DNA of 63,449 nt from positions 1 through 63,449 of the forward strand of contig NZ_JACHVA010000083.1 in NCBI RefSeq assembly GCF_014230055.1, read 5' to 3'. The position numbers and the translations under genes were made by a program. Of this stretch, positions 1-63,449 are shown one piece after another (positions within the stretch are counted from its first letter, which is position 1; each line of letters starts with the position of its first letter). This DNA is from Puniceicoccus vermicola. Lineage in GTDB: Bacteria > Verrucomicrobiota > Verrucomicrobiia > Opitutales > Puniceicoccaceae. The notes below the pieces were generated by a model. The model was given only the letters and a program-made list of their open reading frames with translations. It was not told the origin of the DNA and did not search any database.

Positions 1-541
1 ACTCGCTCATCACTTCACGGGCCTTTGCCGTGAGATTGCTCCCGAGATTACCCGCAACAGCGGACTCCTGGCGATCCTGCGAACCCGACCCGGGCGCCTC
101 TCGCAAAAACAGATCCGACGCCGTCAGGAACTCTTCGACAAGCACCCAACCCTCGAGCCCCTCTATCTCAAACGATGGCAAATCCACTCCCTTCTCTGCC
201 AGAAGTCCTGCACAGCAAAGAAGTGTCGATCAAATGCCAAAGAGCTCTATCGACATATCGAAGAACTACAACAACAGGGCTTTGCACAACTCAAAACCCT
301 CGCCAAGACCCTCCAACAATGGATCGAGCCCATCGCCACCATGTGGCGATTTACCAAAAACAATGCCATCACCGAAGGCTTCCACAGAAAAATGAAACTC
401 ATCCAAAGAAGAGCCTTCGGCTTCAGAAACTTTGAAAATTACCGACTGCGCGTCCTCGCTCAGTGCCAATGAACACACACAATAATCCTAAAGAAAAATA
501 ATCACAAATTATGCCCGGTCCCCAAACTTTGGAGTAGACCC
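1..541 (+). mobile_element. Right-hand part of an ISL3-family insertion sequence
   Basis: The window opens inside an insertion sequence. It holds the C-terminal transposase coding region (to 472) and then about 70 non-coding bases ending near 541. The segment 515-541 (core CCAAACTTTGGAGTAGACCC) reads on the minus strand as GGGTCTACTCCAAAGTTTGG and is the likely right terminal inverted repeat, because the tandem repeat of the next region starts directly after it. The left end, its matching inverted repeat and the full gene lie outside the window, so the 8-bp target duplication typical of this family cannot be checked. The family assignment comes from the transposase C-terminus; the exact end is an inference. 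Confidence 0.7.
2..472 (+). CDS. ISL3-family transposase, C-terminal 156 residues (5' partial)
   Basis: This is an open frame without a start in the window, read from base 2 and ending at TGA 470-472. It would catalyse cut-and-paste transposition of its own element. The C-terminus is typical of ISL3-type DDE transposases: a helical stretch rich in Leu, Gln and Lys, then a segment with the final catalytic Glu region (NNAITEGFHRKMKLIQRRAF) and a terminal RNFENYRLRVLAQCQ. The N-terminal zinc-ribbon and helix-turn-helix parts are outside the window, so it cannot be judged whether the gene is intact. No frameshift or stop interrupts the visible part, so the element may be recent. Confidence 0.85.
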   Translation, partial: LAHHFTGLCREIAPEITRNSGLLAILRTRPGRLSQKQIRRRQELFDKHPTLEPLYLKRWQIHSLLCQKSCTAKKCRSNAKELYRHIEELQQQGFAQLKTLAKTLQQWIEPIATMWRFTKNNAITEGFHRKMKLIQRRAFGFRNFENYRLRVLAQCQ

Positions 542-842
<301 letters not shown>

Positions 843-925
843 TTGGCCAAAACGATGAACTTCTCCATTATCTGGGGGAGAAGCAATAAAAATTTCGGGA
901 GATTTTTATCCCTTGATTCTGGAAA

Positions 926-1456
926 TCAACTCAAGCCCCGCTCTTTGAAGCCGCGGGAGACGTCGACGTATTTCAACGCCCATTTGGCCAAATACTCCTG
1001 ATTCTCGGGAGGGAGGGTTTTGACGACCTTCCCAGGAGTGCCGAGAACCATGGAGTTCGGCGGCACGACCATGCCCTGAGTGACGAGAGCGTGAGCGCCG
1101 ATGATGCAGCCCGGGCCGACCTTCGCGCCGTCCAAGACCGTCGCATTCATGCCGATCAGGCAGTCATCGCCGATCTCGCAGGCGTGCACGATGGCACCAT
1201 GGCCCACGGTCACCCGCTTGCCGAGGTAGGCCCCGAACTCGTCCGCCAGGTGGACGATCGCCCCGTCCTGAATGTTCGAATCGTCCCCGATCCGAATCTC
1301 ATTGATATCCCCGCGGATCACGGCCGAGGGCCAGACGCTACAGCGCTCTCCGAGGACGACGTCCCCGTAGATGCTGGCGGTGCCGGCTACCCAGCAACTA
1401 TCCGGGATGACCGGGGTTTTGTCTAAATGGCGTGCGAGTCGTTCCGATACTGTCAT
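926..1456 (-). CDS. Gamma-carbonic-anhydrase-family hexapeptide-repeat protein
   Basis: This 176-residue protein is built of left-handed beta-helix hexapeptide repeats (for example VVLGERCSVWPSAVIRGD and CLIGMNATVLDGAKVG). Three histidines sit where gamma-class carbonic anhydrases bind zinc: H69 in the IVHLAD strand, and H86 and H91 in GHGAIVH. The YrdA/PaaY branch has this size and ligand set; some members hydrate CO2 and some have no measured activity, so the enzyme role is not certain. I chose the ATG at 1456; a TTG at 1465 would add three residues and overlap the stop of the transaldolase gene upstream. The two genes are adjacent on the same strand and probably co-transcribed. No signal peptide is seen, so it is cytosolic. 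Confidence 0.88.
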   Translation of the reverse strand: MTVSERLARHLDKTPVIPDSCWVAGTASIYGDVVLGERCSVWPSAVIRGDINEIRIGDDSNIQDGAIVHLADEFGAYLGKRVTVGHGAIVHACEIGDDCLIGMNATVLDGAKVGPGCIIGAHALVTQGMVVPPNSMVLGTPGKVVKTLPPENQEYLAKWALKYVDVSRGFKERGLS

Positions 1457-1461
1457 TGAAT

Positions 1462-2418
1462 TCAACCGATCCGCTTCCGGATCTCTTCGCGGACCTTGTT
1501 CATGTCCGCACCGAACTTGCGAATGCCTTCGCTGAGTTTTTCGGTAGCCATGGGTTCTTCGTTGAGCATCCAGCGGAAAGTCTCTTCATCGACTTCGATC
1601 TTTTCGATCGGTTCGTTGAGTGAGGCCTCTTCGGAGAGCTTCTGCTCCACTTTCTCGTCGGAGTCCTTCAACTTTTCGAGGAGATCCGGGGAGATGGTGA
1701 GCAGGTCACAACCGGCAAGCTGGAGAATTTCCCCCGTGTTGCGGAAGCTGGCGCCCATCACTTCGGTTTCGTAACCGAACTTCTTATAATATGTGTAAAT
1801 TTCCTGCACGCTCTTCACGCCCGGATCTTCTTCGGGGCTGAAGTCCTTGCCCTCGGCGGCCTTGTACCAGTCGAGGATGCGTCCGACAAAGGGGGAGATC
1901 AGCTGCGCTCCGGCATCGGCAGCGGCGATGGCCTGGGCCAACGAAAAGAGGAGCGTCATGTTGCAGTGGATGCCTTCCTTCTGGAGATGACGGGCGGCTT
2001 CGATACCTTCCCAAGTGGAAGCGAGCTTGATGAGAATCCGGTCGCGGCTGATGCCATTGGATTCATAAAGGCGGATCAATTCCTTCGCCTTCTCGATGCT
2101 GCCGGTCACGTTGAAGGAAAGACGAGCGTCCACCTCGGTCGAAACCCGGCCGGGGACGATCTTCAAAATCTCCATTCCGAAACGCACGAGGAGGTGATCG
2201 ATGACCGCTTCCACGTCCGGACCATTTCCGTTTTGCTCTTCGGCGGCATCCTTGATCGCTTCTTCGACCACCGAATCGTATTCGGGCTTACCAATCGCTT
2301 TGAGGATCAGGCTGGGATTCGTCGTCGCATCCTGGGGCTCATAAGCCTGAATGGTTTGAAAATCGCCGGTATCGGCAACAACGGTGGTGAATTGCTTGAG
2401 CTGTTCGAGAGAGTTCAT
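1462..2418 (-). CDS. tal: Transaldolase
   Basis: The product is a 318-residue transaldolase, which moves a dihydroxyacetone unit between sedoheptulose 7-phosphate and glyceraldehyde 3-phosphate in the non-oxidative pentose phosphate pathway. The length and motifs fit the classical TalB-type subfamily: [12 protein letters not shown] at about 30-41, the Schiff-base lysine K131 in [12 protein letters not shown], and [11 protein letters not shown] then [12 protein letters not shown]. The start ATG at 2418 leads straight into the conserved N-terminus. It is transcribed divergently from the MFS gene at 2535 across a 116-bp spacer that should hold both promoters. The gamma-carbonic-anhydrase-like gene follows immediately. 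Confidence 0.97.
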
Positions 2419-2534
2419 GAATGCTTAGCATGGAGTGACCTCCGCAGGTTGACAACACTGGAGAGCGGAAAATCGGAATTTGAAACGTTTCCTCCACAGT
2501 TGCCCTGGATGCGGGAGAAGTTCAGGGTAATTCG

Positions 2535-3758
2535 GTGTATCAACAAGAGGCCCTCAAAAAACTGACGTATCGCTATGACCTGATTCGGGGAGCGTTTGGC
2601 GGCATCCTCGAAGTCGGCGCGCTTTCCTTCGGACTTCTCGCGGCGATTCGCTACTTCGACGCGCCGGATATGGTCAAGGGGCTCCTCAGCGCCGGGATCG
2701 CCTTCGGGCTCTTCTTCGCCCCTTTTGGGCAATTGGTCTTCGCCCGCACCCGCCTTTCGGCGAGCCGATCCGGGGCTCTCTGTTTTTTCGCAGCCGCCGT
2801 GGGCTATGCGGTCGCCTCCCAAGCCAGCGAGCTTTGGATCTTCACCCTCACCTTTCTCGGGGCCAACGCCCTGCTGGCCCAGATCCCCAGCCTTTTCGTC
2901 GCGGTTTACGCCAAGAACTACAGTCACCGGGACCGGGGACGACTGGTCTCCAACACCTTTATCGTCGCGGCCATCGTCGGGGCGATTCTCAGCTACTTTG
3001 GCGGGGAATATCTCGACTACCACCCCGAATCCTTTGGATCCATTTTCCTCCTCATGGCGGGGGCGGCTCTGGTCTGCTCCCTCGCGGTTCTCCGGATTCC
3101 GAGCGAACCGATTCAGATCCGCAGCCCTAAGCGGTGGGGCAATTATTCGCTGATCGGCGAGGACCCAATTTTCGCGAAAATGCTCTTCGCCTGGATGATC
3201 CTCGGCTTCGCCAACCTTTCCCTTCTCCCGCTGCGTGTCGAGATTCTGGCCAATCCCAAATACGGCTTCGACCTGCCGAACAGCCAGGTCATTTTCATCA
3301 CCGTCGTCCTCTTCGCGCTCGCCCGCATCGTGGGTCTCAAGGTTTTCGGCCTCATCTTCGAGCGGATGAACTTCCTCGCCTACCGTATCCTCATCAACGG
3401 ACTCCTCTTCCTGGCCATTCTCTGCTACTTCAACTTCTCCTCGGTCTGGAGCGTTGGGCTGGGCTCGGTCTTCTTCGGACTCGGAATGGGCGGCGGTAAC
3501 CTTGCCTGGAACCTCTGGGTCACCCGCATCGCCCCCGACGACCGGGTCTCCGAATACATGAGCGTGCACATGAGCCTCACTGGGATGCGCGGCGTCCTCT
3601 CGCCGATCCTCGCCTATTCACTCCTCCCCATCGCTAGCCCGCAGACTCTGAGCTGGTTCAGCCTCAGCCTTCTGACGCTCTCGGGCCTGATGTTTTTCAG
3701 CCTCCTGCGCAAACCGGAGATCGCCGCAATCTTTTCCGGCCGGGACGTCCGGGCGTAG
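2535..3758 (+). CDS. Major facilitator superfamily (MFS) transporter
   Basis: The product is a 407-residue inner-membrane protein with about twelve hydrophobic segments, split by a short central loop near residues 195-215 (RIPSEPIQIRSPKRWGNYSL). This fits a 6+6 MFS permease. No substrate motif is recognisable, so substrate and direction are unknown. The start is GTG 2535, with a CAGGG ribosome-binding-like stretch a few bases upstream; no ATG lies near the N-terminus. It is divergent from tal. A long open frame on the opposite strand (about 2415-3569) is a composition shadow of this gene. Confidence 0.85.
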   Translation: MYQQEALKKLTYRYDLIRGAFGGILEVGALSFGLLAAIRYFDAPDMVKGLLSAGIAFGLFFAPFGQLVFARTRLSASRSGALCFFAAAVGYAVASQASELWIFTLTFLGANALLAQIPSLFVAVYAKNYSHRDRGRLVSNTFIVAAIVGAILSYFGGEYLDYHPESFGSIFLLMAGAALVCSLAVLRIPSEPIQIRSPKRWGNYSLIGEDPIFAKMLFAWMILGFANLSLLPLRVEILANPKYGFDLPNSQVIFITVVLFALARIVGLKVFGLIFERMNFLAYRILINGLLFLAILCYFNFSSVWSVGLGSVFFGLGMGGGNLAWNLWVTRIAPDDRVSEYMSVHMSLTGMRGVLSPILAYSLLPIASPQTLSWFSLSLLTLSGLMFFSLLRKPEIAAIFSGRDVRA

Positions 3759-3769
3759 TAGCGGCTAGC

Positions 3770-3786
3770 CGGACCGATGCGGTCCG
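3770..3786 (+). terminator. Hairpin downstream of the MFS gene (possible terminator)
   Basis: A perfect 7-bp stem CGGACCG / CGGTCCG encloses an ATG loop, 11 bases after the MFS stop codon. No U-run follows (AAGTCATTTAAT), so it would be a weak or Rho-assisted terminator, or simply an RNA 3'-end stabiliser. Confidence 0.35.
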
Positions 3787-4014
3787 AAGTCATTTAATCG
3801 CACGGATGCCACTCGTTTGGACGGTATCTCAAAAAACTGCAGCCGGCAACAATGAGTCGGCCCCTCCGTGATGGCAGGCCATTGGCCTCTGAGCGGACAA
3901 TCACCCTTGAGAAGTATCTCTAACTTTTCGAATACCCAGTATTAGTATTGATCTCAGGAGTAAATCGGAGGAGAAAGGTTGCCTCTTTTTGTCAAACATC
4001 AGAATACTAGAAAA

Positions 4015-4998
<984 letters not shown>

Positions 4999-5031
4999 GA
5001 GACAGGCACCTGCCAACCCAACATTTCATCT

Positions 5032-6336
5032 ATGCATAGCTGGCAGGAAAACCGCTTCTATGGCGATTTTGACCGGGAAACTCTTCCGGGGGGCAAACGT
5101 CCCCCGGAAGACCACCGGTCCCCTTTCGCCATCGACCGCGACCGCGTGGTCTTTTCGTACGCCTTTCGGCGTCTTCAATCGAAGACTCAGGTCTTCCAGT
5201 CCGGCGAGTTCGACTTTTATCGCACCCGCCTGACCCACTCTATGGAAGTGGCCCGTATCGGTCGCTCCATCTGCGATTATCTCACCTACAGCTCCCCGGT
5301 TCTCCAGAAGGACTTCTTCCTCGATCAGGACCTGACCGAAGGGATCTGTCTCTCCCACGATTTGGGTCATCCACCCTTCGGCCACATCGGCGAGCGCAAG
5401 CTGAATGAACTGATGTCCGGCTTTGGTGGATTTGAAGGCAATGGCCAGACCCTCCGCATTTTGACCCGCCTCATTTACGCCCGCGAAAAGGGCAGCGAAG
5501 GAATGAACCCGACCCGGGCCTTCCTCGACGGGGTTCTTAAATACAAGCAGCTCTATCGAGAGCGCTTCCGTGAATCCGGCACCCATCCGGAAAACCATTT
5601 CATCTACGACGACCAGGAACAGGTCCGCGATTTCGCCCTAGGCTCCGGCCTCGTTCCCGGTGAACTCGACTCCTTCCCGAATCTGAACAAGGTGCGCAGC
5701 ATCGAGTGTCAGGTTATGGATTGGGCCGACGATGCCGCCTACTCTCTCAACGACATTGTCGATGGGATCGAAGCGCGTTACATCACCCAGCACACCGTCG
5801 ACAAGTGGGCGGAAAAAGTCGACGACCTCTCCGAAAGTGATTTCAAGCTTCTGGACGAACTCAAGCGTTCGATCCGGGAAGGCTATTACGAGCGCAAGTT
5901 CGGATCGAAGGTTGGTGCCTTCATCAACGCAACCCGCATTGTTGAATCCGAAGGCCCCTTCTCTGACCGGACGAATCGTTACCGGTTCCGCCTCGACATC
6001 GACCCCGCCTCCCGCCGCGAAGCCAACCTTTACAAGCGGATCGCGAACGACCTCATTTTCCAATCGACGACCATCCAGCAAATCGAGTTCAAGGGAAGCC
6101 GGCTCCTCGGCGATCTCTTCGAAGCGGTTATGGACAACTACTCGGCGAAGACCACTGGACGCTGCCTCAAGCTGGTCTCGGACCACGAGCATGAACTCTT
6201 CCGCAACGCTGGAGGAGACGCCGAACGCGCCCGCCTCGTCTCTGACTTCCTCTCAGGACTGACCGACGGTCAAGCCGTGCGCTACTACAAGAAGTGGTTC
6301 GACCCGGACTTCGCCTCGATTCTGGATATTAACTGA
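5032..6336 (+). CDS. dgt: Deoxyguanosinetriphosphate triphosphohydrolase-like protein (HD domain)
   Basis: The product is a 434-residue HD-superfamily dNTP triphosphohydrolase, which removes tripolyphosphate from dGTP or other dNTPs. Metal-binding HD residues are visible: H69 in RLTHSMEVA, H109-D110 in LSHDLGHPPFGH and a later Asp in MDWADDAAYSLND. The N-terminal RDRVVFSYAFRRLQSKTQV segment is the usual Dgt signature. It lies 33 bp after mdh on the same strand, so the two may share a transcript. Whether dGTP is the preferred substrate cannot be told from sequence; many bacteria carry broad-specificity relatives. Confidence 0.92.
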   Translation: MHSWQENRFYGDFDRETLPGGKRPPEDHRSPFAIDRDRVVFSYAFRRLQSKTQVFQSGEFDFYRTRLTHSMEVARIGRSICDYLTYSSPVLQKDFFLDQDLTEGICLSHDLGHPPFGHIGERKLNELMSGFGGFEGNGQTLRILTRLIYAREKGSEGMNPTRAFLDGVLKYKQLYRERFRESGTHPENHFIYDDQEQVRDFALGSGLVPGELDSFPNLNKVRSIECQVMDWADDAAYSLNDIVDGIEARYITQHTVDKWAEKVDDLSESDFKLLDELKRSIREGYYERKFGSKVGAFINATRIVESEGPFSDRTNRYRFRLDIDPASRREANLYKRIANDLIFQSTTIQQIEFKGSRLLGDLFEAVMDNYSAKTTGRCLKLVSDHEHELFRNAGGDAERARLVSDFLSGLTDGQAVRYYKKWFDPDFASILDIN

Positions 6337-6390
6337 GCAGGGACACTCACCCCGAATCCAAAGTAGTGCGAAGGCTTAAGCCTTGGTCTC

Positions 6391-6510
6391 GACGGCGGAG
6401 AGCCACATGCGGCGCTGCCTAAAGGCGAGCGCTCCGGTGAATTGCCTGACGACAAGTGCGTGGTTGAGAGCCACACGCGACGCAGCCTGAAGGCATGCGC
6501 TCCAGAGAGA
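6391..6510. repeat. Degenerate two-copy palindromic repeat between dgt and trkA
   Basis: Two related segments follow each other, each with a GAGAGCCACA start and a CTGCCTAAAGG / CAGCCTGAAGGC core, then a GCGCTCC tail. A further relative with CGCAGCCTAAAGGTCTGCGCTCC occurs near 52500. It fills most of the gap between two convergent genes. No coding potential is evident. It belongs to the family of short hairpin-rich repeats scattered through this window. Confidence 0.55.
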
Positions 6511-6511
6511 C

Positions 6512-7183
6512 TTAACGCTTCCGGCCGGAAAAGGCCTTGATCGCCTCCTCCAGCCCGAAGACGACCAGAGCCTCGTTTTCCTGAAAGACGTGGTCGGGAC
6601 TGGGGATTCCGAGCATCTCGTGATCCTTATCCGGCACCGGGCGTTTGACGGTGACGAGATTAATCCCGTATTTCCCCCGCAGATCGGCCTCGGAGAGTTT
6701 TTTCCCCACGAAAAATGGAGGCACCTCCAATTCGACAATGGAAAATTCTTCGGTCAGGGAGAAGTGACGCGTCGCACCGCGAATGCCCATGCGTTTGGCA
6801 AGCTGGCTCGCCGCCAAGGCCTCGGCCTGGACGATATGCTCCACCTTCATCAGGCGCAGGATTCGCTCGTGCATCGGGCTCAGGACCCGGCAGTAGAGTT
6901 TCCCGATTCCCATTTCCTGAAGAATCCCGGTGATCTCGAGCGAAGTGGCCAGATTCTCCCCCGTCGTCACGCAGACTCCATCCAAGTCGTGGAGCGAGAG
7001 CTGCTCCATGGCTTTGGAGTCGGTGGCGTCCGCGATGACCGCGTGGGCCACTTGATCCCGGATGGCGTCGATCTGACGTTCGAGGATGTCGACCGCGATG
7101 ACTTCATGACCTTCCGAGGCCAGTTCGATTGCGAGGTGGTAGCCAAATTGGCCGAGTCCGATGACAGCAAATTTCATGGTCAT
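6512..7183 (-). CDS. trkA: TrkA-family potassium uptake regulatory protein
   Basis: This 223-residue cytoplasmic subunit gates the TrkH potassium channel by binding NAD(H) or ATP. It has one RCK-N Rossmann domain (KFAVIGLGQFGYHLA, residues 4-18, with the GxGxxG fold and acidic D31 after strand 2) and one TrkA-C domain (about residues 140-220, VELEVPPFFVGKKLSE). A single N+C pair is the KtrA/CeoB-like short form, not the doubled E. coli TrkA. Its ATG overlaps the trkH stop by 4 bp (ATGA, 7180-7183), so the two are translationally coupled. Confidence 0.93.
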   Translation of the reverse strand: MTMKFAVIGLGQFGYHLAIELASEGHEVIAVDILERQIDAIRDQVAHAVIADATDSKAMEQLSLHDLDGVCVTTGENLATSLEITGILQEMGIGKLYCRVLSPMHERILRLMKVEHIVQAEALAASQLAKRMGIRGATRHFSLTEEFSIVELEVPPFFVGKKLSEADLRGKYGINLVTVKRPVPDKDHEMLGIPSPDHVFQENEALVVFGLEEAIKAFSGRKR

Positions 7184-9006
7184 TCAATGATGATGCGTTC
7201 ACGAGGATAGCGCAGGCAAACCGGTTGCGGCTTCACCAGCAGCATGGAGAAGAAGAAATTGAGGACCCCGATGCGTCCGACAAACATAGTGAGGATGATG
7301 ACAAACTTCGAGAGACCGGTCAATTCGCCCGTGAGCCCGCGGGAAAGTCCCACCGTGGCGAAGGCGCTCACGCACTCAAAGAGAGTGTCCATCATCGTCA
7401 GCTCCGGCTGAAGGAAGAGAATTAGAGTTGTGGCAAAGAAGACCCAGAGAATCGAAATCAGCACGACCGCAAAGGCTCGATTCGTCACAATATCTTCGAT
7501 ACGCCGACCAAACATCTGCACATCACGCCGCCCGAGAAGGATCCGCCCAAGATTGAGGATCGCCATGGCAAAGGTCGTGGTCTTGATGCCTCCGGCGATC
7601 CCACCCGGACTACCGCCGATGAACATGAGGAGGATCATGATCGCAGTCGACGAGGCAGGAAGAGCGCTCATGTCGCTGATATTGAACCCAGCCGTCCGGG
7701 CTGTGATCGAATTGAACAAGGCCTCCCAGGCACCCCCAGTCGGGTCACTCGGAGAGCGGGCGCCCCCGCCGGCCCACAGGAGCAAGGCACCGCCGCCGAT
7801 CAGCAAAAGAGTGAGCATGAGGACCAGCCGGGTATGCAGGGTGATCATATGCCCGCGACGGTGACGCTCGGAAGGACGCATCATTCGGCGCAAGAGCCGA
7901 ATGACCTCGAGCAGGACCGGGAACCCAATCCCGCCCAAAACGATCAACGCCATAAGAATAGCTTGGACATCGAGCGCGTAGACGGCCCTCTCGTCGGCAA
8001 GCCCATCGGAAAAGGTGGAGAATCCCGCGTTGCAGAACGCCGAGATGGAGTGAAAAACCGAGTCCCACAAAGCCCCTTCACCCCCGCCCAGTGCGGGACC
8101 CCAGAGAAAATACAACCCGATCGCCCCAAGAATCTCGAAGCCAACGGTCAGACCGACGATCGTAATCAAGGTCGTCGAAAGCGTTCGCATATTTTCCACG
8201 CTCAAAAGATCCCCGAGGAAGACGCGACTGCTCACGCTAAAGCCTTGCCCCGAGAGAACGGCAAGAAAGAAGGTCAGGGTCACAAACCCGAAGGCTCCGA
8301 GCTGAATGAGTAGGAGAATGATCCCCTGCCCCAGCGGAGTGAAGGCCGTCGCCGTATCGACCACGATCAGGCCCGTCACACACACCGCACTGGTGCTCGT
8401 AAAGAGGGCATCGACCCAAGAGACCGAATCGACGGTCGCATTCGGCATTTTCAGCAGGGCCGTCCCCATTCCAATGAGAAGGAGGAAAGTCGAGACGAGA
8501 ACCAGTCCTGGACTCGCTCGGCTGAGAAAACTGTTCTCAAACACCGGAATCCAGTCACTGAACCGACTCATCAAGGCCAGAATTTGTTGCAGGGCCGCCA
8601 GCGCGATGAGCCAAGTATGAAACTGCCCCCCCTCGGCCTGTCCGGAAAGAAGACTCCCGATCGAGTTCTCGAAGATGGCACTCAGCAAGATGATCAGCGC
8701 GAATCCGAGCCCGAAGACATAACCCCGCCAGCTCTGCCAATGCGGTCCCTCAATCAGGATCCATCGCAACCAAACCGCAGCTCCATAGACCCCGGCGACG
8801 ATCCGGGAAACAGCGATGAGAAGCGTTTCCGAATCCGCAGAAAGCGGCCAGCCGATTAGGGCCAGAATCAATCCGACTCCCACCAGAGGAAGGAAAGTCA
8901 AAACCGCCCCAAAACCACGATCGAGAGGCGATCCGGACGCCCGTCGGGTCCACCTTTTCGTCGGAACAGCTTGGGGCTCCTCGAGATCTGGATCAGTTGC
9001 GTTCAA
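7180..9006 (-). CDS. trkH: TrkH-family potassium uptake protein
   Basis: This polytopic inner-membrane potassium transporter subunit has about 608 residues. Repeated pore-loop sequences are visible: TSTSAVCVTGL, SISAFCNAGFSTF, NSITARTAGFNISDM and ECVSAFATVGLSRGLTGEL. These are the four selectivity-filter regions of the Trk/Ktr/HKT superfamily, each with the conserved glycine. It is longer than typical TrkH (about 480) because of an extra N-terminal block of membrane segments. No ATG is near the front. I chose TTG 9006 because GAGG lies 6 bases upstream of it; a TTG at 9018 is also in frame. It is coupled to trkA. Confidence 0.9.
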   Translation of the reverse strand: MNATDPDLEEPQAVPTKRWTRRASGSPLDRGFGAVLTFLPLVGVGLILALIGWPLSADSETLLIAVSRIVAGVYGAAVWLRWILIEGPHWQSWRGYVFGLGFALIILLSAIFENSIGSLLSGQAEGGQFHTWLIALAALQQILALMSRFSDWIPVFENSFLSRASPGLVLVSTFLLLIGMGTALLKMPNATVDSVSWVDALFTSTSAVCVTGLIVVDTATAFTPLGQGIILLLIQLGAFGFVTLTFFLAVLSGQGFSVSSRVFLGDLLSVENMRTLSTTLITIVGLTVGFEILGAIGLYFLWGPALGGGEGALWDSVFHSISAFCNAGFSTFSDGLADERAVYALDVQAILMALIVLGGIGFPVLLEVIRLLRRMMRPSERHRRGHMITLHTRLVLMLTLLLIGGGALLLWAGGGARSPSDPTGGAWEALFNSITARTAGFNISDMSALPASSTAIMILLMFIGGSPGGIAGGIKTTTFAMAILNLGRILLGRRDVQMFGRRIEDIVTNRAFAVVLISILWVFFATTLILFLQPELTMMDTLFECVSAFATVGLSRGLTGELTGLSKFVIILTMFVGRIGVLNFFFSMLLVKPQPVCLRYPRERIIIE

Positions 9007-9111
9007 TGTGGTCCTCAAAACCGAAACGATTCCAGATCCAGGTCAACCGAATAACCGACCATAGCCGTACCATCCCGTTCTTCTCGTCCATATTGTGACC
9101 ATTGGCCGGAC

Positions 9112-10041
9112 CTACGCCCGCGGATGGGCTTGCCGGTAAACCTCCTGCAAACGGCCGATACTCGTATGGGTGTAGATCTGGGTCGTGGAAAGACTGGCAT
9201 GGCCCAGAAGCTCCTGGACACTGCGGATGTCGGCCCCGCCGTCGAGAAGGTGGGTCGCAAACGAGTGACGCAACTTGTGAGGAGACAAATCCTGCGGAAG
9301 CTCGGCGAGAGCGAGGTATTTTTTCATCCGGAGCTGCAGCCACCTCGTCGAAACGCCTTTGCCCGAGGCATGGATGACTACGGGCCCAGAGCGTGCTCCC
9401 TCACGATGGCTGAGGTGCAGGTGCTGTTTCACACAGTGAGAAGCGACTTTACCGATGGGGACAATTCGTTCCTTATTCCCCTTTCCCAAAACCCGAATTA
9501 ACCCGCGGCCCAGTTCCAGTTTACCAACATCGGCCCCCACGAGTTCACTGATACGCAGCCCCGCTCCGTAGAGAAGCTCCAGTGCAGCCCGATCCCGCCA
9601 GGCCTCGAAATCGGAAATCGACTCCTCCTTGAGCAAGCGCATCGGCCCCTCGAGAAAGAGCCGGATCTGGGTCTCGGTCAGGAATCGGGGCAAATTTTTC
9701 TCCAGCTTGGGGAGCGACAGTGAGGAAAACGGATTGCGGGGCACCGCCTGCCGCTCACGGTGATAGCGATAAAAGGCCCGAATTCCGGCCACCCGATTGT
9801 GCAACGTGCGACGCGAATAGGAGCGCTGTAGTTCAATCGCGTAGCTGCGGGCCGTCCGGGGTTCGACTTCACTCCAGGATTTCGACTCGCCCAACCATTC
9901 GAGATATCGCCCGACCGCCAGCCGATAATTGCGGATCGTCGCTGGCGACATCCGCCGCTCCCCAGCCAAATGAGACAGAAAGGACTCCAGTTCCGGGATC
10001 TTCTTTTCTGCCAGTTCTTCGCTCATGTTTTCGCTTATCAT
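9112..10041 (-). CDS. xerC: Site-specific tyrosine recombinase, XerC/XerD type
   Basis: This 309-residue tyrosine recombinase probably resolves chromosome dimers at a dif site together with a partner. It has an N-terminal SAM-like core-binding domain (about 14-105) and a C-terminal catalytic domain. All catalytic residues are present: R163 in GLRISEL, K187/K190 in GKGNKER, H255 and R258 in HKLRHSFATH, H281 in LLGHASLSTTQ and nucleophile Y290 in IYTH. Length and motif spacing fit chromosomal Xer proteins better than phage or integron integrases. An alternative ATG lies five codons downstream. It sits next to a large tandem-repeat array, which may be coincidental. Confidence 0.92.
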   Translation of the reverse strand: MISENMSEELAEKKIPELESFLSHLAGERRMSPATIRNYRLAVGRYLEWLGESKSWSEVEPRTARSYAIELQRSYSRRTLHNRVAGIRAFYRYHRERQAVPRNPFSSLSLPKLEKNLPRFLTETQIRLFLEGPMRLLKEESISDFEAWRDRAALELLYGAGLRISELVGADVGKLELGRGLIRVLGKGNKERIVPIGKVASHCVKQHLHLSHREGARSGPVVIHASGKGVSTRWLQLRMKKYLALAELPQDLSPHKLRHSFATHLLDGGADIRSVQELLGHASLSTTQIYTHTSIGRLQEVYRQAHPRA

Positions 10042-10080
10042 CCAGAATGCATGGCCGGTGTCGATTTGAGATTTTGCTCC

Positions 10081-10920
10081 GGAAGAAACGGCTCTCGCCG
10101 TTCCTCTCCAATGTGAAGGAAACGCGGAACCGAAGGGCGATCGCCATTTCGAGTGTCCACTGTAGAACTCCTACTCCACCAACCAACGAGGAAGAAACGG
10201 CTCTCGCCGTTCCTCTACAATGCGAAAGAAAGGTGGAACGGAAGGGCGATCGCCATTTCGAGTGTCCGCTGCAGAACTCCTACCCCACCAACCAACGAGG
10301 AAGAAACGGCTCTCGCCGTTCCTCTCCAATGTGAAGGAAACGCGGAACCGAAGGGCGATCGCCATTTCGAGTGCTCACTGCAGAATTCCTGACCCGCCAG
10401 CCAACGATGAAGAAACGGCTCTCGCCGTTCCTCTACAATGTGAAGGAAACGCGGAACCGAAGGGCGATCGCCATTTCGAGTGTCCGCTGTAGAACTCCTG
10501 CGGCGCCAGCCAACGAGGAAGAAACGGCTCTCGCCGTTCCTCTCCAATGCGAAGGAAAGGTGGAGCGGAATGGCGATCGCCATTTCGAGTGCTCACTGCA
10601 GAACTCCTACCCCGCCAACCAACGAGGAAGAAACGGCTCTCGCCGTTCCTCTCCAATGCGAAGGGAAAGGTGAAGCGGAATGGCGATCGCCATTTCGAGT
10701 GCCCACTGTAGAACTCCTACCCCACCAACCAACGAGGAAGAAACGGCTCTCGCCGTTCCTCTCCAATGCGAAAGAAAGGTGGAGCGGAATGGCGATCGCC
10801 ATTTCGAGTGTCCACTGTAGAACTCCTACTCCACCAACCAACGAGGAAGAAACGGCTCTCGCCGTTCCTCTACAATGCGAAAGAAAGGTGGAACGGAAGG
10901 GCGATCGCCCTTTCGAGATG
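10081..10920. repeat. Eight-copy 109-bp tandem repeat array
   Basis: The marker GAAGAAACGGCTCTCGCCGTT recurs at about 10081, 10190, 10299, 10408, 10517, 10626, 10736 and 10845, giving seven steps of 109 or 110 bp. Each unit carries a hairpin AACGGC-TCTC-GCCGTT, a palindrome core GGCGATCGCC (perfect GGGCGATCGCCC in the last copy) and a CACTG(T/C)AGAACTCCT spacer. Copies differ by point changes but keep length. Because 109 is not a multiple of three, the same peptide recurs in changing frames on both strands, so the open frames here are repeat artefacts. It fills the whole gap between xerC and dapB, which point away from each other. Confidence 0.95.
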
Positions 10921-10982
10921 CCATCGTTCTTCTATTTGGGGTTGAATGCCCAACCCGCGACGGTACGGTGAGAGGTATGACT

Positions 10983-11723
10983 ATGCCTATTCTCCTCAAC
11001 GGCGCTCGTGGGCGCATGGGACAAGCGATTGCGGCGGTGGCCGAAGAAGAAGGTTGCCGCATCGTTGCCGAGTGCGACATCGGCTCCAACCCCGTCGAAC
11101 ATCTTCCCAATTGCGGCGTAGTGGTCGATTTCAGCTCGCATGAGAGCACTCCCGACCTGGCGGAAGAGTGCGCCGCGCAGGGCAAGCCTTTGGTCATCGG
11201 GACGACCGGACATACTCCGGAAGAGACGGAGCGGATCAAGGCCTGCGCCGAGAAGATTCCGATGGTCTGGGCCGGAAATTATTCGATTGGGGTGAATTTG
11301 CTCATCCATTTGACCCGTCAGGCAGCCAAGCTCCTCCCGGAGAGCTATCACCCGGAAATCGTCGAAATGCACCACCGCCACAAGAAGGACGCTCCCAGCG
11401 GAACGGCGGAAAACCTGCTGGAGGCCGTTCTCGAAGGACGCCAGTGGGAACCGGAAGCCGCCTTGCGCAGCCGCTCGGGCCTGACCGGAGAGCGCCCGGA
11501 CCAAGAGGTCGGCGTGCATGCTCTGCGCGGCGGCAGCGTCGTCGGCGAGCACACGGTGGTCTTCGCCGGCCCATCCGAGCGCATCGAGTTTTCCCACAGC
11601 GCCGGAGACCGTTCCATTTTTGCCCGGGGCGCCCTGACGGCCGCCAAATGGGTCGCTGGCAAGAAGCCCGGCATCTACCGCATGGGCGAAGTGCTCGGTC
11701 TGACCGACGGCACTGAAGACTGA
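10983..11723 (+). CDS. dapB: 4-hydroxy-tetrahydrodipicolinate reductase
   Basis: This 246-residue reductase makes tetrahydrodipicolinate in the diaminopimelate/lysine pathway using NAD(P)H. It has the nucleotide motif GARGRMGQ (7-14), GTTGHTPEE (73-81), catalytic His and Lys in HHRHKKDAPSGTA (H130, K135), and a C-terminal HSAGDRSIFARGAL. I chose ATG 10983 because AGAGG lies 7 bases upstream; an ATG at 10977 is also in frame but too close to that site. The upstream gap is entirely the 109-bp repeat array, so its promoter must lie in or just after the last repeat. It is the first gene of a long co-directional run to 18507. Confidence 0.95.
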   Translation: MPILLNGARGRMGQAIAAVAEEEGCRIVAECDIGSNPVEHLPNCGVVVDFSSHESTPDLAEECAAQGKPLVIGTTGHTPEETERIKACAEKIPMVWAGNYSIGVNLLIHLTRQAAKLLPESYHPEIVEMHHRHKKDAPSGTAENLLEAVLEGRQWEPEAALRSRSGLTGERPDQEVGVHALRGGSVVGEHTVVFAGPSERIEFSHSAGDRSIFARGALTAAKWVAGKKPGIYRMGEVLGLTDGTED

Positions 11724-11738
11724 TCGATTTTTCCTCCA

Positions 11739-11765
11739 GCCCTTCGCCACTCCTTGGCGAAGGGC
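11739..11765 (+). terminator. Strong hairpin between dapB and the phosphatase gene
   Basis: A perfect 10-bp stem GCCCTTCGCC / GGCGAAGGGC encloses a 7-nt loop (ACTCCTT), 16 bases after the dapB stop. There is no U-tract behind it, so it could attenuate, terminate weakly or mark an RNA processing point in the dapB-tatD run. Confidence 0.4.
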
Positions 11766-11804
11766 AACTCCCCACCTCCCTACCCCAAGAAAGACCATTC
11801 ATCC

Positions 11805-12287
11805 ATGATCCGTGTTCTCTTTGTTTGCATGGGAAATATCTGCCGGTCGCCTGCGGCCGAGGGGATTTTCCGCAAAAACGTCCATGATGCCGAGATGGGC
11901 GACGAAATCACCTGTGACTCTGCCGGCACGATCGATTTTCATGCTGGCGATCCCGCCGACTCGCGTATGCGTCGGGCCGCGCGCACGCGCGGGTATGAGC
12001 TCAGCAGCATTGCCCGCGGCTTCCGAGTCGAAGACTTTGACCGCTTCGACTGGATCGTCACCATGGACGATGAAAATTATCGCAACATCCAGGCCCTGGC
12101 TCCGGACGAGAATGCCCGCAACCAGGTCCGCCGATTCTGCGACTGGGTGAGTCTCCCCAACGTCACAGAAGTTCCGGACCCCTACTACGGCGGGGACAAA
12201 GGTTTCGAGAATGTCCTCGATATTCTCGAAAACGGATCGAAATCGCTTCTCACTTGGGTAACGAACAACGATGGAGTCTCTGGCTGA
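11805..12287 (+). CDS. Low-molecular-weight protein-tyrosine phosphatase
   Basis: The product is a 160-residue cytosolic LMW-PTP. The P-loop CX5R(S) is C8-MGNIC-R14-S15 close to the N-terminus, and the acid/base aspartate lies in VPDPYYGG near the C-terminus, where the family places it. Relatives act on tyrosine kinases of exopolysaccharide synthesis or on small phosphorylated molecules; neither a kinase nor an EPS gene is adjacent here. The start ATG 11805 gives the standard MIRVLFVCMGN front. Its last 17 bases overlap the fructosamine-kinase-like gene, which suggests coupled translation. Confidence 0.93.
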   Translation: MIRVLFVCMGNICRSPAAEGIFRKNVHDAEMGDEITCDSAGTIDFHAGDPADSRMRRAARTRGYELSSIARGFRVEDFDRFDWIVTMDDENYRNIQALAPDENARNQVRRFCDWVSLPNVTEVPDPYYGGDKGFENVLDILENGSKSLLTWVTNNDGVSG

Positions 12288-13152
12288 ATTTCTGGAGGAT
12301 CTCCTCGGTCATCCGATCGAGATCCTATCCTCCGAGCCCGTCGGGGGAGGCTGTATTCACGACAGCCGCCGCCTGAAGACTTCCGGCGATACCTTTTTCC
12401 TCAAACAATCTTCGTGGGGAGACCGCGCACTCTTGGAGACGGAAGCCGCCGGCCTCACCGCACTGGCCCGAACCAAGACAGTACGAACTCCGGCCCTCGT
12501 CGGGAGCGGCAAAGTGGGCCAGCAGTTCGTCCTCCTCCTTGAATGGATGGATCTGGGTCCCCTCGAAAACCGTTCCGGCGCGATCCTTGGCGAACAATTG
12601 GCCGCCCTCCATCGAGCGGGCGGAAGCGAGACCTTCGGCTGGGAACAGGACAATTTTATCGGAGCGACGCCTCAGCCAAATGCTCCCAACACCTCTTGGC
12701 CGGAGTTTTTCCGCGAACGCCGTCTTCTTCCGCAAATCTCTCTGGCTCAAAAACAAGGCCATTCCCTACCGGATGCCGAGCCGCTCCTCTCCGGCATCGA
12801 ATCTTTTTTCCCCGACGGAGCGGAACCTATCCCCGCTCCTCTCCACGGGGACCTCTGGGGAGGAAATGCGGGCAGCGATGGGGCGGGCAACCCAGTCCTC
12901 TTCGATCCAGCCTTTTATTTCGGAGATCCGGAAACCGATCTCGCCTTTTCCCATTTCTTCGGTGGATTCCCGACCTCGTTTTACCGTTCCTATCAGGAAC
13001 AAATTTCGGAACGTCCAGGCTGGAAAACCCGGCAACCCCTGTACAACCTCTATCACGTGCTTAACCACCTGAACCTTTTCGGCTCGAGCTACCAGACCGG
13101 AGCCGTCCGGATGATCGAAGAACTCAACGCCGCTGCAAAAGGCGCTTCCTGA
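12271..13152 (+). CDS. Fructosamine kinase family protein
   Basis: This 293-residue protein of the fructosamine/ketosamine-3-kinase family phosphorylates sugars attached to protein or amino-acid amines so that they detach (deglycation). Visible family features are the N-terminal GGGCIHDSRRL nucleotide loop, FFLKQSS with the ATP lysine, EWMDLGP hinge, the catalytic LHGDLWGGNAG (aminoglycoside-phosphotransferase-like HGDxxxxN), and FDPAFYFGDPETDLAFSHFF as metal-binding Asp and following segment. LMW-PTP and fructosamine kinase genes are often neighbours in bacteria, and the overlap at 12271-12287 fits this. No transmembrane segment is present. Confidence 0.92.
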   Translation: MESLAEFLEDLLGHPIEILSSEPVGGGCIHDSRRLKTSGDTFFLKQSSWGDRALLETEAAGLTALARTKTVRTPALVGSGKVGQQFVLLLEWMDLGPLENRSGAILGEQLAALHRAGGSETFGWEQDNFIGATPQPNAPNTSWPEFFRERRLLPQISLAQKQGHSLPDAEPLLSGIESFFPDGAEPIPAPLHGDLWGGNAGSDGAGNPVLFDPAFYFGDPETDLAFSHFFGGFPTSFYRSYQEQISERPGWKTRQPLYNLYHVLNHLNLFGSSYQTGAVRMIEELNAAAKGAS

Positions 13153-13158
13153 CTCCCG

Positions 13159-15762
13159 ATGCGACTCCGTCCGACCTTGGCCTATTTCCTTCGTTATTTC
13201 CCGATCTTTCTGCTGATCGGGATCCTCTCTCCCCTGTCCGCTCAGTTCGAGGATCTGGAGGACTTCCCTCTCGACGAGAACCCCATTGAGGAGCGGGCAG
13301 AAGCTCTCCGCAATTTGGAAGGCGGCGTCCGGGCCGTCCGCACCGGTCTCTCCGGTCTCGGGATCGAACTCCTCCTCCCTCTCACGAAGAATGAGCTTCT
13401 CACCCCGGAGGAGCAAAACGAAGCCTCGCTCAATCTCCTCACCGCACTCATTCAGATGGACCGCCCCGGAGTGGTGATCCAACTCCTGCGCGACAGCGGG
13501 GACACCGATAGCCCTTCGATCCGACTCCGCTGGGCGATGGCGGACTTCCTTCTCGGGAATTCTGTGCAGACCCGCAATCGCTTGCGAACAATCTCGCCCG
13601 ACCAGCTAACCCCTCAGGATCTTCCCTGGTACTATTTCATGCTGGGTCTCCTCGCGGATCGCCAGAACGACCTCGCCCGCGCGAACGAGTATTTTGGCCT
13701 CGCGAACCGTTCGACCCAGTCGCCGTTTCTTCTGGATACCTTCGACTCGATCCGAGCCCGGCTCGACATCCTTCGTGGCCAAGTGGATGAGGCCACGGTC
13801 ATCTCCCTGAAGAACCAGTACGAATCGGCGGTCGCCCTGCCGATGCGCCTCCAACTCGCCCGGGAGTACGCTCTCGTGCTCATGGGGCTGGGCCGCACCG
13901 AAGAGGCCATCACTTTCCTCGAAGAATTCGCCAACACCACGGAAGCGGATGATTCGACCATCGCCGACGAAATCCTCCTTCCCCTCGCCGTATTCCGAGG
14001 ACTCTCTACCCCCGAAGGAAAAGCGACCCTCTGGGAAATCCTCCGCACGGGGAATGATCGGGACAACCTGCGGATCGCCCTCAACCTGCTTCTCCGCGAC
14101 ATCGGCGAGGCCAAGCCGAGTCAGGCCAGCACTATGGCCGCTATCATCGACTCCCGTCAGGACCATCCGATCCGCGACCGACTTCTCTTTGCCCGCGCCG
14201 AACTCCTCTCCCGCCTCGGGAACCAAGCGGAGGCGATGGAGCTCGTGGAAGAACTCCTCAAGGAATATCCCGGCTCGCAAATCCGTCAGGCAGCCCGCCT
14301 CTCCTCCGCATTCCTCGCTTGGCAGCAAGACCCACCCCAATACCGCACCGCTGCCGCCCGCTTGCTGGAAGTGATTCCCCAGCTGCCCAAGGACGAGCGA
14401 CCTTTCTACCTGCAGCTCGTTGGTGATCTGTATTTCCAAAATGGCGACTACTCCTCAGCCACCTTCGCCTACCGCCAAGCTTGGAACCTCGAGCCGACGG
14501 AGGGGACCGCCTTCCAGTATACCCTCGCCATGCTCGAGACCGGGCTCACCCGCCAAGTGCTCGACTGGAGAAACGAGAACATCGTGGATAACCCGGTCAT
14601 CAGCGCCGAGGTTCGCTGGCGGATCGATTGGAATCTCGCCCGCACCATGATTCGCGATGGCCTGACCGATGAGGCCTTGGTCGAGATACGCAGTGTCCTC
14701 TCCCAGGAAGACCTGCCCTTGAGCACGCGCCACAATTTTGCCTGGCTCGAAGCCTATACCCTCTCCTTGCTCGGTCGCGATGCCGACGCCCTTGCCGAGA
14801 TCGATTCTCTGCTGGCAACCCTATCGAAACCGGCCACAGCCGAGAGCGCTCCGATTGATGGTCAGGCCGTAGACTCCATCCTCGCCCAGACCCTCCTTCT
14901 CAAAGGGGAAATCCTCTTCAAAAACGGGGAAACCGAGCGCGGCACCGAGGTCATGAACGACCTACGCTCCCGCTTCCCCAATCGCCGAGCCGCCGTCCTA
15001 AGCTACCTCTTCGAAGCCCGCTATTTCGCTGGCCGGGATCTGACGGGCCAAGCGCAGCAGCGGCTCGTCAACCTGGCAGACCGCTTCCCCGACAGCGACT
15101 ACGCCCCGCTCGCCCTATTTGAGGCCGCGATCATCGCCGAATCCCGCGGCACCCCGGAGTCCGTCAGCGAGTCCATTCGCTTCCTGGAGAGCATCGTCAA
15201 CCGCTTCCCCAACCACCAATTGGCGATCCACGCCCGACTCAAGGAAGGCGAAATCCTCCGCTCGGTCGGCGACTTCAGCAGCGCACGTCTCCTCTTCCAG
15301 AATACGGCGAATCGCTACTCCAACCATCCACTCCACTACCTGGCCGATATCGGCAGCGCGGAGACCATCCTCGCGAATCCTGACGCCTCGAACGAGGACC
15401 TCCTCGACGCGGCAGCGGCCCTGGCCAAAGTGGGCAGCGTGCCCGAGATCCCGAGTGCGGTTCTCCTCGAGAGCCAACTCAAACGAGCCGAAGCACTCCG
15501 GCGAGCCGGCGAGCTCGAACAAGCCCGTGACTCTCTTTGGCAGAGTGTCTCTCCCCTCCTCGATCAACGCGATCCAGACAACGCCTCCCTCGCCTTCTGG
15601 CTTTCAAAATCCCTCCTCGAACTCTCCTCTTGGAGTGATGCCGACGGCATGCCCAACGAAGCCACCCGCTTCCTTGAGATCATCGACAACCAGAACCTTC
15701 CCGGCCGTAACATCGCCCGGGCAAAACTCCGTGCCCGCGAACTTCGTGCCTCCGAATCCTGA
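13159..15762 (+). CDS. Large tetratricopeptide-repeat (TPR) protein, exported
   Basis: This 867-residue protein begins with a hydrophobic signal segment (FPIFLLIGILSPLSAQ, about residues 14-29) and is otherwise an all-helical chain of TPR-like repeats. These include LLADRQNDLARANEYFGLA, LVGDLYFQNGDYSSATFAYR and RLKEGEILRSVGDFSSARLL. The repeats become regular from about residue 400 on. It is probably periplasmic or outer-membrane associated and serves as a protein-protein scaffold. It starts 6 bp after the fructosamine-kinase gene and 18 bp before exbB, so it is placed as a partner of the ExbB/ExbD system rather than a free-standing gene. No enzyme motif was seen; the exact role is unknown. 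Confidence 0.85.
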   Translation: MRLRPTLAYFLRYFPIFLLIGILSPLSAQFEDLEDFPLDENPIEERAEALRNLEGGVRAVRTGLSGLGIELLLPLTKNELLTPEEQNEASLNLLTALIQMDRPGVVIQLLRDSGDTDSPSIRLRWAMADFLLGNSVQTRNRLRTISPDQLTPQDLPWYYFMLGLLADRQNDLARANEYFGLANRSTQSPFLLDTFDSIRARLDILRGQVDEATVISLKNQYESAVALPMRLQLAREYALVLMGLGRTEEAITFLEEFANTTEADDSTIADEILLPLAVFRGLSTPEGKATLWEILRTGNDRDNLRIALNLLLRDIGEAKPSQASTMAAIIDSRQDHPIRDRLLFARAELLSRLGNQAEAMELVEELLKEYPGSQIRQAARLSSAFLAWQQDPPQYRTAAARLLEVIPQLPKDERPFYLQLVGDLYFQNGDYSSATFAYRQAWNLEPTEGTAFQYTLAMLETGLTRQVLDWRNENIVDNPVISAEVRWRIDWNLARTMIRDGLTDEALVEIRSVLSQEDLPLSTRHNFAWLEAYTLSLLGRDADALAEIDSLLATLSKPATAESAPIDGQAVDSILAQTLLLKGEILFKNGETERGTEVMNDLRSRFPNRRAAVLSYLFEARYFAGRDLTGQAQQRLVNLADRFPDSDYAPLALFEAAIIAESRGTPESVSESIRFLESIVNRFPNHQLAIHARLKEGEILRSVGDFSSARLLFQNTANRYSNHPLHYLADIGSAETILANPDASNEDLLDAAAALAKVGSVPEIPSAVLLESQLKRAEALRRAGELEQARDSLWQSVSPLLDQRDPDNASLAFWLSKSLLELSSWSDADGMPNEATRFLEIIDNQNLPGRNIARAKLRARELRASES

Positions 15763-15780
15763 GATCCTCTTTTCCCAACC

Positions 15781-16443
15781 ATGGAATTCCTAAACTTCAC
15801 GCTCTTCCAACAAGGTGGCCCCGTTATGTGGCCGCTCCTGATCATTAGTGTCTTCGGCTTCATCTTCTTCGTCGAGCGCACCCTTTTTCTCCATCAGGGT
15901 CAGATCCAAGTCCGCACCTTCGTGGATGGGATCCAAAACCTCCTGCGCAAAGGCCGTCTCGCCGAGGCGCTTGCGGTGTGTGAAGAGACACCGGGGCCGA
16001 TCCCCAACGTCGTCAAAGCCGCACTGCTCAACTACGACGCGCCGATTAGCCGCATCCGTGGGGCGATCCAATCCGCAGCCCTCATTGAGATTCCGATCCT
16101 CGAGCGCCGGATCGGGACCATTGCCGCAATCGCCCGTATCGCTCCCATCCTCGGACTTCTCGGCACCATCCTCGCCGGATACGACGCCTTTTTCATCTTT
16201 CAAAATGAGGGTGCCTACGCCAACCCCTCCGACTTTGCGGGGGCGATCTCGCAAGCACTTCTGACCACCATCGCCGGCCTGGCCATTGCCGCAATGGCCC
16301 ACCTTGCCCATCATTTTCTCCACGGTCGTTTGCGAGCCGTCGTCCACGACATGGAGTCGGTCGGGCACGACCTGCTTCAGTGGATTGAGAACATGAAAAA
16401 CACGCCGCCCGAAGAGTCACCTGAACGCGAGGAGAAGGCATGA
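15781..16443 (+). CDS. exbB: MotA/TolQ/ExbB-type proton channel protein
   Basis: This 220-residue inner-membrane protein resembles ExbB/TolQ, which with ExbD/TolR uses the proton gradient to energise an outer-membrane process. There is one hydrophobic segment near the N-terminus (MWPLLIISVFGFIFFVERTL). Two more enclose the family core: RIAPILGLLGTILAGYDAF and the AGAISQALLTTIAGLAIAAM region with its conserved Thr/Ala motif. The stop overlaps the start of exbD by 4 bp (ATGA). Sequence alone does not separate ExbB from TolQ; no TolA, TolB or Pal gene is nearby. Confidence 0.9.
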   Translation: MEFLNFTLFQQGGPVMWPLLIISVFGFIFFVERTLFLHQGQIQVRTFVDGIQNLLRKGRLAEALAVCEETPGPIPNVVKAALLNYDAPISRIRGAIQSAALIEIPILERRIGTIAAIARIAPILGLLGTILAGYDAFFIFQNEGAYANPSDFAGAISQALLTTIAGLAIAAMAHLAHHFLHGRLRAVVHDMESVGHDLLQWIENMKNTPPEESPEREEKA

Positions 16444-16925
16444 AGTCCTACGAATCGGATTCCGAGCGGAACCTCGACTCCACGAACCTCCTCACCAGTC
16501 CATTCGGCCTGGCCGAGCGCTTGAGCCCGCCCCGCTTCCGAGTCGATACCATCGCCTTTGCGGATCTGGCCCTCATCTGCCTGATCACTCTTCTCCTCTG
16601 CCAGAGTTTTATCTTCAGCCCTGGGGTCACCGTTGACCTACCAGTTCTCCAGAGCAGCGAGAGCGTCATCGGGGTCCAGGCGGATGCGGTGGCCACGGTC
16701 TGGGACGGAAAGATCGTGACGAACCTCGGGTCTTATCCGCTGGAACGGATGGATACCGCCTTTCGTGACCTGATGGACAACACCAAGAAGGAAGAAGGGA
16801 CTCTGCTTCTCCTCAGCAATCGGACCACTCCTTTCGAATCGATCGCCGAGATCTTCGAAAGTGCCCGACAGGCCGGCTTTGTCCAAGTGCAGATGGCCGC
16901 CAAAACCCAATCCACTGCTCCTTAA
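16440..16925 (+). CDS. exbD: ExbD/TolR-family biopolymer transport protein
   Basis: This 161-residue protein has a cytoplasmic N-terminus of about 35 residues, one transmembrane helix (FADLALICLITLLLCQSFIF) carrying the key aspartate D40, and a periplasmic domain. That arrangement is the ExbD/TolR layout, with the membrane Asp thought to carry protons. The N-terminal tail is longer than usual. The ATGA overlap with exbB and a 8-bp gap to the next gene suggest a stoichiometric operon. Partner specificity cannot be assigned. Confidence 0.85.
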   Translation: MKSYESDSERNLDSTNLLTSPFGLAERLSPPRFRVDTIAFADLALICLITLLLCQSFIFSPGVTVDLPVLQSSESVIGVQADAVATVWDGKIVTNLGSYPLERMDTAFRDLMDNTKKEEGTLLLLSNRTTPFESIAEIFESARQAGFVQVQMAAKTQSTAP

Positions 16926-16933
16926 ATCCGAGC

Positions 16934-17692
16934 ATGGTCAGGAAAAAGAACAAGCTTTTCCCCAAGCCCACCCTGATCGCGGTGCTGGCCGCCTTGCTCG
17001 GGCTCGCTCTCCATGCCGCCGTTTTCTTCTTAATCGAAATTAAAGTAAAAACCCCGGAGGAGGTCACCGAGAGCGGTGAACAGCTTACCTACCTAGGGCG
17101 GGCCGATCCGGAGACCGTCGCCCTCATCGACCCCCTCACCCTTCTTGTCGAATCGGGACGCCAGCGACCGGGTCCCGGTCTTGAGGATTTTCGGGCGCTC
17201 TCCATCTCTCGCGAGATCAGTAGCTTCCCACCATTCTTCCTCATTGAGAACAACCGGGACTGGTCGTCGTGGATCCCCCAGCAGACCAATCAGGAAAACC
17301 CTGGCGTCTGGCTCCTAGAGCAGTCGAAAAGCTCGCTCCAGAATTTCGGTCGCGAGGGCCTGGCCGACCTCCAACTACCCGCCGATCGGATGACCCTCCG
17401 CGTGCTGGACCTCTTGGAAGGAGACACCTCCTACCTATCCCTCCCCCTCCCCGAAGCCATTCAGGAAACCTCTCAGGGAGCCACCTTCCTCAACCCGGCT
17501 ACCTTCCTTCTCGACCGCACCCACTACTGGAGCCGCCCGCCAGCACTCCTCGTCGAGTCCAGCGGCGATGTTACGGTCGACCGCGCAATTCGTAAAATTC
17601 TCTCCAGCACTAAAAACGGGATCCCGCGTCAGGATGGCTATTCTCTCGTGACCTACTACCTTCCGCCTCCGTCCTCCCAGCCTTCACCATGA
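16934..17692 (+). CDS. Single-span membrane protein in the TonB/TolA position (function unknown)
   Basis: This 252-residue protein has a basic N-terminus (MVRKKNKLFPKP), one transmembrane helix (about 13-36, LIAVLAALLGLALHAAVFFL) and a periplasmic domain of about 215 residues. The N-in single-span topology, and its place directly after exbB and exbD, match where TonB or TolA would be encoded. However, I see no proline-rich Pro-Glu/Pro-Lys spacer and no obvious TonB C-terminal signature; only the ending (VDRAIRKILSSTK... to PPPSSQPSP) is suggestive. It overlaps tatD by 4 bp. It may be a divergent energy transducer; this is inferred from context only. Confidence 0.7.
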   Translation: MVRKKNKLFPKPTLIAVLAALLGLALHAAVFFLIEIKVKTPEEVTESGEQLTYLGRADPETVALIDPLTLLVESGRQRPGPGLEDFRALSISREISSFPPFFLIENNRDWSSWIPQQTNQENPGVWLLEQSKSSLQNFGREGLADLQLPADRMTLRVLDLLEGDTSYLSLPLPEAIQETSQGATFLNPATFLLDRTHYWSRPPALLVESSGDVTVDRAIRKILSSTKNGIPRQDGYSLVTYYLPPPSSQPSP

Positions 17693-18507
17693 GCCTTCAT
17701 TTAATCGACAGCCATTGCCACCCTCCGGAGGAATCCGGCGAGACGGAACTCTCCACGCCAGAATGGCTTCAGCGGTCCCAAGAAGCCGGAGTCCGGGAGT
17801 GCATTGCGATCGGCACCGACCTCGACGACTGGAGCCGCTATCAAGGCTTGGCCAAACGCTTTCCAGGGATCGTCCACTGGACCGCCGGCCTCCACCCCTG
17901 TCATGTCGAAGAAAACTACGAAGAGGTCCTCGCTCAACTGCCTCCGCTTCTCCGTCGCGACCAAGCAGTCCCCCCATGCGCACTCGGCGAAATCGGACTC
18001 GATTTCACCCGGCTCCCCAAAGACAGGAAAGAGGTGCGGATGGCCAGCCAGCGCAACGCCTTCGTCCAGCAGCTGGAGATGGCGAAAGAACACGACCTCC
18101 CCGTGGTCATTCATTCGCGCGGAACCGTCTCAGAAAGCTTGGAAATTCTTTCCGAGACGAAATTCCCGTGCGAGCGCGCCATCTTCCACTGTTTCTCCGA
18201 GGGCGAAGAAACTCTCGAAACCATTCGCGCTACCGGAGCCCGTTGCTCGTTCACGGGCATCATCACTTTCAAGAATGCCCGGGAAGTCCGCGAAGCTCTC
18301 GAAGCCAATGGACTCGAGAACCTTATCCTCGAAACCGACAGTCCCTACCTCTCGCCCGAACCCTACCGGGGCAAGAAAAACGAGCCGGCACGGGTCGCCC
18401 GCCTCGCCGAGTATTGTGCAGAATTCTTCGCAACGACTCCCGAAAAGATCGCTGAGATCAGCCGACGCAACACCCGGGACTTCTTCCGGCTTCCCCCATC
18501 CGAATAG
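17689..18507 (+). CDS. tatD: TatD-family metal-dependent hydrolase
   Basis: This 272-residue TIM-barrel metallohydrolase of the TatD family (DNases/exonucleases acting on DNA, including damaged ends) is cytosolic. The metal ligands are visible: the DSHCH motif at residues 7-11 near the N-terminus, the Glu in LGEIGLDF, the His in VVIHSRGT and IFHCFSEG, and the final Asp in ETDSPYLSPEP. It is the last gene of the dapB-to-tatD run and starts in a 4-bp overlap with the preceding membrane-protein gene. TatD genes are often next to unrelated genes, so a link to the ExbB system should not be assumed. Confidence 0.93.
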   Translation: MSLHLIDSHCHPPEESGETELSTPEWLQRSQEAGVRECIAIGTDLDDWSRYQGLAKRFPGIVHWTAGLHPCHVEENYEEVLAQLPPLLRRDQAVPPCALGEIGLDFTRLPKDRKEVRMASQRNAFVQQLEMAKEHDLPVVIHSRGTVSESLEILSETKFPCERAIFHCFSEGEETLETIRATGARCSFTGIITFKNAREVREALEANGLENLILETDSPYLSPEPYRGKKNEPARVARLAEYCAEFFATTPEKIAEISRRNTRDFFRLPPSE

Positions 18508-18877
18508 GGGCTGCCGTTCGTCCCCAGCGGCGCAAAGCTGACCGACCGTCCACCCGGGACCGATTCGTGAGCCTGGGAGGAAGGTTTGAGGGAAGGATTT
18601 GGTGATCTTGAATGACTTCGTCACCTCACCGGGGATCCGCATCGGCCATGATTGATAAGTCCTATTAATACAAATCAGTGAATAGGATTCAAAATTCAAT
18701 CACCACGTCGGACCAAAATCGAAAATTCGAAGGGAATAAATTTTCATAGGACATTCATATCCAAAATCTTACAAATTCACACTAATCCCTCTCGCCCACT
18801 TTGAGTCAAAATCCGGCAAGAAAAGTGTCAAATTATTCTTGCCGAGCTTCCTTTCTGAGAACATGTCTCATAACCCT
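18508..18877. other. 370-bp intergenic region between tatD and the barrel gene
   Basis: No gene is evident. The right half (18650-18840) is clearly AT-richer than the surrounding coding DNA and holds the dyad described separately; the promoter of the barrel/imelysin genes is expected here. I could not define a convincing -35/-10 pair. Confidence 0.5.
18650..18701. promoter_or_regulatory. Nested inverted repeat upstream of the barrel/imelysin cluster
   Basis: An inner inverted repeat TCCTATT (18660-18666) / AATAGGA (18681-18687) lies inside an outer pair GATTGA (18650-18655) / TCAATC (18696-18701). Both arms are perfect. The dyad lies about 180 bp before the first gene of a cluster that looks iron-related, in an AT-rich spacer, so it is a candidate operator. 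It does not match the usual Fur box (GATAATGATAATCATTATC), so the binding protein is unknown. Confidence 0.3.
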
Positions 18878-19657
18878 ATGAAGCTGAAATCGAGTCTCAA
18901 TATTATCGGAGCCGCCAGTCTGGCGATTCCGGCTGCCCTCTCCGCGCAAGCGGTCGACGAAATCGAGGAGTTGGAAAAGGGTTCTCCCCTCGCATTCCTC
19001 AACGAAATGGAAACGGACGCCTCCGCAACTTTTGGTTGGGACAGCATCTACCTCGCAGAAGGTCGTGACGACCTCGGTGACGGCGGACTGGTCTACTCAG
19101 AATTTACTGGCTCAGCGGGCCCAGTCGCCCTCGGCACTTGGTATGCAGACGCTACCGATGTCGACTACAACGAATGGAACCTTTTTGGTGAGATTGCCTT
19201 CGAATTGACCGAAGGTCTGGAAGCCTATGTTGGCTACACCTACCTGGCCTTTTTCGAGGACGGCGAAAAGTCGGACGACAGCGAAGTTGGCGTTGGCGTT
19301 TCGTACGCGATCACCGACTACCTGGAAGCCAGTGCCGACTACGTCTACTCCTTCGAAGCGGAAGGTTCCTTTGTGGAAGTCGCTATCGCGGCGCCCTATG
19401 AAATTTCTGAAGGATTTTCGGTCGCTCCCTACGCTCTCCTCGGAATTGACTTCGGTTACCGTACCGAAGAATACGACGGTTGGAACCACCTCCAAGTCGG
19501 CCTCGATGCGGAATACCTGATCAGCGAGCGCTTCGCTGTCGGTGGATATGCCGCTTACGCCTTTGCGTTGCGTGATATCGAGAAGGAAGAGGACACCACC
19601 GGACAAGAGATCGGTGACCAGCCTGCCTTCGGCGTTTACGCCTCGGTCGGATTCTAA
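18878..19657 (+). CDS. TorF-like outer-membrane beta-barrel protein
   Basis: This 259-residue protein has a signal peptide (MKLKSSLNIIGAASLAIPAA, cleavage near SAQA) and an acidic mature part of alternating polar/aromatic strands. Its features match the TorF-type putative barrel family: ATFGWDSIYLAEGRDD near the front, GTWYADATDVDYNEWNLFGE, repeated LEAYVGYTY-type strands and a C-terminal phenylalanine (YASVGF) typical of outer-membrane proteins. In-frame ATGs at 18863 and 18878 are both possible; the latter gives the cleaner signal peptide. It stands first in line before imelysin and the di-heme protein, which suggests a shared nutrient or metal response. The ligand is unknown. Confidence 0.75.
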   Translation: MKLKSSLNIIGAASLAIPAALSAQAVDEIEELEKGSPLAFLNEMETDASATFGWDSIYLAEGRDDLGDGGLVYSEFTGSAGPVALGTWYADATDVDYNEWNLFGEIAFELTEGLEAYVGYTYLAFFEDGEKSDDSEVGVGVSYAITDYLEASADYVYSFEAEGSFVEVAIAAPYEISEGFSVAPYALLGIDFGYRTEEYDGWNHLQVGLDAEYLISERFAVGGYAAYAFALRDIEKEEDTTGQEIGDQPAFGVYASVGF

Positions 19658-19682
19658 TCCCTGCGACCCAATTTACCACTGA

Positions 19683-19707
19683 GCCCCCTTGCCGATGGCA
19701 AGGGGGC
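19683..19707 (+). terminator. Hairpin after the barrel gene
   Basis: A perfect 11-bp stem GCCCCCTTGCC / GGCAAGGGGGC with a 3-nt loop lies 25 bases after the stop. It is very stable but lacks a U-tract, so it may act as an RNA stabiliser or partial terminator before the imelysin gene. Confidence 0.5.
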
Positions 19708-19761
19708 CGTCAGGGTAAAGCCCAGACTCCCTGACTTTCTCGAAAAACAAACATCCACACC

Positions 19762-20913
19762 ATGAAACTCTCTCTCACCAAAATCTCGCTCCTTCTGGCC
19801 TTCGCGACTCCCGCGATGGCTGACCAGCCCTCTGAAGAGCTGAAGAAAAGCGTCGTCGAAAACTACGCAGACATCGTCCACGCCAATTACGCGGACTCTC
19901 TCGCCTCCGCGGAACTCCTCCAAGGAGCCATCGCCAATCTGGCCGAGAATCCAACCGAAGAATCTCTTTCCCAAGCCAAAGCACTATGGCTTTTCGCCCG
20001 TAACTCCTACGGAGAATCTGAAGTCTACCGTTTCTACGAAGGTCCCATTGACTCCGAAGAAGACGGTCCCGAAGGCCTTCTCAACGCATGGCCGATGGAC
20101 GAATCTTACATCGACTCAGTAGAAGGCCTGCCCGAGAGCGGAATCATTCACAACGAATCCGACTTTCCGGAAATCACCCCCGAACTTCTCGCCGAATTGA
20201 ACGAGAAAGATGGGGAAACGAACATCAGCTCCGGCTGGCACGCGATTGAGTTCCTCCTCTGGGGACAGGACTTTACCGACGGCGGAGCGGGCGAACGTCC
20301 CCTGAGCGACTTCACCTCCGACGATTTTGCGGGTCGCCGCCTCGCTTACCTTCAAGCCGCCGCCGATCTCCTGGTCCAACACCTATCGGACCTCGAAGCC
20401 GCTTGGCAGCCCGACGCCGACAACTACCGCGCCGAATTCATCGCAGCACCCGCTGACGAATCCATCCGCAACATCCTTCAAGGAATTGGAATGATGAGTG
20501 GTTTCGAGCTTTCCGGTGAACGCATTCTCGTGGCCTTGGAAACTCAGGCGCAAGAAGACGAGCACTCCTGCTTTAGCGACAACACCCACAAAGACGTTCT
20601 CGCGAACGCCCAAGGTGCGCTCAACGTCTATGAAGGCCGTTACTTCAGCCGACTCGATCGCTCTCTCACAGATGGTCCTGGCATCCGCGACCTCGCGGCC
20701 GCAATGGATCCCGAAGTCGCTGAAGAAATCGGAGCTCAGATCGAGACTTCCGTGGCCCTCGCCGCAACCGTTCCCGCTCCTTTCGACCAAGCGATCCTCC
20801 AAGAGAACGGACGCGCGTCTCTCCAAATCTTGGTCGATTCTCTCTTCACCCAAGCCGCGATGATTCAAGAGCTGGCTTCCGAAATGGGCCTCTCGATCGC
20901 GATTGTAGAATAG
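19762..20913 (+). CDS. Imelysin (IrpA/EfeO-like M75) family protein
   Basis: This 383-residue exported protein has a signal peptide (MKLSLTKISLLLAFATPAMA). The mature part is helical with the signature GWHAIEFLLWGQD at residues 158-170, including the GxHxxE motif (G158, H160, E163) of the imelysin/IrpA group. Insulin-cleaving activity gave the family its name, but many members are linked to iron uptake and lie beside di-heme DUF1111 proteins, as here. The family role as an iron-responsive periplasmic or outer-membrane-attached protein is established; the exact biochemical function is not. It follows the barrel gene by about 100 bp. Confidence 0.9.
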   Translation: MKLSLTKISLLLAFATPAMADQPSEELKKSVVENYADIVHANYADSLASAELLQGAIANLAENPTEESLSQAKALWLFARNSYGESEVYRFYEGPIDSEEDGPEGLLNAWPMDESYIDSVEGLPESGIIHNESDFPEITPELLAELNEKDGETNISSGWHAIEFLLWGQDFTDGGAGERPLSDFTSDDFAGRRLAYLQAAADLLVQHLSDLEAAWQPDADNYRAEFIAAPADESIRNILQGIGMMSGFELSGERILVALETQAQEDEHSCFSDNTHKDVLANAQGALNVYEGRYFSRLDRSLTDGPGIRDLAAAMDPEVAEEIGAQIETSVALAATVPAPFDQAILQENGRASLQILVDSLFTQAAMIQELASEMGLSIAIVE

Positions 20914-20936
20914 CCTAGCACATTGACCATATCAGT

Positions 20937-21002
20937 AATCCCCCTCGAATAAAGGGGGATTGGTTGAACAGCCATCCCTTCCTCGTGATTGAGGAAGGGA
21001 TG
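20937..21002 (+). terminator. Double hairpin between the imelysin and di-heme genes
   Basis: Two perfect stems stand in series. AATCCCCC (20937-20944) pairs with GGGGGATT (20954-20961), and CATCCCTTCCTC (20973-20984) pairs with GAGGAAGGGATG (20991-21002) around a 6-nt loop. Neither is followed by a long U-run. They may separate or balance expression of the two genes. Confidence 0.5.
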
Positions 21003-21032
21003 ATCTGTTTACCCATCATTTCAAAATTCTCC

Positions 21033-22451
21033 ATGAATTCTCTCCGCACCAAAATCCTATTCGTCCCCATCGCGAGTCTCGGACTGTTGCTACTCGGTGC
21101 CGTGAACCGGGAATCTCTTCCCAATTCTGTCGAAGTATTTGAATATGATACCAGCCCCGATAGTGGTGGGGAAACCACGCGTTTCGAGCAGGGACGCGAC
21201 GCCTTCAATCGCCCCACCCCCAATCTCACCCTCAAGAACCGTACCTCCTTTTTTGTCGGCAACTCATTCTTTAAGCAGAACTGGATCGCCGCCCCAGGCT
21301 CCGCAGTCGCCCGCGACGGTGTCGGCCCCTATTTCAACGCCCGCTCCTGCACTGGCTGCCACACCTTCGATTCCCGTGGACGCATGCCGGAAAATGCCGA
21401 AGAGGCTCCCATCGCCTTGCTGATCCGCATTAGCCGGGGAATCGATCCCGAAACGGGAGCCCCCATTCCGGATCCCCAATACGGGCTTCAGCTACAAAAT
21501 TTCTCGCTCCCCGGCCTCCAGCCCGAGGTCAACATTTCGCTCGATTGGGAAACCATCGAAGGCACCTACCCCGACGGCACTCCCTACACCCTGCAGAAAC
21601 CCATTCTGACCTATTCGGAATGGAAGGACGGGCCTCCCGAAGAAGGCCTGCTCACCGGACCGCGCCTAGCCCCTCAAATTCCCGGAGTCGGCCTCCTCGA
21701 AGCGATTTCCGCCGAAACTCTTCATTCCTTCGCCGATCCAGACGATAGCGATGGAGACGGCATTTCGGGCAAACTCTCCATCGTCGGAACCGATTCCGAA
21801 GGCGACCCGTTGATCGGACGCTTTGGTTGGAAGGCCGAGCAGCCGACCGTGCGCCATCAAAGTGCCGCCGCCTTCCTCGGAGATATGGGGCTCTCGACCT
21901 CTCTCTTCACCGACGACCACGATCAGGCACCCTACGACCGTGAACGCTATCCGACTGGTGGAGAGCCTGAAGTGGAAGACAAGATCCTCGACCACGTCAG
22001 TCGCTATACCATGCTCCTCGGCGTTCCCGGTCGCCGAAATACGGAAGACTTGGAAGTCCGCCGCGGACAACGTCTGTTCCATGAAATCGGATGCGCCTCC
22101 TGTCACATTCCGAAAATGGAAACGGGAGAAGTCGAGGGGATCCCGGAAGTGTCTCATCAAACGATTCGGCCCTACACCGACCTGCTTCTCCACGACATGG
22201 GCGAAGGCCTTTCGGACGAGCGTCCCATCTTCAACGCCTCCGGCCGCGAATGGCGCACTCCTCCTCTCTGGGGGATCGGCACCCTCGACACCGTCTACGG
22301 AGAAACAGCCTACCTCCACGACGGCCGCGCCTCCACCATGGAAGAAGCCATCCTCTGGCACGGCGGAGAAGCCGAGCAGAGCAAGGAAGACTTCACCCAT
22401 CTCTCCGCCGAAGACCGCCAAGCCGTGATCGCGTTTCTCGAGTCGTTGTAG
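21033..22451 (+). CDS. Di-heme oxidoreductase family protein (DUF1111), c-type cytochrome
   Basis: This 472-residue exported protein has an N-terminal signal/anchor (about 8-23, ILFVPIASLGLLLLGAV). It has two haem c attachment sites, C106-TG-C109-H110 (SCTGCHTF) and C354-AS-C357-H358 (GCASCHIP). The rest matches the di-heme oxidoreductase/thiol-oxidoreductase group (DUF1111) that commonly accompanies imelysin genes; the YLHDGRASTMEEAILWHGGE tail is characteristic. I chose ATG 21033; a start further upstream would run through the hairpin. A role in iron oxidation or reduction during uptake is an inference from gene neighbourhood. Confidence 0.9.
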   Translation: MNSLRTKILFVPIASLGLLLLGAVNRESLPNSVEVFEYDTSPDSGGETTRFEQGRDAFNRPTPNLTLKNRTSFFVGNSFFKQNWIAAPGSAVARDGVGPYFNARSCTGCHTFDSRGRMPENAEEAPIALLIRISRGIDPETGAPIPDPQYGLQLQNFSLPGLQPEVNISLDWETIEGTYPDGTPYTLQKPILTYSEWKDGPPEEGLLTGPRLAPQIPGVGLLEAISAETLHSFADPDDSDGDGISGKLSIVGTDSEGDPLIGRFGWKAEQPTVRHQSAAAFLGDMGLSTSLFTDDHDQAPYDRERYPTGGEPEVEDKILDHVSRYTMLLGVPGRRNTEDLEVRRGQRLFHEIGCASCHIPKMETGEVEGIPEVSHQTIRPYTDLLLHDMGEGLSDERPIFNASGREWRTPPLWGIGTLDTVYGETAYLHDGRASTMEEAILWHGGEAEQSKEDFTHLSAEDRQAVIAFLESL

Positions 22452-22471
22452 GATCCCAACAGATCAACTCA

Positions 22472-23208
22472 GGTAGCGCGCCATGGCCCATGGCGCACCC
22501 CAGTGGGTATAAAGCAATCGACTCTGATCCCCATACATTCGCAGAATGCGGGTTGGGCCAACCCGCGCTACCTTTGGCGGCACGACGTTCGGCACACAGG
22601 CTGGAAGCCCCTTTTTCCAGACGACAACCAGTTCAATCGAGCGACCCTGAGATGGGGGCAGCTGAAGCTACTCCCCGTAGCCGCTCAGCTTTAGCTGCGC
22701 GGTCCTGCGGTTTCGGAAGGTCTTGCTCGGGTGCCGTTCGGAAAATACGCGATGGGGGCAGCTGAAGCTACTCCCCTACTTCCCGTAGCCGCTCAGCTTT
22801 AGCTGCGCGGTCCTGCGGTTTCGAGAGGTCTTGCTCAGGTGCCGTTCGGAAAATACGCGATGGGGCAGCTGAAGCTGCTCCCCTACTTCTCTGCCTATTT
22901 ACATCACCGCGATTCCGTCAATGGTCAGCTAGGTAACCCACAATGGCGCACCTCGGTGAGTATAAAGCGATCAACTCTGATCCTTCTTAAATTCGCAGAA
23001 TGCGGGTTGGGCCAACCCTCGCTACCTTTGGCGGCACGACATTCGGGACACAGGCTAGCAGCCTGTAGCACTTTTACTGATCGCATAAGCCGTTCGGTTT
23101 CCGTGCGAGTGCGGATCAGACTTAAAACCGCTCAGTCAGCTTAGTTTCAAAGTTGAGCGCTTGACAGACCGCGATCGAGAGAGCTGGAAGCTCTCACTAC
23201 TTTCGGTC
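22472..23208. repeat. Palindrome-rich repeat island A (left of the metal-efflux operon)
   Basis: No gene is evident; the region is assembled from repeat units. A first partial X unit is at 22472-22615. Y units begin with GATGGGGGCAGCTGAAGC: Y1 22651-22750, Y2 22751-22858 and a partial Y at 22859. A full X unit (about 22929-23208) ends in GAGAGCTGGAAGCTCTCACT. The stretch 22751-23208 aligns along its length with 29638-30083. Hairpins include GCGGGTTGG-G-CCAACCCGC, CAGGCT-AGC-AGCCTG and GAGAGCT-GGA-AGCTCTC. I see nothing recognisable in the following 23209-23441, which lies downstream of cusA. Confidence 0.85.
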
Positions 23209-23441
23209 CCGATTAGCTGAGCTATCGAGACCTCTGCCATTGGGACGCTGAAGTGACGTTCTACTACCCGTACGCTGTTCGTTCCGCCCTCCTTCACGGC
23301 GACCCGCAATTGTGCGGGCCGCCGTCCTGACCCTTCGGGAGTCTCTATGAAGCTGATGAGTCTCGTCGAAGCTTAGCGGCCAGGGGACTCGAACGTCTAT
23401 GACCTCGTTCTCGTCCGAAAGGCGGAAATGACTACGGTTTA

Positions 23442-26400
23442 CTAGAAAGTTTTCGTGCGAATTGGTTGCGATCCGGCACTTGTGCTTGGCTCCCGTGGCA
23501 AGCTCACCGCAAACCATTTGTAGAGCGCGGGCAGCACGAGGAGAGTGAGAATGGTGGAAGAGACCAATCCGCCGATGACCACGATTGCCAATGGCCGTTG
23601 TACTTCGCTCCCCGGTCCGGTTGCCAGGAGAAGCGGAACGAGCCCCAAAGCTGTGGTGCCCGCGGTCATGAGGACCGGACGCACCCGAAGACAGGCGGCC
23701 TTCACACTCACCACATGAATATCCATCCCCTCCCGGAAGAGTTGATTGAGATAGGTCACCAGCACCATTCCATTCCCCAAGGCGATACCGAAGAGAGCGA
23801 TGAAGCCAATGCTCGAGGGAACCGACAGGTTTTCTCCGGCGATCCAAAGGGCCACAACTCCTCCCACCAATGCCAGAGGAATGTTGAGTAGAATCAACGC
23901 CGTATTCTTCAAGGAAGTAAACGAGAGATAAATTAGCAGCGCGATAAGCGCTAAGGTAATGGGCACTACCACTAGCAGTCGCTGATTGGCCTCCTTTTGC
24001 AGTTCGTACTGGCCTCCCCAAGTCACGAGATAACCGGGAGGCAGGTCGACTTCTGCATCAATGGCCTTTTGGGCCTCCTCAACAAAACTCCCGATATCCC
24101 GCCCGACAACGTTCGACTGAATCTGCAGGTATCGCTGGGTGTTCTCTCTGACGATGGAAAGAGGCCCGGTAATTTCCTCGATAAGAGCAATCTCGCCTAG
24201 GGGAATCATCGCTCCTTCAGGAGTTCGAATGATCAGCGCCCCAAGGTCTTCCACCGTATCCCGAGCATCCTTCTGGTAACGAACATAGATGTCGAAACGG
24301 CGTACCCCTTCGTAGATCTGACCTGCTTCGACACCGCCTACTGCGGCTTCGATCAACGCTTGGACCTCCGAGAGGTTAAACCCGTAGCGCGACACGGCCT
24401 CACGATCCGGACGGATGACAATCTGAGGCGCTCCGGTAATCTGGCCAGCCTGCACGTCGGCCGCTCCGTCGACCTCGCGGACGACATTCGCGATGTCCTC
24501 CCCTTTTTCCTTGAGGATATCGAGGTCGGGCCCGAATAGCTTGATCGCCAGCTGCGCTTTGGTTCCACCAATCAATTCGTCCACCGAAAGCTGAATTGGC
24601 TGGGTCATGTTGGCCTGCACGCCCGGCATCCCTTCAAGCTTCTCGCGCATCGCATTCTCGACGTCGGCTTGAGTGAAGCCATCGCGCCACTCGGACGGAT
24701 CCTTGAGCACCACCATCATATGTACGGTGTTGACGGGATCCCCATGCGCTCCCACTTCCCCACGGCCGATTCTTGAGATCGCCTGTTCGATTTCCGGGAT
24801 CTCCAATAATCGCCTTTCGGCAATCATCGTGTTCCGCTGAGTCTCCGCAAGGGATACCGAAGGGGCCATCGTCAAATTTGCAATGATGTCGCCCTCCATA
24901 AGTCGCGGCGTGAACTCCGAGCCAAGTTTCGGAAAGACCCATAGACCGACGAGCAGCAAAGCCGCCGCCAATCCCACTGCCAACCAGCGAAGCCGCACGA
25001 AGAACGAGACGACGGGACGATAAACGGCAACGAGCGCACGGACGACCCAGATCTCCTGAGGTTTTTCTTCCGTTTCCTTGTTTCTCCGCGAAAGATTAGG
25101 CAGGAACAACGCCGCGAATACCGGGGCCCCGAAGAGTGCGTAAATCAGCGAGCCAAACATCGCCAAAGAGACGGTGTAGGCCAGAGGGCGGAACATCTTC
25201 CCCTCGACTCCCTGCAGGGTAAAGAGAGGGATGAAGACCAGGACCACGATCAGGGTGGCAAAAGTAATCGGCTTCGCCACCTCCTGGCAGGCCCGGGCAA
25301 TGATCCGAATCTTACTCTCGCTGCCTGCCGATGTTCTCATCAGGCGATCCGTATTCTCCACCATGACAATCGTCCCGTCGACCATCATCCCGATCGCGAT
25401 GGCCAATCCCCCCAGGGACATCAAGTTCGCCGAGATGCCAAAGTAGTACATAGCCGTCGTGGCAATGAGCACCGAGAATGGAATCGCCAAGGCGACCACC
25501 AAGCTCGGTCGAAATCCTCCGATGAACAACAATAGCACCAGGACGACCAGAATGATCCCTTGAAGCAAAGCACTGGTGACGGTGTTCACCGCTCCTTCCA
25601 CCAACGTTTTCTGTTCGTAGTAAGGGTCTATGACAATCCCCTCCGGCAAGGCTTCTTGAATCTCTCCCAACTTGTTCTCTACGGCCTCAATCACCGTCGA
25701 AGAGTTGGTGCCATAGAGCTTGATCACCATCCCGGAAACAACCTCTTCAATTCCGTTTCTTGTCTGCAGCCCTTGGCGAATCTCTCCACCGATCTCAACG
25801 TCGGCGACTTCCTCCAGATAGACCGGTGTCCCGTCCTCGTGGCTCACGATGATGCTCTTCAGATCATCCATCCCGTCGGCCAGTCCCTCGGAGCGGAGAA
25901 TGAACATTTCCCCGTTTCGCTCAAGGAACTGCCCTCCGACATTTTCGTTATTCTCCTCAATCCGCTCGATCAGATCATGAAGCGATACGTTATAACGAAG
26001 AAGCGCATCGGGATCGACATTGACCTGGAACTGCTTCACGAAGCCGCCGATGCCCAGGACCTCGGTCACACCAGGCACCGTCTGCAAGTTGAACTTCACG
26101 ACCCAGTCCTGCAGCGACCGTAAATCCTCCAGAGAATATTCACCCGTGGTATCGATCAGGTTGTAATAGAGCACCAGCCCCTGCCCTGTCGAAATCGGTC
26201 CCATTTCTGGTTCGCCAAAACCATCGGGGATCGCTTCTCGAGCCTCGCCGAGCCGCTCCCCCACCACTTGCCGGGCAAAGTAGATGTCCGTGCCCTCTTC
26301 AAAATAGATGCTCACCACCGAGAGCCCAAAGTTGGAGACCGATCGAATCTCGGTAACCTTGGGTAAGCCGCTCATGGAGGCCTCGACCGGGAAGGTGACA

Positions 26401-26591
26401 AACTTTTCCACTTCCTCCGGGCCCAATCCCGAAGTGACGGTAAAGACCTGCACGAGTGCTGGCGACACGTCCGGAAATGCATCCACCGGAAGCTTCTTAT
26501 AGCTCAAATATCCCGCGCCCATCACCGCCAGGGTAAGAAGGACGACGACGAGTTTATTCCGCAGAACGGATTCAATCCAATGATTCAACAT
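23442..26591 (-). CDS. Heavy-metal RND efflux pump, inner-membrane component (CusA/CzcA family)
   Basis: This 1049-residue proton-driven RND transporter of the heavy-metal (HME) group has the standard size and layout. The N-terminal helix (RNKLVVVLLTLAVMGAG) is followed by a pore domain. Helix 4 carries AIGMMVDGTIVMVEN, with the acidic residues that relay protons in this group, and a second repeat with its own helix bundle ends at the C-terminus. The helix-4 signature is of the DG...EN form, not the CusA DA..., so copper/silver is not assured; Zn, Co, Ni, Cd or Cu remain open. It starts 16 bp after the adaptor gene in the same operon. Confidence 0.93.
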   Translation of the reverse strand: MLNHWIESVLRNKLVVVLLTLAVMGAGYLSYKKLPVDAFPDVSPALVQVFTVTSGLGPEEVEKFVTFPVEASMSGLPKVTEIRSVSNFGLSVVSIYFEEGTDIYFARQVVGERLGEAREAIPDGFGEPEMGPISTGQGLVLYYNLIDTTGEYSLEDLRSLQDWVVKFNLQTVPGVTEVLGIGGFVKQFQVNVDPDALLRYNVSLHDLIERIEENNENVGGQFLERNGEMFILRSEGLADGMDDLKSIIVSHEDGTPVYLEEVADVEIGGEIRQGLQTRNGIEEVVSGMVIKLYGTNSSTVIEAVENKLGEIQEALPEGIVIDPYYEQKTLVEGAVNTVTSALLQGIILVVLVLLLFIGGFRPSLVVALAIPFSVLIATTAMYYFGISANLMSLGGLAIAIGMMVDGTIVMVENTDRLMRTSAGSESKIRIIARACQEVAKPITFATLIVVLVFIPLFTLQGVEGKMFRPLAYTVSLAMFGSLIYALFGAPVFAALFLPNLSRRNKETEEKPQEIWVVRALVAVYRPVVSFFVRLRWLAVGLAAALLLVGLWVFPKLGSEFTPRLMEGDIIANLTMAPSVSLAETQRNTMIAERRLLEIPEIEQAISRIGRGEVGAHGDPVNTVHMMVVLKDPSEWRDGFTQADVENAMREKLEGMPGVQANMTQPIQLSVDELIGGTKAQLAIKLFGPDLDILKEKGEDIANVVREVDGAADVQAGQITGAPQIVIRPDREAVSRYGFNLSEVQALIEAAVGGVEAGQIYEGVRRFDIYVRYQKDARDTVEDLGALIIRTPEGAMIPLGEIALIEEITGPLSIVRENTQRYLQIQSNVVGRDIGSFVEEAQKAIDAEVDLPPGYLVTWGGQYELQKEANQRLLVVVPITLALIALLIYLSFTSLKNTALILLNIPLALVGGVVALWIAGENLSVPSSIGFIALFGIALGNGMVLVTYLNQLFREGMDIHVVSVKAACLRVRPVLMTAGTTALGLVPLLLATGPGSEVQRPLAIVVIGGLVSSTILTLLVLPALYKWFAVSLPREPSTSAGSQPIRTKTF

Positions 26592-26607
26592 GATTGCCCC
26601 CCTCCGA

Positions 26608-27741
26608 TCAATGATGGTGACCGCCGAATGAGCCTTTGCCCATTTCCGCTTTCAGGGAGATCGCATTGTCGACGACAATGGATTCGCCGGCCTGCAAGCC
26701 CGCGAGGATCTCCCAGGAATCCGCGTCACTCCGGCCAAGCTGAACCGGTCGAGACTCAAACCCTTCCTCACCCTGAACAAAGACCACGTTCCCCTCCTCC
26801 ATCGTCAAGACGGCAGAGCGAGGCACGATCAAGTCGACCTGAATTTCAGCCACCTCGATCCGTCCTTTGACAAACTCACCGGGCCTCCATACGCCTTCTT
26901 CATTGTCCACCACGACTCGAGCCAACCCGGTTCGCGTGTGCTCATCCACGGTCGGGGCGAGATAGGCAATCTCACCCCTAAAGTTGGTTCCGTTGTGATT
27001 CCCCTGAACTTCTACGGGCAACCCCTTGCGCACCTCTCCCAGATAACGTTGATAGACTCGAAGATCGGCCCAGACCGTTGACAGATCCGCCACGGTGAAC
27101 AGTGGAACCCCGGATCCGACAGTCTGACCGGGGGTCAGGTCATACTCGACAATCATTCCGTCAATCGGAGCCTTCACGTCGAACGATACCAACGTCTCTG
27201 CACTTTCGAGACGCGCCAGTACCTGTCCCTTCTTCACCTCGTCAGCAAGACGCACGGAAATCGAGAGGATCGTTCCCGCATATTGGGGCGTCACGTAGGC
27301 AATCTTCTCCCCATTGAAGCCGATTTCTCCCGGCAGAGTGATGTAGCGATGAAGAACCCCCTTAGACGCCTCCGCCAGTCGAATTCCGAATTCTTCCTGC
27401 ACCTCGGGAGAAAGCGAAACCATCTCCTCATGGTCGTCATGCCCTTCTTCCCCGTGGGCATGCTCCTCTTTATTCTCCCCAGTACCATGCCCTCCGTGCT
27501 CATGGTCTGAATGGTCGCCGTGGTCATCATGCTCAGCCTCCTCTCCTTCGGCATGGTGCTGGCTTTCCCCGGCCTCCGATTTATGGTGCTCCGGTTCGGC
27601 GTGATCGTGGCCACCTTCGTGCCCGAAACTGGGAGATGCGACGAGAAGTCCAGCCAATAGCAGCGTCTGGAGACGGCGGTTCAAAAGCGAAAACAGTGGG
27701 TGGGTCAAAATCTTCATGGTGAAAGTTCTAAATGGTTTCAT
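26608..27741 (-). CDS. RND efflux periplasmic adaptor subunit, histidine-rich (CusB/CzcB family)
   Basis: This 377-residue membrane-fusion protein bridges the pump and the outer-membrane channel. After a signal segment (LQTLLLAGLLVASPSFG) there is a His/Asp/Glu-rich stretch (about residues 40-105), and a further GGHHH at the very end. Both are likely metal-binding. The core has lipoyl/barrel elements (AYVTPQYAGTILSISV and AKGVLHRYITLPGEIGF). The start at 27741 overlaps the stop of the outer-membrane gene by 4 bp (ATGA); an ATG nine codons later is an alternative start. The His richness fits divalent-metal handling such as Zn, Ni or Co rather than proving it. Confidence 0.92.
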   Translation of the reverse strand: MKPFRTFTMKILTHPLFSLLNRRLQTLLLAGLLVASPSFGHEGGHDHAEPEHHKSEAGESQHHAEGEEAEHDDHGDHSDHEHGGHGTGENKEEHAHGEEGHDDHEEMVSLSPEVQEEFGIRLAEASKGVLHRYITLPGEIGFNGEKIAYVTPQYAGTILSISVRLADEVKKGQVLARLESAETLVSFDVKAPIDGMIVEYDLTPGQTVGSGVPLFTVADLSTVWADLRVYQRYLGEVRKGLPVEVQGNHNGTNFRGEIAYLAPTVDEHTRTGLARVVVDNEEGVWRPGEFVKGRIEVAEIQVDLIVPRSAVLTMEEGNVVFVQGEEGFESRPVQLGRSDADSWEILAGLQAGESIVVDNAISLKAEMGKGSFGGHHH

Positions 27742-29018
27742 TGATTCAGGGTCGCGGGACGGGTCAGGTTCTCGATCGCAGTTAGGGCCTCGGCATACCG
27801 GCCCAAGGCTTCTAAGTAGGATTCCCGGAGCGCAAACAGCTCTTGGCGGCTATCGATCACGGCCACCTGTGTAAACTGTCCTCGGCGATATCCCTCTTCA
27901 GCGGCTTCCAGGGTTTCCCGAGCTGCGGGAAGAAGATCCGCCTCAATACTGCGGGCATCGGCATAGGCCGCATGCAATTGCCGCCAGCTGTCGTTCAACG
28001 CGAGGAGCAATTCCCTGCGACGGGACTCCCGCTCGTATTCTACGGATCGCAACGCGGCGCGGGCAGACCGAATGTTGCCCTGATTCCGGTCAAAAAGCGG
28101 CCAGGGTACCGCCACTCCGGCGACAAACCCGAGATTCCCATCGTCTTCATTGTAGTAGCGGGCGCCCCCATACACCTCAATGTCCGGCGTTGCCCTCGCC
28201 TCTTCCAGCTCCAGTGCGGCCTGCCGCTGCTGCCGATCTGATTCGAAACGCTTGAGAATGACCGTTTCCGGCAATACCGCCGCCAGCTCCTCGATCGAAG
28301 GAATCTCCTCCTCCAAAACGATCTCACCCTGCACTTCAAACTCCGGCGCGGGGACCATCCCCCACAGCGAAGCTAAATCCGCCCGCGCCGACTCATAGTC
28401 CCTCTCGGATTGGCGTAAAAGAAACTCCTGGCGCCTCACGGCGAGAGTGGCCCGCGTCTCCTCCACTTGAGGAGAACGAGCATTCTGGACCAATCCCTGA
28501 GTCTCACTCAGGCTTCGCTCCGCCAGCTCAAGCTGCTTCTCCCGCAACGCCACAGACTGCTGAGAGAGGAGAACCTCAACGAAAGCCTTTCGAACCTCCG
28601 CCTCGATGTCGGACTCCAATTGTTCGGCCTCCCAGACAAAGGATGCCAACCGCTGGCGCTCGAGCTCCGTTCGGAGTCGGCGCTTGTCGGCTGTCTCAAG
28701 AACTTGGGTCACTCCCAGAGTGACCTCTAGGGCTTGAACGCCGCTCACCGGACCGGTGCCGAGAAAATTCTCGGCCTCCGCACCGATCACCGGATTCGGA
28801 CGGACCCCTGCCTGCTCTACCTGCCCATCCGCGGCATCGCGCCTCTCGGCGACTAGGTCGTAGCGTGGATCGTTATCCAGCGCCAATTGGAGGGCTTGTT
28901 CGAAATCAACGGGTTCAGCCCCGATCTGCCCGAAGGTGCTTGCCGGGCTTGCGCCGAGGGCAAAAAGTAAATGTAGAAGAAATCGTGTGTTCTTGGAAAA
29001 AAGTTTGGGTCGATGCAT
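27738..29018 (-). CDS. TolC-family outer-membrane efflux protein (CusC/CzcC type)
   Basis: This 426-residue outer-membrane channel of the efflux complex has a signal peptide (about residues 1-31, ending LGASPASTFGQ) and two repeated outer-membrane-efflux domains. Each has long coiled-coil helices, for example LELAERSLSETQGLVQNA and AREGLEAAEEGYRRGQFTQV-like segments, and the LALDNDPRYDLVAERRDAAD front is typical of the group. No lipobox cysteine is present, so it is probably not acylated. It is coupled to the adaptor gene by a 4-bp overlap, and preceded by the small acidic protein gene at 29121-29573. Confidence 0.93.
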   Translation of the reverse strand: MHRPKLFSKNTRFLLHLLFALGASPASTFGQIGAEPVDFEQALQLALDNDPRYDLVAERRDAADGQVEQAGVRPNPVIGAEAENFLGTGPVSGVQALEVTLGVTQVLETADKRRLRTELERQRLASFVWEAEQLESDIEAEVRKAFVEVLLSQQSVALREKQLELAERSLSETQGLVQNARSPQVEETRATLAVRRQEFLLRQSERDYESARADLASLWGMVPAPEFEVQGEIVLEEEIPSIEELAAVLPETVILKRFESDRQQRQAALELEEARATPDIEVYGGARYYNEDDGNLGFVAGVAVPWPLFDRNQGNIRSARAALRSVEYERESRRRELLLALNDSWRQLHAAYADARSIEADLLPAARETLEAAEEGYRRGQFTQVAVIDSRQELFALRESYLEALGRYAEALTAIENLTRPATLNQ

Positions 29019-29050
29019 GAATCATCCTGATTGAAAAGACACTGCACTCA

Positions 29051-29095
29051 CCCCGCACATCGGGGGAGCGATCTGACGGCTCACGATGAACCGTC
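29051..29095 (-). other. Two hairpins in the leader between the small gene and the TolC-family gene
   Basis: CCCCG (29051-29055) pairs with CGGGG (29061-29065), and GACGG (29075-29079) pairs with CCGTC (29091-29095) with further pairing of TCA/TGA inside. Both lie in the 102-bp gap between the acidic small gene and cusC and could modulate expression along the operon or be RNA-processing sites. Confidence 0.3.
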
Positions 29096-29120
29096 CCAGC
29101 GAATATCGAATCAGGATTGA

Positions 29121-29573
29121 TCAGAGCCGAAGCTGCACCGACGGCATTACCTCGACAGCCACAACGAACTCATAAGCATGGATCCCCTCACGAGCTTTGG
29201 AGGCCGCACCCAAGAGGGAAGATGCCAAGTCACGCTTTGAATCCGCGAAAAGATGATCGGGCAAAATCGACTCTCGAGGACCTTCCACCCAAAACCGCTC
29301 TCCGGGAACCGGGGAGAAATCCAAAGTGTTCAGCACGATGTCGTCGCAATCGGATTCCTCCACATCACAATCCTCCTCCGTCTTCGGGGAGTTTGCATGA
29401 TCTACATCGGAATGCTCATGATCGCGGCTATCCGCCAACTTCAGATGAGTCTCACCCTCGTCATGCAGGCAGAGCAACAATGTCTCCGTTCCACCCAGAA
29501 CCGAGTTCAGAGTGAAAAGCATGAGAAGCACTGCTGATTGAAAAACTTGCACAGCGCAAAGGCCAATCGACAT
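29121..29573 (-). CDS. Small acidic exported protein at the head of the metal-efflux operon (function unknown)
   Basis: This 150-residue product has an N-terminal hydrophobic stretch (about 8-28) and then a segment of Asp, Glu and His (DSRDHEHSDVDHANS, followed by EEDCDVEESDCDD). There are two pairs of cysteines near C35 and in the CDVEESDC part. Small periplasmic metal-binding proteins are common at the head of HME-type efflux operons, for example CzcI-like or CusF-like ones, but I see no homology to either. Its place, orientation and chemistry suggest metal sensing or buffering. A later ATG (29522) is possible if the dyad over the first start is a true operator. Confidence 0.65.
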   Translation of the reverse strand: MSIGLCAVQVFQSAVLLMLFTLNSVLGGTETLLLCLHDEGETHLKLADSRDHEHSDVDHANSPKTEEDCDVEESDCDDIVLNTLDFSPVPGERFWVEGPRESILPDHLFADSKRDLASSLLGAASKAREGIHAYEFVVAVEVMPSVQLRL

Positions 29574-29587
29574 CCCGGACGGATGTC
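29569..29587 (-). promoter_or_regulatory. Perfect 19-bp dyad overlapping the start of the efflux-operon leader gene
   Basis: GACATCC-CGGAC-GGATGTC is a 7-5-7 inverted repeat, and its minus-strand arm contains TTGACA, like a -35 box. It covers the first possible start codon at 29573. The size and symmetry recall MerR-type metal-regulator operators (19-bp dyads), but no good -10 box follows at the expected distance. It may equally be an RNA hairpin at the start codon. No regulator gene is adjacent in the window. Confidence 0.35.
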
Positions 29588-29637
29588 AAGGGTTCTTGAA
29601 AACTGAGAGGTTCAGGAGAGGATTCGAGGCACCGTGA

Positions 29638-30083
29638 GATGGGGGCAGCTGCGCCGCTACAAGGAGTAGCCGCTCAGCTTTAGCTCCGCGGTCCTGCGGT
29701 TTCGGAAGGTCTTGCTCGGGTGCCGCTCGGAAAATACGCGATGGGGGCAGCTGAAGCTGCTCCCCTACCTATTTACGTCACAGTGATTCCGCCAATGGTC
29801 AGTTAGGCAACGCACAATGGCGCACCTCGGTGAGTATAAAGCAATCGACTCTGATCCCCTTACATTCGCAGAATCCGGGTTGGGCCAACCCGCGCTATCT
29901 TGAGGGGCATGGCGTTCGGGACACAGGCTGGCAGCCTGAGGCTGCTTTTACTGCTCGCATCAGCCGTTCGGTTTCCGTGCGAGTGCGGATCAGACTTAAA
30001 CCCGCTAAGTCAGCTTAGTTTCAAAGTTGAGCGTTTGACAGACCGCGATTGAGAGAGCTGGAAGCTCTCACTACTTTCGGTCT
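29638..30083. repeat. Palindrome-rich repeat island B (right of the metal-efflux operon)
   Basis: This is a second copy, in the same orientation, of the Y+X arrangement seen at 22751-23208. A Y unit (29638-29739) and partial Y (29740-29767) are followed by an X unit ending in GAGAGCTGGAAGCTCTCACT and TTTCGGTC. Most bases agree in long runs, such as GTTCGGTTTCCGTGCGAGTG. No gene is evident here or in the remaining bases up to 30222. Confidence 0.85.
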
Positions 30084-30222
30084 GGCTTTGGCGTAGACAT
30101 AGGGCATCGCTTCTGTTCCAAAATCTTCCTCGATTCGAATGACCGAACTATCTACATGTTGGCTTTGTGAACGAGATATCGCAGATGCTCTCAGCGTCTG
30201 CCAAATCCCGATTCGAAAAGGA

Positions 30223-31617
30223 TCAACGGCGCTGGCGGCGGCGTAGGGTCAAAAGTATTCCAACACCGCCCAACAGCAACCCTGCACTGGCTGGCTCAGG
30301 AATGAACGAACTCTCGTCCAACAGAGTGACGGTCAAAGTCTCGCCGCCCCCGACCTGGATGGTGGGAGTAAAGTCTGAATTGGCGAGAAAGTCCGAAAAC
30401 TGCTGGGTATAAACATCGTCGAAATAGTTCTGAAAGACGTTGGCCCACTGATTGTAAAATTCCTTATCCGACGACCATAGGTCACCATAATACTCAGAGG
30501 TCATTTTCTGCCATTCCTCGCTGGTGTCGTCACCGTAAAGATCACTACCGATAAAGCCGAAGGAAAAACCGGCCAAGAGATCTCGCGTAACTGTGGCGAA
30601 GACATCATTACTGCCCGTATTGCCACTCCCTGTCGTGGCCGTCTCCCCACTTGTCTTCTTAAAACTATAATCGTAGTCGAGGACCGCCTGGTAAATGCTC
30701 TCAGAAAATGCCTCCACATCCACATTCGAAGTCAACGTGAATGAATCAATTTTCGTAGTCGAAGTGTTGACGTCAGTGCTACTCCCTTCGATCTTTAAAT
30801 CGCCGGTAGTTGCATCGTAGGAAATCGAGGAAACGGTATATGTTTGAGCCTCGAAACGAACGTTCGGTGGACTTGCTTCACCGCTGTAGGTATTATCGAT
30901 TTTGATCGATGTGACCGGAGAAGCGCTTGGGAACGTATCGCTCAAGTAAGCTGCAAAGGACGGGTATTTATCGACAACCGATCCGTTCGCGCCGGATCCG
31001 TTCGCGGGACTAATCACCCGAGTAATCGGGCCCGCAGCCGTATAGCTCGTGCTATTACGCACCACTGTGGTGTTGCTACTGGTGCTATTCGTTGAGCTCG
31101 TCAGACCCGCGAGATCGTTTCGGAGCTGGGATAGGTTGACCCCTGCCTTCGGCGTCCCCCGTGTCGAACTCGTGTTGGCCGCATCGGTGCTGTGAAGTTC
31201 CACCGGAAAAGAATAGTAATTGATGTAGGTGATATCCGGTGCAGCTGAGGTAGCGGAACCGGAAAATTCCAGAATCTGATACTGGTCTGTATTGAAGTTA
31301 GTAGGGTTGGGAGCCGTGGAGCCAATACTGGAATTACTCAGATACATATTCCCGGACCAGTCCGTCGGCATGTTGTTGATGGCCGTGCCGATCATGCTAT
31401 TGGAGACCTTGTAAGAGGTTCCGGTCGAAATGCTTTGCCCTCCCGACCAGCTCGGGGCCGAAGAAAATTCAGCGCCGAGAAAAGTCACCCACAGATCGGA
31501 AAGCCCAGTGTTGTTATTGACAATATCCAACTTATACTGATCGGCTGCGGAGGCTGGTAGGAGTTGGAGAGAAAGGGCCAGACAACCAGCACCTAGAGAG
31601 CGGGAGAGATAAGTCAT
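30223..31617 (-). CDS. PEP-CTERM sorting-domain protein, possibly GH64/thaumatin-like
   Basis: This 464-residue exported protein has a signal peptide (about 1-24, ending LLPASA) and a C-terminal PEP-CTERM signal: IPEPASAG, a short hydrophobic helix and an RRRQRR basic tail (about 439-464). It is thus a candidate exosortase substrate. The Ser/Thr/Gly-rich mature part contains ILEFSGSATSAAPDITYINY and YSFPVEL, which resemble the core of GH64 beta-1,3-glucanases and thaumatin-like folds. If right, it would bind or cleave beta-1,3-glucan. Catalytic residues could not be confirmed. Gly/Ser/Thr bias differs from the neighbours. Confidence 0.75.
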   Translation of the reverse strand: MTYLSRSLGAGCLALSLQLLPASAADQYKLDIVNNNTGLSDLWVTFLGAEFSSAPSWSGGQSISTGTSYKVSNSMIGTAINNMPTDWSGNMYLSNSSIGSTAPNPTNFNTDQYQILEFSGSATSAAPDITYINYYSFPVELHSTDAANTSSTRGTPKAGVNLSQLRNDLAGLTSSTNSTSSNTTVVRNSTSYTAAGPITRVISPANGSGANGSVVDKYPSFAAYLSDTFPSASPVTSIKIDNTYSGEASPPNVRFEAQTYTVSSISYDATTGDLKIEGSSTDVNTSTTKIDSFTLTSNVDVEAFSESIYQAVLDYDYSFKKTSGETATTGSGNTGSNDVFATVTRDLLAGFSFGFIGSDLYGDDTSEEWQKMTSEYYGDLWSSDKEFYNQWANVFQNYFDDVYTQQFSDFLANSDFTPTIQVGGGETLTVTLLDESSFIPEPASAGLLLGGVGILLTLRRRQRR

Positions 31618-32307
31618 GAGAATGAATTCATAAAAAGAACGTCGCTATATTTCAATCAAAATCTCGGACGCAGCAGATATGATTCGTCTACGCCGTAGGA
31701 CTCGGCCCGGACCGCAACAGCTCACGTCTCCCGTCAGGTTACTCTCTCTTGAAAAAAGACCTGCCATCTTCGGGAGGAACCTCCCAGCACTTGCGGTATC
31801 GATTTGGTCGAGGCTCAGCAGACGCATTGCGGCCAGATGTTAGGCTCTCATCGAAAAGGGGGCCCGCTCCAATTAAATATCTCTCGCCAAGAATATCGAG
31901 ATCACAGCGTATTTTCGACCGAAACGTTGAGCAGCAACCCTCGGAATGCCGATCCTACGCACGAGAGCTGGAAGCTCTCGCTACTCTCGCTAGGACAACG
32001 GAAATATCCAATTCTCATCGAATCCCCTGCTTCAACCTTTCTCTCAGCAATCTCGGTTGGCTTAGTGTTCTCCCGGGGAAACAGCTTTTGAAACACAGGC
32101 AGGCAGCCTGTGGTACTTTTGTTCCCTTTCTTGGAAACGGATTTTAGATGGCCACGGATTCTTGTTCATCCGGTTCCACCTCTCTGCAACCGCGATTGAG
32201 AGAGCTGGAAGCTCTCACTACTTTGAATAGGGGATCAGCTAGAGGTCCGGTGGCTTTCCTCATTTCGCGCCTCGACCTGAGCCCCTTGGAACGAGTAGTA
32301 CCTTCCT
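31618..32307. other. 690-bp gene-free stretch with diverged repeat copies
   Basis: No convincing gene is present; short open frames across it have no recognisable product. It holds degraded relatives of the X repeat: GAGAGCTGGAAGCTCTCGCT near 31970, a CAGGCAGGCAGCCTG hairpin near 32097 and a full GCGATTGAGAGAGCTGGAAGC near 32188. The first part (31640-31760) is AT-richer and should carry the promoter of the PEP-CTERM gene on the minus strand. Confidence 0.6.
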
Positions 32308-32865
32308 ATGAATGGATCGAAGAACTTCCTTCTCGTCATTATCCTGATCCTCGCGCTTCTGCCCTGGGGCTTCCTGTTTGTTCTGCTTCAGTCCGAAGAC
32401 GGGGCGAAATTGCTGGGTCTGGACGGACTGGCCGCGGAAAATTCGGGCGTGAGTCAAGAGGATGCCGACGAGATGGAGGCGGTGATCTCCACCCAAAAAG
32501 AGAAAATCCTCGAGTTGGAGGACTCCCTCGCCCAAGCCCAGAATGGCGCGGATCCGATCATCTCCCAGACAGATCTGGATGAGCTGCAGGATTCTCTGGA
32601 ACAATTGAAACTGGAAAACCGAGAAGCGGAGAACGAAATCCAACGCCTCCGGGCAGAATACAGTTCGGCGCTCTCCAAGGTTGTCCAAATGAAGACCGAG
32701 CAACTGGCTGCAGAAGCCGTTCAACCGCCAGCCCTACCCCAGCCCGCGCCCGCGCCTTCTCCCAGCCCAAGCCCCCAACCCACACCGAAATCTGCGCCAG
32801 CCGCGCCCGCGGCGAATTCCACTCCGCAGAACTCGGGAGGTTGGATTCTGCCCCCGCCGAATTGA
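32308..32865 (+). CDS. Single-span coiled-coil membrane protein with Pro/Ala-rich tail (function unknown)
   Basis: This 185-residue protein has an N-terminal membrane helix (about 7-28, LLVIILILALLPWGFLFVLL). An acidic heptad-rich coiled coil follows (about 55-130, DLDELQDSLEQLKLENREAE), and then a Pro/Ala/Ser tail (PQPAPAPSPSPSPQP) ending in ILPPPN. It is likely anchored in the inner membrane with the coiled coil in the periplasm. It lies 29 bp before hemH on the same strand and may be co-transcribed with the haem genes, but nothing in it points to haem. I do not recognise the family. Confidence 0.6.
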   Translation: MNGSKNFLLVIILILALLPWGFLFVLLQSEDGAKLLGLDGLAAENSGVSQEDADEMEAVISTQKEKILELEDSLAQAQNGADPIISQTDLDELQDSLEQLKLENREAENEIQRLRAEYSSALSKVVQMKTEQLAAEAVQPPALPQPAPAPSPSPSPQPTPKSAPAAPAANSTPQNSGGWILPPPN

Positions 32866-32894
32866 CACCCCGCACGGACAGAACAAGGTAAATC

Positions 32895-33941
32895 ATGGCC
32901 AGAAAACCAGGCGTTCTTCTTCTCAACTTGGGTTCTCCCGCATCCACGGATGTATCGGATGTGCGGAAGTATCTCGGGGAATTCCTAATGGACGGGCGGG
33001 TTCTGGATGCGCCCAAACCCATTCGATGGATTGTGGTCAACGGCTTCATCCTCCCCTTCAGACCCAAAAATTCCGCAGCTGCCTACAAGCGAGTGTGGAC
33101 CGACGAAGGATCTCCGCTGATCGTTAAAAGCGAAAAAGTGCGTGAACTTCTCGACTGCGAAGACTGCCCCACTTTTCTCGCAATGAACTACGGCGAACCT
33201 TCGATCGACCAAGAGATTGAGAAAATCAAGAAACAAGGAATCACCGACTTGTTCTTGATGCCGCAATACCCGCACTACGCCATGTCGAGCTACGAGACGG
33301 TCGTCGCCAAAACCATGGAAACGCTGCGGGAAAAGGCACCTGAGATTCAAACCAAGCTTCTCCAACCCTTTTATCAAGACGAGGACTATCTGGGTGCTTT
33401 GGAGACGGTCATCCGTCCCTATCTGGAGAAAAAGCCGGACCTCGTTCTCTTCTCTTTTCACGGAATTCCCGAGCGCCACCTGCGCAAGACGGATCCCTCT
33501 CACGCCCACTGCCTGGAAAGCGGGGACTGCTGCGAAAACTGCCACCCGGCCCATGCGACCTGCTACCGACACCAGTGTTTCACCACGGCCCACAAGACGG
33601 CGGCTCGCCTCGGCCTCGCTCGAGACCAGTATCATATCTCCTTCCAATCCCGCTTGGGTCGCGATCCTTGGCTCACGCCGTACACGGATAAGACCCTGGA
33701 AGAGCTCCCTGGGAAAGGGGTGAAACGGCTCTTAGTCATCTGCCCGGCTTTCGTTACCGACTGCCTCGAGACGCTTGAGGAAATTTCCATGGAAGGAAAG
33801 GACTCCTTCCTCGAATCCGGGGGAGAGTTCTTTGTACAAATCCCCTGTCTCAACGACCATCCTGCCTGGATCGATGTCCTTCGTAATCGCATCGATTCTT
33901 GGCGCAATCAAACGGTGGCATCCGCCACTCCTTCGGCCTGA
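32895..33941 (+). CDS. hemH: Ferrochelatase with a cysteine-rich insertion
   Basis: This 348-residue protoporphyrin ferrochelatase inserts Fe2+ into protoporphyrin IX, the last step of protohaem synthesis. The N-terminus (GVLLLNLGSPAS) and the core SFHGIPERH with the catalytic His are conserved; the second half holds GVKRLLVICPAFVTDCLETLEEI with the family's Cys and Glu-rich helix. After the SFHG motif, a roughly 30-residue insertion contains six cysteines in a short span, as in bacterial ferrochelatases with a possible [2Fe-2S] cluster. It is followed by a HemX/CcsA-like gene only 8 bp away and then hemA, so the genes form a haem operon. Confidence 0.94.
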   Translation: MARKPGVLLLNLGSPASTDVSDVRKYLGEFLMDGRVLDAPKPIRWIVVNGFILPFRPKNSAAAYKRVWTDEGSPLIVKSEKVRELLDCEDCPTFLAMNYGEPSIDQEIEKIKKQGITDLFLMPQYPHYAMSSYETVVAKTMETLREKAPEIQTKLLQPFYQDEDYLGALETVIRPYLEKKPDLVLFSFHGIPERHLRKTDPSHAHCLESGDCCENCHPAHATCYRHQCFTTAHKTAARLGLARDQYHISFQSRLGRDPWLTPYTDKTLEELPGKGVKRLLVICPAFVTDCLETLEEISMEGKDSFLESGGEFFVQIPCLNDHPAWIDVLRNRIDSWRNQTVASATPSA

Positions 33942-33949
33942 TTTTTCCC

Positions 33950-34813
33950 GTGAGCGATCCGGACCGATTCCTCGTCTGGCTTTCGATGGCCGCATACGGG
34001 CTCGCCGCCCTTTACGGAATTGTGCGCCTACTCCGCCGGAAACCGGGCACTCGCACCGTAACCTACCCCCTCATCTTCGTCGGGTTCCTGCTGCAGACCG
34101 CGGGACTTTACCTGCGCGGCATGCAGTACGGTGCCTGCCCTCTGGGCAACACCTTCGAGGTCGTCCAATTCATTGTCTGGTCGACGACCTTTCTCTTTCT
34201 GGTCATCGGGCCCGTCTTCCAGGTTCATCTACTCGGGACCGCTACCGCGGCTCTGGTGACTGCGACAGGGTTGATATCCCTCTTGGTTCCCAATTGGGAC
34301 TATCCGCACACTTCGACGCTCTTCGGGGGCGATCCCCTCATCGAATTCCACGCCGCCGTCTCCATCTTCAGCTATGGAATTTTCGGTCTGCTCTCGACCG
34401 TCGCCATTCTCTACCTGATCCAGTACAATGCTCTGGAACGTAAATGGCGCTCGCGGATCTTCGCTCTCCTGCCCTCTATCGTCAAACTGGACAACCTCGC
34501 CCGCCGACTCCTTTCCGCCGGCATTCTCGTTCTCACCCTCGCTTTCCTTTCCGGGCTGATGGTTTGGTTCGACGAAGCGTGGGAAGCACTTCACTGGAAA
34601 CTTCTCACCGTGGCCATCCTCTGGCTCGGTTACGGTGTCGTTTGGATCATGCGGCTCCGGCAGCGTTTTTCACCCCACCGCGCAGCGATCTGTTTCCTCA
34701 CTCTTTACCTATTCGCCCTCTTCAGTCTCTGGCCCGTCAGTCGATCGCACGATTCTAAAGATCAAGAGTCCCCGCCCTCGACTGAACATCTGACTCCTCC
34801 CACCAGCAAATGA
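33950..34813 (+). CDS. HemX/CcsA-family membrane protein
   Basis: This polytopic protein of 287 residues has about eight hydrophobic segments. It belongs to the group containing HemX, YpjD and the c-type cytochrome assembly protein CcsA. The tryptophan-rich WWD motif that binds haem in true CcsA/ResC is not visible: the last loop reads VWFDEAWEALHWKLL. This makes HemX or YpjD more likely. HemX lies beside hemA in Bacillus and influences the amount of HemA. Here the stop overlaps the hemA start by 4 bp. The GTG 33950 start follows the hemH stop by 8 bp; a TTG at 33899 inside hemH is less likely. Confidence 0.8.
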   Translation: MSDPDRFLVWLSMAAYGLAALYGIVRLLRRKPGTRTVTYPLIFVGFLLQTAGLYLRGMQYGACPLGNTFEVVQFIVWSTTFLFLVIGPVFQVHLLGTATAALVTATGLISLLVPNWDYPHTSTLFGGDPLIEFHAAVSIFSYGIFGLLSTVAILYLIQYNALERKWRSRIFALLPSIVKLDNLARRLLSAGILVLTLAFLSGLMVWFDEAWEALHWKLLTVAILWLGYGVVWIMRLRQRFSPHRAAICFLTLYLFALFSLWPVSRSHDSKDQESPPSTEHLTPPTSK

Positions 34814-35892
34814 GTCTGCCGAGACGATTGCTCGTCCTCGGAGTTTCCCACCATCGCACTCCGCTGGACATTCGAGAGCTTTTTTCGCTCTCGCAGGACG
34901 ACGTGCGCAATCTCGCGGAACGATTACTGGCAACCGAGGAGATCGACGAAGTCGTTCTTCTCAACACTTGCAACCGCGTAGAAGCCTACCTTTCGGGAGA
35001 ATCGGAACCCGACCCAGAAAAAGTCCTCGGGGCCATGGCCGAGGTAACCGGACAGCCTCTCGACCTCCTCCGCAAACTGCACTACTCCTCCGGCAACAGT
35101 GACATGCTCGTGCACCTCTTCTCTGTGGCTTCCGGACTGGATTCCCAGATGATCGGCGAAACTGAGATTCTGGGCCAAGTGAAAGAATCGCTCACCCGGG
35201 CCCGCAAGGAGAAATGGGTAGGCAAGACCATGGGCCCCCTCTTCGAACGATCATTTCAGGCGGCAAAATGGGCCCGCACCCACACCGGAATTGGCCAAGG
35301 ACAGGTCACGATTGGCAATGTCGTCGTCGACCTCGTCACACGCGTTTTCGGTGACCTCGTCAGCCCCCGCATTCTTCTCGTCGGCAGCGGAGAAGTTGCC
35401 GAAAAGACCGCGCAGAGCCTCGCCAGTCGCGGTGCCCGAGACATCACCGTCACCGGTCGATCCTTCGACCGGGCCGAAGCCCTGGCACGAACCTTTAGCG
35501 GGGCCGTCGTCCCCTTCGAAACCTTCCGCGCCAACCTTCATTTCTACGACATCATCATCTGCTCGACAGCCTCACCGGAACCCCTTCTCACCACCGAAAC
35601 GGTCCGCGAAATCTCCGGAAAACGTCGTTACGCCCCAATCCTCCTCGTCGACGTCGCCGTCCCCAGAGACGTCGAGCCCTCCGTAGGCGCCCTCAACCAA
35701 GTCTTCCTCTACAACATGGATGACCTGGCCGACATCGCCAACGAGAACCTCCGCCTCCGCGAGCAAGAAGTGGAAAACTGCCTCGCTGAACTCAAACGAC
35801 GCGCTTGGCGCACCTGGCTCCGGTCCGTACGGAGAACCCTTTTCACCAAACTCTCCCCGAAAGTTCAAGAGCCCAAGGGTTCCGGGAACTGA
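34810..35892 (+). CDS. hemA: Glutamyl-tRNA reductase
   Basis: This 360-residue enzyme reduces glutamyl-tRNA to glutamate-1-semialdehyde with NADPH, the first committed step of C5-pathway tetrapyrrole synthesis. The catalytic cysteine is C54 in LLNTCNRVEAY; the ALGVSHHRTPLDIRE-like front and QMIGETEILGQVK are typical. The NADPH domain has LVGSGEVAEKTAQSLASRG, followed by DVAVPRDVEPSVG. It is shorter than the usual 410-430 residues, since the C-terminal dimerisation helix region ends early (RAWRTWLRSVRR...). No frame break is visible at the end. The start overlaps the HemX-like gene (ATGA). Confidence 0.93.
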   Translation: MSLPRRLLVLGVSHHRTPLDIRELFSLSQDDVRNLAERLLATEEIDEVVLLNTCNRVEAYLSGESEPDPEKVLGAMAEVTGQPLDLLRKLHYSSGNSDMLVHLFSVASGLDSQMIGETEILGQVKESLTRARKEKWVGKTMGPLFERSFQAAKWARTHTGIGQGQVTIGNVVVDLVTRVFGDLVSPRILLVGSGEVAEKTAQSLASRGARDITVTGRSFDRAEALARTFSGAVVPFETFRANLHFYDIIICSTASPEPLLTTETVREISGKRRYAPILLVDVAVPRDVEPSVGALNQVFLYNMDDLADIANENLRLREQEVENCLAELKRRAWRTWLRSVRRTLFTKLSPKVQEPKGSGN

Positions 35893-35988
35893 CAACAAGA
35901 GAGAGGGGACTCAAGAAGTTGAGCCACAGACTGATTCTCGTTTCATATCGTTTATGGTCTACGAGAAAGGAAAAGGAAGAACGACTTC

Positions 35989-36236
35989 ATGACCGTGTGC
36001 CTCCGGTGTCTCGCAAGTTTAATCCTTTCCAGCTTGATTCTTATCAATCCTCCCTATCCCGTTGCCATTGCTACCGTATCCGCAATATCGTGGTTGATCG
36101 CGGCAATGATGATTTTAATCCGAACAAGTGGAAGGGTTACCTTGAAGGGGACAGGATCTTTCTCCGGTCAGGGTTCTTTATTTTTGCCGGAATAACGACA
36201 CTCGTATCATTCTTAATAGTAACGCTAGAAACCTAG
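35989..36236 (+). pseudogene. Small membrane protein gene, possibly frameshifted
   Basis: An ATG at 35989 opens a 68-codon hydrophobic frame (LASLILSSLILINPPYPVAI, then VSAISWLIAAMMILIRTSG) that stops at 36195. In the +2 frame of the same region an unrelated-looking but very protein-like segment begins (GYLEGDRIFLRSGFFIFAG) and runs through a clear membrane helix to the stop at 36236. A single frameshift near 36130 would join them into an 80-residue, two- or three-helix membrane protein. Purine-rich DNA just before the ATG gives a weak ribosome-binding site. It could also be two overlapping small genes or a sequencing error. The rest of 35893-36370 holds no other gene. Confidence 0.4.
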
Positions 36237-36370
36237 ACGCAGAAAAGACGGTTTCGGAAACCTGATAGGATCTCCCGGAAAACTCTAAAATCCAACAGGA
36301 CGGGGATCCCCACCTATTGGATTAGCTGATCTCATCATTAGACAAAAAGAAAGCCCTCCCATCGTTCGTA

Positions 36371-37060
36371 GTGAGTTACACCGCCATCATCTCCATACTC
36401 ATATTGCCATTTATGCTGGCAATTACTGTGGGTTCAATCCTACTGTGGAGAGCGTTCATGAGATCCGAGGTCCTGCCTGAAGAGCTTGCTTTGGCTGCAG
36501 CGTGGGGCTTCATCGTTGGCAGTCTGATTTGGTTGGGAGTATTCCTCAGAGGAACGACGCTTCTAGGCTTTGGCGCACCGTGGACATGGATAACAGCCGC
36601 CCATTTTGCATTTGCTGGCTATGGAGCACTAACCGTCACCTCTCTCTCCTGCCGCATCGTATCCAACGAGCAAGCGCTGAAAGTCCTTCGCGTACTCCTG
36701 ATTGCACAGCCAGTAACCTATTTCGTAACAGCAGCCGGCATTCTTGGTTTTCGCTACTGTGACGAGATTGCGGCAACGAGTTACGCGAGCATATTTGCTG
36801 TGCAACTGGGCGCGGTTGCTCTCGGACAACCTGATCGTATCGCCCCTGCTCCCAGGTTACTAGCTCTTGTGGCTTTGAGTGTGCCAGTAGTAACCATGGT
36901 ACCAGCGTTAGCTTGGGCATGGGGCAGCCCAGTCTTCGACATATCAGGAATGGTTCGTTACCATGGCATCGTGAATGCAATTGGCCATGTTGGACTCGGA
37001 CTCGTGGCCTTTGCTTGGGGGCGCCCACCCTCACATTCACCAATACCGGACGTCAAATAA
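36371..37060 (+). CDS. YndJ-like polytopic membrane protein
   Basis: The 229-residue product is almost entirely hydrophobic with about seven membrane helices. It ends in MVRYHGIVNAIGHVGLGLVAF, which resembles the C-terminal region of YndJ-family proteins (HG..NA.G). YndJ function is not established. The start at GTG 36371 is inferred, as no good ribosome-binding site precedes it; an ATG at 36413 is the alternative. Base use is clearly more AT-rich than the neighbouring hemA and ABC genes. It is followed 4 bp later by the spheroidene-monooxygenase-like gene, so the pair probably forms a transferred two-gene unit. Confidence 0.6.
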   Translation: MSYTAIISILILPFMLAITVGSILLWRAFMRSEVLPEELALAAAWGFIVGSLIWLGVFLRGTTLLGFGAPWTWITAAHFAFAGYGALTVTSLSCRIVSNEQALKVLRVLLIAQPVTYFVTAAGILGFRYCDEIAATSYASIFAVQLGAVALGQPDRIAPAPRLLALVALSVPVVTMVPALAWAWGSPVFDISGMVRYHGIVNAIGHVGLGLVAFAWGRPPSHSPIPDVK

Positions 37061-37064
37061 TTCG

Positions 37065-37781
37065 ATGAAGATCTTTAGCTATCACCTCATAGAGACCACT
37101 CCATCAACCACTCTTGGAGCCATTTTCAGGCCACCCACGAGGCGCAGAATCATTGGTTTACGTCATGCGGAATCCATGACTGCAATGACGCTTGGATCTC
37201 CCATACTGTCCTCTGCGCGCATGCAATTGCGAAATCTCGCAGTGTTTGCATATTGGGAGAATGAGGAGGCTTTGGACGACTTTCTGAAGGCCACCAAACT
37301 TGGTAGAAAATTGTCTGAGGGTTGGCATGTGCGTTTAAAATTCCTGCGCCAATGGGGGCAGTTCTCTAAATTTGGAGATCTCCCCGAGAAAGTTACTGAT
37401 GCTGATCCAGCCCAACCGATAGTAGCAGTAACGCTCGCGCGATTGAAGATTCCTCAGCTCAGGAGATTTATCCACTGGGGGAAGCCAGTGGAAGAACAAG
37501 TGCGAGATCACCCGGGAACGACGTTGGCCATGGCTGCGATACGTCCCCCTCGCACATTCAGCACGTTTTCGATATGGAACTCACAACGTGAGATGACTGA
37601 TATGGTTCACGGCAGGGACTCCTTTCCCAGGGCAGATCGGCACTCGAAAGCAATGTCTGAACGTAATCGAAAAGACTTCCATTATGAATTCACCACGTTT
37701 CGCTTCCGAGCGATTGCTGAGCACGGGACATGGAAAGAGAAGAGTAACTTTGTTCCGAAAATAGAAACGCCTATCAATTAA
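37065..37781 (+). CDS. Spheroidene-monooxygenase (CrtA)-like protein
   Basis: This 238-residue soluble protein resembles the CrtA family of haem-dependent carotenoid ketolases: FAYWENEEALDDFLKATKLG, then LSEGWHVRLKFLRQWG, VTLARLKIPQLRRF, ATFS-like FSTFSIWNSQREM and a final FHYEFTTFRFRAIAEHGTW. No other carotenoid gene is in the window, and the protein is paired with a YndJ-like membrane protein as in some non-pigmented bacteria. A carotenoid substrate is therefore not assumed. The start ATG 37065 follows the YndJ stop by 4 bp. It shares the AT-richer base use of its partner. Confidence 0.7.
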   Translation: MKIFSYHLIETTPSTTLGAIFRPPTRRRIIGLRHAESMTAMTLGSPILSSARMQLRNLAVFAYWENEEALDDFLKATKLGRKLSEGWHVRLKFLRQWGQFSKFGDLPEKVTDADPAQPIVAVTLARLKIPQLRRFIHWGKPVEEQVRDHPGTTLAMAAIRPPRTFSTFSIWNSQREMTDMVHGRDSFPRADRHSKAMSERNRKDFHYEFTTFRFRAIAEHGTWKEKSNFVPKIETPIN

Positions 37782-38000
37782 TTCGGAGGAACCAACGCAC
37801 TACCGCACGTGAGGCTCCTCGAACGCCCCAAAATACAATATTCAAAGTCGCCACCTAACTCCTTTTTCTACTGCTTCTATTCTCAACCGCCGAACGTCCT
37901 ATGACTGAACTACCGATGTATGCTGGCCAGCACGCCCCGGTCGTTGATAGAAATCCAGAATCCAGCAGGGACGCTGGGGAACATGGATGTCCACTCCATC

Positions 38001-38130
38001 GGAGCGCGGTGCTTTAGCTCGCGCTTTCCCTACGTTCTTGTGGATGCGTGCCCAGGCTGAAGCACTGCGCTCCCGATAGTCCGGGGCAAATTGGATCGTT
38101 TCGTGCCAAAATTCCCCGCCCTTGTCGTTA
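38001..38130. repeat. Repeat copy to the left of the pseudopilin genes
   Basis: A block starting GGAGCGCGGTGCTTTAGCTC and containing CAGGCTGAAGCACTGCGCTCC and TTGGATCGTTTCGTGCC is matched, with changes, by 40845-40977 in the same orientation. The CGCGGTGCTTTAGCTCGCG and CAGGCTGAAGC parts can form hairpins. No gene is evident in 37782-38264, the stretch that holds this copy. Confidence 0.7.
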
Positions 38131-38264
38131 CGCCCATCCAAACTGTTTCTCATTCTCATCCTTGACTCTCCGAATCAGGAAATCAGACTCAACGGCCTCA
38201 GCAGCATTCACTTGCACTATTTTGATTCCGACAGTAGAACAGTTCATCCCCTTCAACACTGCTC

Positions 38265-38696
38265 ATGAAGCTCGCAGGACATAAAGGTCGTCAAGCATTC
38301 ACGCTTTTGGAGGTTATGATCGCCCTGGGCATCATGGCGATGGCGCTAGCCTCTGCCTCCATTTGTCTTCGCATGGGGATGATGCAATACGACACGGCCC
38401 GCTCGACCAACTACGCAACCCAGATTCTCCAAAATGAGGCCGAACGTATCAGGCTTCTCAGCTGGTCTGAGATCGAAAATCTTCCGAGCGCTGCCCGATT
38501 TTCTCCCATTGATCGAAGCAATAACAAATATCAGTTCAAGCGGATCCTCGAGAACTACAACGGATCTGATGACATCAAGAGAATTTGGCTCATTGCCAAT
38601 TGGAAAGGGCTTAAAGGAGAACCACACCAGCTAAAGATCACCTTCAACTACGCCAGAGACGGCGCATTCGACTATCTCTATGGATCCAACAGCTGA
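38265..38696 (+). CDS. Pseudopilin with type IV prepilin signal (GspI/GspH-like)
   Basis: The 143-residue product has a short basic leader and the prepilin peptidase motif FTLLEVMIALGIM (Phe+1, Glu+5 at about residues 12-16), followed by a hydrophobic helix. The globular part has few recognisable motifs. Size and signal are those of minor pseudopilins of type II secretion or type IV pili. Its last 17 bases overlap the next gene. No secretin, ATPase or prepilin peptidase gene is in the window. Confidence 0.8.
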   Translation: MKLAGHKGRQAFTLLEVMIALGIMAMALASASICLRMGMMQYDTARSTNYATQILQNEAERIRLLSWSEIENLPSAARFSPIDRSNNKYQFKRILENYNGSDDIKRIWLIANWKGLKGEPHQLKITFNYARDGAFDYLYGSNS

Positions 38697-39261
38697 GCCG
38701 CAGGTTTCTCCGACGCTTGCGGCGGATTCTTCGCGCAGCGACGGATTTACGCTCGTTGAGATGATGATTTCGACTGTCATCCTTCTGATGGTGGTTACCG
38801 GAGTCCTCACGTTCTTTCTTTCCTTCACCGAGGCGGGGCTGCGAATGGGATACTACTCTGACCTCGAGCGCCAAAACCAGCGAATCTATCAGTATTTTTC
38901 TCAAGATATTCGAGATGCAGAAAGCCTATCGTGGACGGATAGCCAAACCCTGACCCTCATTAGCAAAGGGAAGCAAACGACTTACACCTTTGACCCGGAT
39001 GCGAAAACTCTAACTCGGCAAGAAACGGGCGAACCCCTGCAGGTGATCGCTGAAGATATCGAAGAATTCGAATTCTCGGCGTACGACCTCCTCGGCAATA
39101 GTATCAAACTGTTCAACAACTTAACGACGGCGAATGCAAAAACCAAGATGGTCGGGTTCTCGGGGAGTGCCGTAAAAATCCACAGTGGCATCGAGGACTC
39201 GACCACCCAGATTCAGTCTGCAGTCTACATGATGCGCAACAAAACCGAATTTATTCCCTAG
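38680..39261 (+). CDS. Pseudopilin (PilW/GspJ-like)
   Basis: The 193-residue product has a long leader of about 22 residues, then the prepilin site DGFTLVEMMISTVILLMVVTG with a hydrophobic helix. The globular part contains a beta-rich QTLTLISKGKQTTYTFDPDA stretch as in PilW/GspJ-type minor pseudopilins. It overlaps the gene before it and is followed 3 bp later by the long third gene. The operon could build a pseudopilus tip, or a short adhesive pilus, but partner genes lie elsewhere. Confidence 0.78.
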   Translation: MDPTAEPQVSPTLAADSSRSDGFTLVEMMISTVILLMVVTGVLTFFLSFTEAGLRMGYYSDLERQNQRIYQYFSQDIRDAESLSWTDSQTLTLISKGKQTTYTFDPDAKTLTRQETGEPLQVIAEDIEEFEFSAYDLLGNSIKLFNNLTTANAKTKMVGFSGSAVKIHSGIEDSTTQIQSAVYMMRNKTEFIP

Positions 39262-39264
39262 GGC

Positions 39265-40770
39265 ATGAACAACTCAAAAACAGGCAGTGCTCTCCTCGTC
39301 ACCGTGATTTTCACGAGCATCTTAGGACTCATCGCGATCCCCACGTATCTCAGCCTGAGCCGGAATACCCTTACGCTCGCCAACCGCACTCACTATAATG
39401 CTGTCGCCGTTAATCTGGCCGAGGGCGGTATTGAGTACGGTGTTCACACGATCCGAAACACATCTGTAGTTCGGAATGCATGGAGTGGGTGGACAACTGT
39501 GGACGGGGACGCCTACAAGAAGCTCCCTGAGACAGACTACGTTGGGAACATCCACGGAGAACTCTCGGTCTACGTCATCGGCTATGATTCGGATTCTCCG
39601 GAAGTGCTGTCCAAGGCAACGATTCACTTGGGAAACCAACCGCCTATCGAAAAATATATGTATGCCGATGTCCGCTCGAACAGCACCCGCGGCCTCTTCG
39701 CCTATGGCATGCTGGTCAAAGACTATATTCATGCGGAAGGAGGCGTCGAGTTCGACAGCTGGATCTCTGATCCCGACGGAGATCCAAATACTCCCATCCA
39801 ATTCTACGCCGACCACCTTTCGCGCGACTCGGTTGCAATCGCCACGGTGAGCACGGAAGACGGAGCGATTCGGTTGGGCAGCTCCGATGTCTACGGAACC
39901 GCTGCGGTCGGGAGTGGAAGCTATCGCGGTCTGGATGTCGGCTGGGGCGGCCAAGTCGGTCCACGAGACCCTCACAAATGGCACTGGTCGGACAAAGAAT
40001 ACCTCTGGGCCAAAGATCCCCCAGGATGGAAGGTGTCGACTAAAACCGGAGCTCTGACCACTGGATTTACCGCGTCCTTTGAAGATATCTCAGTCGGAAT
40101 CACCACTCCCCGTTTCGATCTGACCGATCCGCGTGCCCGTTACCGCCTCCCCTACACCTACGAGAAAGAGGTCAGCAATGGCTATTCGACCTGGAAAGAG
40201 AATGTCTATATCGATGAGGAGACTCTCGGTTCGCCAGGCCAGAGTTCGGTCCTCGAACTCCAGGATCTGGAGGTAAAAGCGGGAGCGACGTTGCGAATCG
40301 AGGGCGATGTCACCGTCTACCTGCCGACCGAGGAAGTCACCTCCATGAAAGTCATTGAAGGAGGAGAGATCGAGCTCGCTCCTGACGCGACCTTGACCGT
40401 CTACACCGCTGGCGATGTCGACGTCACGGGGGCGGGGCTCTTCAGCCAAGTCGCCCCGCAACAACTTCAACTCTGGGGAACCGCCCCCGAAAGCCAGCAT
40501 TTTAACTTTCTCAACAATGGCCAGTTTAGCGGGATCATCTACGCCCCGAAAGCTAGTGTCCGCGTCACTGGCGACTCGGATATCTATGGATCCATCGTGG
40601 CCAACGACGTTACCATGACCGGGAGCGGTTCGTTCCGCTACGACGAGTCTCTCGCCGACTACATAGGTCATCATTCCACCCCTGGCCCGCCGGAAGTTAA
40701 CTTTCTGGAAGAGCTGACTGGAAGCGAACGCCTCCCCTACGTCCAGAAGTTTGAAGCGGTGAGCTTGTAA
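39265..40770 (+). CDS. Large surface protein with PilX-like front and beta-helix domain (DUF7305-type)
   Basis: This 501-residue protein has an N-terminal hydrophobic helix (ALLVTVIFTSILGLIAI, with a short leader and no clear Gly-Phe cleavage site) like PilX/GspK-type minor pilins. A beta-rich body follows. Its end (about 430-475: FNFLNNGQFSGIIYAPKAS, then VRVTGDSDIYGSIVANDV, then a TGSGSF strand) is a regular repeat of a right-handed beta-helix as in DUF7305 proteins. It may be an adhesin carried by a pseudopilus. It sits third in a unit after two minor pseudopilins. Confidence 0.72.
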   Translation: MNNSKTGSALLVTVIFTSILGLIAIPTYLSLSRNTLTLANRTHYNAVAVNLAEGGIEYGVHTIRNTSVVRNAWSGWTTVDGDAYKKLPETDYVGNIHGELSVYVIGYDSDSPEVLSKATIHLGNQPPIEKYMYADVRSNSTRGLFAYGMLVKDYIHAEGGVEFDSWISDPDGDPNTPIQFYADHLSRDSVAIATVSTEDGAIRLGSSDVYGTAAVGSGSYRGLDVGWGGQVGPRDPHKWHWSDKEYLWAKDPPGWKVSTKTGALTTGFTASFEDISVGITTPRFDLTDPRARYRLPYTYEKEVSNGYSTWKENVYIDEETLGSPGQSSVLELQDLEVKAGATLRIEGDVTVYLPTEEVTSMKVIEGGEIELAPDATLTVYTAGDVDVTGAGLFSQVAPQQLQLWGTAPESQHFNFLNNGQFSGIIYAPKASVRVTGDSDIYGSIVANDVTMTGSGSFRYDESLADYIGHHSTPGPPEVNFLEELTGSERLPYVQKFEAVSL

Positions 40771-40844
40771 TACCGAATTTAGGAGCTGCGAAAGATGACA
40801 TCCCGGCCTCCTACCGAAGTTGGGAAGCCCTGAAAAAGTTGAGG

Positions 40845-40977
40845 GGAGCGCGGTGCTTCAGCCCGCGTTTTCGGAATCTCCTTTTGCATATGCACGCAGG
40901 CTGAAGCACTGCACCCCCGAAAGACTGAGGAAAATAGGATCGTTTCGTCCCAAAACTCCCCTTTCTTGCAGTTACAC
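40845..40977. repeat. Repeat copy to the right of the pseudopilin genes
   Basis: It starts with GGAGCGCGGTGCTTCAGCCC and contains GCAGGCTGAAGCACTGC and ATCGTTTCGTCCCAAAACTC, in the order and orientation of the copy at 38001-38130. Together the two copies bracket the three-gene pseudopilin unit. The gap 40771-41048 holds nothing else recognisable. Confidence 0.7.
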
Positions 40978-41048
40978 CTCAGGTCACCCATGCCCGAATT
41001 CAAACCATTGCCAAACGCCGAAAAATTTCTCAATTTATTCAGCTTCTG

Positions 41049-42020
41049 ATGCCCAAATCCCCTCAAACTGTCAGTATTGAAGCCGAAGGCCTCGGCAAGT
41101 CATTTGGCGACCTCACCGCGGTTGAAGAGGTCTCGTTTACGGTCAAACCGGGGGAGGTCGTCGGGTTCATCGGTCCAAATGGAGCGGGGAAATCGACGAC
41201 CCTGCGGATGCTGACCGGATTCCTCCGCCCCTCTACGGGGAAGGCTCGGATCGGTGGCCACGATGTCCTCCGCAAACCGGGCGCGGCGCGGCGTCAGTTC
41301 GGGTACCTGCCCGAGACCGGACCACTCTATGGAGAGATGACGGTAATCGAGTTTCTTCACTTTGTCGCCGGAGCCCGGGGCATGGACCGGCTCGCCCTTG
41401 ATGGAGACCTCAATCGAGTCCGGAAGATCTGCCATTTGGAGAAAGTGTGGCACCAAACAATCGAGACGCTTTCGAAAGGATACCGGCAGCGCGTCGGACT
41501 GGCCCAAGCGATCCTTCACGATCCTTCCTGCCTCATCCTCGACGAGCCAACCGATGGTCTTGATCCCAACCAGAAACAGGAAGTGCGCGATCTCGTGACC
41601 GAAATGGGAAGCGAGAAAGCCATCCTCCTCTCCACCCATGTTCTGGAGGAGCTGGAGGCAGTCTGTGACCGGGTCATCCTCCTCCACAAGGGATCGGTTC
41701 TCCTCGACGAGTCGATCGGGGCAATGCGGAAGCGTCATCCCCTCTTCGGCAGCGTGAAGGTGCGGGTGGCCGAAAGCGACGCCGAACGTGCGCCGGCCGT
41801 GTTCAAGAAGCTGGAACCGTTCGTCAGCAAGATCGACCGCCAAGGCGAAGACTTCCTGCTCTATTCCCGAGATAAGCGAAACGTCTCCGAAGCAGTTCTG
41901 GCGGTCATCAAGGACTCGGGACTGGATCTGCGGGAAGTGGCCCCGGTCATCCCCCGACTCGAGGACGTTTTTCAGGAGCTGACACGGCCCACATCCAATT
42001 TCACGGAGGAGGACGAATGA
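41049..42020 (+). CDS. ABC transporter ATP-binding protein (GldA-like)
   Basis: The 323-residue nucleotide-binding subunit has the Walker A motif GPNGAGKST (about 40-48), Q-loop in FGYLPETGPLYGEM, signature LSKGYRQRVGLAQA, Walker B CLILDEPTDGLDPNQ and H-loop LLSTHVLEE. A C-terminal domain of about 80 residues follows. It is followed by a permease and a GldG-type protein with 4-bp overlaps, which is the layout of GldA/GldF/GldG. In Bacteroidetes this set is linked to gliding, but in other phyla it is a general ABC-2 exporter with unknown substrate. Gliding should not be inferred here. Confidence 0.92.
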   Translation: MPKSPQTVSIEAEGLGKSFGDLTAVEEVSFTVKPGEVVGFIGPNGAGKSTTLRMLTGFLRPSTGKARIGGHDVLRKPGAARRQFGYLPETGPLYGEMTVIEFLHFVAGARGMDRLALDGDLNRVRKICHLEKVWHQTIETLSKGYRQRVGLAQAILHDPSCLILDEPTDGLDPNQKQEVRDLVTEMGSEKAILLSTHVLEELEAVCDRVILLHKGSVLLDESIGAMRKRHPLFGSVKVRVAESDAERAPAVFKKLEPFVSKIDRQGEDFLLYSRDKRNVSEAVLAVIKDSGLDLREVAPVIPRLEDVFQELTRPTSNFTEEDE

Positions 42021-42733
42021 GAGCAGTATTTCTACGAGAATTTTATGGCTATTTCCGGACTCCGGTCGCCTGGGTTTTTCTCTCAGTTTTTCTGATCGCC
42101 AGCGTGGGTCTCCCCTGGTTCCTCGGCGACTTTTTCGAGAGTAATGATGCCAGCCTCCGCATTGTTTTTCGTTTCCTCCCGTGGATCTATCTCTTCCTGA
42201 TCCCTGCGGTCGGGATGCGCCTCTGGTCGGAGGAGAAAAAGACCGGGACCATCGAGCTCCTTCTCACCTATCCGGTTTCTCTGAATCAGGCCATTTTCGG
42301 GAAGTTCCTTGCCGGATGGCTGTTCATCGGTCTCGCCCTTCTCCTCACGTTTCCGATGCCCCTTACGGTCGCCTATCTCGGCAATCCCGACTGGGGCGTG
42401 ATGGCCAGCGGCTACCTCGGAGCCTTCCTCATGGCCGGGGCCTATCTGGGAATCTGCTCCGCCTGCTCGTCACTGACCGCGAATTCGGTCATCAGCTTCG
42501 TTCTCGGATTGATGGCGTGCCTCCTCCTCGTCCTCTTGGGTTGGAACGTCTTCGGAGATCTCCTCCTTTCGCTGAGTCTCCCGGTGGCCGCGGTCGACTT
42601 TCTCGGTGGGTTTGGCATCCTCCCGCGCTTTCAACCTCTGATTGACGGCATCCTCACCCTCGCCGATCTCGTCTACTTTCTCTCAATCGCCTTTTTCGCC
42701 CTTTGCCTCAACCGAGTCGTCCTCAGCCGATGA
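42017..42733 (+). CDS. ABC-2 type permease (GldF-like)
   Basis: The 238-residue product has six predicted membrane helices and the early motif EEKKTGTIELLLTYPVS typical of ABC-2 family permeases. Its start overlaps the ATPase stop by 4 bp and its end overlaps the GldG-type start by 4 bp, so the three proteins should be made in concert. The permease lies in the inner membrane and exports an unknown compound. Confidence 0.88.
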   Translation: MRAVFLREFYGYFRTPVAWVFLSVFLIASVGLPWFLGDFFESNDASLRIVFRFLPWIYLFLIPAVGMRLWSEEKKTGTIELLLTYPVSLNQAIFGKFLAGWLFIGLALLLTFPMPLTVAYLGNPDWGVMASGYLGAFLMAGAYLGICSACSSLTANSVISFVLGLMACLLLVLLGWNVFGDLLLSLSLPVAAVDFLGGFGILPRFQPLIDGILTLADLVYFLSIAFFALCLNRVVLSR

Positions 42734-44604
42734 ACCTCGCCCGCAAGATCTTCCTCGCCGTCCTCTGCATCCTCGCACCCCTGGTCGTAACCTACCTCGC
42801 CCAGCGAGTCTCCTGGCGCATGGATTGGACCTCTGAGGGCCTCTACTCTCTCTCCCAACCCAGCCGGGACATTCTCGAGCAAATCGAGGAGCCCATTGAA
42901 TTTACTCTCTACTACACGCCGGATGTAGAAGACATCCCCGCCAGTATTCGCAACTTTGCCCAGCGCGTGAAAACGATGCTGTACGAATACACCAAGGCCG
43001 CCCCCAATCGGATCACGGTGGACATCGCCAATCCGGCGCCCGATACCTTGATCGAGGAAGAGGCTGTCGGCGCAGGACTTTCGGGTCAGCGGATGGCGAA
43101 CGGGGAAGTTCTTTATCTCGGGCTCGTAGCGAAAGGAAACGGAGGCGAACGGGTGATCCCCTTCCTCCTCCCGGCACGCGAACCCGCGCTCGAATACGAC
43201 CTCTCCCGCCTGATCCTCGACCTCATTCATCCCGAGAAGCCCAAGATTGGCATTCTGACCTCCCTCAACCTCTGGGGCAAGGAGGCTAACCTGGTCCAAG
43301 GCGTGCGAGCCGAGCCGCCATCGATCCTCATCCAAGAACTCCAGCGGCTCTTCGAAGTCGTCCCGCTCGGGCGACGCGGAGACATCCCCGAGGATCTGGA
43401 TATGATTGCCCTCATTCATCCACGTGGCGTCTCGGACCAGATGGCCTTTGCCCTCGACCAGTATTTTCTCGCCGGAGGTCCACTACTCATCGCCGTCGAT
43501 CCCTCCTCGGCCGAAGTTCGACGCACCCACCCCAACCGCAACCAACTCAATGGGCTCGGGGGTCCGACCGAATCGGATATCCCCCAACTCCTCTCCGGCT
43601 GGGGGATCCAATACAACTCGCGACGCGTCGTCGGCGACTTCGAGCTGGCAACCAACGTTCGCCTCTCAGCAGAGGAACCGGAGCTGCCCCATCCCCTTTG
43701 GCTCACCTTTCGCGACCCAGAGAGCGAGACACCAGCGACCACTGGGTTGAACGAGATCCTCCTCATCGAAGCCGGATCCTTCACCGTCGAGAATCCGAAT
43801 CTCCGGGTGACCCCGATTCTCGAGACCACCGCTCAAAGCGGTGAAATGATGGCTTCCTCGGTGCCAATTACCGGGGTCGAGAACCTTCCCCAGCAGATTT
43901 CTCCCGACGGCCGCAGTGAGTTCATTGCCGCGCTCCTCCAAGGGGTCTTCCCCACAGCCTTCCCCGACGGCGAACCCTCCGAGAATAAAGAAGACGACTG
44001 GATTCGCCAACTCGAGGAGGAAGAGGATCCGTCCCTAAAGCAATCGACCGGAGAATCCAATCTGGTGATCGTCACCGACACCGATCTCTTTACCGACCGC
44101 TTCGGCACGGAAACCGTCCGCTACCTAAGCCAACAAACCACCCGTCGCTCCAACGACAACCTGGCTTTAGCGGTCAACCTCTTCGAACTTCTGGCCGGAG
44201 GCAACGAACTCGTGGAGCTCCGTGGCAAAGGCACCGTAGCTCGCCCCTTCCTCCGCGTCGAAGACCTAGCGGCCCAAGCCCGCGTAGCCTATGAGAAACA
44301 ACTCAGCCAATTGGAAGAGGAGCTCATCTCAGTTCGCAACGACATCCGCGGCTTGGAATCAGAATCTACCGACGAAGAAAAGGAAATCTCTCCCGAGGCC
44401 GAAGCCGAGATTCAACAGCGATTGCAGGATTTCCGGGAAAAGGAAGTGCAGCTGCGCCGCGAGCAACGGGAAATCCGTAAAGAACTGCGCGAAGAAATCC
44501 GCCGACTCGACCGCACCCTCGTTCTCATCAATCTCCTCGTCGTCCCCGGACTCATCGCCCTGCTGGCGCTGCAGTATTTTCTGCGTCGCCGACCGGGGAA
44601 GTAA
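42730..44604 (+). CDS. GldG-type ABC accessory protein
   Basis: The 624-residue product has an N-terminal membrane helix (about 3-25) and a last one near the C-terminus (LINLLVVPGLIALLALQYFL). Between them lies a large periplasmic GldG/IFT52-like domain. Characteristic parts are EGLYSLSQPSRDILEQIEEP, FTLYYTPDVEDIP and DPSSAEVRRTHPNRN. A Glu/Arg-rich coiled coil (about 535-610) precedes the final helix. I set the start at ATG 42730 on the basis of the 4-bp overlap with the permease stop; a start at 42703 is less plausible. Function in transport is inferred from operon. Confidence 0.85.
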   Translation: MNLARKIFLAVLCILAPLVVTYLAQRVSWRMDWTSEGLYSLSQPSRDILEQIEEPIEFTLYYTPDVEDIPASIRNFAQRVKTMLYEYTKAAPNRITVDIANPAPDTLIEEEAVGAGLSGQRMANGEVLYLGLVAKGNGGERVIPFLLPAREPALEYDLSRLILDLIHPEKPKIGILTSLNLWGKEANLVQGVRAEPPSILIQELQRLFEVVPLGRRGDIPEDLDMIALIHPRGVSDQMAFALDQYFLAGGPLLIAVDPSSAEVRRTHPNRNQLNGLGGPTESDIPQLLSGWGIQYNSRRVVGDFELATNVRLSAEEPELPHPLWLTFRDPESETPATTGLNEILLIEAGSFTVENPNLRVTPILETTAQSGEMMASSVPITGVENLPQQISPDGRSEFIAALLQGVFPTAFPDGEPSENKEDDWIRQLEEEEDPSLKQSTGESNLVIVTDTDLFTDRFGTETVRYLSQQTTRRSNDNLALAVNLFELLAGGNELVELRGKGTVARPFLRVEDLAAQARVAYEKQLSQLEEELISVRNDIRGLESESTDEEKEISPEAEAEIQQRLQDFREKEVQLRREQREIRKELREEIRRLDRTLVLINLLVVPGLIALLALQYFLRRRPGK

Positions 44605-44646
44605 GGCAGGTGATTACTCGGCGCTGGTTCGCTGATAGAGAACTGA

Positions 44647-44936
44647 GGCACCCCTGCCAACGAGCCAGAACCCCTCCGCTTCCTATGGAAGCACCTCCCC
44701 TGCAAGCAGGAGAGGAGTCTGAGACAGACCTGAAGAATATTGGACGTCCGGAGAATCAAACTCCCCTCCTACTCGTAGGAATGGGGGATCCCGCGGACGC
44801 GGGATGGGGAGGTTCTGGCTCTTCGCATTTCCGGAGAAGCTCTATTCAAAACGGGGCACCCCCGCCAACGAGTCTGAACCCCTCCGCTTCCTATGGAAGC
44901 ACCTCCCCTGCAAGCAGGGGAGGAGTCTGAGAGAGG
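44647..44936. repeat. Two-copy direct repeat with hairpin between gldG-like gene and menB
   Basis: Copies at about 44647-44727 and 44855-44935 share CCCCTCCGCTTCCTATGGAA, GCACCTCCCCTGCAAGCAGG and a AGGAGTCTGAGA end. Between them is a perfect hairpin ATCCCGC-GGAC-GCGGGAT (44788-44805). A shorter relative occurs at about 47020. The whole gap 44605-45049 holds no gene. Confidence 0.7.
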
Positions 44937-45049
44937 GAAGCCAACGATGAGCCTTTCGTCGCAATAGACAGCCCCCTCCTCCTAAAAGGAAAACCGGAGC
45001 CTCTGAGAATTTCACCCCGTCTCTCGGGTTTGGCCCCGACCCTTCTCCC

Positions 45050-45877
45050 TCATGGAAGCCAGGGATATTTGGAGAAATCGGGCTTCCGCTTTTCGATGAA
45101 GGCGTTTTTGCCTTCCGAGCCCTCTTCACTGAGGTAGTAGAGGAGAGTTGCGTTGCCGGAAAGTTCTTGGATCCCCATCTGACCGTCGAGCTCGGCGTTG
45201 AAGGCCGACTTGAGACTGCGGATGGCGAGAGGACTTTTCTCCATGATCTCCCGGCCCCATTGAAAACCTTCGGCCTCGAGTTGATCGATGGGAACCACCT
45301 TGTTCACCAACCCCATCTCCATCGCCTCCTCAGCATTATACTGACGGCAGAGATACCAAATCTCCCGTGCCTTCTTTTGGCCCACGATCCGGGCGAGATA
45401 ACTCGCACCGAGTCCACCGTCGAAGCTTCCCACCATGGGGCCCGTTTGACCGAAAATCGCGTTGTCAGCGGCAATGGTGAGGTCGCAGACCACATGGAGG
45501 ACGTGGCCACCGCCGATGGCATAGCCCGAGACAAGAGCGATCACCACCTTGGGAATCGAACGGATTAGTTTTTGCAGATCGAGAACGTTCAGGCGTGGCA
45601 CCCCACCCTCGTCGACATAACCGGCCTGACCCCGGATTTTCTGGTCTCCTCCGGAGCAAAACGCGTATTTCCCATCGGTGTGGGGGCCCGCTCCGGTTAA
45701 AAGAATGACACCGATGGTCGGATCTTCCCGGGCATCGAGAAAGGCCTCATACATTTCCTGCACCGTCTTGGGGCGAAACGCGTTGCGCCTTTCGGGGCGA
45801 TTGATGGTCACCTTGGCAATACCTTCTCCCTTGTGGTAGAGGATATCTTCAAATTCGCGGGCATTCTTCCATTCCAT
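45050..45877 (-). CDS. menB: 1,4-dihydroxy-2-naphthoyl-CoA synthase
   Basis: This 275-residue crotonase-fold enzyme closes the ring of O-succinylbenzoyl-CoA in menaquinone synthesis. Characteristic segments are [60 protein letters not shown] (oxyanion-hole region), [13 protein letters not shown] and [16 protein letters not shown]. The C-terminal [13 protein letters not shown] is the usual MenB ending. No other men gene lies beside it. The start ATG 45877 is divergent from corA at 45940. Confidence 0.95.
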
Positions 45878-45939
45878 CTCTCCGGTTTAGCAATTTTTAG
45901 TCTCGTTGCAACGCCCTGTATCGTTTTGCATCCCAAACG

Positions 45940-46926
45940 ATGTTCACGATCTACGAACTTTCGACGGGGAAGACTATCACCAACGAGAAATTCCAAGAGA
46001 GCGACCACGACCAGGAACCTCTTTGGGTGGACCTCTTTCAGCCTACAGAAACGGAGATCGAACTCTGGAACGAGCGCTTGGGCTTGGATCTACCGACCCG
46101 ACCGGAGATGGAGGAAATTGAGTCCACTAGTCGACTCTACGTCGAGGACCACGCCCTGTTCATGACCGCCACCGTCCTCTCCAACAGCGATGAACCCGGG
46201 GGGATCCGCACCACGCCGGTCACCTTCGTCCTCGGAGAGAAAATCTTGGTGACCATGCGCTTTGTCGACAACCAGCCGTTTCGCCAGTTCATTCGCAACC
46301 TAGAGCGCCGACCCGGCACACGCTCCACTCCCGCCCATACCCTCAGTGCCCTCCTCGACAGCATTGTCGATCGTCTCGCCGACATTCTCGAACGTGTCGG
46401 AACCGAATGCGACCGTCTCTCCAGCGAAATTTTCCGATCCGACACTGAAAAGCGAAAGGCCAACCAACAGAGCGAGCTTCTGAAAGAACTCCTCCGACGC
46501 ACCGGCCAAAACGGAGAAACGATCGCGAAGTCCCGGGAAAGTCTGATGACCATCAACCGCATCATCGTCTACTTCCTCGAATCGATCAAAAATCTCGGCC
46601 TCGACAGCCTCGTCCCCCACGTCAAAGGGATCGGCCGCGACGTTCAATCCCTCAGCGATCACGCCAACTACCTTGATGGCAAAGTCGCCTTCCTTCTCGA
46701 TGCCATTCTCGGCCTTATCAACATCGAGCAGAACCAAATCATCAAAATCTTTTCGATCGCGGCCGTGATCTTCCTCCCACCCACCGTCGTCGCCAGTATC
46801 TACGGGATGAATTTCTCGATCATGCCGGAGCTACGACAAGAATGGGGCTATCCCTTTGCCCTGAGCCTCATGGTCGTCAGCGCCATCCTCCCCTTCGTCT
46901 ACTTCCGCCGAAAAGGCTGGATTTAG
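45940..46926 (+). CDS. corA: CorA-family magnesium/cobalt transporter
   Basis: This 328-residue protein has a cytoplasmic funnel domain and two C-terminal membrane helices. The second-shell motif YGMN is at about residues 288-291 just after the first helix (IFSIAAVIFLPPTVVASI), and a second helix FALSLMVVSAILPFVYF ends the protein. The first 60 residues (EEIESTSRLYVEDHALF) fit the CorA fold. It imports Mg2+ and can pass Co2+ or Ni2+. A tail of basic residues ends the protein. It has no operon partner. Confidence 0.92.
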   Translation: MFTIYELSTGKTITNEKFQESDHDQEPLWVDLFQPTETEIELWNERLGLDLPTRPEMEEIESTSRLYVEDHALFMTATVLSNSDEPGGIRTTPVTFVLGEKILVTMRFVDNQPFRQFIRNLERRPGTRSTPAHTLSALLDSIVDRLADILERVGTECDRLSSEIFRSDTEKRKANQQSELLKELLRRTGQNGETIAKSRESLMTINRIIVYFLESIKNLGLDSLVPHVKGIGRDVQSLSDHANYLDGKVAFLLDAILGLINIEQNQIIKIFSIAAVIFLPPTVVASIYGMNFSIMPELRQEWGYPFALSLMVVSAILPFVYFRRKGWI

Positions 46927-47012
46927 AACTCGGATAGAGACGCAAAATAGGATCCCGGCGGATCGGTTTTGCGGATTTCTAATAACTAGGCTGCCATTCT
47001 GGAAAAACTAGC

Positions 47013-47105
47013 CGACTCCCCTTCCGATGGAAGCATCCGGCCTCCACGCAAGGCTGCGGCAGACGAACTCTCCTCTGCAACAAAGAGAGGAATCTCGGAG
47101 GGGGG
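47013..47105. repeat. Short relative of the 44647 repeat
   Basis: CTTCCGATGGAAGCATCCGG with CTCCACGCAAGGCTGCGGCAG and AGAGAGGAATCTCGGAGG parallels the order of motifs in the repeats at 44647-44936 (TTCCTATGGAAGCACCTCC, GCAAGCAGG, GAGGAGTCTGAG). It is a diverged copy in the gap between corA and the next small gene. Confidence 0.4.
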
Positions 47106-47113
47106 ATCCTCTT

Positions 47114-47398
47114 TCAGTTTCTACGGGCTAGAATTCCCTTCGCGTACCATTTCACGTCATCACGCGAAAAGAGGGAGGCGAGAAATCCAGATGACCGCTG
47201 ACCATACTCAAACTGGACGATGGCATGGTAACCGCGCCTCTTGCATTCGGAAACCATCTGAAGTTTCACATCCTTCAGGCTGGCGAGCTGCGCGCTGCAA
47301 AACAGGCCTTCGATCTCGGTCGAAATGGGCTCTCCCATTGTCCAGCCATCTGGAGTGCCCTCAAAGAAAAGCACCCCGTCCAACTCGGTCGATCTCAT
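47114..47398 (-). CDS. Small protein of unknown function downstream of a DUF4177 gene
   Basis: This 94-residue soluble protein begins MRSTELDGVLFFEGTPDG and contains a Cys pair region (FCSAQLASLKDVKLQM, ECKRRGYHAIV) and the end RDDVKWYAKGILARRN. The middle (IVQFEYGQRSS) and the WYAKG ending recall YbjQ/heavy-metal-binding-like folds, but I cannot assign a family. Its start overlaps the stop of the DUF4177 gene by 4 bp, so the pair is one unit. The function is unknown. Confidence 0.55.
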   Translation of the reverse strand: MRSTELDGVLFFEGTPDGWTMGEPISTEIEGLFCSAQLASLKDVKLQMVSECKRRGYHAIVQFEYGQRSSGFLASLFSRDDVKWYAKGILARRN

Positions 47399-47589
47399 CG
47401 ATCCCGCTCGAGAATCGTGATCATCTCATCACGGTCCGAACCAAACATGGCGGCGACTTCTGCCGTTGCGGTTGCCACAACCCGCCAGCCTTCCTCGGCG
47501 TAGGCGTTCAAGGCCTGCTCGAGCTTTTCCGGATCAAACTTTCCGGAGAACCACTTATCTTTGAGGGTGAGAACTTTGTATTCTTTCAT
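47395..47589 (-). CDS. DUF4177-family small protein
   Basis: The 64-residue protein has the family pattern KEYKVLTL, LEQALNAYAEEGWRVVATAT and ITILER at the end. DUF4177 proteins are small soluble proteins of unknown role. The frame is short but the EEGWRVV core is distinctive, and the gene is coupled to the next one. Upstream up to mutL there is a 188-bp spacer in which nothing else is recognised. Confidence 0.75.
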   Translation of the reverse strand: MKEYKVLTLKDKWFSGKFDPEKLEQALNAYAEEGWRVVATATAEVAAMFGSDRDEMITILERDR

Positions 47590-47777
47590 GGGTATTTATC
47601 TATTCGTGGGAGTCCTCGTAACCTCGAGGAAACATGGACGGAACCCTAGCAATCGCTCCAAAATTGAGCAAGGCCTGAGTCTGAAAATGAACCTCCGCCC
47701 CTGCGATTGCCCCTCTCACAGTTTCTTATTGCCGCCGCGCCCGCCTCTGCCCGACGATATTCCTTTGATCACCACCG

Positions 47778-49616
47778 ATGAGCCGCATTGAAATATTGCC
47801 CGACCACGTTGCCAACCAGATCGCCGCCGGCGAGGTGGTGGAACGTCCTGTGGCGGTGGTGAAGGAGCTTCTCGAGAACAGTCTCGACGCCGGGGCTACG
47901 CGCGTTCAGATCGAGGCCCGACGCGGGGGCAAGTCCTACATCCGGGTCACCGACAACGGGATCGGGATGACAGAAGAGGAGGCATTGCTTTCCCTGAAGC
48001 GGCATGCGACGAGTAAAATCCGGCTTGCCGATGATCTTCTGCGGATTGCCTCTTTTGGCTTTCGAGGGGAGGCCTTGCCGTCCATCGCCAGCGTCTGCGA
48101 CTTTACCCTACTCACCCGCCCCAAAGACGCGGAAACCGGGACCCGTATCCAATTGAAAAACGGGGAAATCACCGACTGCCGGGAGGATGCGATCCCGGTG
48201 GGCACCAGCATCGAGGTCGCCCGGCTCTTCAACACCGTCCCAGCCCGCCGCAAGTTTCTCAAGACCGACCAGACTGAAGCGGCCCACATCGTGCAAACGG
48301 TTCGACTTTTTGCCCTGGCTCACCCGGCAGTGGGCTTCAGCTTAAAGATTGACGGGCGCGAAACGATTTCCACGCCTCCGTGCCCGGGCCTCCCCGAACG
48401 CATCGCCGAGATCTGGGGAAAAAAGATGCTCAAGGACACCCTTCCCTTCGAGAGACGATCGGGATCCATTTTTCTCTATGGCCGCCTCGGGAAACCTCCG
48501 CTGAGCCGCGCCTCCCGCCAAGACCTCGTCTGCATCGTCAACGGGCGTCCCGTCGACAGCCGCACGATCCAGTACGGGATTCTTGAAGCCTGCACGGGCT
48601 TTCTCCCGAAAGGCCGCTATCCTGTCGCCTTCTTCTGCCTTGAGATCCAACCGGAGGCCATCGACGTCAACGTTCACCCCACGAAGCGGGAGATCCGCTT
48701 CCGCGATGAACCCCAAGTGCGCCGCATCGTCGTCGAAACCGTTATGGACCTCCTCCTCGACCAAGGTGCGAAGGAGAGCTTCGCCCCACCGGAAAATCTT
48801 CCGCTTCCCGGGTCGAATTTTGAGCGCGTCCAACCAGTTCCGCCGAAGCCCGAGAACTCGCAGAGTCCCGTTCCCAGTGATCCCCGGCCTGCCCCCTCTC
48901 CCTCCATGCCTCCGACGAGCGCAGTTCCTCCACCCGCGCCTCGACCGAGCCCATCCTTTCCAGCCCCCCCACCTGGTTCGCGTTCCAATCCTCCAGCCGA
49001 TACTCCGCGTCCGGCCCCGCCTCCGCGGGAGAACCGCGTTCCCTGGCAGTGGATAGGCCCCCTCGGGACCTCGACCCTTCTCTTTCGCTCCCCGCGGGGG
49101 CTCATCGTCTTTCACCCCCGTGCCGCTTCCGAGCGGGTTCTCTACGAACAATTTCTGAAGGAGACGGAAGAAGGCGAACTGCATACCCAGCCTCTTCTCA
49201 TTCCCCAGACCTTCGAGTGGGAACCCCTCCCCGCCCAATGCCTGGAGGAAAATCGCGAAGCCTTCGCCGAGCACGGCTTTGAAGTCGAATCCTTCGGGAA
49301 AAACTTTTTCCGCGTCTCGATGGTGCCCGCCTGGTTTGAGCCCGGTCAAGCGGAGAGCTTTCTCAGCGACGCCGTCGCCCTGATTCGCGAAGGTGCCCTC
49401 CGCCCGGAAAAGGCTGGCCCCTTCCGCGAACGCATTGCTGAGCTAGCGGCGCGCACGGCACACCGGCGCGACCGACGTCTCTCCGAAGAGGAGGCCATGC
49501 GCCTCGTCCGCCGCCTCATGCAGACCTCGGCCCCACACACCTGCCCTGCGGGTAAGCCGACTTTCCTAGAGTATGAAGATGGCGAGTTGGAACGCCGATT
49601 CGGCCGGCCGATCTAA
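47778..49616 (+). CDS. mutL: DNA mismatch repair endonuclease/ATPase MutL
   Basis: The 612-residue MutL has a GHKL ATPase domain: LPDHVANQIAAGEVVERP, KELLENSLDAGAT, DNGIGM, KRHATSKI and GFRGEALPSIASV. A linker (about 340-430) unusually rich in Pro, Ala and Ser separates it from the C-terminal dimerisation domain. The metal-binding motif DQHAxxER of nicking MutL proteins seems replaced by FHPRAASERVLYE, so the endonuclease centre may be absent, as in E. coli MutL. The C-terminus ends HRRDRRLSEEEA, LVRRLMQTSAPHTCPAGKPT. No mutS is in the window. Confidence 0.93.
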   Translation: MSRIEILPDHVANQIAAGEVVERPVAVVKELLENSLDAGATRVQIEARRGGKSYIRVTDNGIGMTEEEALLSLKRHATSKIRLADDLLRIASFGFRGEALPSIASVCDFTLLTRPKDAETGTRIQLKNGEITDCREDAIPVGTSIEVARLFNTVPARRKFLKTDQTEAAHIVQTVRLFALAHPAVGFSLKIDGRETISTPPCPGLPERIAEIWGKKMLKDTLPFERRSGSIFLYGRLGKPPLSRASRQDLVCIVNGRPVDSRTIQYGILEACTGFLPKGRYPVAFFCLEIQPEAIDVNVHPTKREIRFRDEPQVRRIVVETVMDLLLDQGAKESFAPPENLPLPGSNFERVQPVPPKPENSQSPVPSDPRPAPSPSMPPTSAVPPPAPRPSPSFPAPPPGSRSNPPADTPRPAPPPRENRVPWQWIGPLGTSTLLFRSPRGLIVFHPRAASERVLYEQFLKETEEGELHTQPLLIPQTFEWEPLPAQCLEENREAFAEHGFEVESFGKNFFRVSMVPAWFEPGQAESFLSDAVALIREGALRPEKAGPFRERIAELAARTAHRRDRRLSEEEAMRLVRRLMQTSAPHTCPAGKPTFLEYEDGELERRFGRPI

Positions 49617-49783
49617 TTGGCTCGGAGGATACCGACGCTCGACAAGCAGAGAGAGCCATCATCCAGACCAAGGCTGGCACCATTCTGGAATCATGGCTCC
49701 GAAATTTGACTCCCGTCTTCTTTTCCGAAATGATCAGCTCTCCCGTTAAAAGCCTCCTACCGACCTGAACCGGAAAATGTAAG

Positions 49784-50572
49784 ATGCCCAAAGAAGACGT
49801 CACTTCTGATCGAAAAGCCTGCGAACGCTGCATCGAGAATAGACACCTCGAATTCGACTTCACCATGGCTTTCCAGCCCATCGTTGATTGCAAAAATCGT
49901 CAGATTTTCGGATACGAGGCCCTAGCCCGCGGGTTAAACGGAGAACCGGCCTACTCGATCATCTCTCAGCTCAATAACGACAATCGATACCTGTTCGATC
50001 AATTGTGCCGGGTCAAGGCGATCGCTCTCGCCTCAAAGCTAAAGCTCAAATCGAAACTGAGCATCAACTTTCTCCCCAAAGCCGTTTATAAGCCTGAACG
50101 GTGCATCCGCACCACCCTGCAGGCAGCCGAGGAATACGGATTCGCAACCGAGCAAATCATGTTCGAGTTTACCGAGTCCGAGAAAATTGAGGATATCGGT
50201 TTCCTCAAGAGGATCCTGGAATTCTATGAGAGTTCCGGATTTATCACGGCCATCGACGATTTTGGATCGGGCCATGCGGGACTGAACCTTTTGGCAGACT
50301 TCCAGACCAACATCGTAAAATTCGACATGGGACTGATCCGCGGCATCCATCGCCACAAACCACGGCAAGCCATCGTAAAAAACTGCCTGAACCTCTTTCA
50401 CGATCTCGGAGTCACTCCTCTCGCCGAAGGCATCGAAACTCGGGAAGAGATGGCGTGGCTCCTGAATGCGGGAGTGGATTTGATGCAGGGTTACTACTTT
50501 GCCGAACCGGGATTCGAGAAACTGCCGGAAGTGAACCTCGCGGCAATATCAACCGAGTTGACTTCGAGGTAG
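49784..50572 (+). CDS. EAL-domain c-di-GMP phosphodiesterase
   Basis: The 262-residue protein consists of almost only one EAL domain and lacks any visible sensor. It opens c-di-GMP to pGpG. Residues of an active enzyme are present: E45-A-L in GYEALARG, N95 in LSINFLP, E128 in MFEFTESE, D158-D159 in AIDDFGSGHAG, K179 in IVKFDMGLI, E215 in AEGIETRE and Q235 in LMQGYYF. An N-terminal CERC pair (C13, C16) may bind metal or haem-free iron, or be redox-active. It is 168 bp after mutL and is transcribed towards the PLD gene on the other strand. Confidence 0.9.
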   Translation: MPKEDVTSDRKACERCIENRHLEFDFTMAFQPIVDCKNRQIFGYEALARGLNGEPAYSIISQLNNDNRYLFDQLCRVKAIALASKLKLKSKLSINFLPKAVYKPERCIRTTLQAAEEYGFATEQIMFEFTESEKIEDIGFLKRILEFYESSGFITAIDDFGSGHAGLNLLADFQTNIVKFDMGLIRGIHRHKPRQAIVKNCLNLFHDLGVTPLAEGIETREEMAWLLNAGVDLMQGYYFAEPGFEKLPEVNLAAISTELTSR

Positions 50573-50686
50573 AGGTCCCCCTCGATAACTTTTTCGCGGC
50601 TCTCGCAGCCCACATTTTCCGAATTCTGGGGCGGGTTCGTCCGAAGGACCCCATTCGACCCACTCGAGCAGAGAAAGGCGACCCTC

Positions 50687-52264
50687 CTACAACTGCCTGC
50701 GCACGGGCACCCAACCGCTCAGCCGGGAGAGTGAACGCTTGGTTCTCGTAGCGTTCGGCTCAGTCTTGAAAATGACCTCTTCGCCCTCGTACTCGGCGGT
50801 CCATTGCAGTTTCCCCGCTTCATTAAACTCGACCTTATAGGCGTTCGTGGGACCCATTTCCTCGGCCATGATCGCTCGTAGTTGGGCGCCGATAATCGGA
50901 TCATAGACTACCAATGCGATCTCCGAATTCCAGACTCGCGAGCGAGGATCCATGTTGTAAGAGCCGATGATGCTGATCTCCCGATCAATGACAAAAGCCT
51001 TCGTGTGGAGCCCGGAGTTGGAACTGGCCAAGCGGCTCTCTCGATTTCGGTAGTAGTCCATCATCGCTCCGTCGACTCGGAGCTCGTAGAGGTTGACGCC
51101 GGCATTGAGCATCGGCTTCCGCGACTTGGCATAATGACCGTGAACCGAGAGGTGGTTGTTCGACATGAGCGAATTCGTCATGATGTGGACCTCGACGCCC
51201 CGATCCACCAAGCCCGCAAACGCTTCGATCGTCTCCGGCTCCGGCAACAAGTAAGCACTCTGCAGGTACAACTCGTCATCAATGGAGGGATTGATTTCCT
51301 GAAGCAGCTCGAAGATTGCCGACTCCCCCTTTTCCACATACCGCTCAGGGACATCGACCACGACCTCGGCCTTAGTCCACACCAACTGGGATCGAACCTC
51401 TTTCAAGCCTGCCATCACCTCATCATGATCGACGGGAATCTGATATGGAACCTCATCAATCGAATCCTGCAAAGTCGAAAGAAGACCGGCCCTCATCTTC
51501 CAATGGTCTTCATCGGAAGCCTGATATTTGATGAACGAGTCAATTGGGACAGCTGCCTCAGAATTCCAAAACAGATCGAAGGCTTTGCCCGCCTCTTTCG
51601 CTGCCCCGCCGACAACCAGTGCATCCATATCGTCGAAATTCAGCTTGGGATCGATCGCGAAGTAGTCGTCTCCGATATTCCGTCCCCCAAGAATAGCGGC
51701 GGCTCCATCGATCAGAAATATCTTATTGTGCATCCGGTGGTTGTATCGCTTGGCCCCCATGACAAAGCCAAAGTTGCGCATAAATCCCCGATTTCCGATT
51801 GGATTGAAAATCCGAATTTCCACGTTGGGGTGCGCGGCGACGTCCGCATAGAGCTCGTCCCGGCCGGTGTGGTAAATGTCATCGATGAGAATCCGAACGC
51901 GCACGCCCCGATCCGCTTCCTCCATCACGCGATTCAAGAGAAGACGACCCGTCGTATCGCTCTTCCAAAGATAGTATTGCAGATCGATCGTATGCTCCGC
52001 CCTCGCAGCCAGCGCATACCGCGCGCGAAAGGCCTCCCGCGAATCCGAAAGCAAATACACCCCCGTGAGTCCCTCCGGAACGTCCTCCGGAGGTTGGAAG
52101 AATCGACCAAGCTCCGTCTCCTCCGGAGAGTCCCATACCGTACTTTCATTCTCTCCCAAATTTTTCGGAACCGGGGCGCACGCCGAAAGAAGGAACACCA
52201 ACGACGTCGCAAAGAGCGAGAGCCCGATGGACCGGAGAACGGAGCTTTTCGAGAACAAGAACAT
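50687..52264 (-). CDS. Phospholipase-D-family lipoprotein (cardiolipin synthase C-like)
   Basis: This protein of about 525 residues has a lipoprotein signal with lipobox LLSAC (C29 with the chosen start). Two HKD motifs follow: MHNKIFLIDGAAAILGG with GRNIGDDYF, and LHTKAFVIDREISIIGS with YNMDPRSRVWNSE. Overall size and layout resemble ClsC (YmdC), which makes cardiolipin from phosphatidylglycerol and phosphatidylethanolamine; a plain phospholipase is also possible. A TTG at 52315 extends the frame, but the ATG 52264 gives a normal lipoprotein signal. It is placed at the outer or inner membrane. Confidence 0.85.
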   Translation of the reverse strand: MFLFSKSSVLRSIGLSLFATSLVFLLSACAPVPKNLGENESTVWDSPEETELGRFFQPPEDVPEGLTGVYLLSDSREAFRARYALAARAEHTIDLQYYLWKSDTTGRLLLNRVMEEADRGVRVRILIDDIYHTGRDELYADVAAHPNVEIRIFNPIGNRGFMRNFGFVMGAKRYNHRMHNKIFLIDGAAAILGGRNIGDDYFAIDPKLNFDDMDALVVGGAAKEAGKAFDLFWNSEAAVPIDSFIKYQASDEDHWKMRAGLLSTLQDSIDEVPYQIPVDHDEVMAGLKEVRSQLVWTKAEVVVDVPERYVEKGESAIFELLQEINPSIDDELYLQSAYLLPEPETIEAFAGLVDRGVEVHIMTNSLMSNNHLSVHGHYAKSRKPMLNAGVNLYELRVDGAMMDYYRNRESRLASSNSGLHTKAFVIDREISIIGSYNMDPRSRVWNSEIALVVYDPIIGAQLRAIMAEEMGPTNAYKVEFNEAGKLQWTAEYEGEEVIFKTEPNATRTKRSLSRLSGWVPVRRQL

Positions 52265-52492
52265 TCGGCAAGCGTCGATCTTGCGGGAATCAGACGAAGG
52301 ATCAAAGTGAGACAAAACGGGAATTCGTGGAGATCATTAAAAGGGAATTCCAAGATCCTGTGAGGAAAACGCACTCCGGTCAAACCGCAGAGACGAATGT
52401 GGAGGACGGCGGGGCTCCCTACTTCGCTCTCCGAGGTGCGCATGGTCTACCCGCACTGCCGCGCCGTTTGTAAGTGACTATGCCGATTTAAA

Positions 52493-52646
52493 TCCTCATA
52501 CCGACCCGACGGAACGCAGCCTAAAGGTCTGCGCTCCGGAATCCCCTGGCTTTTAGAATTCGAAGTTTCTGCACAAAACGCTAGATCAAGGAGCTTCCGA
52601 CATCGCCAATCGTAAGCGCATGACTTCAGTCGTGCGCACTCCAGGT
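52493..52646. repeat. Hairpin-type repeats left of the sugar module
   Basis: Two elements lie here: GACGGAACGCAGCCTAAAGG with GTCTGCGCTCCGG (relative of the 6391 repeat), and GCTTCCGACATCGCCAATCG with CGCATGACTTCAGTCGTGCGC (52593-52639), whose relative stands at 60618-60662. The whole gap 52265-52874 has no recognisable gene. Confidence 0.6.
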
Positions 52647-52874
52647 CTGACTCTCCGGGGAGGGCCGTGCTCCATCGCTGCAGCTCAGCATGAAAACTCC
52701 ATGCCCTCTGAAATAATCCCTCTCAAGGCCGCCCTATCCCAAAAAGAAATCGCCCGCCTGCACAGTTCCCTCCACAAAAGTGGGAACTGAGTGCAAGCGG
52801 ACGATAAAACTCTCACAAACCAATGAAAAAGCTCCAGCCCTCGTCAGGATGAAGCTGAGAGTTCAACTTCCGTC

Positions 52875-54125
52875 TTAGAAGTTGATACCGGTGCGCAATG
52901 CACCGAGATAGACAGGGTCTCGGCTACCATTTCCGTTCGGGTTCAAGACGACCTGAAAATCGGGCTGGATGTAGATCCAAGGAGTAAGCTTCAATTTATA
53001 GGTCAGTTCGACCGTGAACTCATTTCCCGAAGGGTCGTTTCCAGTGGCGTCGGTATTGTCCGAATACTCGTCGCTCAACCAAGCGGCAATCAAACCGATT
53101 CCAGCCTCGTCGGTCGGTCGGCTGGCAAATGGCCCAATGGCACGGAGGAGAGCCGTCACTTCATAGTGATAGACATTCACTTCTTCCTTGGGAGCATAGC
53201 TCAAGGAGATTGAGCCGTCGATATGACGATCACCCTCTTCGCCGAGAAGATAGAGAGACTTTCCGACATTGGCATAATAAAGAGTGTTGTGCTTGCTCGT
53301 TTCACCCGAACCATTTACTTCCGTAAACGAACCCGAATTGAACTGCACTCCACCCTTGGCATACCAAGGCAGATCGACGGGAGCTTCCGGCGAGATATAA
53401 CCGATTTCCCCAGCAAAAGCGGTCGGCCCGTCCCAAGTAAAGTCGACACCATCGTCGTCATAGTTCATGGCGTCCAAATTGTTGGAATTGAAGATACCGC
53501 CTTTGAGATACGTTCCCTTCATATCCGAATTCTCGAAGGGACGAACGGTCACTACGGCCCCCAGCTGTTGGGCTGGATCATAGGGCAAACCGGCCGCAAA
53601 CAAAAGGTTCGGGATGTAGGCCAATTCATCGTTCATAAACGTGCCCCCATACTCTTGGGCGCCAAAATTCCCAACACCGTCGACTTTGCCGACACGGTAG
53701 GTCAGGAGATTTTCGAAGAGGGTTTGTTCCAACCAGATATTGGCCATTCGGGTCGTCTCCACCCCTTCGATTGAACTGGGGTTAGTCAAAACGCCGAAGA
53801 CACTGCGATTGTAGTTTCGGCCATACTGAGAAATCGCACCGACCGAAAAGGTCGCATTCTCCATCCCGATCAATTTCTCCAAGTCGAGATTCATCGTAGC
53901 GCGAGCCCGGCCGAAATATTCCGTGCCGCTATCCAATGCACCCGAAATGTCGTCATAGACGTCAAAGGTGTTATTGAGGTCGAAGGTAACGCCCTTCTCT
54001 TCGAGACTGGTGCGAGCTCCATTCCAATCGCCCAGTAGATAAGGGCGATTCATCAGGTCGTCTTCACTGAACGACTGACTGCAGAAAGCAATCATGCAGG
54101 TAACTGGGAGTATTATTCTTTTCAT
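52875..54125 (-). CDS. oprB: Carbohydrate porin, OprB type
   Basis: This 416-residue outer-membrane porin has a signal peptide (about 1-20, MIAFCSQSFS) and the OprB mark YLLGDWNGARTSLEEKGVTF. Beta strands alternate through the mature part and it ends in a C-terminal F (RTGINF). OprB proteins let sugars pass; the preferred sugar is not visible. It lies downstream of the dehydrogenase gene on the same strand with a gap of 173 bp, so it is likely part of the polyol uptake set. The gap has no strong operator like those near lacI. Confidence 0.85.
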   Translation of the reverse strand: MKRIILPVTCMIAFCSQSFSEDDLMNRPYLLGDWNGARTSLEEKGVTFDLNNTFDVYDDISGALDSGTEYFGRARATMNLDLEKLIGMENATFSVGAISQYGRNYNRSVFGVLTNPSSIEGVETTRMANIWLEQTLFENLLTYRVGKVDGVGNFGAQEYGGTFMNDELAYIPNLLFAAGLPYDPAQQLGAVVTVRPFENSDMKGTYLKGGIFNSNNLDAMNYDDDGVDFTWDGPTAFAGEIGYISPEAPVDLPWYAKGGVQFNSGSFTEVNGSGETSKHNTLYYANVGKSLYLLGEEGDRHIDGSISLSYAPKEEVNVYHYEVTALLRAIGPFASRPTDEAGIGLIAAWLSDEYSDNTDATGNDPSGNEFTVELTYKLKLTPWIYIQPDFQVVLNPNGNGSRDPVYLGALRTGINF

Positions 54126-54298
54126 GTTCTATTGGGGTTAGTGTTTTTGCAGAGATATCCGGAGCGAGCGGAGTGTCTTCACACTTCGCCCGATCTGCGA
54201 ATTTCCGGAAAGAGTATCTCCCGAAAAATCAGGGAGATTGATAAAGAAAACGGAACGACCGAAAAGATGCCGTCACCTGAGCCAGACAGAGCCGGCTC

Positions 54299-55345
54299 CT
54301 AAAAGGTTTCCATGTCCAACATGATTTTCACCGCATCATCTGGATAGGTCGCGGCAAACTCGTAGGCGGAGACAGCGCGAAAACCGTCGAAGCGGTGAGT
54401 CACCAGGGGTGCGACCGTTAGCTGACCCGACGCAATGTACTTAATCACCCGGTCATAGATATTCGCATAGCGAAACACCGTGACGAAATCGATACCCTTG
54501 ACCTGGGCCGAAACAATATCGATCGGAGCCGGCTTTTGCGGCATCCCGACCAGAACGACTCTTCCCGCCGGGGCTAGGTAGGAAATCATTCCGGCGATCA
54601 CCTTCTCGCTCCCGCTGGCTTCGAAAACGAGGTTAACTCCTTTTCCAGAGGTTACCCGATCCACCTCTGCAGCCAAATCCTCCTCGGCTGAGTTTACGGG
54701 AACAATCGGGACGTCCAGCTGATTCCGAATAAAGTCCAGTTTCGCCCGCTTAATGTCGGCCACGATGACTTGAGAGCATCCGGCAGCCAGAGCCGCAAGC
54801 GCAGTCACGATTCCGATCGTTCCGGCACCAAACACAAGAGCAATGTCTCCAGGAACCACTTGCGCCCTCTTTGCCGAAAATACTCCAACGGCCAAAGGTT
54901 CAACCAATGCCCCCTCCTCGTAGCTCACATTGTCGGGCAAACGAAAGGTGAGCGATTCGGGATGAACGACGCTTTCGCAAGTGCAACCGTGCACTGGCGG
55001 AGTCGCCCAGAAGCGAACGTCCGGATCGAGGTTATAATTTCCCGCGAGCACAGCGGGACTCCACTGCCGCGGAATTCCCGGCTCCATGCAAACCCGGTCG
55101 CCGACTTTCAGGGATTTTACCGCCGAACCGATTTCCGTGATCTCTCCCGATGCCTCATGACCCAGGATCATGGGCTCTTTGACCACGAATTGGCCAATCG
55201 CGCCATGCTCGTAGTAATGGACGTCGCTGCCACAGATGCCAACTCGCCGCGGGGCGATTCGAACATCGTTGGGACCGAGATCCTGGTTAATAATGATTTC
55301 GCGAAGGGATAGATCACGAGGTTCTTCGAGGACGAGTGCCTTCAT
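54299..55345 (-). CDS. Zinc-type alcohol dehydrogenase, xylitol/sorbitol-dehydrogenase-like
   Basis: This 348-residue medium-chain dehydrogenase oxidises a polyol to a ketose with NAD+. The catalytic zinc region is [17 protein letters not shown] (C38) and [10 protein letters not shown] (H63); the coenzyme fold is [13 protein letters not shown]. The region between residues 90 and 125 ([20 protein letters not shown]) has no four-Cys structural zinc site, as in xylitol and related polyol dehydrogenases. No matching sugar kinase is in the window. It is divergent from lacI and shares its regulatory spacer. Confidence 0.9.
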
Positions 55346-55493
55346 AGCTTTGCTTTCTTTTCAGGGGGTGGGGGTTTGCCGGAGATCATTCTAGGGGAAA
55401 TACTCTTCCGACTGCTTTCGCCGCGCTCGGCGAATTACTGAATGATCGAAAAATTCTCCTGCACAGGCAGAAAGTCAAATCTAAAATCAAACT

Positions 55494-55503
55494 TTTGCGC
55501 AAA
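55494..55503. promoter_or_regulatory. Candidate LacI-type operator upstream of lacI and the dehydrogenase
   Basis: TTTGCGCAAA is a perfect palindrome in the AT-rich spacer between the divergent dehydrogenase and lacI genes. The same 10-mer stands before rbsA (56733-56742). LacI-type repressors favour such palindromes with a central CG step. Position and recurrence suggest autoregulation and control of both sides; it is inferred, not proven. Confidence 0.55.
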
Positions 55504-55687
55504 TTATTTTACAAACTTTCAATTTATCCCTTCTCTCCTCCAACAAATCAGGCAAAACAATCCGCAAAAGACTTGTGCAAAAAGCCCGGCTACGTTTATA
55601 GAAACGACGAAGCCAGCACATTTTCTTTCCGCAAAAACCCTTCCCCCTTTCATCCAAAGCCTAGCAACACGGCAAAGAACAGACCCC

Positions 55688-56680
55688 ATGAAGAGCACAA
55701 CTATGAAGGACGTGGCGAAGCACACCGGCTTCTCCATCTCAACCGTATCCCACGTCATCAACAAGACCCGGAACGTCGAAACCAATACGCGGCGCAAGAT
55801 CCTGAAAGCCATGAAGGATCTGAACTACGTTCCCAATACTCTCATCCGAAGCATCAATAAAACCGCCGTGCGGACCATCGGGGCGATTATTGCCGACATC
55901 CGGGAAGACTTCTACACCGAGATCGTGACCGCCCTGCAAGCCCGAGCCATGGAGCACGGCTACAACCTCCTCCTCTGCGACTCTCAGGAAAGCGCCGAAA
56001 AAGAACAGTTCCACCTGAATACGATGACGAGCAAAGAAGTCAGCGCCATCATCCTCGCCCCGGTCGACACGAGCGCCACCTTCGAAACCCTCTCCGACTC
56101 TTCCATTCCGGTGGTCATGGTCGATCGCTTCAACGAACATCTACCAGCCGATTTCGTGGGAATCGACAACGCCCAAAGCGGAGCTCACGCCACCCGCCAC
56201 CTACTCGAAAAAGGCTGCCAGAACATCTGCTTCCTCGGCCACCACGAAAACATCTACACCATTGCCCAACGCCAGCAGGGCTACCAAAGCGCCCTCCAAG
56301 CCGCCAGCAAAAGCAGCGGCAAGACCCTCCAAATCGAATATTTTCAAGGCGCGCCGAACAAGAACATCGGCACGAGCGAACTCAAAAACTTCTTCAAGAA
56401 GAATACCGATCTCGACGGCGTCATTTGCGGGACTTCCTCCATTTGCTTCGAAGCCATTAGCGTTCTGGAAGCCCTAAACCGCAAGGTCCCCAAGGACGTC
56501 CGCATCGTCACCTACGACGACAACAAGTGGTTCGACTACCTCCGAACCCCAATTACCAGCATCATCCAGCCGACCAGCGAAATTGCCAGCGAAGCCGTCG
56601 ACATCGCCGTCGACCGGATCGAACGCCCCTCCACGATTAAGAGGAAGATATTTCTGGATTTCTCCATCCAGGAACGCTGA
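55688..56680 (+). CDS. LacI-family transcriptional regulator
   Basis: The 330-residue protein has a LacI helix-turn-helix (MKDVAKHTGFSISTVSHVIN, residues 6-25) with hinge region, then a periplasmic-binding-protein-like effector domain ending in TPITSIIQPTSEIASEAVDI. It should repress the sugar genes around it until a sugar or polyol binds. The start at ATG 55688 gives the normal LacI front; the longer open frame upstream has no family features. It lies between the divergent dehydrogenase and the co-directional rbsA. Confidence 0.93.
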   Translation: MKSTTMKDVAKHTGFSISTVSHVINKTRNVETNTRRKILKAMKDLNYVPNTLIRSINKTAVRTIGAIIADIREDFYTEIVTALQARAMEHGYNLLLCDSQESAEKEQFHLNTMTSKEVSAIILAPVDTSATFETLSDSSIPVVMVDRFNEHLPADFVGIDNAQSGAHATRHLLEKGCQNICFLGHHENIYTIAQRQQGYQSALQAASKSSGKTLQIEYFQGAPNKNIGTSELKNFFKKNTDLDGVICGTSSICFEAISVLEALNRKVPKDVRIVTYDDNKWFDYLRTPITSIIQPTSEIASEAVDIAVDRIERPSTIKRKIFLDFSIQER

Positions 56681-56732
56681 GCCTACCACCTGCCTCTCCC
56701 GCAAAGGGGACCTCCCAGCCCGGAGGAAAAAA

Positions 56733-56742
56733 TTTGCGCAAA
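56733..56742. promoter_or_regulatory. Candidate LacI-type operator upstream of rbsA
   Basis: TTTGCGCAAA is embedded in a wider near-palindrome (AAATTTGCGCAAAATTT, 56730-56746) between lacI and rbsA, about 190 bp before the rbsA start. Same core as the site at 55494-55503. A related TTTGCGCAAT lies inside the start of rbsA at 56991. It is the best candidate for control of the transporter. Confidence 0.6.
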
Positions 56743-56932
56743 ATTTCAAATTCCATTTGACTCGCGCTTCTACTGGGAATTAATTGCCCTCATCACTTCC
56801 CAGAACCCCATCCCTGGAAAGTCGCAAAGCTTCTTCACGATCTCACTCCCCGAGAATTTTCGTCCTCCCCCAAACTAGATCGACCTTCAAAGCTCTCTTC
56901 GAACCGATTTCCCCACCCCACTCCTTGAAAGC

Positions 56933-58423
56933 ATGTCAGCACCCACCCCACTTCTGAGCGTAAAAGGCATTCGAAAGACCTTCGGAAAAGTTTGCGCAAT
57001 CGATCATGTCGATTTCACCCTGATGCCCGGAGAAGTGCATGCACTTTGCGGCGGAAACGGCGCCGGCAAAAGCACATTCCTCCGCATCGTCATGGGCTTC
57101 CTCCAGCCCGATTGCGGAGAGATTCGCATCAAAGGCAGAATTTGCCAGTTCTCCAATGCCAAGCAGGCTCTCAATGCCGGAATCACGATCGTACAACAGG
57201 AGTTGAGCATGATCCCGGACATCAGCGTCGCGGAGAATATTTTCCTCGGGCAGGAACCGCGCAAGAAGCTGGGATTCGTCGATTTCAAACAGCTCAATGA
57301 GAAAGCCCAGGCTCTTCTCGACGAACTCGACTTCGACATCAAGGCCACTCGCCTCACCCGCACTCTGAGCGTCGCAGAACAACAACTGGTCGAGATCGCC
57401 AAGGCCCTCTCCCACTCCAATGCGGATATCATTTTCTTCGACGAGCCGACCTCGACCATTGGAGAAAAGGACAGCCTAAAACTCTTCAAAGCCATCCGTA
57501 AGCTCTCCGAAAAAGGAAAAGGCGTCATCTACGTTTCGCACCGCATGTCGGAGATCTTCACGATCTGCAATCGATACACCGTTTTCCGCGACGGGCGTTA
57601 CATCTGCGAAGGAGACATCCAAGACATTTCCCGCGAAAAGCTGATTGAAGAAATCGTTGGCGGAGAACTGAACGAAGAATTCGCCAAATACAACAAGCCT
57701 ACGGACGAGCCTCTATTGACGATTAACGAGCTGACCTCGAAGCCCGACTTCGCAGACGTCTCCATCACCGTTAAAAAAGGCGAGATCGTCGGCCTCTACG
57801 GCTTGGTCGGAGCCGGTCGAACCCGACTCCTCGACGCCCTTTTCGGAATCGCCCCCATCGAAAACGGGACCATCCAAATCGGAGAGAAGAAGCTCAAGAA
57901 ACACTCGACGCGCGATGCGATTCGCGCCGGCATGGCCTACGTCACCGAAGACCGCAAAGAGACCGGTCTCGTCCTCTGCGGATCGGTCGCGGACAACACC
58001 TCCATCTCGTCCCTGCCCCATTTTACCCGCGCCGGAATTCTCAATCGAAAAAAAGAGCAAACCCAAGTCAACGCGGCGGTAAAAGCCTTCAACGTCAAAA
58101 CCCCGAACACCCAGGAACTCGTCCAAAACCTGTCCGGCGGCAACCAGCAGAAAGTCATCTTGGCCCACTGGTCGATGACCCAACCCGACGTTCTCCTCCT
58201 GGACGAACCGACGCGTGGAATCGACGTTGGAGCCAAGAAGGAGATCTACCGATACATGTCCGAACAAGCTCTAACGGGAAAATGTATTCTGATGGTATCC
58301 TCCGAGCTCCCCGAAATCATCGGAATGAGCGACCGAATCCTCGTTTTCAAGAAAGGCCGAGTCGTTGCCGAACGAAAACAAGAAGAGGCCACCCAGACCG
58401 AACTCCTGAATCTGGCCTCCTGA
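56933..58423 (+). CDS. rbsA: Sugar ABC transporter ATP-binding protein (RbsA-like)
   Basis: The 496-residue protein has two tandem ABC domains. The first has Walker A GGNGAGKST (40-48), signature TLSVAEQQLVEIAKAL and Walker B IIFFDEPTSTIG. The second has an altered P-loop (GLVGAGRTRLLDALFG), signature LSGGNQQKVILAHW and Walker B LLLDEPTRGIDVG. This is typical of RbsA/MglA/XylG-type transporters. It is the first gene of rbsA-rbsC-rbsB and probably transports a pentose or polyol linked to the dehydrogenase. The start ATG 56933 is the natural one. Confidence 0.94.
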   Translation: MSAPTPLLSVKGIRKTFGKVCAIDHVDFTLMPGEVHALCGGNGAGKSTFLRIVMGFLQPDCGEIRIKGRICQFSNAKQALNAGITIVQQELSMIPDISVAENIFLGQEPRKKLGFVDFKQLNEKAQALLDELDFDIKATRLTRTLSVAEQQLVEIAKALSHSNADIIFFDEPTSTIGEKDSLKLFKAIRKLSEKGKGVIYVSHRMSEIFTICNRYTVFRDGRYICEGDIQDISREKLIEEIVGGELNEEFAKYNKPTDEPLLTINELTSKPDFADVSITVKKGEIVGLYGLVGAGRTRLLDALFGIAPIENGTIQIGEKKLKKHSTRDAIRAGMAYVTEDRKETGLVLCGSVADNTSISSLPHFTRAGILNRKKEQTQVNAAVKAFNVKTPNTQELVQNLSGGNQQKVILAHWSMTQPDVLLLDEPTRGIDVGAKKEIYRYMSEQALTGKCILMVSSELPEIIGMSDRILVFKKGRVVAERKQEEATQTELLNLAS

Positions 58424-58457
58424 GTCCTCCCCTTCCCATCTTCACCCCCAAAATCCC

Positions 58458-59456
58458 ATGAACAAGCTACGAAATTTAGACCTTCGAAAGTACGGCATCG
58501 TATTCGCATTTTTCGCCCTCTGTATCATCATCGCCATCATCGGTGAGATTTGCGTGAAAAACGGAACATGGATGAGCAATTACTTCCTCACCAAGGAAAA
58601 TTCCATCATCGTCCTGCGCCAAGTCTCCATCAATGGCATCCTCGCGATCGGAATGACCTACGTCATCCTCATTGCCGGAGTCGACTTGTCGGTCGGATCC
58701 GTCTTAGCCCTGGCCGGGATCGTGGCCGCTCGCTTCGTCACCCGGTCCTCTGACCTCGTGATCGGCGACATGAGCCACCCCATTCTCTATCCGGTTCTCG
58801 TAGTCATCGGAGTCGGGGCCATCTGCGGATTTATCAACGGATTCATCATCGCCCGCTTCCGGCTCCAGGCCTTCATCGTCACCATGGGGATGCTCTCAGC
58901 CGCCCGTGGGCTGACACTGCTGACCACCGGGGGAAATCCAGTCTCCTCCCTCGACTCCACCTTCCGGGAGATCGGAAATGGGCGCATTTTTTCCATCCCG
59001 ATCCCGGTAATCATTTTCATCGGCATCTTCATCGTCGCATGGATTCTCCTCAATAAGACCGTCTTCGGCCGCTATGTCTACGCAGTCGGTGGCAATGAGA
59101 AGTCGGCCCAGACCTCCGGAATCAACGTTCAACGCATCAAGGTCATTGTTTATACGCTGTGCGGAGTTCTTTCCGGAATCGCAGGCCTCATTTTGACCGC
59201 CCGCACCGGCTCCGCCCAAACGAGCGCCGGAGCCTCCTACGAACTCGACGCCATCGCGGCCGTCGTGATTGGCGGGACATCGATGCTCGGAGGGATCGGA
59301 ACTCTCATGGGAACCCTCTTCGGCGTCCTCATCATCGGAGTCATGAACAACGGACTCGATCTCCTCGGCGTCCAATCTTACTACCAGCAAATCATTAAGG
59401 GCGCGTTAATCGTAGCGGCCGTCCTGCTGGACCCCTCTCGCAAACAAAACCGTTAA
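58458..59456 (+). CDS. rbsC: Sugar ABC transporter permease (RbsC-like)
   Basis: This 332-residue inner-membrane permease has eight to ten helices and typical RbsC motifs: LAIGMTYVILIAGVDLSVGS, GFINGFIIARFRLQAFIVTM, FGRYVYAVGGNEKSAQTSGI and SMLGGIGTLMGTLFGVLI. It forms the channel between the binding protein and RbsA. It starts 34 bp after rbsA and stops 31 bp before rbsB. Confidence 0.94.
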   Translation: MNKLRNLDLRKYGIVFAFFALCIIIAIIGEICVKNGTWMSNYFLTKENSIIVLRQVSINGILAIGMTYVILIAGVDLSVGSVLALAGIVAARFVTRSSDLVIGDMSHPILYPVLVVIGVGAICGFINGFIIARFRLQAFIVTMGMLSAARGLTLLTTGGNPVSSLDSTFREIGNGRIFSIPIPVIIFIGIFIVAWILLNKTVFGRYVYAVGGNEKSAQTSGINVQRIKVIVYTLCGVLSGIAGLILTARTGSAQTSAGASYELDAIAAVVIGGTSMLGGIGTLMGTLFGVLIIGVMNNGLDLLGVQSYYQQIIKGALIVAAVLLDPSRKQNR

Positions 59457-59487
59457 GAACCCCTAACCCCAACTAAAAATAGAACGC

Positions 59488-60501
59488 ATGAAATCAATCA
59501 CCAAAAAACTATTCGCCGCTCTTGCCATTGTCTTAACTTTCCAAGTGAGTCATGCGGAGCCGAAACATGACGGACCCGTCAAGATCGCCGTCTTGATGTA
59601 CGGGATGAAGGCTGAATTCGTCCAGCTCATGGAGCGAGCCGCCTACGACTATCCCGGCGTAAAAAGCGGAGAAGTCGAATTGACCGTCTACGACGGCCGC
59701 TACGACCCGCTCGTTCAAAACAACCAGGCCGAAACGGCCATTCGCACCGGCCATGACGCCATCATCATCAACCCGATGGACTTCAACGCGAATATCGACG
59801 TTGTGACGATGGCCAACGATGCCGGAATTCCCGTGATCGTTACCAACGCCCGCCTGAACACCGACGAGATGACTGCAGAAGTCGTTTCCGACGATGTCGA
59901 GGGCGGCTATCTCGAAGGTAAAGCCGTCATCGAAGCCATGGGAGGCTCCGGCAACGTCATTATCCTCGAAGGACCGAAAGGCGGTTCCGGCGAAATCCAA
60001 CGCGGCCAAGGTATTGAAAAAGCCATTGCGGAATACCCTGCAGGCTCGATCAAGATCCTCGAACGCAAGACCGCAAACTGGTCACGCGCCGAAGCCCTTC
60101 CGATCATGGAAAACTGGCTCATGAAACACCGCGGTCGCATCAACGGCGTTATCGGTCAAAACGACGAAATGGCTCTGGGTGCAATCGAAGCAATCGAAAG
60201 CACGGGAGGCGACGTATCCGACTACGCCATCGCCGGGATCGACGGAGTTACCGACGCGATCTATGCAGTGAAAGACGGCAAAATGACCTCGATCCTGCAA
60301 GATGCCAGAGGCCAGATGCAAGGCTCCCTCGACGTAGCCCTGCGCCACGTCCTCGGCCCCGACTTCCAACCCGAATCGGACATCTGGGAACAATACGAAG
60401 GCCAACTCGAATGGAACGACGGAATGTCGAAACGCTACGACATCCCTTGGACGGTCGTTACCATCGAAAACGCTGACGCACTCCTCGAAATGCGCAACTA
60501 A
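59488..60501 (+). CDS. rbsB: Sugar ABC transporter substrate-binding protein (RbsB-like)
   Basis: This 337-residue periplasmic binding protein has a signal peptide (about 1-23, FAALAIVLTFQVSHA) and the type I fold with IAVLMYGMKAEFVQLMERAA, GHDAIIINPMDFNANIDVVT, GNVIILEGPKGGSGEIQRGQ and NDEMALGAIEAIES. It captures the sugar and gives it to RbsC/RbsA. The ligand is unknown; the dehydrogenase nearby suggests a polyol. A strong terminator follows the gene. Confidence 0.93.
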   Translation: MKSITKKLFAALAIVLTFQVSHAEPKHDGPVKIAVLMYGMKAEFVQLMERAAYDYPGVKSGEVELTVYDGRYDPLVQNNQAETAIRTGHDAIIINPMDFNANIDVVTMANDAGIPVIVTNARLNTDEMTAEVVSDDVEGGYLEGKAVIEAMGGSGNVIILEGPKGGSGEIQRGQGIEKAIAEYPAGSIKILERKTANWSRAEALPIMENWLMKHRGRINGVIGQNDEMALGAIEAIESTGGDVSDYAIAGIDGVTDAIYAVKDGKMTSILQDARGQMQGSLDVALRHVLGPDFQPESDIWEQYEGQLEWNDGMSKRYDIPWTVVTIENADALLEMRN

Positions 60502-60526
60502 TCCCTTCACCAGTTTTGAAGATTGA

Positions 60527-60557
60527 GAGCAGCCGGTTCGCCGGCTGCTCTTTTTTT
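60527..60557 (+). terminator. Rho-independent terminator of the rbs operon
   Basis: A perfect 10-bp GC-rich stem GAGCAGCCGG / CCGGCTGCTC encloses a TTCG tetraloop and is followed directly by seven T. It lies 26 bases after the rbsB stop and is the clearest intrinsic terminator in the window. Confidence 0.95.
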
Positions 60558-60617
60558 AGGGAAAAGGAGAAAGAACTTCGATTTCCCCGTCCCATGCAGA
60601 GAGCCCCCACCCTAAAA

Positions 60618-60662
60618 GCTTCTGCCATCGCCAACCGTTCGCGCATGGCTTGAGTCGTGCGC
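60618..60662. repeat. Repeat copy to the right of the sugar module
   Basis: GCTTCTGCCATCGCCAACCG with CGCATGGCTTGAGTCGTGCGC matches, with few changes and the same orientation, the segment at 52593-52639. The two copies flank the porin-dehydrogenase-lacI-rbs set. No gene is seen in the surrounding 60558-60767. Confidence 0.65.
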
Positions 60663-60767
60663 CTTTTCTCCGCGCCTGCCTTTCCGGTTCGTTGTCCGGC
60701 CCTGAGGGCACCCCAATCTCACCTCTCCGCAAAGAACCCCGCCCTCGACGTCTTCACCGATGCGAAT

Positions 60768-62132
60768 CTAATATCCAGCGTTTCGATACTCCGGATTCGC
60801 CTCAACCCCATGCCCAAGCTCGGCCAAACGTTTTCTAAACCTTGCGACCTCGTCGGCATACTCAGGCTCTTCGAGGAAGTTGGTCGTCTCTCCTGGATCC
60901 CGTTCAAGGTCGAAAAGCACCTCGGGAACCTCTTCCCCGTAATACTGATATTTCAGGGCGTCCCTTTTGATCATGACATGATCTTCCCACATTTGGGCGA
61001 CCGATTCGTTATTCCAATCGACGGATTCTTCCCGCAACAACGGAGCCAAACTGCGACTATCCAACCCCTCCGGTATGACCAAGCCAGCCAAGTCGCAGAG
61101 GGTGGCAAATAGATCACAGAGATTCACGTTCTCGTCGAGGACGCGTCCCCCCGCAAATCCTTTGGGCCAACGGATGATCAACGGCACCTTCACGCTTGCC
61201 TCGTAAAAACGGGTTTTCTCCCAGATCCCGTGTTGGCCAAGCATTTCCCCATGGTCGGAGGTGTAGACAATGATCCAGTCGTCGAGGTCATTGCCGAGCG
61301 ATTTAAGCTTATCCAAAACCGAACCATAGTGGCAGTCGACCTGATCGATCATCCCGTAATACGCCGCGGTCGCATTGCGAATCGCGGCCTCCGAAGCGCA
61401 AACGGGTTTCCCTTGCTGGCTGAGCGAAAGAACCGGATGGTCACAGGGCTCCTCCAGGTAGACCGGAACCCGATTGTGATAATAGTCGAACCGCTCCTGA
61501 TCGGTAAAATACGGATAGTGAGGCTGCTTCAGGCTCAACTTGAAGAACAGGGGAAGATGGCTTTGCGGACGCCGATAAAGGGGATCGTCAAAAAACCGGC
61601 CGAGATACTCCAGCGCCCCAGTCACCGCCCGCTGGTCAAAGGCCTGATAGGGTCCCCTCCCCGGTCGAGCTTCCTCCAGCTCTCTCTGATTCGACCATTT
61701 CTTAAACTGAGGATCGGGGCGATACCGGGCAAACTCCTCCTCGATCGAATCATCCACCGCTCCGGCTACGACTTCCGCATCGGGTGAGACACGCGAACGC
61801 CACCCCATCATCTGATCCTGGCCCTGATGATGGAGCTTACCGCTGCAGACGGTTTGATAGGCATAGCGAGAGAACTCCCGCGAAAAGGTCCGATAGCCGG
61901 GAGCCAAGTCCTTCCACCCCTCACAATTGCATGTCTTCGGCAGCTGGCCCGCCATCATGCACATCCGCCCCGGCACACAGATCGGCGAAGGCGTATAAGC
62001 ATTGTTGAAGACCACCCCGGTCTCCGCCAACCAATCCAAAACCGGAGTCCGCACGATCTCATTTCCGGCAAAACCCGACACATCGGCGCGGTGCTCATCG
62101 CTCATCAAAAATAGAATATTGGGCCGGGGCAT
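60768..62132 (-). CDS. S1-family sulfatase
   Basis: The 454-residue sulfatase removes sulfate from a sugar or other organic ester. Its catalytic cysteine C52 in ICVPGRMCMM fits the (C/S)-x-(P/A)-x-R site that becomes formylglycine; D12 and E13 in LMSDEHRAD belong to the calcium site, and VYTSDHGEMLGQHGIWEK is the second metal motif. No signal peptide is visible, so it is cytosolic or exported in an unusual way. Its closest substrate group cannot be told. It is convergent with rbsB and lies before a broken peptide-transporter gene. Confidence 0.88.
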   Translation of the reverse strand: MPRPNILFLMSDEHRADVSGFAGNEIVRTPVLDWLAETGVVFNNAYTPSPICVPGRMCMMAGQLPKTCNCEGWKDLAPGYRTFSREFSRYAYQTVCSGKLHHQGQDQMMGWRSRVSPDAEVVAGAVDDSIEEEFARYRPDPQFKKWSNQRELEEARPGRGPYQAFDQRAVTGALEYLGRFFDDPLYRRPQSHLPLFFKLSLKQPHYPYFTDQERFDYYHNRVPVYLEEPCDHPVLSLSQQGKPVCASEAAIRNATAAYYGMIDQVDCHYGSVLDKLKSLGNDLDDWIIVYTSDHGEMLGQHGIWEKTRFYEASVKVPLIIRWPKGFAGGRVLDENVNLCDLFATLCDLAGLVIPEGLDSRSLAPLLREESVDWNNESVAQMWEDHVMIKRDALKYQYYGEEVPEVLFDLERDPGETTNFLEEPEYADEVARFRKRLAELGHGVEANPEYRNAGY

Positions 62133-62611
62133 TATCTTATTCTGTCAGCAAATCCCTCTCGGAAGAGGGAAAGAGAAGTGAACCTATTGAATCAATCCCA
62201 GGATGACCATTCCTCCGAGAGGATTCAACCTGCGAAAAGGATTCTGCCTGACCGAAATTGCCACCTGCAGAAGCCATGCTCTTGGTGACAGAGAGACGAA
62301 AGGAAGGTCGTGCCCAAGCGGAAATTCGTTCCTCGCCGCGAAAGACCGACCTATGGCGATTCCTGCGCTTCCAAGGGGAACACCTCACCGGCTCTCAGCA
62401 GAGAAGTCTTTTGGGAAGGCTTAGAAAGTTCGATCCAACCAAAAACAAAACTTCTCTCCTACTCCTAGTAGAGGTCCGGCGTCAGCCGGTAGGAAGTGTT
62501 GCTCGCCACAACTCTAGGAGTGGCCAATTTCGTATGGATACGCGACTATTAGGGCGCGTTCCCAGCCCATTCCCAGGTTTCATATCGGCCTCCAAAAGAA
62601 CATATAGATCT
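62133..62611. other. Gene-free stretch between the sulfatase and the ABC-ATPase remnant
   Basis: No gene is supported; short frames on the plus strand have no recognisable product. Near 62456-62530 it contains hairpin-forming repeat pieces (CTCCTACTCCTAGTAGAGG, CCGGCGTCAGCCGG, ACTCTAGGAGTGGCC), similar in style to those at 44770-44805. Confidence 0.45.
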
Positions 62612-62983
62612 TTAACCGAGGAGTTTACCGTCGCCCTCATAAAGGTGGCAGGAAACACACCCCCCAGAACTCAACCTCTGTAATTCTGGAGACCGTTGAT
62701 CGCATGGTTCGAAGCACTCTCGGCAACGAGGATGAAAGCTGCACCCCGAAGGAAGATTTCCCGGGTCGGCAACTTCTCCGCTCAAGCAAAAATCCATGGC
62801 AACATCTGGATCCGGATGAGGAACTGCCGCCAACAGGGCGCGGGAATAAGGATGCTTAGGCTGGTCAAAAAGCTCATCCGTTTCGGCCAGTTCGACAATA
62901 CGCCCGGCATACATCACTGCCACTCGGTCGCAGATATGCCGCACGACACTTAAATCGTGAGAGACGAACAAATAGGTCAGACC
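62612..62983 (-). pseudogene. C-terminal remnant of an oligopeptide/dipeptide ABC transporter ATPase (OppF/DppF type)
   Basis: About 124 residues of an ATP-binding subunit remain: [20 protein letters not shown] with the H-loop, [31 protein letters not shown] and the typical Cys-rich end ([17 protein letters not shown]). The Walker A and B and signature parts are absent. The frame upstream passes into foreign DNA (SKCHW), exactly where the IS4-family element begins, so the gene is cut by an insertion. The part beyond the insertion lies outside the window. The piece itself has no frame damage. Confidence 0.85.
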
Positions 62984-62984
62984 C

Positions 62985-63449
62985 CAATGGCACTTAGATA
63001 AGGCTGGATTCATGGATTTTGTATTGCCAGAAAGCAGACAGGGATCGCCCTAGGCGATGGATTCTGCAAGCTTTTGGTGTGCAACAAAACAACCTGTTTC
63101 TTCCCGGTTTTCACCGCGCCTTTGGGCGAAGCCCTAAATCTGCCCTCAAGAGGCTTGAGGATAGTCGCAATTCGATCATGAAGGGTCTTCCGGGTCAACT
63201 GCCGTATGTTTTCGAGGAGGCGTTGCCTTTGGAATCGATTCCGAAGCGTTCGAAGGAACGCGATCGTGGGTTCTCTTCGGCGGTTACGGTTTGGCACATG
63301 ATCAGTCAGGGCATGGGATCGGGCACTCTTCGAGCGGGGTTGGTGGAGATCAATGCCACCTTGAGGTCCATGGGCAAGGAAAAGCTCTCGAGCAAAACCG
63401 GAGGCCTCTGTCAGGCTCGACAGCGTTTGCCCGAATCGACCGTATGCGC
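62985..63449 (+). mobile_element. Left part of an IS4-family insertion sequence, 3' end outside the window
   Basis: The junction with the peptide-transporter gene lies near 62985, where the reading frame of the host gene stops making sense, and CAATGGCACTTAGATAAGGC is the probable left end. A transposase gene starts at 63079. The right end, terminal repeats and target duplication are beyond the window, so exact limits are not confirmed. Confidence 0.75.
63079..63449 (+). CDS. IS4-family transposase, N-terminal part (3' partial)
   Basis: An open frame starting with GTG 63079 runs past the window end. It reads MQQNNLFLPGFHRAFGRSPK, then FEEALPLESIPKRSKERDRG, SAVTVWHMISQGMGSGTLR and SSKTGGLCQARQRLPESTVC. 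The last segment corresponds to the N-terminal (Q-A-R-x-R-L-P) hallmark of IS4-type DDE transposases. The catalytic part is not visible. The start is inferred; no ATG precedes the family-like sequence in frame. Confidence 0.8.
   Translation, partial: MQQNNLFLPGFHRAFGRSPKSALKRLEDSRNSIMKGLPGQLPYVFEEALPLESIPKRSKERDRGFSSAVTVWHMISQGMGSGTLRAGLVEINATLRSMGKEKLSSKTGGLCQARQRLPESTVC

Follow-up and report, generated by a model that had tools for sequence, protein, structure and literature searches.

Paired REP hairpins between xerC and dapB of Puniceicoccus vermicola: a probable BIME-like array with a linked RAYT gene

Results

The tandem array that separates a xerC-like gene from dapB in Puniceicoccus vermicola is very probably a BIME-like array of repetitive extragenic palindromic (REP) elements, with a linked RAYT gene and spread of the elements in pairs. 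We class the hairpins as a new REP family, of a kind already known, that forms BIME-like arrays and has a linked RAYT. The DNA analysed, here called the window, is a stretch of 63,449 nucleotides. The array lies at window positions 10081-10920; TRF delimited it at 10081-10917, with a period of 109 bp, 7.7 copies and 91% matches. Eight units start at 10081, 10190, 10299, 10408, 10517, 10626, 10736 and 10845. Six of them are 109 bp long, one is 110 bp and the last is 76 bp, which bears out the eight-copy 109-bp array described in the first-pass annotation. That annotation also had the array filling the entire intergenic space, but with dapB taken to begin at 10983, a chosen start, 39 bp next to xerC and 62 bp next to dapB are left over.

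The neighbours are a xerC-like tyrosine recombinase gene (9112-10041, minus strand), which carries Pfam Phage_integrase and SAM-like domains and is not thought to act on the array, and dapB (10983-11723, plus strand), with DapB_N and DapB_C domains. The two genes are divergent, and the array between them is upstream of both. Neither a dapB promoter nor a terminator-like site was found in a sequence scan around the array, and the promoter scan gave one weak minus-strand match at 10064-10037.

Each array unit joins two related imperfect hairpins, alpha and beta, as an inverted pair; both carry a tetranucleotide at their 5' side. The REP element is thus 26 nt long, consisting of the tag and an imperfect 22-nt hairpin with nine pairs and a 4-nt loop that starts with GA. 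Alpha is the minus-strand reading of the AACGGC-TCTC-GCCGTT hairpin and takes the form GGAG/GTAG-AGGAACGGC-GAGA-GCCGTTTCT. Beta is the plus-strand reading of the GCGATCGC palindrome, GGAG/GGAA-CGGAATGGC-GATC-GCCATTTCG, with variants. The outer pair is A-T in alpha and C-G in beta, and the two are forms of one element in opposite orientation. A unit reads as alpha REP (minus), tail-to-tail linker, beta REP (plus) and head-to-head linker. The tags lie inside, across 16-17 bp, and the hairpins face each other across 41 bp. The hairpin falls within the 20-50 nt of the short imperfect palindromes that define REPs, and a G-T pair near its base is constant, although the collecting motif itself fixed part of the stem.

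All eight alpha elements, on the minus strand, matched the motif. They are the tag plus 22-nt hairpin of unit 1 at 10084-10109, the GTAG-tagged element of unit 2 at 10193-10218, and those of units 3 to 8 at 10302-10327, 10411-10436, 10520-10545, 10629-10654, 10739-10764 and 10848-10873. The beta elements, on the plus strand, matched in unit 2 (10235-10260), unit 5 (10562-10587), unit 6 (10672-10697), unit 7 (10781-10806) and unit 8 (10890-10915), where the AAGGGC/GCCCTT stem is paired. Those of unit 1 (10126-10151, missed by the regular expression), unit 3 (10344-10369) and unit 4 (10453-10478) have diverged stems and were placed from the unit alignment. Both AACGGCTCTCGCCGTT and GCGATCGC are present in 8/8 units.

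The first-pass annotation held that changes between units tend to spare the palindromes, and on balance this is so, though the picture is mixed. Among the seven full units, the variable columns numbered 0/22 in the alpha hairpin, 2/22 in the beta hairpin and 20/66 in tags and linkers (Fisher p = 0.001 for 2/44 against 20/66). Units 1, 3 and 4 are the exception, with two unpaired positions in the beta stem. When four elements were folded as single-stranded DNA, all adopted the expected structure, with z scores of -5.1 for alpha and -1.2, -2.4 and -2.7 for beta. The beta elements of the window fold only moderately well as DNA, and alpha folds strongly. Sequences of the GCGANAGC type form unusually stable DNA mini-hairpins.

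Other repeats were also seen in the window. A two-copy 108-bp tandem repeat at 22668-22889 contains GCTCAGCTTTAGCTGCGC hairpins (22683 and 22791); hairpins of this family flank the RAYT of locus L205. Single GAGAGCT-nn(n)-AGCTCTC hairpins at 23179, 30053, 31963 and 32200 belong to the family that accompanies the RAYTs of L156 and L158. A 113-bp direct repeat at 542-842 extends into the 3' end of tRNA-Ser (gga) (753-842, minus strand), about 20 bp of which is duplicated upstream by the repeat.

A scan of the genome for further units, proposed in the first-pass annotation, found the REP stem-loop core GGAANNGCGANNGCNNTTTC 231 times, and the reversed control gave 0 matches. Elsewhere in the order, the core was matched 1-3 times in 19 of 272 other genomes and not at all in the rest. 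BLAST with the array gave matches in one of 35 genomes, P. vermicola itself, and the idea of a REP family common to its relatives was rejected. The AACGGCNNNNGCCGTT pattern occurred at 59 sites in the genome and at 1-2 sites in 8/34 others. A text search of a limited collection of papers, with figures outside its reach, found no match to the exact hairpin strings and no work pairing 'Opitutales' with 'repetitive extragenic palindromic'.

A looser motif collected 198 elements, 54 of them distinct, in 39 clusters from 621,885 bases of the genome, a sample chosen around core matches and RAYT genes and not at random. In this sample, 20 tandem arrays had at least three elements, and their units differed. 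A tag was conserved, but its form varied among the 198 elements, with GGAG in 145, GTAG in 40 and other tetranucleotides in 13; GGAG is thus the majority form, where the usual REP tag is GTAG. By crude gene calling, which miscalled the array of the window as tandem when it is really divergent, 13 clusters were convergent, 18 tandem, 1 divergent, 4 inside short ORFs and 3 at stretch ends. Hence 32 of the 39 clusters were between called ORFs, in keeping with the many, mostly intergenic copies expected of REPs.

The elements followed a regular arrangement. Opposite-orientation neighbours were alpha/beta in 126/127 cases, and with the TRF arrays this matches the alternation of REP and inverted REP, joined by linkers and often in tandem, that characterises BIMEs. 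Same-orientation neighbours (n = 32) were alpha/alpha or beta/beta, partly because a diverged partner between them had been missed. Head-to-head gaps measured 39-44 bp in 50/60 cases and 78-82 bp in 8 of the other 10, and three listed linkers of the longer class enclose a REP that belongs to a different family, which also occurs next to the RAYTs at L156 and L158. Tail-to-tail gaps were 9-35 bp. Linkers differed mostly between clusters, with 18/105 pairs above the 99.5th percentile of shuffles, and given these alike pairs some arrays may share ancestry rather than have separate origins. In the 20 arrays, 18/40 edges fell within 5 bp of a REP end, against about 7.2 expected under a rough null (p = 8e-5).

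Covariance analysis of the hairpins, another suggestion of that annotation, showed that the stems covary genome-wide. Over the 54 distinct elements, 94.7% of stem cells were paired (83.3% in shuffles), 51 cells were changed on both sides of the stem (19.0 in shuffles) and the covariation score was 0.255 (0.082 in shuffles); 0/500 shuffles reached any of these values. Two of the five covariation measures stayed within the shuffle range, namely the number of stem pairs altered on both sides (4 against 3.3; 138/500) and the further pair types (9 against 7.4; 84/500). In slid controls, pairing dropped to 33-57%. The outer pair was C-G in 29/54 sequences and A-T in 23/54. Five of the nine pairs were invariant, partly since the motif had fixed them, and one stem pair was unpaired in 19/54 sequences, mostly as G-A. 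This covariation fits a hairpin in DNA or in RNA equally.

Known RAYT relatives are HuH-type enzymes that act on single-stranded DNA. PF01797 had 50 matches in the P. vermicola genome, the most among the 35 genomes searched. We inspected 54 RAYT-type loci, and one of them, C52:76339, had the array REP within 300 bp, on both sides. This gene (G000:C52:76339-76899) encodes 186 aa and is preceded by four elements and followed by at least two, one of them diverged, so that it is flanked by the same element as the array, as expected of a REP system. The protein matched NCBIfam REP_Tyr_transpos (NF047646) best, with E = 1.7e-12 and 47.4 bits, below the cut-off of 80; against Pfam Y1_Tnp (PF01797) it scored 13.8 bits, below the cut-off of 23. 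Five other RAYT-type proteins of the genome, with REP-like hairpins nearby or not, were also mostly below 80 bits. In the PDB it weakly matched E. coli TnpA_REP 4er8 (E = 0.0074; unrelated chains followed at E = 0.044), with an alignment over residues 30-154. By eye, the HxH motif (PDHAHF) and the tyrosine (HYIQENPV) are at the expected places.

Homologues of this protein were matched in 35/273 genomes of the order. Of 23 such homologues examined, 21 had at least 14 nt in common between their two flanks, compared with 7/552 mismatched flank pairs in the control; the other two, L256 and L259, had no shared flank hairpin. Close variants of the array hairpin flank several homologues, the nearest in form being GTAG-CGGACTGGCGAAGCCATTTCG in L246 and GTAG-CGGATCCGCGAAGCGGTTTCG in L248. 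Genome G186, with the nearest RAYT (55%) and three core matches, was rejected as proof of co-occurrence, because its RAYT is flanked by other hairpins. From the sequence around C52:76339 we infer that its RAYT acts on the array REP and may have amplified the elements.

REP-like hairpins were seen near ten of the 54 RAYT-type loci, all in the P. vermicola genome (L156, L158, L160, L174, L201-L205 and L114). Seven of these have hairpins on both sides by reading, with about nine hairpin sequences among the ten. Several REP/RAYT pairs coexist in this genome. A set of roughly three dozen RAYT-type proteins, about 316-331 aa in length, consists of close paralogues (...MSRTVNGEALFGDREREVLRKMIWQVAEFSGVRVVTYAVMKNHFH..., for example L159-L198), and no common tagged hairpin was seen by eye in their 250 bp flanks. 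At L174, the reading frame before the RAYT opens with PQAASLC..TGKLPVL repeats that resemble translated REP DNA, and the RAYT frame has one internal TGA.

Discussion

The anatomy described here matches that of published BIMEs and RAYTs, as far as the available parts of those papers describe it (PMC2817692, PMC8266576, PMC3116915). The E. coli BIME-2/REP arrays and their tnpA_REP (yafM) gene, as presented in excerpts of two of these papers, share the alternation of two REP subtypes, the tandem units with linkers, and a RAYT gene flanked by the same elements as its REP (PMC2817692, PMC8266576). The array differs from BIME-2 in hairpin sequence and in its majority tag, GGAG instead of GTAG, and the C52:76339 RAYT is distantly similar to 4er8. 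Binding of gyrase, IHF and Pol I is a feature of the E. coli BIMEs, whereas the array is known from its sequence only.

The GTAG-tagged families of Di Nocera and colleagues include GTAG-20 of Opitutus terrae (Verrucomicrobia), which gives the same phylum-level setting; in the available text they likewise have a tag with a 6-9 bp stem, form dimers and clusters, and in some cases have a degenerate tag (PMC3733652). The comparison of the array REP with GTAG-20 is by description. The tag variants named in that part of the paper are GYAG, GYRG, GTRG, GTMG and GTGG, and GGAG is not among them (PMC3733652). The REPINs of Pseudomonas fluorescens SBW25 are, in the sections of the source at hand, inverted REP pairs at preferred spacing and a suggested mobile unit, some in ordered tandem clusters and some close to RAYT genes (PMC3116915). 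In contrast to them, the array family is mostly clustered rather than in single pairs, and its pair is nearly always of two subtypes.

The unusual points of the family are the GGAG-majority tag, the strict alpha/beta pairing, the near-fixed 39-44 bp spacing and the position at a divergent promoter region. Most REPs described so far lie between genes that converge or point the same way, as stated in one survey (PMC3733652), and only one of the 39 clusters was called divergent; the site of the array is therefore unusual.

In known systems, TnpA_REP recognises a single-stranded REP by its tag and hairpin and cleaves at a neighbouring CT (PMC8266576). The GGAG tag retains the final two bases, AG, that the guide model uses, and recognition of tag and hairpin could be the same as for TnpA_REP. 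The C52:76339 RAYT would recognise the tagged hairpin in single-stranded DNA, and would cut and join paired elements, which would thereby have reached intergenic sites. At xerC/dapB, the pair would later have been multiplied on the spot, whether by the RAYT, by slippage or by recombination among units.

The genes xerC and dapB are also neighbours in G003, a genome of the same family, where about 120 bp separates them and there is no element match; in two genomes of the same genus, G001 and G002, the genes are not next to each other. An insertion of about 840 bp at xerC/dapB would fit the short gap of G003, without proof. This gap alone is the ground for an insertion, since the joined array flanks gave only weak local alignments with G003, G002 and G001 (scores 16, 23 and 21), in which no base-level empty site was found.

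Several other explanations deserve weighing. Replication slippage alone might have built and kept the array as a plain minisatellite, its hairpins merely aiding polymerase pausing. The units are indeed close copies, and unit types are shared within the array, as slippage or unequal recombination would give. We consider this unlikely because it does not account for the recurrence of these hairpins elsewhere in the genome between different linkers, for the alpha/beta rule, for the edges at REP ends or for a RAYT gene flanked by the same elements. The edge positions, measured against a rough null, lean towards array growth made by the RAYT rather than by slippage; slippage may still account for the last step, the multiplication of units. 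A structured RNA, or regulation at the RNA level, would require that the array be transcribed, with its hairpins controlling the xerC or dapB mRNA or acting as a small RNA. The hairpins are kept and covary, and many REPs have been argued to be transcribed in the available text of the survey (PMC3733652), yet Rfam matched nothing in the window besides a tRNA, and the array is upstream of both genes and not within a shared transcript. The same elements also occur in tandem, convergent and other gene settings, and in both orientations, among the 39 crudely called clusters, and an RNA role seems improbable to us. Any effect on the expression of xerC or dapB is taken to be a side effect.

A role in Xer recombination, with the array as the target of the neighbouring xerC product, had been raised in the first-pass annotation on adjacency. 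The best intergenic match to E. coli dif is 14/28, below the chance best of 17/28 elsewhere in the window; about 38 other clusters are in other gene settings, the xerC-dapB neighbourhood is not fixed, as G001 and G002 show, and G003 has the two genes together and no element. Such a target is very improbable. The same annotation read the GCGATCGC palindromes as HIP1-like octamers, as in cyanobacteria. The octamer is in every unit, but it arises only with a GATC loop, found in 14/198 elements, and the array holds 8/9 of its copies in the 63 kb window, leaving a single one outside, whereas HIP1 is an octamer abundant across a genome. On this window-scale count and the loop count we give this reading almost no credence. 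What stands of the earlier structural and protein-binding proposals is that the palindromes are kept and covary; the Xer and HIP1 parts fell away, and, since a RAYT gene is flanked by these hairpins too, we prefer a protein-binding or mobile-element reading.

Within the reading of the array as BIME-like, alpha and beta might move only as a pair, in a unit of about 92 bp (26 + 40 + 26) whose length a RAYT dimer measures. This is a tentative idea that we think doubtful. It is suggested by the head-to-head gap, which is near-fixed though the linkers of most clusters differ strongly; shared ancestry of linkers is a plain alternative for the constant length. If the idea holds, REP recognition here would follow a new mode, in which the RAYT is guided by GGAG and depends on two hairpins that differ from each other and stand a set distance apart.

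On the BIME-like reading, a puzzling array in a promoter region becomes part of a class of mobile elements, with a RAYT gene named for testing. It also means that an array between divergent genes need not regulate those genes. A genome of this order with several REP/RAYT pairs is a useful setting in which to study how each RAYT distinguishes its own hairpins from the others.
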